Shown: positions 1 to 35,842 of the stretch, one piece after another
Position numbering within the stretch: the first letter of the stretch is position 1
Layout: each line of letters opens with the position of its first letter
IMG/VR virus record: IMGVR_UViG_3300046002_006040
Span: 1-35,842 of that record
From: a virus
Reading direction: 5' to 3' (one strand)
Length of the DNA: 35,842 nucleotides
The notes under the pieces: model-generated
Seen by the model: only the letters and a program-made list of their open reading frames with translations
Databases searched by the model: none
What the model was told of the DNA's origin: nothing
Made by a program: the position numbers and the translations under genes

Positions 1-161
1 TCTTCCGAATCATCCCAAATGAACGTAAAAAACTCACCTCTTGAATTAACGTTATCGGCAAACCACTCCGATAATCCTGATGGCGTAGAAATATACTGAT
101 ATAATAACTGTGGAGAAGATTGAATTGGAAACTCTAATTCATATTTTACTTTAACACTCAT
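1..161 (-). CDS. START-like domain (SRPBCC) protein, 5' part only
   Basis: This is the first 53 codons of a gene that runs off the left edge; the ATG is at 161. The visible product starts MSVKVKYELEFPIQSSPQLL and continues through GLSEWFADNV to FTFIWDDSE. This matches my memory of the START-like (AHSA1/SRPBCC fold) proteins of Flavobacteriia, which bind hydrophobic ligands and are core host genes. It points away from the tRNA and the prophage, so it is taken as host flank. Family assignment is from recognition only, and no ligand can be named. Confidence 0.75.
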   Translation of the reverse strand, partial: MSVKVKYELEFPIQSSPQLLYQYISTPSGLSEWFADNVNSRGEFFTFIWDDSE

Positions 162-245
162 TCTATTTTAATTTGATGTGGGAAATATATACAGAATTAA
201 TTGAATATACAAAAAAACATTTTATTTATTTTTTCCAAAATTATA

Positions 246-276
246 TTTGCAAAGAATATAAATAGTTTTATATTTG
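246..276 (+). promoter_or_regulatory. Bacteroidota-type promoter of the tRNA gene
   Basis: TTTG at 246-249 is the -33 element and TATATTTG at 269-276 is the -7 element. The spacer between TTG and TATATTTG is 19 nt, which fits the published Bacteroidota consensus TTG-N19-TAnnTTTG. The tRNA begins about 36 nt downstream of the -7 box. This is the best consensus promoter in the window and supports the host assignment. Confidence 0.8.
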
Positions 277-311
277 CACCCGCATTCAACAAGTATGCAA
301 GACCAATATTT

Positions 312-385
312 GGCGAGGTAGCTCAGTTGGTTAGAGCGCAGGATTCATAACCCTGAGGTCACGGGTTCAACTCCCGTCTTCGCTA
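312..385 (+). tRNA. tRNA-Met (anticodon CAT), probable prophage attachment site
   Basis: A complete cloverleaf is visible. The acceptor is 312-318 with 378-384, the D arm is GCTC/GAGC, and the anticodon loop TTCATAA is at 344-350 with CAT at 346-348. The T arm ACGGG/CCCGT encloses TTCAACT, and the discriminator base is A385. CCA is not encoded (CTA follows). The acceptor has G-U pairs at its first and sixth positions, and the anticodon stem has an A-C mismatch at 343/351. An elongator Met tRNA is most likely, but tRNA-Ile2 cannot be excluded by eye. An integrase gene starts about 110 nt downstream, the usual layout when a prophage uses the tRNA 3' half as attB. Confidence 0.93.
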
Positions 386-388
386 CTA
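344..388 (+). other. Probable attL core (tRNA 3' half)
   Basis: Inferred, not demonstrated. The integrase gene lies directly downstream of the tRNA 3' end, and tyrosine recombinases of this type commonly cross over between the anticodon loop and the 3' end of a tRNA gene. I did not find a second copy of this segment elsewhere in the window, so the other attachment site should lie beyond 35842. Exact core boundaries cannot be set from one junction. Confidence 0.5.
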
Positions 389-430
389 GGTGCTAAACCT
401 ATACCCAACAAGGGTTTAGCACCTTTTTTT
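388..430 (+). terminator. Rho-independent terminator after tRNA-Met
   Basis: The arms 388-399 and 413-424 form a 12-bp perfect stem around a 13-nt loop, followed by a run of T. It sits 3 nt after the tRNA and would end the tRNA transcript before the integrase gene. Confidence 0.85.
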
Positions 431-495
431 AAAACTTTCGAGTAGTGTAGTTACATTTAAAACGGCAACGTAAACGACAATGTAATTACAGACAA

Positions 496-1710
496 ATGAA
501 AAAACTTCACTTCGATTGTGAATGCTCTGAAGTATGGGCTTCACCAAAAAATTGGAAAACTATTACAGGAAAAAAAGCACTTACCGAAAATTGGTATGTT
601 CAATGCGTTTTTTTTGATCCAAAATTCAAAGAAAAATATCCAAAAGGATTCCCTTTTCGTAAAAAATTAAACAAACTTAAAACCTTAGAAGAGCGAAAAG
701 CAGCAGTTCAATTGTATCTTGAGGAAATTCCAAAGTTATTCCTGGACAAAGGTTACAATCCAATAACCAAAACTTTCATGATTGAACCGGTGCAAGAAGA
801 AAAGAACTTTTTAAAAGAGCTTTGCGAAGAAACACCATTCAATATCGCTTTAGATTTAGCAATTAGTTCTCTAAAAAAAGCTGAATCTACAATGGAAGAT
901 TTAAATATGGTTGTTAAGAATGTGAAAAAATCGGCAAAGCAATTACGATATGATGAAATTGCGGTTTCTGAAATTACAAGAAAGCATATAAAGTTGATCA
1001 TTGATAATTTGGAAAAGGTAGACGGAGAATTTTCGGCACATAAATTCAATAAATATCGCTCTTATTTGAGTATTGTTTTTTCGGAACTATTAGAATGGGA
1101 AACAATAAAATCAAATATTGTTCGCGATATATCTAAAAGAAAGCAAGAAAAAAATATCCGTGAGGTACTTACCAAGGAGCAAAGAACACAAGTTGTAAAT
1201 CACTTGAAAAGGTTTCATCCCGAATTTCACACTTTCACGCAAATATTCTTTCACTCTGGAATTCGTATAACGGAATTACTATCTGTAAAAGCCGATCATG
1301 TAGATTTAAGTAACCAAAAGTATAAAGTTTTAGTAAAAAAAGGCGTACACTATCAATGGAAAGAATGCGTAATAAAGGATGTTGCATTGCCGTTTTGGAA
1401 CAAGGCTGTTTTTGGAGCTCGCAAAGATGATTATATTTTTTCTACTGGCTTGGTTCCAGGATCAAGTCTACTAACATATAATGCAATTCGTTTACGTTGG
1501 AAAAGAAATGTAAAAACGATGCTGAACATTACAGCTGATTTCTATTCACTTAAACATTTGAATTTGGATGAAACCACCGAATTATTATCTTTGGAAGATG
1601 CAGCACGTATGGCAAACCACACAAGTACTAAAATGATGAGTAGTGTTTACGCTGTTGGGGAGAAGCAAAGACAGTTTGAGAAATTGAAAAAAGTAAGTAA
1701 TAGTTTGTAG
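496..1710 (+). CDS. int: Tyrosine recombinase (phage integrase)
   Basis: This 404-residue site-specific recombinase would integrate and excise the prophage at the adjacent tRNA-Met. The N-terminal arm (about 1-110) leads into a SAM-like core-binding domain (about 110-215) and a C-terminal catalytic domain. Catalytic positions visible are R257 in SGIRITELL, K281 or K282 in the beta-hairpin, H375 in ANHTS and the nucleophile Y385 in SSVYAVG. The usual HxLRH box reads YSLKH (350-354), so the second arginine is lysine (K353) and the leading histidine is tyrosine. Several Bacteroidota phage integrases show this box, so it need not mean inactivity. It is transcribed opposite to the lytic genes. Its own promoter is not clear. 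Confidence 0.93.
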   Translation: MKKLHFDCECSEVWASPKNWKTITGKKALTENWYVQCVFFDPKFKEKYPKGFPFRKKLNKLKTLEERKAAVQLYLEEIPKLFLDKGYNPITKTFMIEPVQEEKNFLKELCEETPFNIALDLAISSLKKAESTMEDLNMVVKNVKKSAKQLRYDEIAVSEITRKHIKLIIDNLEKVDGEFSAHKFNKYRSYLSIVFSELLEWETIKSNIVRDISKRKQEKNIREVLTKEQRTQVVNHLKRFHPEFHTFTQIFFHSGIRITELLSVKADHVDLSNQKYKVLVKKGVHYQWKECVIKDVALPFWNKAVFGARKDDYIFSTGLVPGSSLLTYNAIRLRWKRNVKTMLNITADFYSLKHLNLDETTELLSLEDAARMANHTSTKMMSSVYAVGEKQRQFEKLKKVSNSL

Positions 1711-1712
1711 TT

Positions 1713-1799
1713 ATGGAATGGTACGAATGGATTTTAGGTTTGATGTTTTGGATTTTGGCTGTACTATTGATAGGCTATATTCGAGACAAAGGGAAATAA
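1713..1799 (+). CDS. 28-residue single-span membrane peptide
   Basis: A short reading frame begins 2 nt after the integrase stop and ends just before a terminator. The product starts MEWYEWILGLMFWILAVLL and ends RDKGK. One hydrophobic helix (about residues 6-22) is followed by a basic tail, the pattern of small inner-membrane peptides with the tail inside. Tight coupling to int argues that it is translated from the same transcript. I do not recognise a family. Being so short, it could still be a chance frame. Confidence 0.5.
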   Translation: MEWYEWILGLMFWILAVLLIGYIRDKGK

Positions 1800-1825
1800 A
1801 AAAGGTGTCGAAATAGACACCTTTT
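1800..1825. terminator. Bidirectional terminator between int and the lysis genes
   Basis: A perfect 10-bp inverted repeat (1800-1809 with 1816-1825) has a 6-nt loop, with A runs on the left and T runs on the right. It serves the plus-strand int transcript and the minus-strand late transcript that ends at 1850. Confidence 0.85.
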
Positions 1826-1849
1826 AAAACTAACGACAAACTAATTTAA

Positions 1850-2509
1850 TTATCTAGTGATAATTATTCCTCCAATGAAACCAATTCCAACTTTAAATAA
1901 ATCGGTTTGATACCATTTCTTTTTTTCTTTGACTTCAATCTGTTGTATGTATTCGGGGTTAACAAAAGGGTTATCGTGTTTGATATCTACTATCAATGTT
2001 TTAGAACCTAAGAACCATTTACGCTTATATCCCGTTACAATGGTAACGCTATCAGGAATTACCATATCATAAACCTCAACACCATGCTGATTGCTTTTGT
2101 AAGCTAACGAATACCAATCTGTAAATATAGCATCTGTTTTCTGAAAATTACAAGGTATCGAATCCTTATAAGCTAAAGTAATGGTATCAAATTTAGTTTT
2201 GGTAACGTATTTTGTAACGTATTTTACATCCGAAAACTTATTGATAATTTCTTTCAGTTCCTTATCCTTTGAAGCGATTTGCTCTTTCAATTGCTTCTCG
2301 GTTAGAGTTGCCACTTTTTGACTTGTCACTAATTGACCATTTCTCAACTTATAGGTTGATATTTCGGAATTTTGCGCTTCGATAGTTGCAGTTGTAATGT
2401 TTTGATTTTCGCATTGAACGTAATTCAAACACAATAGAAAGATGATAATTCCAATTAGGAATATGCGCTGCCAATTTATTCTGTGAAGATTGATTTGTGG
2501 TGCTTCCAT
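1850..2509 (-). CDS. Membrane-anchored coiled-coil protein, possible spanin
   Basis: This 219-residue protein is the last gene of the tail-fibre/lysis unit. An N-terminal transmembrane segment (about 14-31) is followed by a charged, heptad-like region (about 40-90, with KQLKEQIASKDKELKEI). A beta-rich stretch follows, then a second hydrophobic segment at the extreme C-terminus (about 205-219, FKVGIGFIGGIIIT). Its position after holin and endolysin and its anchored coiled coil suggest an Rz-like role in disrupting the outer membrane. It resembles the uncharacterised DUF6549-type phage proteins in layout. Sequence alone does not prove a spanin function. Confidence 0.55.
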   Translation of the reverse strand: MEAPQINLHRINWQRIFLIGIIIFLLCLNYVQCENQNITTATIEAQNSEISTYKLRNGQLVTSQKVATLTEKQLKEQIASKDKELKEIINKFSDVKYVTKYVTKTKFDTITLAYKDSIPCNFQKTDAIFTDWYSLAYKSNQHGVEVYDMVIPDSVTIVTGYKRKWFLGSKTLIVDIKHDNPFVNPEYIQQIEVKEKKKWYQTDLFKVGIGFIGGIIITR

Positions 2510-2511
2510 AA

Positions 2512-2571
2512 TTTAAACACTTTTTAAATGGTTTTTAAATACTTTTAAACGGTTTAAAACTGAAATTTAAA
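2512..2571. repeat. Helically phased TTTAAA array
   Basis: Six copies of TTTAAA start at 2512, 2523, 2534, 2544, 2553 and 2566, i.e. every 9-13 nt and exactly 11 nt at first. The units read like a degraded 11-bp tandem repeat (TTTTTAAATGG, TTTTTAAATAC, TTTTAAACGG). The array fills the 44-nt gap between two lysis genes and runs into the last codons of the endolysin gene. Confidence 0.65.
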
Positions 2572-3126
2572 ATCGTTCAATCTGTTTTTCCATCCTTTGA
2601 TGAATCGCTTTTGACTTGGGTTGTTCTTTACAATATCATCAAGGAACTTAACGCGAGCTGCAAAAATCTTATCGAATAATGCTTCTGCATCTTTGTCGAT
2701 TTCTTCGTTAATTTTCGCAAGTGTTTTTGGTCCTACAACACCATCTTGTGTAAGTCCTAAAATACGTTGCGGAATAACAATTCCCCATTTACCACTTCCC
2801 CAATACCAATCTACCAAAATATTAGCGATTGATTGATTTTTGATTTTGTCGGCTTGCCATTTATCCCAATATTTACGAAGTACGAACTTGAAATCATCTT
2901 TAGACAATAACTTCATGTCGGCATTATTAATAACTCCATCACCGTTTTTATCGTAGCCTAATAACTTCCATGCCCCAACGGTAACACCCATATTTGTAGC
3001 ACCACCTTTATCAATTGGGTCATTCACAAAACCGCCTTCCCATTTTGCAACAAGAGGAGCTAACTTTTCAATTTTACTGCCTTGATATTTTGATTTATCA
3101 AAAGGCGCTTTTTCAAATACTGCCAT
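2554..3126 (-). CDS. Endolysin, GH108-type muramidase with peptidoglycan-binding tail
   Basis: This 190-residue peptidoglycan hydrolase would degrade the host wall at lysis. The GH108 signature EGGFVND is at 30-36, with E30 as the expected catalytic acid, followed by DKGGATNMGVT. The region after residue 100 (YWDKWQADKI, VDWYWGSG) and QDGVVGPKTLAKIN match the C-terminal peptidoglycan-binding part typical of the family. An inserted loop, DKNGDGVINNAD (about 60-71), has the spacing of a dockerin/EF-hand calcium site. There is no signal peptide, so release depends on the holin encoded just upstream (3-nt spacing). Confidence 0.92.
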   Translation of the reverse strand: MAVFEKAPFDKSKYQGSKIEKLAPLVAKWEGGFVNDPIDKGGATNMGVTVGAWKLLGYDKNGDGVINNADMKLLSKDDFKFVLRKYWDKWQADKIKNQSIANILVDWYWGSGKWGIVIPQRILGLTQDGVVGPKTLAKINEEIDKDAEALFDKIFAARVKFLDDIVKNNPSQKRFIKGWKNRLNDFKFQF

Positions 3127-3128
3127 AG

Positions 3129-3692
3129 TTATACTTCTTTAGCTTCGTTAATTTCCGTTTTTACTTTCTTATAGAAACCAATCATTTTTTTTATTTGTTC
3201 CCAAAGGTTAAAACCACATTTTGGTAGGTTCTCATTGAAAATAGAATACAATTCGTTTAAGCAAAAAAGCAAGATTATAAATGTGGTAAGTTCAATTTCT
3301 GCATCTGAAATAGTTGAATACTTTAAATTCTTAATCAAAAAAGTGTCTTGAAACTTATCTATTACTATTGGAGTACCGAGATAAACCATTAGCTTGATAA
3401 ACATTTTTTTGAACTTGTCGGAACTAAAACCCTCCCCTTTTCCAAAAAACCACCTGTCCTTTCGGTCTTCTTTTTTTCTCCAAATAAGCCAACTTGCCAA
3501 CATCCCTGTAGCAAAGTCGGCTATAAATAAAAGTGTCAATAAATCAACCGCACCCCAAAAGCTAACTATTTGCACCACCACAACTGTTGATGAAAGGGTA
3601 AACAATCCAAATAAAGGCTTGTTGAACAACTCCATAAACATTGAAAATTTAGGAGCTGTGATATGTAATATTTCGTTTATATATGTTTTCAT
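3129..3692 (-). CDS. Phage holin
   Basis: This 187-residue inner-membrane protein resembles the holin family seen with GH108 endolysins in Bacteroidota phages. Hydrophobic helices are seen at about 28-47, 49-70, 97-111 and 133-150. A charged, WRKKEDRKDRW-rich loop sits after the second helix, and ADFATGMLASW is a typical family stretch. It would form the lesion that lets the endolysin reach the wall. It lies directly upstream of the endolysin in the same transcript. Confidence 0.83.
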   Translation of the reverse strand: MKTYINEILHITAPKFSMFMELFNKPLFGLFTLSSTVVVVQIVSFWGAVDLLTLLFIADFATGMLASWLIWRKKEDRKDRWFFGKGEGFSSDKFKKMFIKLMVYLGTPIVIDKFQDTFLIKNLKYSTISDAEIELTTFIILLFCLNELYSIFNENLPKCGFNLWEQIKKMIGFYKKVKTEINEAKEV

Positions 3693-3738
3693 AATTTTGA
3701 TATTAAACTTTTGTTGGAGCTAGAAGTTTTATCGTTTA

Positions 3739-5247
3739 TTATATATCTCTCAATTGTAATTCATTAAACATTCTTTGTGCAATTGCATCTATCGTTGGTG
3801 CGTCATAGTGTTCACCATCGGGAGCGTTCCAACCATCGGGAGCAGTTACAATCTTAACATTTGGAATATTTGCAGCAACATAATCTTGCGCTGCTTGAAT
3901 AGTGCTTACATATAGATATTCAGGGCGTGTGATATTTGGTAATCTGAAGATGATAATTCTTGTATCATCACCATACGTGCTATACATACGAACTCTACGG
4001 ATAAACTCAATTAAATTAGCTTGATAAGCATTAGCCCAAGCCAAGTTTGTTGAATCGGTTTCTCCTTGAATCCATAAAAAGTTTTTAAAAGCACGACCAC
4101 TTTTTGCCATCATTTTAGCAATTGTATATCCACCTGCTAACCAAGTAGTAGCCATTGAAGTTCCACCGATTGCATATTTTAAAAGATAGTTTTGGCGGTT
4201 TGCTTGCGATAAATTGTAAGCGTTTCTAAATTCAACACCCCAATTTCCACCATAGTCAGTAGCTTGATTGACACCAAATATTGTATTTTGATAAGCCGAA
4301 GCCGTATTGTTCCAATATTTAGACTTTGCAATTGGAAACGTTATTCCCAAATAAGCATTAGCAGCTTCATCGTTTCTAGCAACCGCATTTGATTGACCTC
4401 CTAAAAAGAATGAATCTTCCATTTCACCGTAATAAATTTGCGATTTTGTAACTCCTGTTTGAGTTAGTCCACCCCAATTATTTAGCGAATTATACATTGT
4501 TCCGTTGATTTCAATGTAGTCTAATCTACCATCAAAATCATAAGCGTTATTTGTATTCCAACGACCAATTCTTCTATAAGTCAAAGTTGAAGTAGCACCA
4601 ACTGTAATTGATTTTAATAATTGACCATTTACTTTGCACGTTAGCGTTGTTCCTACTTTGATAAATTCCCAAGTATTGTTTCCGTTCAAGAATTGTCGAA
4701 CATCAATACTATCACCGCTTGTTATTGCTGATGAATAATTAATACCTCCTGAATTCAGAATAAAATTAGAACCTTCAAACCTTAAACCGGTTGAACTTGT
4801 TCCACCTAATAAAAAGAAATCTTTTGTTTTATTTAATCGGTCAAATCTTGCTTTTACAGTCCAATCATTTCCAGTAGTTTGATTTGTGCCGAAATCTAAA
4901 TTATTTAAAGAAGTATTGAATAACAAACCTGCTCTTAAAATGAAAGCAGGTGTTTCGTAAGTTAGTGTTGTGCCATTATAAGTAGCCGAAACTAAACAAG
5001 TAATTGATTTATTTTCATCTGTCAATAAAGGCGTATAAGTGTTTGTTGTGGCACCGCTAATGTTTGCGCTATCTCTTTTCCATTGATAAGAAATAGTTGG
5101 CGTTTGATTATAAGTTCCATCGGTTACAATTATACCTGTACCACCTACTAAATAATCACCATAGGTAATTGGAGGTGTTAATCTAGCAAAAGCAACACCA
5201 CCACCCACAAAATTATTCTTATGTAAACCTATTCCAAGTCCTAACAT
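3739..5247 (-). CDS. Tail fibre with SGNH esterase domain
   Basis: This 502-residue protein appears to have three parts. An N-terminal Ig-like region (about 27-103, with YQWKRDSANISGATTNTYTP) is followed by a LamG/concanavalin-like beta-sandwich (about 110-255). The C-terminal part is an SGNH hydrolase of the sialate O-acetylesterase kind. Motifs are GGQSN (S286 nucleophile), IGGTS at 360-364, WIQGETD at 392-398 and DGEHYD at 477-482 (H480, with D477 as likely partner). Such domains in receptor-binding proteins remove acetyl groups from surface polysaccharide. It is the last fibre gene before the lysis genes. Confidence 0.82.
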   Translation of the reverse strand: MLGLGIGLHKNNFVGGGVAFARLTPPITYGDYLVGGTGIIVTDGTYNQTPTISYQWKRDSANISGATTNTYTPLLTDENKSITCLVSATYNGTTLTYETPAFILRAGLLFNTSLNNLDFGTNQTTGNDWTVKARFDRLNKTKDFFLLGGTSSTGLRFEGSNFILNSGGINYSSAITSGDSIDVRQFLNGNNTWEFIKVGTTLTCKVNGQLLKSITVGATSTLTYRRIGRWNTNNAYDFDGRLDYIEINGTMYNSLNNWGGLTQTGVTKSQIYYGEMEDSFFLGGQSNAVARNDEAANAYLGITFPIAKSKYWNNTASAYQNTIFGVNQATDYGGNWGVEFRNAYNLSQANRQNYLLKYAIGGTSMATTWLAGGYTIAKMMAKSGRAFKNFLWIQGETDSTNLAWANAYQANLIEFIRRVRMYSTYGDDTRIIIFRLPNITRPEYLYVSTIQAAQDYVAANIPNVKIVTAPDGWNAPDGEHYDAPTIDAIAQRMFNELQLRDI

Positions 5248-5250
5248 AAC

Positions 5251-5535
5251 TTATCCTTTGTAGCAGTATAAAACACCGCTTGTGCATACTATATTTTCAA
5301 AACGCCCTTCAATTGAAAGTCCTTTATCTAACGGTAAAGCTGTGATTGTAGCATCACCAATTTCATTATTTAAAGCGACTAATTTGGAACTTAAAACAGA
5401 ATCATCAAGAGCTTTAATTCCAACGTAGGTTGCACCTGCTGGTGAAGTTTCTCCTGTTCTTAATACCGTGATTCCAAATTGACCAAGCATTGCTTGATTG
5501 ATGTTTACTTGATATTCGTAATTTTTGTGTGACAT
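5251..5535 (-). CDS. Small tail-fibre-region protein, unknown
   Basis: A 94-residue product in the fibre operon, 3 nt from the next gene. It is soluble and rich in alternating hydrophobics, consistent with a small beta protein. It contains AMLGQFGITVLRTGETSPAG and ends in CTSGVLYCYKG. I do not recognise a family. Location suggests a fibre accessory, cap or fibre-base component. Confidence 0.6.
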   Translation of the reverse strand: MSHKNYEYQVNINQAMLGQFGITVLRTGETSPAGATYVGIKALDDSVLSSKLVALNNEIGDATITALPLDKGLSIEGRFENIVCTSGVLYCYKG

Positions 5536-5548
5536 GACTTTATAGTTT

Positions 5549-5896
5549 TTAAATTAAATTTATTGTTTTGGTGATTCCGTTAATTCTGATTTTCAAACCT
5601 GTGTTTGAATTATTTTCTAACCACAAATCACCATCGTTTGGTTTGGTGTTGGAAACTACCGTTAGTTTTAAAACCTCTGATATGTTTCGAATAGGTTCGT
5701 TTCCTACTTGTTCTGCAATTTCTTCAGGGGTAGCAGTTTCAATCCAAACTTCATTTTGGAAATCCCATTTTTTTGAATAAAAAAAGTCAACACACATAGG
5801 AACTTCAATGTTTCCTAATTGCAATTGCTTTTCAATATTTTCATCTGTGGTTACTAAATTTGTTGGGTAACCTTGTTCATCTACAAACTGTTTCAT
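5549..5896 (-). CDS. Tail-fibre-region protein, unknown
   Basis: A 115-residue acidic product 2 nt downstream of the large fibre gene. It starts MKQFVDEQGYPTNLVTTDEN. The middle (FQNEVWIETATPEEIAEQV) is predicted helical, and the C-terminus has a beta-like stretch LWLENNSNTGLKIRINGITK, a pattern often found in fibre-tip or collar modules. A fibre assembly chaperone is possible, but no motif decides it. Confidence 0.6.
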   Translation of the reverse strand: MKQFVDEQGYPTNLVTTDENIEKQLQLGNIEVPMCVDFFYSKKWDFQNEVWIETATPEEIAEQVGNEPIRNISEVLKLTVVSNTKPNDGDLWLENNSNTGLKIRINGITKTINLI

Positions 5897-5898
5897 AA

Positions 5899-7278
5899 CT
5901 ATATTTTTTCTAATTCAAAAACAACATTAACACCTCGCCCTAATCCTATCCACCCAACAAGCATTGAATGTCCTGAAGGAATGATTACACTTCCAAAATT
6001 AGCTTCGGTGTATTTTTTCTTTAAAGCGGTGTAACTACCTTTTGTTAATGTAACTTCAAGAATAGAATTACCATCTGTAACTACATTGGAAGCATCTGTT
6101 TTTAAATGCGTTCCAAAACCTAATTGAAAAGTTTCACCATCCCATATATCTGTTTTAGCAACTGTAATAGAAACTAATTTCATGTCAAAAGGCGCTATAA
6201 AAGAACTATGCGTTTGATATGGTATCGATGCAGTTCCCGAACCTGTTAAAGCGGTTTCAAAATTGGTTGTTCCTGAATTTAAAACGGTTGGTGTATATGA
6301 AGTACCAGATTCAAAGTTTCTAAAACGCCAATTTCCTGTTGATGTAGTCGCCACTAAAAAATCTTTAATAATAATTCTTTCTGTGCTCCAACTCTTAAAA
6401 AATAATTGACAATACGTATTTCCGTATTTTAACCATAATATACCTTTAGCAGGAACAATCAAATCAGTTTCATCAGTAAAAAAGAATTTTACATCAGCTG
6501 TTCCTGGTCCGTCGTGTTTTAAAGTGAAAGGTGTTGTGCCTGTATTTTCAATAAATAAATCTTTCATTGAATAAGGTGCTTCTGCCGTAGAAACTCCTGT
6601 AATTAAATCCAAGCCGAAGCCATCAATAGAAACTAGTCCAACATTTCCAAGTGCGTAGTAACTATTTCCTTCAGGGCGTAATTGAATTACTGCATTTGTA
6701 CCCGATAAAGAAGGGTCGCCATAACCTAATGATTCGGTTTTCTTTTTGAATTGTGTGCCTAATATTGGGTCAATTGGTGTTCCTATTGCAGAATCACTAA
6801 CATCGAATTCAGTAATATAAACTGTATCAATTGGAACTGGAGGAGCGAGCACAATAGCACCGTCAGTTTCTTCTCCTGATATTGCAATTACGGTGTTACT
6901 TGTAGTTAAAACTAAAATGTCTTTTCTGTTAAATCCCGTAGCACACAAAGTAATTGGAATGGTTGTATCAGTTGATGTGCCATATATTACACTATTTATT
7001 TGACCACTTACACCGCTTTCGACAATGATGTCCGTTGCTACCACAGTAATAGTACCAACCGCTAAAAGTTGATTGTAATTACTATTTTGAATTGAGCTAA
7101 TAATTTGCTGAACTGTTATGTGTTCCGAAACTCCAGCTCTTGAAACAGGAAGTTTTGAAGTAGGTTCTAATGTGGTTTGATGTGGTAATTCATCTACCTT
7201 TTTAGCGTTAGCCTCATAATTATTAAGCCTTCCTATTGCTTGTTGAACTAATGAAGTTAAATAAGTTATTGTACTCAT
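5899..7278 (-). CDS. Tail fibre / baseplate-proximal fibre protein
   Basis: This 459-residue protein is the first gene of unit A, 22 nt downstream of the -7 box of that promoter. The N-terminal 60 residues are helical (LTSLVQQAIGRLNNYEANAKKVDELP), like the trimerising or particle-binding part of fibres. The stretch SKLPVSRAGVSEHITVQQII is reminiscent of fibre hinge segments. The rest is beta-rich and low in lysine and cysteine. Size, position and composition support a structural fibre; the exact family is not recognised. Confidence 0.65.
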   Translation of the reverse strand: MSTITYLTSLVQQAIGRLNNYEANAKKVDELPHQTTLEPTSKLPVSRAGVSEHITVQQIISSIQNSNYNQLLAVGTITVVATDIIVESGVSGQINSVIYGTSTDTTIPITLCATGFNRKDILVLTTSNTVIAISGEETDGAIVLAPPVPIDTVYITEFDVSDSAIGTPIDPILGTQFKKKTESLGYGDPSLSGTNAVIQLRPEGNSYYALGNVGLVSIDGFGLDLITGVSTAEAPYSMKDLFIENTGTTPFTLKHDGPGTADVKFFFTDETDLIVPAKGILWLKYGNTYCQLFFKSWSTERIIIKDFLVATTSTGNWRFRNFESGTSYTPTVLNSGTTNFETALTGSGTASIPYQTHSSFIAPFDMKLVSITVAKTDIWDGETFQLGFGTHLKTDASNVVTDGNSILEVTLTKGSYTALKKKYTEANFGSVIIPSGHSMLVGWIGLGRGVNVVFELEKI

Positions 7279-7299
7279 TTTAATTGCGTTTTACTTTCA

Positions 7300-7330
7300 C
7301 AAATGTAATTATTTTTATTTAGTCTAAATA
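7300..7330 (-). promoter_or_regulatory. Late promoter A with palindromic operator-like site
   Basis: Reading the minus strand, a perfect palindrome TATTTAG-W-CTAAATA (7316-7330) is followed by AAAAATAAT and the -7 box TACATTTG (7307 down to 7300). The palindrome covers the place where a TTG -33 element should be, and none is there. The fibre gene ATG is 22 nt downstream of the -7 box. The same 15-nt palindrome and its AAAAATAA flank recur at promoter B. Confidence 0.7.
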
Positions 7331-7401
7331 TAAATAGATGCTAAAAATGTAATAATTAGTTGTTTAACGCTCTCTGAAAAGCTTTTTTTGTAAATTTGCT
7401 T

Positions 7402-7626
7402 ATGTGGTTTTTCGTTCTATTATTTATCGTTCTCGTAGGTGGTGGCTGGCTTGTAGGCAGGTTCATCGGAGAGCTCTTGTTTCCTGACCGAGAGGAAAAG
7501 CCAACCTACATTGATAAATCAGTAAACCACCACTATCACACGCACATTCACGAGCACAAGAACTTAACGGTGATTGACGAGGAAACCCACAAAAAAGGAT
7601 TAGAGCAATTTAAAGAAGGTAAGTAA
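7402..7626 (+). CDS. Small membrane protein with His-rich segment, plus strand
   Basis: A 74-residue product lies on the opposite strand between two late units. A TTG at 7396 is in frame, but the ATG at 7402 is preferred because a TAAATTTG box (7391-7398) sits just upstream. One N-terminal transmembrane helix (about 2-22, FFVLLFIVLVGGGWLVG) is followed by a polar tail with HHYHTHIHEH, seven histidines in alternation, then LTVIDEETHKKGLEQF. The His array could bind metal. No family is recognised. Orientation opposite to the lytic genes and a terminator of its own suggest expression in the lysogen. Confidence 0.7.
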   Translation: MWFFVLLFIVLVGGGWLVGRFIGELLFPDREEKPTYIDKSVNHHYHTHIHEHKNLTVIDEETHKKGLEQFKEGK

Positions 7627-7645
7627 TGGAAAGCCTAAAAAAATA

Positions 7646-7673
7646 TTAAAGCCTCTAATTAAAGAGGCTTTAA
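7646..7673. terminator. Hairpin terminator after the small membrane gene
   Basis: A perfect 11-bp stem (7646-7656 with 7663-7673) around a 6-nt loop lies 20 nt after the plus-strand stop codon. The T run after it is short, so efficiency is uncertain. Confidence 0.65.
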
Positions 7674-7704
7674 GTTGATTTCTCATTTGAGTAAAACAAA
7701 TCTA

Positions 7705-7734
7705 AAAACGGATAGCCTTGAAGTTATCCGTTTT
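7705..7734. terminator. Bidirectional terminator at the end of unit B
   Basis: A 10-bp perfect stem (7705-7714 with 7725-7734) has a 10-nt loop and T-rich flanks on both strands. It follows the minus-strand gene that stops at 7790 and also backs up the plus-strand gene. Confidence 0.8.
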
Positions 7735-7789
7735 TTGTTTTACAACTATTCCGAAAAATTATATACAACTTTACTCGAAAATTATATAA

Positions 7790-9805
7790 TTAGTATTTCA
7801 AGAAACCACCCGAACCAATATCAATTAATCCTGGTACTTGAATATTTGTTGAATCGAAATCAACACTTCCTGATATTTCAGAAGTAAATACATTACCCGT
7901 TTTAATCATTTTAGCAGTCAAAACATAAAGGTTTGTATCTTCCAATGGTCCTTCTGTGTCGAAACTATTGTTTTTAACGTACCCAACGCCATCAATTAAA
8001 ACGTTTTTGCAAGACAAAGCAATCATTAGCTTTCTCCAAATTTCCTTCGTTACAGGCTCAAATTTGAACTCGTCAACCTCATACAATTCAGAACTCAAAA
8101 GAACAGAACTAACATCTGTTTTGTGAACTTCTGATGATTCGTCAACATCACCTGAGCGCTTATGGTATGGAAGTCTAATTTTGTGCTTAATACCTGTTGC
8201 ATAAAACACATCGTTATTATCATTGTTCCAATACTCAATTGATTTTGTAAACTCATGAAGCACTTGAATATTGATGTCTTCCGAAAGCAAAGTAATCGTT
8301 GTGAAATTATCATCTTCTGCAATAATTGAAACACGAATAACCTCATCAATATAATCTACCATATCGATAGTGAACTCGTAAATTTCATAGTCAAAAATAT
8401 TGTAAATAGTTCCAGCAATTACCGAAACCTCAACACCCGAATAACTACTTGAAATTACAATAATCTCGGCATTTTTACTTTCGTCAAACAATACATCTTC
8501 AATCAAGAACCATTCTGTATCTACTTTTACATAACCTCCTGACTTCGCCCAAATAGGAAGCCCACCATTTAAGTAATGTGTTTCTCCTGTTGGAAAACCT
8601 GTATCGTAATTATAAATGTTTCCAGAAGTAAAATAAATACCCGTTTTACCACTTCCTAAGTCATACTTACGAGCATCGCGAGAATCTTTATTACCAATGT
8701 AGTTTGATTTTTTAGTAACGGTAACTGGAACCTCAACGCCATTGGCACGAATAACTTTTGCCGTATTGGTTTCATAATTCGATTTGAATTGTGTTGTAAT
8801 TACATCAGCCGTTTGAAACAATTGCACCTCATGGTATGGAAGCAAAACATCAACCTCACAACTTAAAGTGTTTTCATCTGTTTTATAGTTCCCAGCATCA
8901 CCAAAATCAATTCTATTTGCAAAACGAATACTATTTGCTTTTGAGATATAAAAGTATGGTGTTTGAATTCCGTACTCATCAACCATAAAATCAATTGAAG
9001 TGGAGCAACCTAATTGATCGCGAACATACAAAACGTAACTTCCAGCAATCAAGCCACTAAATACATTTGATGTTTGCCAAGTTGTATTATCTAATGAATA
9101 TTCAAAATCTAAACCAACCGCTACTGAATTACTTGCTATTGCGGTTGTTCCTCCAGGACTAATATTCAATTGTAAAACAAAATCATTAGGACTCAATAAG
9201 CTTGGCGTTGGTCCTCCTGTGTGATCTTGAAATCCGTTTACATCTTCAACAAGAATAGTAATATTTTGACCTCTTAAGAAATCAAATTCATAAGTTGTAC
9301 TTTCAATAGCAGAAGCCGTAACCGGTGTAATGATATTTTCAATATCGATATTAGTTTCAACAATAACCTTTACATTTTGACATGGATTGGTTGTTGCTTC
9401 CGCAAAAGAAACAGAAGTAATACTAATAGTTGTAGTATTTACAACTAATTCAAAATCAACATTTGCAACTAATAATGGATTCATCATCGCTAATCCTCCC
9501 TCGAAATCAAGATAATTATAATCAACAGTTAAAAAAACTGAATTCCCAACTCTTGATATATTAGAAAAAGTTCCTGCATAATCCAATTGTACAGCTTGCA
9601 TATATAAAACTGCTGTTGCTTCTCCTGGGTTATCAATATCAGGAACACCTGTTGTAACCTTATGCGCAGCACTCCTTAAAGTGACCCATTGGTGTCCTAA
9701 AGAAACGACTATTGAAGGGGTGAAGTTATTATTTCTAATATCAAATGTCAATGTACTTCCAACTACTAAATCTTCGTTGAATGTTATTTTAAAAATTTTT
9801 GCCAT
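7790..9805 (-). CDS. Large tail-tip/appendage protein with SprB-repeat-like domain
   Basis: This 671-residue beta-rich protein is the last gene of unit B. Residues about 232-270 (FEYSLDNTTW, NVFSGLIAGSYVLYVRDQLG, CSTS) match the pattern of SprB-repeat/PKD-like modules found in Flavobacterium cell-surface adhesins, where L.AGTY...V.D..GC is the core. The C-terminal third (from about 490) resembles a minor tail protein with many aromatic residues. It follows another large tail gene by 2 nt. A role at the tail tip or baseplate is inferred from position. I cannot assign a named family to the full protein. Confidence 0.65.
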   Translation of the reverse strand: MAKIFKITFNEDLVVGSTLTFDIRNNNFTPSIVVSLGHQWVTLRSAAHKVTTGVPDIDNPGEATAVLYMQAVQLDYAGTFSNISRVGNSVFLTVDYNYLDFEGGLAMMNPLLVANVDFELVVNTTTISITSVSFAEATTNPCQNVKVIVETNIDIENIITPVTASAIESTTYEFDFLRGQNITILVEDVNGFQDHTGGPTPSLLSPNDFVLQLNISPGGTTAIASNSVAVGLDFEYSLDNTTWQTSNVFSGLIAGSYVLYVRDQLGCSTSIDFMVDEYGIQTPYFYISKANSIRFANRIDFGDAGNYKTDENTLSCEVDVLLPYHEVQLFQTADVITTQFKSNYETNTAKVIRANGVEVPVTVTKKSNYIGNKDSRDARKYDLGSGKTGIYFTSGNIYNYDTGFPTGETHYLNGGLPIWAKSGGYVKVDTEWFLIEDVLFDESKNAEIIVISSSYSGVEVSVIAGTIYNIFDYEIYEFTIDMVDYIDEVIRVSIIAEDDNFTTITLLSEDINIQVLHEFTKSIEYWNNDNNDVFYATGIKHKIRLPYHKRSGDVDESSEVHKTDVSSVLLSSELYEVDEFKFEPVTKEIWRKLMIALSCKNVLIDGVGYVKNNSFDTEGPLEDTNLYVLTAKMIKTGNVFTSEISGSVDFDSTNIQVPGLIDIGSGGFLKY

Positions 9806-9807
9806 AA

Positions 9808-12060
9808 TTAATTTACTTTAAGTAATTTCCATTGCCCTTGTTTGTTAGGCTTTAAATTCATTAAAAAACCTTTTTCTTGTTCTCCATTTTCGTTTGTGAA
9901 CTCAATGCAACCATAAATATTTGGTATTTTTTTACCCAAAACAACCTTTGAGCCCATTAATAGTTGGTTAATTTCAAAAGTTACTTCGTGCTCAAATTCT
10001 ATGAATTCAGGAACATATCGAGGTCTTCCAATTTCTGAGTTAATAATATTTCCATTTTCGGCATACTCATTACCACCAATCAATTTTGTAGAAAGAGAAC
10101 TATTAGCTGTTGAGCTTGCATATCTAACATAATCAGACAAATATTTTGTCAATCCCGAAGCGATAGTCCAGCCATGTCTAAGCATACAATTGAATGGAGA
10201 CAAACGTAAATTATATGCCGTTTCTGGTGAGAATGTTCCAGAAGGTGCAACTTCAAAATCATCTTGCCATTTTCTCAAATTAAATACTGAACTCAAAGAA
10301 CCTCTCTTTAAATCAAATGTAAATACATCAGTATCGTAACGTGTATCTTGTGTTCCGTGCGTTAATTTTGGTTTTCTTCTTGCAAATTCGGCACCATAAG
10401 TATCAGCTCTGTATTTAGATAGCTTAGTATATTTATTAGTTAATCTTTTGATTACAGTTGAAAACTTTGTTGTTCCGTTGTATTCATCCAAACCAAAAGC
10501 TTCTTCATAATCACCGCCTTTTTCGTAACCCATTTCAAGTGAAGAATAAAAGTAATCAACTGCATCTGATCGTTTTACTTTTTTGACTTGATAAGGCAAT
10601 TTAATAGTCGTGTTTCTATTGTAGAAATATCCCAACTCTTCAATTCGAACAAACTCTTTGAAACCGTCATTTTCAATCCCTAAACCTAAATTGTGGGTTG
10701 CAGAAAAGCTTTCCATAAATTCTTTAAGAGAAGTGGTTAAAGGCTTGAAAACCTCATCCGAATTATCAAATTGACGAATCCAAAATCCATGTGCTAAACC
10801 TAACAAAGAAGCTTTACCGTCAGTTTGATATCCAATATCTGTTCTGCCTAATGTATCCGATTTCAAAACCTTTTTATTTGTGTAAACCTCAATAAGCCTT
10901 TCAGCTACTTCATGTGGCAATACGCATTTAGAAATTGATTTTTCAAAGAATGAATCTTCTTCAATGGTAACATTACCTTTTATATCCGTAACAGAAACGT
11001 AATATCTTGCTCTTGATGTACTGTAATTTCTTAAATCTGATTTTATTAATATTTCTAAAGCGACACTTTCTCCTGGTCCAACATTTAGAGTTTCGTCAAA
11101 ATCAAATCCAAAACGTGCGCCAACATTTACAACAGAACCACCAATTGGAGCGCCTCTTTGAAAATTATATAACGATGTTGTTACTCCAGGAAGTGAAGGG
11201 TTTGTATCAGCCCAAAATAATATTTTTCTTTCTCTGACATTGTAGTCTATCCCATTTTCATATACAACAAGAGAGATTCTAAAATGCGCCCATTGCCAAT
11301 CACTTTCTGTAATTATCGGTATAAAAGAAATGTCTTTGCCTATAAATCGAATAGTTCTATCTCTATCAAAAGTAGCTAACATCATCATCCCTGTACTTCC
11401 GTTATTTTCTGAACCATAAGAGGAAGGAAGTACTGAATGAGCTTCTTCATGTGATGTATTGGTTAATTTTAAAGGAAAACCAACAGACTCACTTCTTGTG
11501 TTACCATCATCTGAATAGACACTTAAATAAGCTGCATTATTTGACTGATCAGTTTCCCAAACCGATTTTAAAAATATTCTTCTACCATCTAATTCAACTT
11601 CATTTATTGGCAAATCCGATAATGGCAACCCGTCTAAAGTTGTACTTCTTGTTATTTCAATTGATTCTGATTCTCTGGCTTTGACTTCCATTTCCAAACC
11701 GCCAGAATTGAATTTAAAAGAAATTTTATTATCCTCAATTTGTCGCGTTGACATATCTAAATAACCAAAGTATGATCTAGTCCATACATCAGTTTTTGGA
11801 TGCTTCTCGTCTTTTACCAAACGAACTTCTGCATTGATTCCATAAACATCATAAATGGTTTTCAAGTAGTCGTATCCTTGCCCTTGAAACTTTAAGTTAT
11901 TTGAGAATTTAGGAAATATGCCGTGATAATCTTTGTGCCTTGTAAGTTCTTTTTCGTCATTATTCCAACCTATTGGCTCTTCAATAATCAAAGAGCCAAG
12001 GTTGTCATTTTGCAATATGAATCTTACTCTATCGAAATATGCTTGATTTACATTACTCAT
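9808..12060 (-). CDS. Large tail protein downstream of tape measure (tail-tip/Dit-Tal-like position)
   Basis: This 750-residue protein is the gene directly after the tape measure, where siphoviruses encode distal-tail and tail-associated proteins. ATG at 12060 is preferred over an in-frame ATG at 12072, because it overlaps the tape-measure stop as TAATG, a sign of translational coupling. The N-terminal segment (YFDRVRFILQN, GIFPKFSNNLKFQG) and the many beta strands fit a tail-tip scaffold. No catalytic motif is seen. The function is inferred from order alone. Confidence 0.7.
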   Translation of the reverse strand: MSNVNQAYFDRVRFILQNDNLGSLIIEEPIGWNNDEKELTRHKDYHGIFPKFSNNLKFQGQGYDYLKTIYDVYGINAEVRLVKDEKHPKTDVWTRSYFGYLDMSTRQIEDNKISFKFNSGGLEMEVKARESESIEITRSTTLDGLPLSDLPINEVELDGRRIFLKSVWETDQSNNAAYLSVYSDDGNTRSESVGFPLKLTNTSHEEAHSVLPSSYGSENNGSTGMMMLATFDRDRTIRFIGKDISFIPIITESDWQWAHFRISLVVYENGIDYNVRERKILFWADTNPSLPGVTTSLYNFQRGAPIGGSVVNVGARFGFDFDETLNVGPGESVALEILIKSDLRNYSTSRARYYVSVTDIKGNVTIEEDSFFEKSISKCVLPHEVAERLIEVYTNKKVLKSDTLGRTDIGYQTDGKASLLGLAHGFWIRQFDNSDEVFKPLTTSLKEFMESFSATHNLGLGIENDGFKEFVRIEELGYFYNRNTTIKLPYQVKKVKRSDAVDYFYSSLEMGYEKGGDYEEAFGLDEYNGTTKFSTVIKRLTNKYTKLSKYRADTYGAEFARRKPKLTHGTQDTRYDTDVFTFDLKRGSLSSVFNLRKWQDDFEVAPSGTFSPETAYNLRLSPFNCMLRHGWTIASGLTKYLSDYVRYASSTANSSLSTKLIGGNEYAENGNIINSEIGRPRYVPEFIEFEHEVTFEINQLLMGSKVVLGKKIPNIYGCIEFTNENGEQEKGFLMNLKPNKQGQWKLLKVN

Positions 12061-15000
12061 TATGCATTCCATTTTATGTTAGACAATTTCCAAATCTCGT
12101 GCCCTAAATCAATATTGTTTTGGACCACAACATTTGATTTGTTTTTCTTGGTGGCTTCAGTATTTCTTCTTAACTCTTCCAATAGTTCAGCATCGTATCG
12201 AGCGTTGAAAGCATCGGCACCTTGATAGTTTTTAGCCTTTTTGCCTTCCATATCCAAACTAGCCAAAATAGATGCTCGCTTCATTTGTTGATATTCATCA
12301 ATCGAAGGAATTACTTCTGTTCCTCGCTTTAAATCTAAAATGGTTGGCTTACTAACTACATACGGATTTTTTCCAGGCTCTAAGATTACCTCAGGACGAA
12401 CCTCACCCACTAACGCTTTACCTCCTTTGTGTGGTTTTCCTTGAGTTCCTTCTTCATATTTTGGAAGTGGAGAGGCTAATACTAAAGCAGTTTGAGCAGC
12501 CGATAAACCAATTGCTAAAGGAATTTGAATTGCTCGGTATGGAGTTCCACCCGTTCCAAAAGTAATAGCATCCAATTGAGCAGCAGCTAAGTTGATGGCT
12601 GTTAATGTTTTTGCTAAATCAATACCAATTTGAGCAGTAGCCAAAATACGTTGAGCAAGTGCAGCTTTAAACTCTTCCTTACGTCTTTCTTTTTCTAAAG
12701 CCTTACGTTTTTTGTCGCGTTCTTGCTCGATTAATGCCTTTTGAGTAGCATCACCTTCTGCCATTTCTAACTGCTGTGCGTAATATTCGTCATTGGCTTG
12801 TATATCCGCATCAATGCTTTGTATTTTAGCATCAAACAAAGCGAAAACTAAATCCTTCATCGTAGATGTTAATTCACTTTGAAGTTCTTTAATTAAATCC
12901 GCAGCCTCTTTTTCAAGCTCTACTCTTTTGTTAGCAACTAATTGAGTGTTTTTTAAATCTTCTTCTGATAACTGAACACGATACTTTGAAATTTTATTTT
13001 GAATATCGGCAATTTTATCGGCTGATATTCTTTCCGCTTCTGGCTTTTTGGCTTCTGCATCTAAAAGTGTTTGCAAAGCGTTGATTTGTTCAGTCAATGC
13101 CTTTTTAGCATACTCTTTTTTGATATTGAAAACTTCTTCCTCGTGCAACAATGTCAAGGCTTCAATTTCTGCCTGATTACCTTTCAATAATTCAAGATTT
13201 TCAGCATATAGTTTGTTTTCTGCTTCAAGCCTTTTGTTTAATTCAGTATCCTGATTTTGTAAAACCTTATCCGTTTTTTTCTGCTCAATAGCTACAATGG
13301 AATCAATAATTTTTTGACGATTAGCAAGGTCTTTCTTATCAAGATTATCTTTTTTTGCTTGATACTCTTCAATAACCAATATCTCATCATCAGTAAGTTT
13401 CTTTTTGATTTGACCACCATTAATTAAAGTGTTTATTTCTTCATTAGTTAAGTCGCGAACATCATCACTATATTGGGAAATGGCTCTCAATTTATGTGCA
13501 GCAGTTTCTTGAGCTAATGAAACTTCAACTTGCTGAGCATTCAAATAAGCATCTATTCTATCCTGAATTGATTCACTTTCATTATTTGCAATTTCGTTGC
13601 TAATTTCAATCTCTTGATCCATTCTGAACTTAGCCAAAGCAAAAGAATCATCATCAAGTTTTTTCATTGTTGATAAATATTCTTTTCTTGCTTTTATTGC
13701 AGCATCTTGACGTTTTTTAATTTCTTCGGCAGTTAATTTTGATATTTCCTCTTCGTTTTCAACCTCTGTACTTTTATTAGCTTTACCAACATTAGCAAAC
13801 TTCTTTTTAGCCTCATCAATAATAGACTGTTGTTGTGCTATCTTTTTGGTTAAAGCTTCTTTTTCAAGGGTTAAATCCTTTCCTGATGGTCCAAAGAAAT
13901 TTAAAGCATAAGGGTTAAATTCCGCTAACTCTTTTTTGTTTTTATTATACTGCTTTTTGTATTCGTTCAGAAGGTTTTCAGCCCTTACTTTAATTCCTTC
14001 TATAACTTCTTTTTCATCAGATATACCAGGAGTAAAAATTCCATTAAACTCACGTTGAAACTCCTTTGCTCCTTTTTTAATTCCCTCTAATTTAGCCTCT
14101 GAATATAATTCATCCCAGCCTTTGTTTAGTCGAATAATACTTTCAAGGGCACCAGAAGCACCTTCCACAAAAAATGAAAAGAACTCAGAAACAGGACCTT
14201 TTCCGTTTGCTAAAGAAAGTATTAATGAATCATAGGTTGAAGCTAACTTATCAGTCTTACCTTGTAAAGTTTGACTTCTAATAGTCGCTTGTTCTTCTGC
14301 TGTTCCAAACTCTCCCATTTTAGCAGTAAGTTCTTTTAATCTATCAGTATGCCCGATGATATTTTTAGCAGCAACCACGTTTTCAATTCCAAAAACACGA
14401 ACTGCAGCAGCTTGATCGTTTAAAATTGGTTTTAATGCTTCAAGTCTTTGTTGTACTGGAATTGTTTTATCTTTTAATGTTTCCATTGAAATTCCAAGTT
14501 TAGCCAACTCCCTTTGAGCGTCTTTTGGTAAAGCCTCAGGAGCACTAATTTTCAATAATACATTTCTTAAAGCCGTTCCAGCCTCAGCACCTTTTAATCC
14601 CTTTTCAGCCAATAATTCAATTAATGCAGTCGATTCTTTAATATTGATATTAGAAGTTTTTGCAACTGCACCAAATTTCAATAAAGCATCGGTAACATCA
14701 GGTATTTCTGCAGCTCCATACTTAGCACCATTTGCTAATGCATCAACAAAAAAAGCGGCTTCTTCTGCTGGTGCTCCGAATTGGTTCATAGCATCAGTTA
14801 AAGCGGTTGCAGCTGCTGGTAATTCCATTCCAGATGCTTTTGACAAAGTAATAACAGCCTCCGTAACTGCATTTAAGTCTTTGACGTTTTCAAGTAGTTC
14901 AGGTTTTGCTGAAGCAATAAGTTTGTATGATTCAACAACTGCAACTGCCCCGCCTTTAACTCCTTTTCCCATATCGATAGCGCTCTTTTTAAGGAACTCT

Positions 15001-15794
15001 AAATCTGCACCACTTGCACCGGTTATAGCTTGTAAATCTGCAACAGATTGTTCAAACTCTTTTATAATTTGAACCGCCCCTTGCATTACGGAAGCGAAAG
15101 CCGCAGTTCCAGCAGCTAAACCAAAAGCACCCGCTATATCTTTAACTCCAGATGCAAAAGATTTTAAACTTGGATAATTACCAACGTTTTTAGTAAAGTC
15201 TCCAACAGCTCTATCTGCTTTTTTTACTTGTGCATCAAGTTTTTCAAATTCCTGACGAGCCTTAATTGTTGCTTTTGAACTTTCACCTTCTGTAACTATT
15301 AAATCTCGAAGTTTGTTTTTAGCTTCGGTTCTTGATTTATTCAACTTATCATAAGCTGAAACCAAACCTAACTTTTCAAGAGTGGCTTGTTTTAGTGCTC
15401 GGTTGTTAATTTCATTCTGAACGCGTTCCTCAATGGTTAGTTTAGTACTTCGCTTTTTAGCGGTTTCTTCTTTATTGATAGCATCAAGTTCTAATTTTCT
15501 AGTTCTCAATGATTCTTGTTTAATTTTTTCCGCACTTTTCAAAGCAAGTTCTTCGGCTTTAATTGCATTTTCAACTTTTTGTAAAGCCAATTTCTCTTCA
15601 TTTTTTGCTGTAATAAAGGCTTGAGAATTGTTTGCTTTTTGGTATGAGTTCGCAATTTGTGCCAATGCTTTTGCGGAATCTACTAAATCATCATTGGCTT
15701 CAATAGCCAAACGAATATTTTTAGCATATTCTTTTCCGAATTCAAGACCTTCATCAGTGATTAAGTCTTTTCGTGTTATTGTTCCTCCAGACAT
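12060..15794 (-). CDS. Tail tape measure protein
   Basis: This 1244-residue protein fixes tail length and is carried inside the tail tube. Residues about 210-480 match the TP901-type phage tail tape measure domain (PhageMin_Tail: DLQAITGASGADLEFLKKSA, SKASGMELPAAATALTDAMN, EKGLKGAEAGTALRNVLLKI). Long charged coiled-coil stretches flank it (about 50-200 and 650-1010), and there are hydrophobic segments at 217-235 and about 1060-1100. At about 1.5 angstrom per residue the tail would be near 185 nm, a siphovirus. The C-terminus is basic and Asn-rich (RRNTEATKKNKSNVVVQNN). It is the longest gene in the window. Confidence 0.95.
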   Translation of the reverse strand: MSGGTITRKDLITDEGLEFGKEYAKNIRLAIEANDDLVDSAKALAQIANSYQKANNSQAFITAKNEEKLALQKVENAIKAEELALKSAEKIKQESLRTRKLELDAINKEETAKKRSTKLTIEERVQNEINNRALKQATLEKLGLVSAYDKLNKSRTEAKNKLRDLIVTEGESSKATIKARQEFEKLDAQVKKADRAVGDFTKNVGNYPSLKSFASGVKDIAGAFGLAAGTAAFASVMQGAVQIIKEFEQSVADLQAITGASGADLEFLKKSAIDMGKGVKGGAVAVVESYKLIASAKPELLENVKDLNAVTEAVITLSKASGMELPAAATALTDAMNQFGAPAEEAAFFVDALANGAKYGAAEIPDVTDALLKFGAVAKTSNINIKESTALIELLAEKGLKGAEAGTALRNVLLKISAPEALPKDAQRELAKLGISMETLKDKTIPVQQRLEALKPILNDQAAAVRVFGIENVVAAKNIIGHTDRLKELTAKMGEFGTAEEQATIRSQTLQGKTDKLASTYDSLILSLANGKGPVSEFFSFFVEGASGALESIIRLNKGWDELYSEAKLEGIKKGAKEFQREFNGIFTPGISDEKEVIEGIKVRAENLLNEYKKQYNKNKKELAEFNPYALNFFGPSGKDLTLEKEALTKKIAQQQSIIDEAKKKFANVGKANKSTEVENEEEISKLTAEEIKKRQDAAIKARKEYLSTMKKLDDDSFALAKFRMDQEIEISNEIANNESESIQDRIDAYLNAQQVEVSLAQETAAHKLRAISQYSDDVRDLTNEEINTLINGGQIKKKLTDDEILVIEEYQAKKDNLDKKDLANRQKIIDSIVAIEQKKTDKVLQNQDTELNKRLEAENKLYAENLELLKGNQAEIEALTLLHEEEVFNIKKEYAKKALTEQINALQTLLDAEAKKPEAERISADKIADIQNKISKYRVQLSEEDLKNTQLVANKRVELEKEAADLIKELQSELTSTMKDLVFALFDAKIQSIDADIQANDEYYAQQLEMAEGDATQKALIEQERDKKRKALEKERRKEEFKAALAQRILATAQIGIDLAKTLTAINLAAAQLDAITFGTGGTPYRAIQIPLAIGLSAAQTALVLASPLPKYEEGTQGKPHKGGKALVGEVRPEVILEPGKNPYVVSKPTILDLKRGTEVIPSIDEYQQMKRASILASLDMEGKKAKNYQGADAFNARYDAELLEELRRNTEATKKNKSNVVVQNNIDLGHEIWKLSNIKWNA

Positions 15795-15799
15795 ATTTT

Positions 15800-16408
15800 C
15801 TATTTTTTAGAATTGGTGGATTTATTTTTTTTCATTTGGTCTTCAATACTTTTTAGTTTATTGTCAACCTGTTCTTTTAAGGCAAGTACTTTCGTAACCG
15901 ATACGTTATTATAGTCAAAATCAATTCCTAAAACAGCAGTATAGAAAGCAAATATTCTATCCGTTGTAACTCTTACTGAAACAGAATTGGCATCTTTTTT
16001 TGGAAGCCTTTTTTTGATATTTTTAGCTTTCATTTCCAAAGCACTCGATTCGCGTTCAATTCGCTTTAAATCCTCGTAATACGTTTCTTTTGATAGTTTG
16101 TACCCATAAGACAAAAGAATGTCTACAAGCTCCTGATTGTAATCGAAATCAAGTGCTACTAATGCAGTGGCAATTCCTTTATGCTTACATTCGATAAAAG
16201 CAATCTCTTTTTCTAATTGCAAAAGCTTCATTTCCTCTTTTTCGGGAGAAAGGGTGTTATATTCCTCGAATAAGCTATCCCATATTGTTTGAAGTGTTTC
16301 TTTGTCTTCCTCTTTGTTAGAAGAAAGCAAATGAATTAATGATGCATCTTCAACAATGCGCATGAAAATCTTGTAAGGAATCGTTTCTAATGAATCGTAA
16401 ATAATCAT
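15800..16408 (-). CDS. Possible tail assembly chaperone, upstream of tape measure
   Basis: This 202-residue charged, helical protein overlaps the preceding gene by ATGA and ends 5 nt before the tape measure. The middle contains the long helix EEMKLLQLEKEIAFIECKHK, and a lysine-rich tail ends KKNKSTNSKK. Siphoviruses usually encode tail assembly chaperones here, sometimes by frameshifting. I saw no slippery heptamer at the junction, so this seems a separate gene. Family not recognised. Confidence 0.6.
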   Translation of the reverse strand: MIIYDSLETIPYKIFMRIVEDASLIHLLSSNKEEDKETLQTIWDSLFEEYNTLSPEKEEMKLLQLEKEIAFIECKHKGIATALVALDFDYNQELVDILLSYGYKLSKETYYEDLKRIERESSALEMKAKNIKKRLPKKDANSVSVRVTTDRIFAFYTAVLGIDFDYNNVSVTKVLALKEQVDNKLKSIEDQMKKNKSTNSKK

Positions 16409-16854
16409 ATCTCTAATGTGTTTCTGTAAAGTTGTAATACAAATGGTTTTAATTTTTGCTCAATAACCATGTTTAAATTCTCATCACTAAGCCCAAACAA
16501 GTCTTTTGAAAGCCAATTATCGGAATCCATAATCAAATCCACTTTTGGATCAGTTGAACCAAATACAACCATGTTGTTTTGAATTTTTGCATATAAACCA
16601 CCTAACAACTTGCCCGTGTCTTTAGCGTCGAAAGGTTCGCCTTTCTTTTTATCTCCTTTAGTGATTACTTCGGTTGCATAGGAATAGAAACCGATAGCAT
16701 CGCCATAGATATCCTTTGATTCTTCATTTAATTGCTTTTTGTTTAAAGCGGTCAATTCCGATTCAATGCTTCGGATAAAATCAAATAGCTCCTGATTTAC
16801 CTTTTCGGGAGTAAGTTTATTTGCTCTTTGTAATTGTTCTTTTAGTGTGGCCAT
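16405..16854 (-). CDS. Tail morphogenesis protein, unknown family
   Basis: A 149-residue product, with start MATLKEQLQRAN at 16854. An in-frame upstream start (16896) would lie inside the hairpin at 16871-16911, so the shorter form is preferred. It contains KKGEPFDAKDTGKLLGGLYA and DSDNWLSKDLFGLSDENL, a pattern seen in small morphogenesis proteins of Bacteroidota siphophages. Position between tail tube and tape measure suggests a chaperone or tail completion role. No catalytic residues are evident. Confidence 0.6.
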   Translation of the reverse strand: MATLKEQLQRANKLTPEKVNQELFDFIRSIESELTALNKKQLNEESKDIYGDAIGFYSYATEVITKGDKKKGEPFDAKDTGKLLGGLYAKIQNNMVVFGSTDPKVDLIMDSDNWLSKDLFGLSDENLNMVIEQKLKPFVLQLYRNTLEI

Positions 16855-16870
16855 GATGATTATTAATGAA

Positions 16871-16911
16871 AAGAGGACGTTGTAATATGTTTCCACATCA
16901 CACGTCCTCTT
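16871..16911 (-). terminator. Extended hairpin between tail-tube genes and tape-measure genes
   Basis: The arms 16871-16880 and 16902-16911 form a perfect 10-bp stem. The 21-nt loop refolds through ATGT/ACAT pairing to a GGAA (GNRA-type) tetraloop. On the minus strand it is followed by TTTTC. It lies in the only long gap within this part of unit B, so partial termination could lower expression of genes after the abundant tail-tube protein. Confidence 0.65.
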
Positions 16912-16926
16912 CTACAATAAGTTGAT

Positions 16927-17187
16927 TTAAACTTTTTTATCAATAGCTTCTTCTTGAATTTTTTCAACCTCTTTTAACATTTCAGGAGTTAAAACATCTT
17001 CCTTTTTTATTAATTGAGTATTGGTAGCGATTTTAAACGCCTTTTTCAATTCAGCAAGCCTTTCTTTTTCAGGAATCTTTTTAAATACGTGGGTATTTTC
17101 AAACTCCTTTTTGAATTGGTCAAACGTTCTACTGTAATTTTCTTCAAACGTAATTCCTTTGTACTGGTTACGTGTTGCTTTTGCCAT
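16927..17187 (-). CDS. Small tail-region protein, possible tail assembly chaperone
   Basis: An 86-residue highly charged helical protein follows the tail-tube gene by 12 nt. It begins MAKATRNQYKGITFEENYSR. The helix FDQFKKEFENTHVFKKIPEK is followed by ERLAELKKAFKIATN. Size and position fit a tail assembly chaperone (gpG-like), but this is inferred from order. The hairpin that follows separates it from the next gene. Confidence 0.6.
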   Translation of the reverse strand: MAKATRNQYKGITFEENYSRTFDQFKKEFENTHVFKKIPEKERLAELKKAFKIATNTQLIKKEDVLTPEMLKEVEKIQEEAIDKKV

Positions 17188-17199
17188 AATCAGAAATTA

Positions 17200-18075
17200 T
17201 TAAACAATTCCCGAAACAGTCAAAGCACCTGTGCTTTCGTAAGTAGCCTCTGTTTTTTGAACAACTCCGTCTAAGTTAATAGTGAAGCCATTTGCAAAGC
17301 TAGTTCCAGTCAATTCATAAATTCCGTTTTCATCTGCAGCAACAAACGAATGTGTATGAGCTGCACCAGAACCGTTTAAAAGAACAACATCAGCATTTTC
17401 AAATACTTTTACAACATCGTCGCCAGAACAACCAGCAGAAGCAGTAAATTTGATTGAAGTAGCAGAAGCAGAAACCAATTCTAAATCAATATCGAAAATA
17501 CCTTGTAATTCGATGTGTGACCAAGTTGGTTTTAAAACTACTGGACCATTCTCGAACTCTTTGTAATCTTCGTAAGTCAAAGTTACAGGTGTGTATTGTG
17601 GTTTCTCGTCCGTAGCATCTACCATTTTACCAACCTCGATAGTAACTAATTGACCACGAACTTTTGTTCCATCAACAGTACATGCTTTGATTTCTTGAGC
17701 ATCTGTGAACTCATAAACACGCATTTTCTTATTGTGATAAGAAGCTAATGCTCTATGAGAACAAGCCCCTAAATGGCACTCAAAAGTTCTGATTTTTTTA
17801 CCATTTTTGGTTTTGTAACGCTTTCTACCTTCGTAGTAAGTGTCTTCTGTATCAGCAACAGCCAAAGTTTCAATCTCAAATAATGGAATGATTTCTTTGT
17901 CGGCTTCTGCTGTTCTCCAAGTCGCTAATGTTTTAGCTGCTGTAGCTGTAGCGAATTCTTGAGAAGTCAAGGATAAGGCATGACGTACAACCGGTGCGGT
18001 CAAACATTGCTCTTTAGCTCCTGTATTCATCGTTTGTGCGTCTGCTTGAGCGCACTCTATAATAGCTTTTGCCAT
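17200..18075 (-). CDS. Major tail tube protein
   Basis: This 291-residue protein is placed between head-tail connector genes and tape-measure genes, as tail tube genes are. The first 200 residues are beta-rich with a charged loop (YYEGRKRYKTKNGKKIRTFE). The last 90 residues (from about 203) look like an Ig-like surface domain (SASATSIKFTASAGCSGDDV, SFVAADENGIYELTGTSF), a common decoration on siphovirus tail tubes. Two cysteine-containing stretches (QADAQTMNTGAKEQC and CHLGACSH) are unusual for a tube protein. Confidence 0.75.
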   Translation of the reverse strand: MAKAIIECAQADAQTMNTGAKEQCLTAPVVRHALSLTSQEFATATAAKTLATWRTAEADKEIIPLFEIETLAVADTEDTYYEGRKRYKTKNGKKIRTFECHLGACSHRALASYHNKKMRVYEFTDAQEIKACTVDGTKVRGQLVTIEVGKMVDATDEKPQYTPVTLTYEDYKEFENGPVVLKPTWSHIELQGIFDIDLELVSASATSIKFTASAGCSGDDVVKVFENADVVLLNGSGAAHTHSFVAADENGIYELTGTSFANGFTINLDGVVQKTEATYESTGALTVSGIV

Positions 18076-18080
18076 CTTTT

Positions 18081-18620
18081 TTAGTTTTTACAATTAAACA
18101 TGTATTTTAAATCGCCATTGATTGAGAAAATATGGTAAGGTTGCATGTCATTCAACTTTACATTCTCGATATTAAAACCCTTAAGCACATTTGAAATGCC
18201 TTTTTCAACAGCCGTAATATCTAAAACTCTTAATTTTCTAACCAATTTTAGGCAATGATCTTGAACCTCAGTATCAGCTCTATTGTCTACATTTGGATAT
18301 AATTTATCTAAATTCAACATAAAGACAATCTTAACTTTTGCAACAAACACAACTCCATCTTTGGTAGTGTGCTTATCATCTTCTTCAACGAAAAAAACAT
18401 TTCCTCCTGGCGCATTTGTATCATCGTAATACACTTCTTTGCGTTCTGTTTTGGAAACATGAACCTCTGGAATATATGTCTTTGAATCTTTGTTCAAACT
18501 TTTTTGAACACGTCCATAAAAATCAACATTAGAAAATCCAAGATGGCCATTTAAAGCATCTTGAATAAACTTGATTTTAGTATCAATTCCGAGTGATGTA
18601 TATGTGTTATAATTTGCCAT
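18081..18620 (-). CDS. Head-tail joining protein (tail terminator position)
   Basis: A 179-residue protein. The ATG at 18620 (MANYNTYTSLG) is preferred over a TTG at 18629, which would overlap the upstream stop. It contains NGHLGFSNVDFYGRVQKSL and the basic stretch KLVRKLRVLDITA. The position directly before the tail tube gene is that of tail terminator or neck proteins. There is no decisive motif. Confidence 0.62.
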   Translation of the reverse strand: MANYNTYTSLGIDTKIKFIQDALNGHLGFSNVDFYGRVQKSLNKDSKTYIPEVHVSKTERKEVYYDDTNAPGGNVFFVEEDDKHTTKDGVVFVAKVKIVFMLNLDKLYPNVDNRADTEVQDHCLKLVRKLRVLDITAVEKGISNVLKGFNIENVKLNDMQPYHIFSINGDLKYMFNCKN

Positions 18621-18622
18621 GA

Positions 18623-19204
18623 TTACCAAGCGTTACCGTCTTGAACAATTACTTTGAATGGAAATATTTTCTTTTGAGCGGTTTTAATAGCGTTTTCAAA
18701 TTTGTGAACCAATCCTTTTGCAACCAAAACACCTGTTTCATTTCTGTATCCTTCTAACTCCAGTTTTAAATTTGATACAGAAAGTTTAGCATTTCGCTCA
18801 ACTATATTGTTTCTTTTGGTGCTCATAAACATTTCAATAACCATAATCGCTACTTTATAGCCAATTACATTATCAAAAAGACTTATATTTTGAGTAATGG
18901 TAGCATCATAGCTATCATCATTTATATAGTCTTCATGTGAGTCTAAGATTAAACTTAAAGACTCTAAAACAGCACCTTTTTTTAATTCATTTAATATCGC
19001 TTCGAATTCTTCTGCTGTAGGTTGTAAATTCTCAATTGCAGCAATGATATTTTCTAACGTTACTAATGAATGAAATGATTTAAAAACACGACCAGAAGCA
19101 CCAATTTGGATGGCTTCACTTATGGTTAAAGTGAAGCTATCCTCTTGTGGTGAACCAAACCCAATTCTTTCAGTTAAAGATTGTATGATTTCTTCTGAAT
19201 ACAT
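18623..19204 (-). CDS. Head-tail connector/adaptor-position protein
   Basis: A 193-residue mostly helical protein follows the major capsid gene. It starts MYSEEIIQSLTERIGFG and has the helical segment IGYKVAIMVIEMFMSTKRNN. Downstream of the capsid gene, siphoviruses encode connector proteins that close the head. This assignment is from order and predicted helicity only. Its stop lies 2 nt before the next ATG, implying coupling. Confidence 0.6.
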   Translation of the reverse strand: MYSEEIIQSLTERIGFGSPQEDSFTLTISEAIQIGASGRVFKSFHSLVTLENIIAAIENLQPTAEEFEAILNELKKGAVLESLSLILDSHEDYINDDSYDATITQNISLFDNVIGYKVAIMVIEMFMSTKRNNIVERNAKLSVSNLKLELEGYRNETGVLVAKGLVHKFENAIKTAQKKIFPFKVIVQDGNAW

Positions 19205-19215
19205 TAGCTATTTTT

Positions 19216-20499
19216 TTAGACTGCTTCTACTAATTCAGCTACGAAAGCCAATTCTTGCTCTTCAGATAATTTATTGATTAAAGTCAATAAACTAGCATCA
19301 GGAGTTGAAGTAGTAACTGTAGAAGTTGGTTTTATCAATAAGTAAGATGCAACTACAGAGGCTTTAGTGTATAAAGTTCCTTTGTATGTAAAATTAGCAT
19401 CACCTTCTGTTTGAGTATCAATAGCTGCTTCTGTTGTATCCATAATGTAGATAGAATCTATATTATTGATTACAGGAATAACTAATGCTTGTGCAGAAGT
19501 AAACTCTTTTATTGGATCGTTTTTATGGTATTTAGAAACCAAAATAAAATCATCCACTTTTTGATAATCTACTGATTTATCTTGGAATGTTTCTTCTGCT
19601 AACTTACCATAAGTTAAAGTTCCAACCATCATATCTGTTAAGAATACAACTGCTCCAGCTTCCCAAGGATTTACAGACTTACGTTTTCCGTCTTTTTCAA
19701 CTTGAACTGGTCTGTCAATTACCATGATTTCAACTCCTTGATTTGCTGTTAAGAACTCATTAGCTTTTTCAATTGAAGGAACAGCAGGAACATTTGAACC
19801 GGTGTAACCTAAATAGAAAGCATATTGTTCTTTTACTTGAGTATTAGCTTTGAATAAATTAAAAGTATTTCTATCCATTAAGATATAACGAACTACATCA
19901 CCGTTAACTCTTGCTTCTGAAACAACATTTTCAATATCATCAATAGGTTTTGCTGATGTATCATTCCAAGATCTGCTAACACCATATTTATTTGAGTCTG
20001 GGTGACCGAAATTAACACGAATTGCAGTTCCAGGAGTATCTTCATCCGTAATCGAAATAAACCCAGTAGATAAACCTTGTAAGAACATATATTCTAAACG
20101 CTCCCAAATACCAGAAATACATTTGTCAGAATCTGCAAATAATTTTCTGATGATTTCAGCATCTGCGCCACCTGTAGCTAACAAGATATTCAATTCGTTC
20201 ATTGTTGACTCATTCAAAGACAACTTCATACCAATTTTTGGAATGTCACCGTCTGCTTTTTTGATTGAATCTCTAATTTTTAATGGTAAACTTGAATCCA
20301 TTGCAACTACATCAGCAGATACAACATTTCCATTTACCGATAATGAACCCCATTTAAGAGTTGCGGAGAACTCTTTTCTTAACATGGTTCTGTGGTAGTA
20401 AGGTAACGGTAATTTTCCACCGTTCAACTTTTCAACAACTTTTTGGGCGATAATCTTAAAATATTTATCCACCCACTGTGGGAATAATGACTTTTCCAT
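19216..20499 (-). CDS. Major capsid protein (gpE-like)
   Basis: A 427-residue protein in the standard scaffold-decoration-capsid order. The stretch DSSLPLKIRDSIKKADGDIP and the later RYILMDRNTFNLFKANTQVK, NVPAVPSIEKANEFLTANQG and WEAGAVVFLTDMMVGTLTYG fit the lambda gpE family of HK97-fold capsid proteins. A C-terminal extension of about 90 residues (from 335) includes a beta-rich part and a final helix (LLTLINKLSEEQELAFVAEL), longer than the core family. Confidence 0.85.
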   Translation of the reverse strand: MEKSLFPQWVDKYFKIIAQKVVEKLNGGKLPLPYYHRTMLRKEFSATLKWGSLSVNGNVVSADVVAMDSSLPLKIRDSIKKADGDIPKIGMKLSLNESTMNELNILLATGGADAEIIRKLFADSDKCISGIWERLEYMFLQGLSTGFISITDEDTPGTAIRVNFGHPDSNKYGVSRSWNDTSAKPIDDIENVVSEARVNGDVVRYILMDRNTFNLFKANTQVKEQYAFYLGYTGSNVPAVPSIEKANEFLTANQGVEIMVIDRPVQVEKDGKRKSVNPWEAGAVVFLTDMMVGTLTYGKLAEETFQDKSVDYQKVDDFILVSKYHKNDPIKEFTSAQALVIPVINNIDSIYIMDTTEAAIDTQTEGDANFTYKGTLYTKASVVASYLLIKPTSTVTTSTPDASLLTLINKLSEEQELAFVAELVEAV

Positions 20500-20507
20500 A
20501 ATTTAAA

Positions 20508-20909
20508 TTAATCTTGAGTGAATAAAATGTGAGTTAACGCTGTTTTTGCTCCCGATGGTACTGCTGGCAATTCATAGTTTACAATTGCTGCTTCGTTTAC
20601 GTTTCCAGCCAACATCACTGATGCAAATGGCTTACTTGTTTTGATTGTTGCAATCAAAATACCTTTGTATGAATGACCAGAAGGTTTACTTTCGTAAGCT
20701 CCGTCAACAATTTTTAAAGGTTTTAATACTTTAGTAGTATCATTTTCGATGATAACTCTACCTGCTTTTAAAACTGCTTCTGTAACTCCTGTTACATCAA
20801 GCGTTTTTCCTCCTGCAATATCATGATCAACTTTCTTGATAATCACAACATCCATTGTGGTATCAAATTGAACAGGAGTATTGTCTAAATTTGCGGTTAC
20901 GTCCGACAT
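20508..20909 (-). CDS. Head decoration protein (gpD-like)
   Basis: A 133-residue small beta protein between scaffold and capsid genes. The stretch PSGHSYKGILIATIKTSKPF and SVMLAGNVNEAAIVNYELP fit the head decoration proteins that stabilise the capsid by trimer binding, where the G.VN..A pattern is common. The N-terminus (MSDVTANLDNTPVQFDTTMD) is flexible, as in that family. The start is the only ATG ahead of the conserved region. Confidence 0.72.
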   Translation of the reverse strand: MSDVTANLDNTPVQFDTTMDVVIIKKVDHDIAGGKTLDVTGVTEAVLKAGRVIIENDTTKVLKPLKIVDGAYESKPSGHSYKGILIATIKTSKPFASVMLAGNVNEAAIVNYELPAVPSGAKTALTHILFTQD

Positions 20910-20940
20910 AATTTTTAGATTTTGTTTTTGTTAATACTAA

Positions 20941-21606
20941 TTACATTGATAAAACAATATCATCAACTAACTTTTCGTCAACTGTTGAAGGTGTTTTCCC
21001 TCCTCCAGCTGGACCAGGATAATCGTTACTATTTGCAGTTTCTTGAACCAAAGTCGAATACTCTGTTTCCAATGCTTGAATTTGTTCTTCAAATGGAGTT
21101 TCAGAGTTTACATCAATTCTATTTACCCAATTTTGGCGGATGCCTTCAGGAATACGTTTAAGTAATTCTGATTTAGCAAATAGTTCAGATGCGGTTTGCT
21201 TCTTTGTTTCAATGATTTTACCAGTTTTCAGAGCCTCTAAATCCAAAGCAAGTTTTTTGTTTTGTTCTAACATAGCTTTAGCCCATGCAGGCGCATCTTT
21301 GTCAACCTCAACAACTTCTTCTTCCTCTTCGTCTTCTTTTTTGCCAGCTCCTTTTGCTTTATCCGCATCTGCTTTAGCTTTAGCTGCTTCAAGAGTTCTA
21401 ACTCTGTCGTCTTCCTGTGCTACTGCAACAAAATCGATTATTTCATTATAATCGTTGATAATTGCATCTACATCTGCGTCTGTCGCTTCGTCTGCTGGCT
21501 TTGGTGCAAGTTTAGCCGCATAAGCGTCTAGCCTTTTTTGCGATAAGTTAGCCTTTGGAAACAATGCTCTAAGTCTTTCCTTAATCTTTTCTGGTTTTAC
21601 TGCCAT
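20941..21606 (-). CDS. Capsid scaffold protein
   Basis: A 221-residue hydrophilic, acidic protein and the first gene of unit B. A helical N-terminus (MAVKPEKIKERLRALFPKAN) is followed by an alanine/lysine-rich region and a run of acidic residues (KKEDEEEEEVVEVDKDAPAW, about 99-118). A coiled coil (AMLEQNKKLALDLEALKTGK) comes next. Composition, helicity and position before decoration and capsid genes are typical of scaffold proteins that are lost when the head matures. Confidence 0.78.
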   Translation of the reverse strand: MAVKPEKIKERLRALFPKANLSQKRLDAYAAKLAPKPADEATDADVDAIINDYNEIIDFVAVAQEDDRVRTLEAAKAKADADKAKGAGKKEDEEEEEVVEVDKDAPAWAKAMLEQNKKLALDLEALKTGKIIETKKQTASELFAKSELLKRIPEGIRQNWVNRIDVNSETPFEEQIQALETEYSTLVQETANSNDYPGPAGGGKTPSTVDEKLVDDIVLSM

Positions 21607-21640
21607 AACTTAAAATGTTAGTTAATAATATATTATGGAA

Positions 21641-21679
21641 CAAATATAAAGAAATTTTATTTTTATTTAGACTAAATAA
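21641..21679 (-). promoter_or_regulatory. Late promoter B with palindromic operator-like site
   Basis: Reading the minus strand, TTATTTAG-W-CTAAATAA (21663-21679, 8-nt arms) is followed by AAAATAAAATTTCTT and the -7 box TATATTTG (21648 down to 21641). The scaffold ATG is 34 nt downstream of the box. No TTG lies 19 nt upstream; that place is inside the palindrome. Promoter A has the same palindrome core and flank. Confidence 0.72.
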
Positions 21680-21702
21680 GAATAAAGATTTTTAGCATAA
21701 AA

Positions 21703-21726
21703 AAACCACCTCGCAAGAAGTGGTTT
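21703..21726 (-). terminator. Terminator at the end of unit C
   Basis: A 7-bp stem (21703-21709 with 21720-21726) with a 10-nt loop is followed on the minus strand by a T run. It lies between the DUF3127 gene and promoter B. Confidence 0.78.
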
Positions 21727-21730
21727 AGTA

Positions 21731-21997
21731 TTAATTAATTTGCCAACCTTGAATACTATTAAAATACTTGGTTTCCCCTTGCGGATTAACCCATTCACGA
21801 CCTCTCAAATTGATTGAAACGTTTACTTGCTGACCTACTTGAATGTTATTCAGTAAATCGCATTTATCCTGTGCAAACTCAATCAAAATATGTTGAGGAT
21901 ATTGTTCTTCGGTACTTACTACCAATTCTCTTTTTTTGAATGAAGCACTAACCTGTTGTTCGGGTCCAACGCTTCTAACTTTTCCAGCTACTACCAT
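21731..21997 (-). CDS. DUF3127 protein, OB-fold-like
   Basis: This 88-residue protein matches DUF3127: the pattern ASFKKRELVVSTEEQYPQHI, followed by IEFAQDKCDLL, VSINLRGREWV and TKYFNSIQGWQI, is the family core. DUF3127 is common in Bacteroidota and their phages and is thought to be an OB-fold nucleic-acid binder. No activity is established. It ends unit C, after the portal and two small genes, rather than sitting with replication genes. Confidence 0.85.
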   Translation of the reverse strand: MVVAGKVRSVGPEQQVSASFKKRELVVSTEEQYPQHILIEFAQDKCDLLNNIQVGQQVNVSINLRGREWVNPQGETKYFNSIQGWQIN

Positions 21998-21999
21998 TG

Positions 22000-22227
22000 T
22001 TATTGTTTTGGTGGGTTTACAACTATGTGACCTTTAGCTACTAAATGAGCAACTGCAAGAACAACCTCTTTTCTTTTTCTTCTTGATAGCTTACTTTTAT
22101 TTTGCATGATTAAATCATACTCTTCAATCAAATATTCGTAACTTTTAATTAGATTTTTGGTTTTAGCTTCTTGAATTGCTTTTTTCGCAGCTCTTTTACG
22201 AAAGAACTCCTTTATAAATTTTAGCAT
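22000..22227 (-). CDS. Small basic helical protein, unknown
   Basis: A 75-residue lysine/arginine-rich product, 2 nt before the DUF3127 gene and overlapping the previous gene's stop. It starts MLKFIKEFFRKRAAKKAIQE. The centre has KSKLSRRKRKEVVLAVAHLV. The helices and positive charge suggest nucleic acid or capsid binding. Not recognised. Confidence 0.6.
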   Translation of the reverse strand: MLKFIKEFFRKRAAKKAIQEAKTKNLIKSYEYLIEEYDLIMQNKSKLSRRKRKEVVLAVAHLVAKGHIVVNPPKQ

Positions 22228-22412
22228 TAGTATATGGTTTTAATGTTTGATATTTCGTATTGATAATGTTGTGATGCTGATTCTGCACAAATTACTTCAT
22301 ACATTACTTTATGTCCATCCCAAATGATAGCAGTCACCATTCGTGGCAACTGCTCAATATCATGCTTTAGATAAACTATATCCTCAATATTATATTCATT
22401 TGGTATTTCCAT
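22227..22412 (-). CDS. Small acidic protein, unknown
   Basis: A 61-residue product whose start overlaps the portal stop (one shared base) and whose end overlaps the next start. It contains IEDIVYLKHDIEQLPRMVTA and VMYEVICAESASQHYQYEIS, a beta-rich pattern reminiscent of small SH3-like or KOW-like phage proteins. Not assigned. The overlaps on both sides support translation. Confidence 0.6.
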   Translation of the reverse strand: MEIPNEYNIEDIVYLKHDIEQLPRMVTAIIWDGHKVMYEVICAESASQHYQYEISNIKTIY

Positions 22413-23827
22413 TATTGAACTGTTGGATTTGTTTCTGCTGGTTTTTCTGAATTAATCAAATTCAATTCTTCCTCTGGGTTCTCAACCATATCAATCAATT
22501 TAATAGCAGATTGAGCAGACAATAAACCAGACTCTTTTAATGATATAATAATATCGGTTGCTGTTTTAACATCATCAGGAATGATTGAATTGAAAACAAT
22601 ATCATAATACAAAGCACTTCCTAATCCCGATAAAGTAGTATTTGTAGTTTTGATAATACCCGACATGATCACATTAAGAATTCTTTCAATCATAGTTCTG
22701 TTTTCTCCCTCGTTCATGGTTGCCTTAATAACAGCATCAAGGAAAAGTAATTTTAAAGCAACTCCAGAAACACTACCAAGTCCTTTAACGTTGTCAAATG
22801 ACAAATCCGGTGTATGAGAAATGGAATAAATCAATTCTTTTAAATTATCAAATTCAAGTTTTGAACTTTCAGCAGAATTTGAAGACACCAAAAATTCAGC
22901 ACCTCCCTTAATCCAATTTCCTGAATCGTCTTTTTTCATAGGTAAATTAATAATCTTACCATTATCGTCTTTGTTTGGTAAAGTCTTAATGTCACCATGT
23001 ATCAATAAAATTGGATAAGCCGTATAATCGTTTGAGTTGCCTAATTTAGATAAAGTGGTTTCGTATCTGTCAATCAATTCTTTTACTTCAAACCACTCAG
23101 GCTGTTCTTGAGCTACATAAACAATTGGAATTCTATCGAATCCATGTGCTTTAGGACCTTCGTAAACCAAAGAACCTGATTCATCGCTTAATCTATGGTA
23201 ATTAAGTTCATCCCATATTTCAATAATATTGAATTCTTTTCCGTTTTTACTTGCTTTGTATTTCCACATAAACAATTCCATATTTCCGTTACCTCCAAAA
23301 TATGGTGTCATTTGCCCTTGTGAATTATCAAGAACCTTTGATTTAATCTCCTTAACTTGTTTGTTTAACTTAAAGAATGAAAGCACTTTATTTAAAAGTG
23401 AATTTTCTTTTGAATCTGCGATATAAAACTGAATTGCAGCTTGTGTTTCTGATTTTTTCAAAGAAACAATTTTCTGAATAGCAGCATCAATTCTGTTTAT
23501 CTTCCAAATCTGATAAATTAATTTTGATAAGTCGTTTTCTTCTGAAGGAATCAAGGTAACAGGCTTACCTACTTCAAAAGCCGTCGCAGTAGTAACAATC
23601 TTCTTTGCAAAATTTATTGGAATACGAACCGCTTTTACGATGTTACCTCCAGCTATTGGTTTATCAACTTGGGTTTTTCCAACTTGAGTATCTCTAAGTT
23701 TTCTATCCTTTTCCTTGTATTCCTTTTGATAATTTGAGATATCTTCTGCTGTTTTAGACTGCGCTTCTATAGTGGCAATCACTTTTTTTGGTTCGGTTTT
23801 TAAACCGTCTAATAAATTTGTTTCCAT
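22412..23827 (-). CDS. Portal protein (SPP1 gp6-like)
   Basis: This 471-residue protein would form the dodecameric portal vertex for DNA entry. The N-terminal DYRKL-like region is replaced here by YQKEYKEKDRKLRDTQVGK, then KAVRIPINFAKKIVTTATAF. The middle has ELIDRYETTLSKLGNSNDYT, and the later helix (SISHTPDLSFDNVKGLGSVS, then VALKLLFLDAVI) matches portal proteins of the SPP1-gp6/A118-like family. It follows the terminase gene by 5 nt in the expected order. Confidence 0.88.
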   Translation of the reverse strand: METNLLDGLKTEPKKVIATIEAQSKTAEDISNYQKEYKEKDRKLRDTQVGKTQVDKPIAGGNIVKAVRIPINFAKKIVTTATAFEVGKPVTLIPSEENDLSKLIYQIWKINRIDAAIQKIVSLKKSETQAAIQFYIADSKENSLLNKVLSFFKLNKQVKEIKSKVLDNSQGQMTPYFGGNGNMELFMWKYKASKNGKEFNIIEIWDELNYHRLSDESGSLVYEGPKAHGFDRIPIVYVAQEQPEWFEVKELIDRYETTLSKLGNSNDYTAYPILLIHGDIKTLPNKDDNGKIINLPMKKDDSGNWIKGGAEFLVSSNSAESSKLEFDNLKELIYSISHTPDLSFDNVKGLGSVSGVALKLLFLDAVIKATMNEGENRTMIERILNVIMSGIIKTTNTTLSGLGSALYYDIVFNSIIPDDVKTATDIIISLKESGLLSAQSAIKLIDMVENPEEELNLINSEKPAETNPTVQ

Positions 23828-23832
23828 GGTTA

Positions 23833-25290
23833 CTAATAATTAATGTTTTTTAAAGTTTCTGAGTCTGTTTCAAGTACTGCCGATTCTGAATTATGCGCTA
23901 TGTGGCCATAACGAGCTGCATCCCACATGTGGTTAAATTTATCGTTTGGCTGATTGATTGCAATACCAGCTATTTCCTTCATTCGGTAATTCTGTTGCTC
24001 TTTAAGTGCTTGTTGGTAAAGGTGGTTCTTAACAACATGAATCTTTTTAGTTTTCATAGAAGTAAGCCAAAACATTATCGACTTGGTTTTACTTATTTTA
24101 TAAGCATTTACAAAGCCTTCTTGCTTCAATCCTTTAACCATTTCAACCGTTCCTTTGTTCTCTCCAGTATATTTATCAGCAGAATCACAAGGAATTATGT
24201 CTTTAGCTGGGTCAATACCTAATTCCGTAAGCAGTAAAGACAAAGCCTTAGGAGTTTCAATTGGCTCATAACACAAAGGCTCAATCCATATATTGAATTC
24301 ATCTTCCGCATACTTAACCAGGGTGTTTGGATCTGTTGTAAATCCAAAGTCATTTGGATAAATTGGCGCTTTATCTTCTGGGAACTTATCAATCCATTCC
24401 ACATAAGGAAAAATAACGCCTTTCATTGCACCACGCAAACCAAGTCCGTAAACCTTCCAATTGAACTCGTCAGCCGTTCCGTTTTGGATATTCGTTGGAT
24501 GTGGTGGTGGTTGATTAGTTGATGTTACAGGCTCTACTTTTTTGGTTAACTTATTGTAACACATCACAATGCTATTCTTTACGATATAAGAACCAGGCTT
24601 CCAAGGTTCCCAAGAAAGTATTTTGTTTTTCTCCCCGATTGATATATGCTTGTTGTCAAGATAAGTAGTTCGAAGAAAGGCAACATCAGGACGAGTAAGC
24701 ACCTTATCAAAGAACCAGTGATCAGTTACGCTTGGATTGTAATCAGCCCACCAAAACTTACGACAACGCAATTCTACTTGGTCAAACACAGATTGACGAA
24801 TGAACATCATTTCATTAAAAAAAGCATAGTCACAACCTCCACCATGCTTACCATCACCAAGAAAGAATATTTTGCTTTTGCCTATTTTGAAAGACTTAAC
24901 CTCATCGTTATTGTGAAACTTATTTGGCAGTCCATAATCATCAAGCCTACGTTTAAAATCATCATACAGAGTAGTTTTAAACTCGTTGTAGGTTTCACGA
25001 TAGATATTGATTGTACACCCTTTTGGTTCGTAGTAAAGGCAAAGCCAAATGATTATATCTACACCGGACCATGTTTTACCTGAACGTGAAGAACCTTCTA
25101 AACCAGCACCACGAAAGCCTTTTACAAGATTTCCGTTTTCATCATACTTTTGCTCGTTTATTGCCTTGTAAAGTAGTTCGTAGTTTGGATTGGTGTCTTC
25201 ATCTAATTGCGTTAACTTTTTGCGTGAAATGTCAATCCCCTTTAGTTTAAGAAGATTTTCAAGTTCCAACATTTCAGCGTCTGTAAGCAT
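23833..25290 (-). CDS. terL: Terminase large subunit (PBSX-like)
   Basis: This 485-residue ATPase-nuclease drives DNA packaging. Walker A is GSSRSGKT at 66-73. Walker B is likely DYAFFNE at 154-160, with E160 catalytic. The C-terminal RNase-H-like nuclease has aspartates at D314 (PNDFGF), D369 (CDSAD) and D457 (HMWDAARYG). A proline-rich insert (STNQPPPHPTNIQNG, 257-271) lies between the ATPase and nuclease parts and is unusual. It starts 3 nt after the small HTH-like gene. Confidence 0.93.
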   Translation of the reverse strand: MLTDAEMLELENLLKLKGIDISRKKLTQLDEDTNPNYELLYKAINEQKYDENGNLVKGFRGAGLEGSSRSGKTWSGVDIIIWLCLYYEPKGCTINIYRETYNEFKTTLYDDFKRRLDDYGLPNKFHNNDEVKSFKIGKSKIFFLGDGKHGGGCDYAFFNEMMFIRQSVFDQVELRCRKFWWADYNPSVTDHWFFDKVLTRPDVAFLRTTYLDNKHISIGEKNKILSWEPWKPGSYIVKNSIVMCYNKLTKKVEPVTSTNQPPPHPTNIQNGTADEFNWKVYGLGLRGAMKGVIFPYVEWIDKFPEDKAPIYPNDFGFTTDPNTLVKYAEDEFNIWIEPLCYEPIETPKALSLLLTELGIDPAKDIIPCDSADKYTGENKGTVEMVKGLKQEGFVNAYKISKTKSIMFWLTSMKTKKIHVVKNHLYQQALKEQQNYRMKEIAGIAINQPNDKFNHMWDAARYGHIAHNSESAVLETDSETLKNINY

Positions 25291-25293
25291 TTT

Positions 25294-25647
25294 TTAAATG
25301 AATAAATGTTCCTTTTGAGAAATAACATTTGCATCTTTCAATAGCACGGTAAAATTGTATGCAGAAGCTCTTGACACATTTAGATTTTCGGCACGCTCGA
25401 TAAGTTCTTCTGAACTGAAAACAAACATCGAACAAACGATATCCGTTAAGTGTCTACGCTCTAAAGTCTTTCTTAATTGCTTTTGCTTCACGTAAGCGTT
25501 TATCTTTTCTCTACGGTCTGAATGGTCGACAGCCATGTCTTGCTTTAATTCTATCGCATCCAACAAAGCCAAACCAATAAGCGTTGGGTCGGTTGTTTGT
25601 TTACCTTGAACAAAAACTTGATTATTTGCTATTGTTATCATTCTCAA
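25294..25647 (-). CDS. HTH-like protein upstream of terminase large subunit
   Basis: A 117-residue product that overlaps the previous gene (25622-25858) and precedes terL by 3 nt. The C-terminal LIERAENLNVSRASAYNFTV looks like a winged helix-turn-helix. Its place beside terL and the DNA-binding look would suit a small terminase or its partner. The gene at 26444-26920 is the other candidate. A second in-frame ATG is at 25641. Confidence 0.55.
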   Translation of the reverse strand: MRMITIANNQVFVQGKQTTDPTLIGLALLDAIELKQDMAVDHSDRREKINAYVKQKQLRKTLERRHLTDIVCSMFVFSSEELIERAENLNVSRASAYNFTVLLKDANVISQKEHLFI

Positions 25648-25858
25648 TGATTTCTTTGATTATTTTATACTCAGTAATTGAGGTCATATACTGCGCCACA
25701 TAATCGAGTCCAAGTCTTTTAGCTTGCTCGTAATCGTGGTAAATGTTTTTGTAGTTTTTGATTAGCAGTTTTTGCTTGAATTTGTCCGTTCCTTCAAGGG
25801 ATTTGAAAAATTCAGTGCTTTCAATAGCAGTAACGAAGTTTGTAATATTGATTATCAT
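25622..25858 (-). CDS. Small helical protein, unknown
   Basis: A 78-residue product, the first gene after the long RNA-like gap. It starts MIINITNFVTAIESTEFFKS and contains QAKRLGLDYVAQYMTSITEY. It is mostly helical with no motif. The 26-nt overlap with the next gene and its place in unit C support expression. Confidence 0.6.
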   Translation of the reverse strand: MIINITNFVTAIESTEFFKSLEGTDKFKQKLLIKNYKNIYHDYEQAKRLGLDYVAQYMTSITEYKIIKEIIENDNNSK

Positions 25859-25910
25859 TTGATTTTAAATTATGAAATAGTGAAAAGCAATTTTTATAAT
25901 CTGTTTTTTA

Positions 25911-26328
25911 TAAGCCACGCATTGCTAAAGCTACACGATCAGATTTTGCATTGTTCTAGTTTCTTGGTTCTTAACAAAGGGAAGATTAATAACCAATACA
26001 TTACCCTATAACCTCAACGCAGTAGAATGATATGACGACGGATTAAACACACCGATAGGTTCTACTTGCTCATTTGTGCCTAACGCATGGGTATCGCTAA
26101 GGGGATGAGCTAAACTGCTTCTCAATATTTCAATTAACAACTAAATTTTGTGGAGAAGGAAGGATTCGAACCTACTACCTTTAGTTATTCAAATGGATTT
26201 ACACCAACCTAACGCTCTAGCCACTGAGCTACTTCCCCAGGATCATTCTTTCGCTTTTAACCCAAAGGAAACAGTTTCACAGTTAACGAAGGGAGCTTCC
26301 CATTTGTCTGAAGCTAGTGGCCATTGCT
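25911..26328 (-). ncRNA. Candidate large structured phage RNA with tRNA-like domain
   Basis: No protein gene fits this gap, but on the minus strand there is ordered pairing. From 5' to 3': hairpin 26310-26315/26294-26299; a bulged stem 26250-26261/26282-26290; the tRNA-like element (26151-26238); helix 26105-26110/26068-26073 enclosing 26095-26102/26079-26085; helix 26060-26066/26021-26027 enclosing 26052-26054/26039-26041; hairpin 25991-25996/25964-25969. Loop bases 26055-26059 can pair with 26005-26009 as a pseudoknot. 26317-26321 pairs with 25914-25918, and AGCAATG occurs near both ends. Several stems are symmetrical, so strand is inferred from the tRNA-like part and operon. The ends are approximate. 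No RNA family is claimed. Confidence 0.5.
26151..26238 (-). tRNA. tRNA-like element with enlarged anticodon arm
   Basis: This 88-nt element has acceptor GGGGAAG/CTTCTCC (one G-U), a 4-bp D arm GCTC/GAGC with loop AGTGGCTA, and a T arm GTAGG/CCTTC (one T-T mismatch) around TTCGAAT. The discriminator is A and CCA is not encoded. The anticodon arm is abnormal. TTAG and CTAA pair, but 24 nt lie between them instead of about 9. An alternative register would use GGTT/ATCC around GGTGTAA (anticodon TGT, Thr), with G instead of the near-universal T at position 33. It is either a decayed tRNA or part of the larger RNA. Confidence 0.6.
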
Positions 26329-26443
26329 GTTTTAATTAAATTCTTTTCATGACTTCAATGTTTTTGTTTTCATTTCGTTACGTCAAAAATAATACATTTT
26401 ATTACAAACTAATAAATATTATTACTTTTTATTTAAAAAAAAT

Positions 26444-26920
26444 CTAAACATTAAGTTTAGAAGCCTTTTCCAGAAGCTCTTGAAGTCTTCGCTCTTTGGA
26501 TTCGTCGAATGTATCGCCACCGAGTAAAGGGTTTTCTTTATCGCCTTGAAGTCGTAATGTTTTAACTGGATAAAGAGCTTCTAATTTGTTTATTTCCTTC
26601 TCATACGACAATTTAACCGCCATGCCTTGAGGGGTGTTTTTATATTTTTCATCCATTGACCTAATCTCTTGCTGTAATCTTGCGATTTTTAAAGCTCTTT
26701 TTTGGTCAATTGTAGCTTCTTGTTCCTGTTGCCATATTGAATAGGCTTTTTGAAGTAATACTTTTGCCTGACGTCGACTAAGGTAGTTACCGTCTTTGTT
26801 TTGAAATTGGTTTTGAATGTTTTTCAATATCAAATAATCGGGCACGCCATTGATTATCCACCCTTGAATGATGAATACACGTCTTTCTGTTTCTTCTTTG
26901 GATGATCTAACGCCTGCCAT
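26444..26920 (-). CDS. Putative terminase small subunit
   Basis: A 158-residue protein with an N-terminal helix-turn-helix-like region (RVFIIQGWIINGVPDYLILK, then NIQNQF) and SRRQAKVLLQKAYSIWQQEQ. A coiled coil follows (RALKIARLQQEIRSMDEKYK). The C-terminus ends RLQELLEKASKLNV. This order of DNA-binding head, oligomerising coil and short tail fits small terminase subunits that recognise phage DNA. It is separated from terL by the RNA-like gap and two small genes, which is unusual. Confidence 0.62.
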   Translation of the reverse strand: MAGVRSSKEETERRVFIIQGWIINGVPDYLILKNIQNQFQNKDGNYLSRRQAKVLLQKAYSIWQQEQEATIDQKRALKIARLQQEIRSMDEKYKNTPQGMAVKLSYEKEINKLEALYPVKTLRLQGDKENPLLGGDTFDESKERRLQELLEKASKLNV

Positions 26921-26923
26921 AGA

Positions 26924-27160
26924 CTATTGATTTGGATACATACGTTTGATAACTTCAATATGTCTTGAAGTTTCAGCTATACTATGGCGTAGTTTTATCG
27001 CTTCTCGTTCACGTAACCGACGTATTTCAGAATCATTTTCAGTAATTGAAGAGTCTTTGTAGGCTTCTAATGCAAGTTCATTTATCTTTTTTTCACCTTC
27101 AAGGTAAGCAATAATATTATCTCTAATTTCCATAATTATTTGATAGTTAGTAAGCGCCAT
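26924..27160 (-). CDS. Small helical protein under a possible attenuator
   Basis: A 78-residue charged helical product beginning MALTNYQIIMEIRDNIIAYL and containing EIRRLREREAIKLRHSIAET. It precedes the putative small terminase by 3 nt. The start ATG at 27160 lies 9 nt after the terminator hairpin at 27169-27206. The start region AATGGCG is complementary to that hairpin's loop, so its translation may be controlled. Not recognised. Confidence 0.62.
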   Translation of the reverse strand: MALTNYQIIMEIRDNIIAYLEGEKKINELALEAYKDSSITENDSEIRRLREREAIKLRHSIAETSRHIEVIKRMYPNQ

Positions 27161-27168
27161 TGTGAAAA

Positions 27169-27206
27169 AAGAATTGGTTATAATGGCGTAAAAATAACCA
27201 ATTCTT
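27169..27206 (-). promoter_or_regulatory. Terminator/attenuator hairpin with anti-start loop
   Basis: A perfect 13-bp stem (27169-27181 with 27194-27206) with a 12-nt loop is followed on the minus strand by TTTT, 9 nt before an ATG. The loop contains CGCCATT (27182-27188), exactly complementary to AATGGCG (27155-27161) over the start codon. The two pairings exclude each other or form a strained pseudoknot. It lies between the methyltransferase gene and the packaging genes. Confidence 0.65.
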
Positions 27207-27220
27207 ATCTTAGTTTGATT

Positions 27221-28696
27221 CTAAATTATCTCTGTACTTTCTTCGATCTCGCCAAGGTTTAATTCGGGATAGTTTTCTTTTATTTTCTTTGGGTCGCCTT
27301 TGTAGAAAACTAACACGTTTTGATGCATTTTACCAACCTTACGACCTCCGTTGAATTGTCGCCTTACTCGGATAGCTAATGAACCAACCACGTTAACTAA
27401 AATAATTTCGTTGTATAGTTCCATTCCAGCATCTTTAAACGCTTGTATGGTATCGCTTACAAAGTTATAATAGAAGCCGTTTTTGTCGCGAACATCACCG
27501 ACAACGAAACAAGCAAAGCGGTCTTCTTTTAGTTGTGCGACTGATTTTTTAATGATTGAAAAGTAAACTTCTTTAAACTGATCATAATCCATATTGGATA
27601 AGTCTTTCGGGTCTTCGCTGTATTTTTCTAAATCAGCGTATGGAGGGCACGAGTAAACGAAGTCAACGCCATCTTTTATGCTTATTTTGTCAAGTTCCTC
27701 ATTGCTATCACCAACCCACCAATCTACATTATCAAGGCTTAATATCGATGCTTGCTTTCTATTTGCTTCTACTTGCTCTTTTCTTAAATCAATACCAGCA
27801 TAGGGATAACCAAGCACACCAGCCACAACACCACGAACAGAACCACCCGCAAAAGGGTCTAAGATTTTACCCCCAACAGGACAGAACCAACGATAAGACA
27901 ATTCACATAGCACAGGGTCGAAGATACTCGCGCCCTCGTAAACGTGCATTCCTTTCTTTTTGGCGTAATCAATGATTTCATCCCAAGTAGGCTCACGCTG
28001 TAACATGTCGCGCATCTTGTTTCGTAATTCATAAACTCCTGACGATTGACCGCTTTTAGCGATTAGCTCGACATCCTCGCGAGTTTCTTGTGAATTGAAA
28101 CCAAGTTCTATCCATTTGCGTTTGCGTTCTTGCCACGCACCAGAGCGAGTGTCTAATATTGAGAATGGTGGGAATATAAAACTATCCTTTAGCGATGATG
28201 GAATGATTTTCTCTCCTGGTTCAATTCCTGATGATTCATTCAATAAACCTTGAAAGGCAATATCGTCAAATTCAGGGATATTCATTATCGCTTGCATATC
28301 GGGAAAATCCAAATCAAAGTTCTTAACAAAGTCAAGTAAACCTTGTTGAGTGATTTTAGCATAAGCCGACGAATACACCAAAACCAATTCCGCTGCTTCT
28401 TTCATGTCCTTGCAATCGATAAAAGTAGCTGGTAACATTTGGGGAACTTCATGACCGCTTTCAGCAACAGACATTAAGTCCAAAAATCGGTGGCGACCAT
28501 CCAAACAATAATTTATGCCGTTGTGGTGCCATACCTTGAAAGGGTCAGCAAATTGATATTTAAGCAATGATTCGATTAGCTTCTTATCTCCATTGGGAAG
28601 CCATTCTTTAAAATCGTCTTGCTGAATGAATTGAAGTTCTAACCACTTAACGGGTTCAAGTTTGATAATGCGTGAATTGATAACAGATTGACTCAT
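27221..28696 (-). CDS. ParB-like domain fused to DNA methyltransferase
   Basis: A 491-residue protein. The start MSQSVINSRI at 28696 is preferred, because an in-frame TTG at 28735 overlaps the -7 box. The N-terminal ParB/Srx-like domain has LDGRHRF (65-71). The C-terminal half is an adenine or N4-cytosine methylase with motif I DPFAGGSVRG (280-289) and motif IV SCPPY (349-353). Similar fusions occur in phages, where they modify phage DNA against restriction. The target base and sequence cannot be read from the motifs. It is the first gene of unit C. Confidence 0.85.
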   Translation of the reverse strand: MSQSVINSRIIKLEPVKWLELQFIQQDDFKEWLPNGDKKLIESLLKYQFADPFKVWHHNGINYCLDGRHRFLDLMSVAESGHEVPQMLPATFIDCKDMKEAAELVLVYSSAYAKITQQGLLDFVKNFDLDFPDMQAIMNIPEFDDIAFQGLLNESSGIEPGEKIIPSSLKDSFIFPPFSILDTRSGAWQERKRKWIELGFNSQETREDVELIAKSGQSSGVYELRNKMRDMLQREPTWDEIIDYAKKKGMHVYEGASIFDPVLCELSYRWFCPVGGKILDPFAGGSVRGVVAGVLGYPYAGIDLRKEQVEANRKQASILSLDNVDWWVGDSNEELDKISIKDGVDFVYSCPPYADLEKYSEDPKDLSNMDYDQFKEVYFSIIKKSVAQLKEDRFACFVVGDVRDKNGFYYNFVSDTIQAFKDAGMELYNEIILVNVVGSLAIRVRRQFNGGRKVGKMHQNVLVFYKGDPKKIKENYPELNLGEIEESTEII

Positions 28697-28732
28697 TGGG
28701 CTTTGATTTTTTATTTTGGTTATATTATACAA

Positions 28733-28774
28733 CAAATGTAATAAAAATTATTGCTTATTTATAATTATTATAAA
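28733..28774 (-). promoter_or_regulatory. Promoter C with AT-rich palindrome
   Basis: On the minus strand, a palindrome TTTATAAT-W-ATTATAAA (28758-28774) precedes a -7 box TACATTTG (28740 down to 28733). The -33 position, 19 nt upstream, falls within the palindrome and shows no TTG. The palindrome differs in sequence from those of promoters A and B, so a different regulator may act. It drives the methyltransferase-terminase unit. Confidence 0.62.
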
Positions 28775-28781
28775 CTAAAAA

Positions 28782-28804
28782 AAGCCACCCTATATGGATG
28801 GCTT
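28782..28804 (-). terminator. Terminator of the early unit
   Basis: A 6-bp stem AAGCCA/TGGCTT (28782-28787 with 28799-28804), with extra inner C-G pairs, closes a loop of TATAT. On the minus strand it is followed by TTTTTTAG. It ends the early transcript after the zinc-ribbon gene and before promoter C. Confidence 0.72.
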
Positions 28805-28832
28805 AAAATGTAATTATTTGATTTTTAATGTT

Positions 28833-29078
28833 TTAGCTTTTACTTTTCAAGTATAATGAATGATATTTTTTAACAAGTTGACAATAACCGCATGTTGGCT
28901 TTGCATCAACTGGATAAAGGAAATTATTACCACAAGGAATACATTTGTTGTTTTTTATGCGTTCAAGTACTTCATTTGTGGGTGGATTCTCGTCAAAAAC
29001 AGAAAAAGCATGACACTTTTCGCATAAATCGAAATGCATTACACTGTTTTCTGATTGACATTTTTTGCAAGATGCCAT
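28833..29078 (-). CDS. Double zinc-ribbon protein
   Basis: An 81-residue product from ATG 29078. An in-frame start at 29111 would overlap the preceding mini-gene, so the shorter form fits the packing. Four CxxC pairs are present: C4/C7 and C19/C22, then C46/C49 and C63/C66, enough for two zinc sites. The first ribbon has nearly the same spacing as the 24-residue peptide encoded just upstream. DNA or protein binding is likely. No family name is claimed. Confidence 0.75.
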   Translation of the reverse strand: MASCKKCQSENSVMHFDLCEKCHAFSVFDENPPTNEVLERIKNNKCIPCGNNFLYPVDAKPTCGYCQLVKKYHSLYLKSKS

Positions 29079-29082
29079 GGTG

Positions 29083-29157
29083 TTACTTTTTACAGGTTTG
29101 ACAAATTCCATTTTTGAATAGCTGCATGGAGAAACAGCGTTTGCAATATTTAAACAT
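29083..29157 (-). CDS. 24-residue zinc-knuckle peptide
   Basis: A very short gene packed between two others: the upstream gene stops at 29160, this ATG is at 29157, its stop is at 29083 and the next ATG is at 29078. The product begins MFKYCKRCFSMQLFKNG and ends ICQTCKK, with C5-x2-C8-x10-C19-x2-C22. That is a full four-cysteine zinc site in 24 residues and resembles the first ribbon of the following protein. The tight packing argues that it is translated. Confidence 0.68.
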   Translation of the reverse strand: MFKYCKRCFSMQLFKNGICQTCKK

Positions 29158-29159
29158 GA

Positions 29160-29348
29160 TTATACTATTTCAAAAGTTCCGAGTTGATATACTCCGATGG
29201 TTCCGTCTTCAAATTGAATTGTAACATCTGCATTGTCTTCGTCGATTTCTTCTACTTTGGTAACAATTCCCGCTTTCCCTCTCTTATTGAAAGGGTCTGT
29301 GGTTAAGAAATTGTCTATTTGTACGCTTTGGTTTAAAAGGTTGTGCAT
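29160..29348 (-). CDS. Small acidic SH3/KOW-like protein, unknown
   Basis: A 62-residue product. KAGIVTKVEEIDEDNADVTI, then QFEDGTIGVYQLG, has the alternating pattern of a small beta barrel. Such proteins are common in early phage operons as regulators or host-factor modifiers. No name can be given. It is 2 nt upstream of the zinc peptide and 6 nt downstream of the next gene. Confidence 0.6.
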   Translation of the reverse strand: MHNLLNQSVQIDNFLTTDPFNKRGKAGIVTKVEEIDEDNADVTIQFEDGTIGVYQLGTFEIV

Positions 29349-29354
29349 GATGTT

Positions 29355-29564
29355 TTAGTTTTGAAATTCAAATCTTCCGTTGATGTCGTATGTTAATTCT
29401 TGAGAAAGGTTTTCTTCAAGTTCGTCTGCTTCCCATTCTTCAATTTCGAATTCGTATGCACCGGTTCTAACATTCCATTCTCCGTGATAAGGTGAATTGT
29501 CTAAACGGTCTTGAAAAACGTTTGCATCAATTGTAGTGCGAGGTGTAAAGAAAAGTGTTGCCAT
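29355..29564 (-). CDS. Small acidic protein, unknown
   Basis: A 69-residue acidic product. MATLFFTPRTTIDANVFQDR leads into a strongly acidic part (EFEIEEWEADELEENLSQEL). High acidity and small size resemble DNA-mimic anti-restriction proteins, but that is only an impression. It is the first gene of the early sub-cluster after the plus-strand gene. No promoter with a good -33/-7 pair was found upstream. Confidence 0.58.
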   Translation of the reverse strand: MATLFFTPRTTIDANVFQDRLDNSPYHGEWNVRTGAYEFEIEEWEADELEENLSQELTYDINGRFEFQN

Positions 29565-29657
29565 AATATTGTCTTTTTTTGTGTGTTAATTGTAGAGCAA
29601 TATTGGGTTGACATTTTGGAAGTATCAAGAAAAATTCTAAATATCTCTGAAAAATAT

Positions 29658-29665
29658 TATATTTG
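29658..29665 (+). promoter_or_regulatory. -7 box for the plus-strand proline-rich gene
   Basis: TATATTTG lies 24 nt before the ATG at 29690. At the expected -33 place there is TTCT rather than TTG, so the match is partial. Confidence 0.55.
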
Positions 29666-29689
29666 AAGAATAACTAAATTTTACTTAAA

Positions 29690-29857
29690 ATGATTAAAGA
29701 TTTTTACAACGACAAATCAATTGGACCAAAAAATCCACCTGCTCCAAAACAAAGTCCGCCAAGTACACCAACTAGAAATATTCCACCTCCTAAACCTTCA
29801 GGACCTGTTTATATTCCAGGAAAAGCAGTTCCAAAAGTTCCGAATCCTAAAAAGTAG
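29690..29857 (+). CDS. 55-residue proline-rich basic protein, plus strand
   Basis: A small gene opposite to the surrounding early genes. The product starts MIKDFYNDKSIGPKNPPAPK and continues with repeated PxxP segments (SPPSTPTRNIPPPKPSGP), ending VPNPKK. Proline makes up about a third of it and charge is basic, so it is probably extended and unfolded. It has its own TATATTTG box and converges on the membrane protein gene at 29847-30350, overlapping it by 11 nt. No family recognised. Lysogen expression is possible. Confidence 0.62.
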   Translation: MIKDFYNDKSIGPKNPPAPKQSPPSTPTRNIPPPKPSGPVYIPGKAVPKVPNPKK

Positions 29858-30350
29858 ATGATAAGTAGTAAAGAAGAAGAATCAATCCTAAAAACATTAA
29901 AACAATACTTGTAGTATTACATCTTAAAGTCCATTTATTAAAACTATCAGATCTATTTTCATAATGATCGATTTGCTCTTTTCTTTTTTTAAGAAATAAT
30001 TCCCTTTCTTCTAAAGGAATTGACTCATCAATTTCGTCATCTAACTGATAAATAATTGAACAGTAATCAGAATTGTGAGTTACAGAAGCGAACCATTGTG
30101 AAATAAAGTTTACTATTATTGAAAAAACAAATAAAGAAGCTGCTATTTTTAATTCATTAGAAATAGGTAGCTTTTTTTCTATAAAGTATTTTGAAACTTC
30201 ACCACACGTATATATTCCAGCTCCCGAAATTGTAATAATTAGAAGGTCCATTCTTTGATTTGTATAGAACAATGAATCCCAAACTATCTTTTGTCTGCCT
30301 TTAATACTTTCTCTTACATTATCAGTGAGTGTGGTTTTTTTAATCTTCAT
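29847..30350 (-). CDS. Three-helix membrane protein, unknown
   Basis: A 167-residue membrane protein with hydrophobic segments at about 34-50, 66-84 and 147-163. A charged middle (QLDDEIDESIPLEERELFLK) would form a coil between helices 2 and 3. The arrangement is loosely like the SLATT-type effector proteins, but no signature is clear. It has its own -7 box (30368-30375), which overlaps the end of the upstream gene, so it may be expressed apart from the early unit. A lysogenic conversion or exclusion role is possible. Confidence 0.62.
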   Translation of the reverse strand: MKIKKTTLTDNVRESIKGRQKIVWDSLFYTNQRMDLLIITISGAGIYTCGEVSKYFIEKKLPISNELKIAASLFVFSIIVNFISQWFASVTHNSDYCSIIYQLDDEIDESIPLEERELFLKKRKEQIDHYENRSDSFNKWTLRCNTTSIVLMFLGLILLLYYLSSTF

Positions 30351-30367
30351 ATTTTAAATGTTTATAA

Positions 30368-30375
30368 CAAATATA
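30368..30375 (-). promoter_or_regulatory. -7 box for the membrane protein gene
   Basis: TATATTTG on the minus strand, 17 nt upstream of the ATG at 30350, just beyond the stop of the exonuclease gene. There is no TTG at the usual -33 spacing. Confidence 0.5.
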
Positions 30376-30376
30376 A

Positions 30377-30928
30377 CTAATCAATTTTAAAAACTCCCAT
30401 TTTATACAACTCATAAACGATGTCGGCTTCATGGAAGGCATCATCTGCTCCTCTGTGTTGTTCTATATAGCCAACATCCCCAAAGAAGTGTTTATGTGCT
30501 TCTTCTACTTTCGGCCACTTGTAACCTCTGGAAGTTTCAATTTTACAAATGTCAGTTGAAAGTTTCATCGGGCATGGTAGCTTTTTCGGAAATACGAAAC
30601 CTCTATTTTCCATAAATCCAAAGTCAAAAGCGTTATTGAATGCTGTTGCTCCGTGTTCGTATTGGAAAAGCAAATTTTGTATTTCGGGTTTCAGAATATG
30701 CAAAGGTGTTGATTTTCTGATTTCTTCTACGGTTAAGGTGGAATTTTGAATAATCCATGCTTTCTCTACTTCTTCACGAGTGATTCCTGTTTCATGGGTT
30801 ACTTTATCGTAGATGATTTGCTTGTTTCCGTTTGAAAGGTCAAGTTCTACAATTCCAATTTCAACTATTTTACCACCTCTTTGAAGAAAGTCGGTGGTTT
30901 CGATGTCTAAGATTAATATTTTTTGCAT
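30377..30928 (-). CDS. DEDDh 3'-5' exonuclease (DnaQ-like)
   Basis: A 183-residue exonuclease. D8 and E10 sit in LDIETTD, D102 in NNAFDFGFM, and the final motif HRGADDA gives H158 and D163, so all four metal and catalytic residues are present. The stretch NGNKQIIYDKVTHETGITRE is typical of DnaQ-like nucleases. It could proofread or process ends during phage replication, next to the phage clamp. There is no polymerase gene in the window. Confidence 0.9.
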   Translation of the reverse strand: MQKILILDIETTDFLQRGGKIVEIGIVELDLSNGNKQIIYDKVTHETGITREEVEKAWIIQNSTLTVEEIRKSTPLHILKPEIQNLLFQYEHGATAFNNAFDFGFMENRGFVFPKKLPCPMKLSTDICKIETSRGYKWPKVEEAHKHFFGDVGYIEQHRGADDAFHEADIVYELYKMGVFKID

Positions 30929-30933
30929 TGATT

Positions 30934-31170
30934 TTATCTTCTTTTAAAGTTTTTTTTAGGTTTACTGATAAATTTATTTGGTTGCTGTTCGTAATAGTTA
31001 GGGCATTGAATCATTTCAAGTTCGTGATTTTTGATTCGTAAATGTCCAATTCCAAAATCTTCATTTTGCTGTTTTTGTTGAATTTCAATTTGTTCAGCTA
31101 AAAGTTCGTGCATTGCTGCTGCTAACTCGTAAGTGATGGGATTGGCACCGATAATAACAATCTTTCTCAT
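30934..31170 (-). CDS. Small early protein, unknown
   Basis: A 78-residue product. MRKIVIIGANPITYELAAAM resembles the first strand of a nucleotide-binding fold, but the protein is too short to form one. It has a Gln-rich middle (EQIEIQQKQQNEDFG) and a basic C-terminus (ISKPKKNFKRR). Its ATG overlaps the stop of the basic 59-residue protein (ATGA), and it ends 5 nt before the exonuclease gene. Not assigned. Confidence 0.62.
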   Translation of the reverse strand: MRKIVIIGANPITYELAAAMHELLAEQIEIQQKQQNEDFGIGHLRIKNHELEMIQCPNYYEQQPNKFISKPKKNFKRR

Positions 31171-31346
31171 CTGTTAATTCTTCTTGATTTTCTTGCTTGC
31201 TTATTGCGTTTTCTCCTTTTGGTTTTTGCTTTGGAAAATTCAGCCCAAAACCAAATATAGTACTTGCCGTTTTTCTGAAAAGAGCGCCAATTCCAAAGAG
31301 CTCTTGTTCTTGATATTTCTATTGGTGTGCGTTGTTGATTTGCCAT
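31167..31346 (-). CDS. 59-residue basic protein
   Basis: A short frame filling the gap between the YopX gene (stop at 31349) and the next gene (ATG at 31170, overlapping ATGA). The product starts MANQQRTPIEISRTRALWNW and ends in a very basic tail (KAKTKRRKRNKQARKSRRIN). The 2-nt gap and the overlap make it very likely real. Basicity suggests nucleic acid binding. No family recognised. Confidence 0.72.
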   Translation of the reverse strand: MANQQRTPIEISRTRALWNWRSFQKNGKYYIWFWAEFSKAKTKRRKRNKQARKSRRINR

Positions 31347-31348
31347 AA

Positions 31349-31777
31349 TTATCGCTTTAAAAGTTCTGGGTTTTCGTAGATGTTGCCAATAACTTCGGCT
31401 TTATAATCAAATTGATTATGAACATCTTCTGTTCTAAAAAAACAACAAAGAGGTGTGTCAAATTCTTGGGTACTGCTAACTAAAAATTCTGCATCATCAT
31501 AAACTACTGCTGATTTAAAAAATCTTGGCATAGCAACTCCTTTTTCTTCTTGTTCCTTGTTCCAAAATCTCGTTTCTTTCCACTTGATAATATCGCCTTC
31601 GTAAACTTCCTTTCCGTTTTTATCAATTAACCCTGTGAATTGCTCTATAATTAAATCATTACCACCATCAATAAAATGTTGAATTTTTTTAAAAAAGTCA
31701 CCCAAATTATTATATTCTTCACTATTCCAATATTGAGCATTAAACTTGTCCCATGCTCTAAATTTAAAAACTCTCAT
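31349..31777 (-). CDS. YopX family protein
   Basis: A 142-residue protein with the YopX signature. FRAWD is at 6-10, EQFTGLIDKNGKEVYEGDII in the centre, and EVIGNIYENPELL at the end. YopX is widespread in phages of Firmicutes and Bacteroidota, and its function is unknown. It belongs to the early unit, 2 nt from the following gene. Confidence 0.93.
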   Translation of the reverse strand: MRVFKFRAWDKFNAQYWNSEEYNNLGDFFKKIQHFIDGGNDLIIEQFTGLIDKNGKEVYEGDIIKWKETRFWNKEQEEKGVAMPRFFKSAVVYDDAEFLVSSTQEFDTPLCCFFRTEDVHNQFDYKAEVIGNIYENPELLKR

Positions 31778-31779
31778 AC

Positions 31780-32361
31780 CTAAACAATTTTATTAATAAA
31801 TTCGACTGGTGTGCATTTTTCTCTCTCGGATAGGTTGTGGATAATTATCGGTAAATTTCTATCGTACTTAGACACATCTGATATTTGAAATATTTCAAAA
31901 AATAAACCATTTTTCTTAATGTCTTTGATTTCCATATTTGAAACATCCATTGTTCCTGGAACACATTCTCTACAATAAAATTCTTCATCAGAATTTAATA
32001 TCTTCTCTTCATTGGCTTGGTAGTATCGGTCTACTTCCTCAAAGTTTAGCCATGCAACAAAGTAATCATCATTATCATCAGTATAACCGCTTTTGAATGG
32101 CTTTGACACTTCAAACGGCTTGAAAAGGTCAACTACTGATTTGCTGCATAGGTAGTATTCGCACTTTAATTGAATTGAATCTCTGAAAAAGTCGTCTGTT
32201 TTTTGTTTAAGTTCCTCGATTGTTTTTCCTGAAATTTCGACTTCAAATCGAGTGTTTAAAGAATCATTGAATGAAACTGTTTTGGCTATAAATCCAAATT
32301 TTGATGAACCATTATTTGCAACGGGAGTAACGATTGGTTCGTAGTAATATGATTTTTTCAT
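31780..32361 (-). CDS. Early protein, unknown
   Basis: A 193-residue product. The ATG at 32361 (MKKSYYYEPIVTP) is chosen because it lies 2 nt after the stop of the preceding gene; an earlier in-frame ATG at 32421 would overlap that gene by about 60 nt. Acidic stretches (YTDDNDDYFVAWLNFEEVD) and a two-cysteine segment (YCRECVPG) are visible. It ends 2 nt before YopX. Not recognised. Confidence 0.65.
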   Translation of the reverse strand: MKKSYYYEPIVTPVANNGSSKFGFIAKTVSFNDSLNTRFEVEISGKTIEELKQKTDDFFRDSIQLKCEYYLCSKSVVDLFKPFEVSKPFKSGYTDDNDDYFVAWLNFEEVDRYYQANEEKILNSDEEFYCRECVPGTMDVSNMEIKDIKKNGLFFEIFQISDVSKYDRNLPIIIHNLSEREKCTPVEFINKIV

Positions 32362-32363
32362 TT

Positions 32364-32612
32364 TTAAAATAAGCTTAATTGTGGGTTTGTGTCGGTTTTT
32401 TCTGGTTCTATTCGCTCCCATAGTTCGGGATAGTATTGCATATAGTCTTTTAAGTATCGAAAAGCTGTATCGCTTAGAACTGCGAAATCAATAAATTTCT
32501 GTTTAAATTTAACCAACGGCACTTTATCGCCGTTGGTCTTATTTGCTATTAAGATGTTATTCTCTCGAGAGTAGAAATAAACATCTTCTACATGAGGAAT
32601 AGGATTATCCAT
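32364..32612 (-). CDS. Small protein with C-terminal clamp-binding motif QLSLF
   Basis: This 82-residue product follows the phage sliding clamp gene with a TAATG overlap, indicating coupled translation. Its last five residues are QLSLF (78-82), the canonical bacterial clamp-binding pentapeptide, exposed at the C-terminus. The N-terminal part (HVEDVYFYSRENNILIANKT) looks like a small beta domain and the middle is helical. Binding to the clamp encoded next door is a strong inference; what it does there (recruit, block or load) is unknown. Confidence 0.75.
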   Translation of the reverse strand: MDNPIPHVEDVYFYSRENNILIANKTNGDKVPLVKFKQKFIDFAVLSDTAFRYLKDYMQYYPELWERIEPEKTDTNPQLSLF

Positions 32613-33727
32613 TATTTCAGCATTACAGGCATTACCAGCATCAGTAACTCCTCTCCGTCTTCTTGTCCGTCTAATGGCATCAGGATTCCTGCTCTGTTTG
32701 GCTCTGACATTTCAAGCGTTACTTGTTCCGAAGTGGTATTTTTCAACATTTCCAACAAGAATTTTGAGTTAAAGCCAATTGCAAAATCATTCCCAGTATA
32801 GCTGCACGTTAGAACTTCGTTTCCATTTTTGCTCGTTTCCTTGTCTTCTGCCGAAATAGTCAACTCATTGCCTTTGAACCCTAAGCGCATCTGGTGGGTT
32901 TCTTTGCTCGAAAGAATAGAAACGCGGTTTACAGAAGTTGCAAGTAAGTTTCTATCAATGGTTAGTTTGTTAGGGTTTTCTTTTGGAATAACCGCTTCGT
33001 AGTTTGGATATTTAGCATCGATTAAGCGACAAATCAATTCGAACTGATCAAACACATATTTTGCGTTGGATTGGTTATACTCGGTCACTACATCGACTTC
33101 AAGTGTTTGCAAAATTCCTTTCAAAACATTTAAGGCTTTTTTAGGCATAACGAATGAAGCTTCTTCGGTAGCTTGAATATCATTTCTCGAATACTTCACT
33201 AATTTGTGCGCATCGGTTGAGGCAAAGATTAAACCGGTGGTAGTTAATTGGAAATACACACCTGTAAAGGCTGGTCTTAAATCATCGTTACCTGTAGCAA
33301 AAATTGTTTTGCTAATTGCAGTTGAAAGCACTTTACTTGGAATAATAGTTCTTGAAGTATTTTCCATTTCAATAGCTTTCGGAAATTCAAGTCCAGGAAC
33401 ATAAGCGATTTCATAAATTCCTGAATCGGTTTTGATTTTTAAAACGTTGTTTTCTAAAAATTCCAATACCAAAGGTTGCTCTGGTAGTGTTTTTAGAATG
33501 TCGATTAAAAGTCGAGCAGGAACACAAGCCAATCCTTTTTCTTGTGATTCGATTTCGATGTTTACCTTCATGGTAGTTTCTAAATCGGAAGCCGTTACTT
33601 TTAATAAATTCCCTTCAAAGTCGAAAAGGAAGTTATCTAAAATAGGCATTGTGTTTGAAGTGTTAATTACTCCGCTTAATACTTGCAAGTTCTTTAATAA
33701 CTTGGCTGATGATACAAAAATTCTCAT
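32612..33727 (-). CDS. dnaN: DNA polymerase III beta sliding clamp (phage-encoded)
   Basis: This 371-residue protein spans the full three-domain length of a bacterial clamp. Recognisable parts are MRIFVSSAKLLKNLQVLSGV, DNFLFDFEGNLLKVTASDLE, TMKVNIEIES, the domain-2 GVYFQLTTTGLIFASTDAHK and the C-terminal LLMLVMPVMLK, close to the usual end LVMPM/MRL. It would tether a replicative polymerase to DNA. It sits in the middle of the early unit, 6 nt after the preceding gene. A full-length phage clamp is uncommon. Confidence 0.96.
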   Translation of the reverse strand: MRIFVSSAKLLKNLQVLSGVINTSNTMPILDNFLFDFEGNLLKVTASDLETTMKVNIEIESQEKGLACVPARLLIDILKTLPEQPLVLEFLENNVLKIKTDSGIYEIAYVPGLEFPKAIEMENTSRTIIPSKVLSTAISKTIFATGNDDLRPAFTGVYFQLTTTGLIFASTDAHKLVKYSRNDIQATEEASFVMPKKALNVLKGILQTLEVDVVTEYNQSNAKYVFDQFELICRLIDAKYPNYEAVIPKENPNKLTIDRNLLATSVNRVSILSSKETHQMRLGFKGNELTISAEDKETSKNGNEVLTCSYTGNDFAIGFNSKFLLEMLKNTTSEQVTLEMSEPNRAGILMPLDGQEDGEELLMLVMPVMLK

Positions 33728-33733
33728 GGTTAT

Positions 33734-33982
33734 TTATTTAATTTGATTTTTTAATTTTTCAGAAAACGAACTAATTTCGTTTTGCAATTCATCTAAAAGC
33801 AATAAACTTTCACTCTCATTCATTTCGGTAGTTTTCATAAACTTTTCATTTGTAGAAACTACTCCAGCCATAAAAGCATATAGTAAATCGTTTTTTTGTT
33901 TTTCTGGTAATTCGTTTGGTCTTTTACCATAAAGGCTAAAAATGAAGTTTGAGAAATCTTCTTCTAAAGTTGTATTATTCAT
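33734..33982 (-). CDS. Small acidic helical protein, unknown
   Basis: An 82-residue acidic product. MNNTTLEEDFSNFIFSLYGK and the heptad-like ESLLLLDELQNEISSFSEKL suggest two helices. It overlaps the end of the PcfJ gene by 8 nt and ends 6 nt before the clamp gene. Not assigned. Confidence 0.6.
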   Translation of the reverse strand: MNNTTLEEDFSNFIFSLYGKRPNELPEKQKNDLLYAFMAGVVSTNEKFMKTTEMNESESLLLLDELQNEISSFSEKLKNQIK

Positions 33983-35309
33983 GTTCTACTAATTGTTTGG
34001 ATTTTTTTCTTTTTTTGGGTCTGGCAATAGCGCCAATCAAAGGCATATTTTTATTAATGATTTCTAAAATCTGATCGTGGTATTTTGTAGCCTTATTATT
34101 TAAACCTCTCGCTTGCTCTACTTGAAGTTTATCAAGTGAAATTTCGATTGTTTCGATTGGCTTGTTTCGGATTCTTGCAGAAAGAATTAAGGATTCCTTT
34201 TTAGAATAATATTCGTTTGTGAATACGCAGTGATTTAATATATCGCCTTCTTTTTTAAATTCTTCAATGCTTTTAAGAGGAACTATTTTAATCAAACCTT
34301 TCTTAAATTCTAAATCAAAGAATTTATTCATTCTCTCTATAAATTCAATTCTTGCTTTCTCTAAGTTTTCCTGACGTTTTAAAATCGCTAATCTGTTTCT
34401 TTCTTGCTCTTCAAGTCTTAAAATTTCACGTTTCTTTTTCATTAAAATATCGTGCTCTTTCATTAAGTTTTTAGGGCACACATATTTTGAATTTCGCAAG
34501 TCTTTTTTGAAGTATTTAAGAAGATCTAAATAATCAATGTAAATTCTATGGTCTTTTACTTTGTACTTATTTCGAAGGCAGATTTTAATTGATGGCCAGT
34601 AATTACTTATGCGGTAACTATCACCCATTTCAAGTAAAGCATATTGCTTCGCTTTCAGTAATGTTTCAAGTTTTGGATTGAAAGGAATTAATCGAATAGC
34701 TTCTATAAAAGTCAATCCTTGCAGATTGTGATTAATTCCAAAATTTTTATACTCGGGTTTAAATACTGAATCAGGGTGGTATTTTCGGGCATAAACATCG
34801 TATTTCTTGCCACCATAACCATAATATCTTCCCTCTTCTCTAATTTCCATATCGCCACCCCAAGAATCACAATGACCGTCGTTGTAATGTTTTAATCCAA
34901 ACATGGTAACTTTCTTATTTGGGTCAATCCAGTACTGCAAAATTTCGTGAAGATGATATCTTACTTTCTCGCCTTTTTTGTATCGGGCAATCAATTCAAA
35001 ATTTCTAACTACTTGGAACTCCTCAACTATTTCAGTAATGGCAAAATAATTGGTTTGGGTGTCCGTAGTGCAACGCGATTCTTTGATTTGAAGCTTTGTG
35101 CCACAATGCGGACAAACTGCTTTCTTTCGGGTTACTAATTGCGGTGAAAAGGTATCACCGCAATCTAAACATAACACTCTATTTTTGGTGGCATAACCTC
35201 GATGTTCTAAACATTCTCTGTAAGCCCACTGTTTTTGCTGATTAGAAATTGTAAATAAACTATTTGCTAAGTCAACAATTCGATGATGAAGTTTGTTTCT
35301 CGGTTTCAT
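33975..35309 (-). CDS. pcfJ: PcfJ-like protein
   Basis: A 444-residue protein with an N-terminal zinc ribbon (C47/C50 and C66/C69) and a C-terminal PcfJ domain (about 330-430: GDILNHCVFTNEYYSKKESL, ILSARIRNKPIETIEISLDK, then ARGLNNKATK). PcfJ proteins occur in plasmids and Bacteroidota phages. A charged coil (KKKREILRLEEQERNRLAIL) precedes the domain. The molecular role is not established. It follows the PcfK gene by 6 nt, the usual pairing. Confidence 0.88.
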   Translation of the reverse strand: MKPRNKLHHRIVDLANSLFTISNQQKQWAYRECLEHRGYATKNRVLCLDCGDTFSPQLVTRKKAVCPHCGTKLQIKESRCTTDTQTNYFAITEIVEEFQVVRNFELIARYKKGEKVRYHLHEILQYWIDPNKKVTMFGLKHYNDGHCDSWGGDMEIREEGRYYGYGGKKYDVYARKYHPDSVFKPEYKNFGINHNLQGLTFIEAIRLIPFNPKLETLLKAKQYALLEMGDSYRISNYWPSIKICLRNKYKVKDHRIYIDYLDLLKYFKKDLRNSKYVCPKNLMKEHDILMKKKREILRLEEQERNRLAILKRQENLEKARIEFIERMNKFFDLEFKKGLIKIVPLKSIEEFKKEGDILNHCVFTNEYYSKKESLILSARIRNKPIETIEISLDKLQVEQARGLNNKATKYHDQILEIINKNMPLIGAIARPKKRKKSKQLVEHE

Positions 35310-35315
35310 ACGCTG

Positions 35316-35711
35316 CTATTCTGGGAATTCGAATGATAAGGAAGCTTGTTGTTTTTCTGCTTTTGGCTTTGTTACTTTCTTAACCTCTTTTGGTTGATCT
35401 TGCACCGGACTTTGTTTTGCTTCTTTCTTAGGTTTTGGAGCATCGATACTATGATTAACCACTACTTTATCGCTTACTTTTTTACCTACTTGAATATCAT
35501 CTTCATCGTAGTAGTGAACTGCCATTCCGTAAATTTCCTCGTCTGCAAAACCCATTTTACATAATTGTTGCACTTGGTTTAGAATGTAGGTAATACAATC
35601 ATCGATGTTTTTGTTTTCCTTTTTCAAGGTTACTGCGAATAACTCGTCCTTAGTTGCTAATTCGTTAAGGTGGTTTTCGATTTGTGCTTTAAATGCTGTT
35701 GATACGCTCAT
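35316..35711 (-). CDS. pcfK: PcfK-like protein with possible clamp-binding tail
   Basis: A 131-residue protein. The N-terminal 75 residues (FKAQIENHLNELATKDELFA, then DDCITYILNQVQQLCKMGFA, DEEIYGMAVHYYDEDDI) match PcfK. A lysine/proline/glutamine-rich linker (about 85-120) leads to QQASLSFEFPE. QASLSF (122-127) fits the hexapeptide clamp-binding pattern QxxLxF, which is suggestive with a clamp gene in the same unit. The function of PcfK is not known. Confidence 0.86.
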   Translation of the reverse strand: MSVSTAFKAQIENHLNELATKDELFAVTLKKENKNIDDCITYILNQVQQLCKMGFADEEIYGMAVHYYDEDDIQVGKKVSDKVVVNHSIDAPKPKKEAKQSPVQDQPKEVKKVTKPKAEKQQASLSFEFPE

Positions 35712-35737
35712 TTTATATTAGTTTTAGTTGTTAAATA

Positions 35738-35842
35738 TTATTTTTTATAAGTTTCTGGAAGTGAAAATCCTTTTAATTGTCCGTAGGCATAGTTTAGTCT
35801 ATACCAATCATCCATGTTTTTGAATTTTACGTGCATCGTTCC
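35738..35842 (-). CDS. 3' part of an early gene (partial)
   Basis: An open frame enters from the right edge and stops at 35738. The visible end reads MHVKFKNMDDWYRLNYAYGQ then LKGFSLPETYKK. An ATG at 35836 could start a 32-residue peptide, but the frame stays open beyond it, so a longer gene continuing past the edge is more likely. It is co-directional with pcfK, 26 nt upstream. Family not recognised. Confidence 0.6.
   Translation of the reverse strand, partial: GTMHVKFKNMDDWYRLNYAYGQLKGFSLPETYKK

Follow-up and report, generated by a model that had tools for sequence, protein, structure and literature searches.

The question raised by this locus is what fills a 585-nt stretch between two phage genes, and what it does there. 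The window (the whole stretch of DNA analysed, a virus record of 35,842 bases) carries phage genes on the minus strand in the order DNA methyltransferase, small gene, TerS-like gene, gap, p78, p117, terminase large subunit (TerL) and portal (table 1). The TerS-like gene is named from its position and from the preliminary description of this DNA, and family searches with it gave no confident match. No supported protein gene was found between p78 and the TerS-like gene, as the preliminary description had stated for its gap of about 585 nt. The large structured RNA that it had placed there is real; it consists of three modules rather than a single domain of about 400 nt, namely a 5' element (E), an enlarged tRNA-like RNA and a pseudoknotted domain, R. 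With these corrections it is confirmed that the gap holds genuine folded RNA, formerly uncatalogued.

Table 1. Features of the gap and of the neighbouring genes, in window coordinates.
Feature	Position	Strand	Description
TerS-like gene	26444..26920	-	upstream of gap; named from position and preliminary description
Putative Bacteroidota-type promoter	26384..26408	-	-33 TTTG 26408-26405, -7 TATTTTTG 26391-26384; consensus match
E, 5' element	26241..26322	-	conserved in L002 and L027/L096 (nhmmer)
Enlarged tRNA-like RNA	26150..26238	-	acceptor GGGGAAG/CUUCUCC, G3:U70, abnormal anticodon arm
R	25882..26123	-	pseudoknotted structured RNA domain, member of new family; covariance models and covariation
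P1 5' strand GAGAAGCAGUUU	26112..26123	-	pairs with 25882-25893
P2 hairpin GCUCAU/AUGAGC	26068..26110	-	26110-26105 with 26073-26068; covaries in relatives
P3 AGUAGAA/UUCUACU	26021..26066	-	26066-26060 with 26027-26021; encloses P3a
Pseudoknot 5' strand CCUAU	26055..26059	-	pairs with 26005-26009
P3a	26054-26050 with 26040-26036	-	inside P3
P4	25947..26021	-	UGCGUUG 26021-26015 with CAAUGCA 25953-25947
Pseudoknot 3' strand AUAGG	26005..26009	-	pairs with 26055-26059
P5 and P6 region	25898..25945	-	AAUCUG 25945-25940 with CAGAUU 25903-25898
Conserved loop UCGUGUAGC	25938-25930	-	P5 region, UAUAAAAAA opposite
P1 3' strand AAAUUGCUUUUC	25882..25893	-	ends 23 nt before p78 start codon
p78	25622..25858	-	small gene of unknown function, directly 3' of R
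p117	25294-25647	-	
Terminase large subunit	23833..25290	-	
Portal	22412-23827	-	

Relatives of the gap were collected by a TerL search of viral contigs, which gave 71 loci. A homologous gap RNA was recovered by direct alignment in L002, L010 and L027, and iterated nhmmer found a common 3' element of about 190-240 nt, R, in 33 relatives (one of them a short edge fragment) and the window. RNAalifold on 30 sequences gave 21 pairs, 17 with compensatory changes. A structure of eight helices (P1, P2, P3, P3a, P4, P5, P6 and the pseudoknot) was written on an alignment of 19 relatives, with the window, L002 and L010 excluded. In these 19 sequences 91.6% of cells were paired and changes on both sides were present in 39 of the 51 pairs (P1 8/12, P3 5/7, P3a 4/6, P4 5/5, pseudoknot 5/5). 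The covariation score was 0.497 against 0.076-0.136 in slid structures, over which the structure is somewhat favoured because it was drawn from these same sequences; none of 500 shuffles reached 0.497. A stricter all-pairs test with a simplified tree null (E < 0.05, 19,110 pairs) passed two pairs, both in the structure. As this test has little power with 29 sequences, a structure-level, tree-aware statistic was used, picked after the all-pairs outcome was known; simulation on the 29 sequences gave z of 13.8 to 14.6 for the whole R structure.

Covariance model R1, built from the 19 relatives and not trained on the window, matched the window at 26088-25882 with 68.1 bits (E = 8.7e-14), misplacing the P1 5' strand because P2 of the window carries an inner insert. 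With the window in the training set (model R2) the score was 93.4 bits. When 45 distinct copies were aligned to the model, 93.6% of cells were paired and 41 of 46 pairs varied on both sides, figures that lean towards the covariance model used to build the alignment. G-U pairs are common in R, one of them being nearly invariant (G-U in 41 of the 44 sequences with letters at that place), and their number, together with the G-U-rich covariation, argues for RNA rather than for folding at the DNA level or a DNA recognition site. The comparison of homologous gaps that the preliminary description had proposed as a check was thereby passed, with eight covarying helices, pseudoknot included, and a match to the window by a model not trained on it.

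Folding energy gave a different picture. Over the whole span it was equal to that of shuffled sequences (z = 0.18), as could be said in favour of chance helices in AT-rich intergenic DNA; this minimum free energy is uninformative, since three modules are folded as one. The window copy of E folded alone showed no excess stability (z = 0.89), and R alone gave z = -1.8 in the window and -3.8 and -3.0 in two relatives. Chance helices are refuted by the covariation and by the detection of the window with the covariance model. The support for R beyond chance is covariation, not folding energy, and energy alone would have missed R. Rfam 15 has no entry for R, which is confirmed as a genuine RNA family.

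Members of the family are phage RNAs of about 180-245 nt, closed by a long helix (P1) within which lie hairpins P2-P6 and a pseudoknot. In the window P1 was read by eye as 12 pairs, two of them G-U, with the 3' side forming a U-rich strand. Much of this fold had been seen from the single sequence. The helices GCTCAT/ATGAGC (P2) and AGTAGAA/TTCTACT (P3) are conserved, covarying family helices, and the pseudoknot had been placed right to the base; its CCUAU/AUAGG in the window is replaced in relatives by CCAGU/ACUGG, CCAUC/GAUGG, CCGCU/AGCGG and others. The CGG/CCG helix inside P3 is retained in a different register, CGGUG/CGUCG, which fits the family better. The long-range closure GCCAC/GTGGC fails, as positions 25914-25918 share bases with the 3' strand of P6 and L002, the closest relative, has the pairing disrupted; the true closing helix is P1, which reaches beyond the limit of 25911 set in the preliminary description. 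An additional inner hairpin lies within P2 in the window and in L002, base 26021 has a possible partner in either P3 or P4, and P6 is a short, variable helix.

A scan of the window and ten relatives against Rfam 15 at gathering score gave no family on R, the matches being to tRNA; one DUF805b match lay far from R in the same scan. A permissive scan to E = 10 of window positions 25850-26450 and six relatives gave neither GOLLD nor ROOL. No R-like DNA was found by blastn over 50,697 phage records, the Nekkels and Danklef phages gave no covariance-model match to R, and literature searches on Flavobacterium phage non-coding RNA gave nothing. GOLLD and ROOL, between which and a new class the preliminary description had hesitated, are phage or prophage RNAs often found near tRNA islands, with function unknown (PMC12286853). 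From their published description they are closest in kind to R, though the homology test was negative. That R is a diverged member of either is extremely improbable: like them it is borne by phages and prophages, lies near tRNAs and is pseudoknotted, and GOLLD too combines a conserved 3' part with a 5' part that is less so, its linker at times holding tRNAs (PMC12286853), but neither the window gap nor the six relatives gave a match in sequence or structure up to E = 10, and R is far shorter than the 659 nt of one solved ROOL and the more than 800 nt of many GOLLD RNAs (PMC12286853). The other suggestion is supported: R represents a new class, covarying and pseudoknotted, that sits beside tRNAs in prophages and phages of Flavobacterium type. 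The R family is new, and resembles the large RNAs beside phage tRNA genes in kind though not in sequence. Stable RNAs C and D of phage T4, which are small, of unknown function and encoded within the phage tRNA cluster, resemble R in that setting and are likened to it by description only.

R was found in at least 45 distinct phage or prophage loci, essentially all of Flavobacterium type. Among whole genomes it occurred once each in eight of 399 genomes of the Flavobacterium-level (genus-level) group, and in the phylum- and family-level samples in the centre genome only; these large scans used stricter filters, by which weak matches may be lost. Virus records searched whole held one copy each where any was present. 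R is phage-specific and single copy per phage record. A loop pattern matched 50 viral contigs, of which about a third gave no full covariance-model match, were chance-like and were dropped. A second 32-bit match in L049/L136 lies at a contig end, matches the L030 copy and is most likely an assembly artefact. A weak match at L029:617-756 (17 bits, E = 0.19) has a P2-like hairpin at the place of R and is perhaps a deleted remnant of it. The contig that carries R and a Flavobacterium-type phage terminase in L074 is catalogued under a Neisseriaceae MAG and is likely misbinned.

Most copies of R are set between the TerS-like gene and TerL. Members of a second phage type (L098/L101 and L100/L102; by sequence L099/L103) have it close to Cpn10 and RusA-like genes, and neither Terminase_6N nor a phrog_2 terminase was detected in virus records related to that type. 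The genes 3' of R are of several unrelated kinds, and its 3' strand usually ends 3-30 nt before the start codon of the following gene on the same strand. Close TerL relatives at 81-82% identity (L005, L007-L009, L012) are without R and have another conserved element or a tRNA there; in L046 its place is taken by a tRNA only. R is not dependent on any one neighbouring gene. Its absence from close TerL relatives and its presence in the second phage type mean that this terminase can do without R and R without this terminase, and the same observations bear on the reading of R as a packaging element, either a cos or pac site in DNA, as the preliminary description had allowed, or an RNA that serves packaging as the phi29 prohead RNA does. 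What commends that reading is where R sits in the window and in the majority of relatives, with the TerS-like gene on one side and TerL on the other; with R missing beside such close terminase relatives, present among unrelated genes in a phage type without a recognisable terminase, and covarying through G-U-rich pairs as RNA rather than as a DNA recognition site, it is very unlikely.

R is linked to tRNAs. A strict pattern finds a T-arm motif no more than 110 nt upstream of R in 25 of 45 copies, against about 0.8 expected from the background density, and the number rises to about 30 when slightly variant T-arms are counted by eye. Most copies directly follow a gene for a tRNA or tRNA-like RNA of the same strand; in about a third no tRNA adjoins R, and tRNA processing is therefore not a general requirement. 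The tRNA-like domain proposed for the window was borne out by the Rfam tRNA model (54.4 bits at 26238-26151) and by an ARAGORN call at 26238-26150. Its acceptor, D and T arms fit tRNA, 19 residues of the anticodon arm are left unplaced by the model, no cloverleaf with a normal anticodon arm is formed by 26238-26150, and the label 'Pro' is unreliable because of this abnormal arm. G3:U70 is the alanine identity pair, and it is present here with A73, as in tRNA-Ala; to judge from these elements, the RNA may be charged with alanine. The window also has a lone ordinary tRNA-Met (CAT; 312-386, plus strand) close to its beginning, on the strand opposite to the gap RNAs.

The islands repeatedly contain enlarged tRNA-like RNAs of 88-165 nt, whose inserts lie in the anticodon arm, in the D-loop or in both. 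G3:U70 was found in 19 of 19 enlarged copies, the window's included, some of which come from related phages and are not independent. The count was made with a pattern leaving positions 3 and 70 free, which replaced an earlier one where U70 had been fixed by design; it needs a D-arm beginning with TAGCTC, and other types, such as leucine-like ones in L035 and L100, are uncounted. By eye, the first tRNA-like RNA of L002 does not keep G3:U70. These RNAs share with tmRNA a tRNA-like form, G3:U70 and the lack of a normal anticodon arm, but their 88-165 nt leave out almost the whole tmRNA body; the Rfam tmRNA model gave 27.8 bits in one relative, below the cut-off of 47. The leucine-like RNAs (L035:3025-3170 and L100:1346-1483) have very long inserts in the anticodon/variable region, and in L022:2678-2739, L114:3783-3843 and L147:744-802 the insert of the anticodon region is a conserved module common to several phages.

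The Bacteroidota promoter consensus is TTTG..TAnnTTTG, and the putative promoter of the window was recognised by its match to this. Similar putative promoters with an AT-rich palindrome, likewise by consensus match only, are present upstream in about 20 relatives, and in L006 some 20 bases separate a putative -7 element from P1, which follows it. Between the promoter and the tRNA-like RNA, a terminator-like hairpin (AAAGCC..GGCTTTTTT) is present in many relatives.

As to what R does, we lean towards a trans-acting structured phage RNA released from the transcript of a tRNA island. Transcription of the island would start at a Bacteroidota-type promoter of its own, and excision of the tRNAs by RNase P (at the 5' end) and by tRNA 3' processing would set R free. 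As has been proposed for GOLLD and ROOL, R would then act in trans during infection as a folded RNA, perhaps by way of a protein, the ribosome or self-assembly. A point against this reading is that the spacing of 3-30 nt to the start codon also suits a cis-acting leader. Such an operon leader, whose nascent fold would control termination, antitermination or translation downstream, is the main and a serious rival, which we hold to be possible though doubtful. It would accord with the orientation of R and its short distance to the following gene, with the U-rich strand that ends P1, with the terminator-like hairpin of many relatives and with the place of R ahead of TerL in terminase-type phages and, in the window, of the portal gene as well; the terminator-like hairpins noticed, however, are upstream of R, the downstream gene is of several unrelated kinds, a different gene set follows R in the second phage type, and close terminase relatives do without it. 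The put (HK022) and EAR antitermination RNAs, which are structured and stand ahead of an operon, offer a likeness by description only, and R differs from them in being pseudoknotted and usually placed after tRNAs. A further proposal, which we consider improbable, joins the two RNAs into a two-part device, in which an alanine-accepting, non-decoding tRNA-like RNA and R would together act on host translation or ribosomes or counter a tRNA-directed defence, and phages would swap the neighbouring RNA modules in cassette fashion.

To the large, elaborately folded RNAs that phages carry next to tRNA islands, whose function is an open problem, R adds a compact and apparently unrelated example from the prophages of sequenced Flavobacterium strains. 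The structure of R is defined enough for mutation helix by helix, and lysogens such as Flavobacterium cupreum CCM 8825, which carries R at locus L075, could open the question to testing. Unexpected in their own right are the insert-bearing tRNA-like RNAs of alanine type.

Other conserved elements were noted in the same islands. A different element of about 120-140 nt (GTAGGCTGTTCCTTCATA...) stands in the place of R at L005:805-946, L007:2664-2797 and L012:2701-2818, and may represent a second class of RNA. A motif of about 50 nt with a small GGTGGAG hairpin occurs in about a dozen loci (L017:3310-3363, L097:1717-1770, L024:540-582, L114:2754-2802), had no Rfam match in L097 and stands directly before a start codon in several of them. 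Conserved modules of 60-150 nt also lie between tRNAs in varied, cassette-like combinations (L014:2231-2324, L022:3018-3112, L061:3141-3236, L047:2250-2318, L012:2285-2346).
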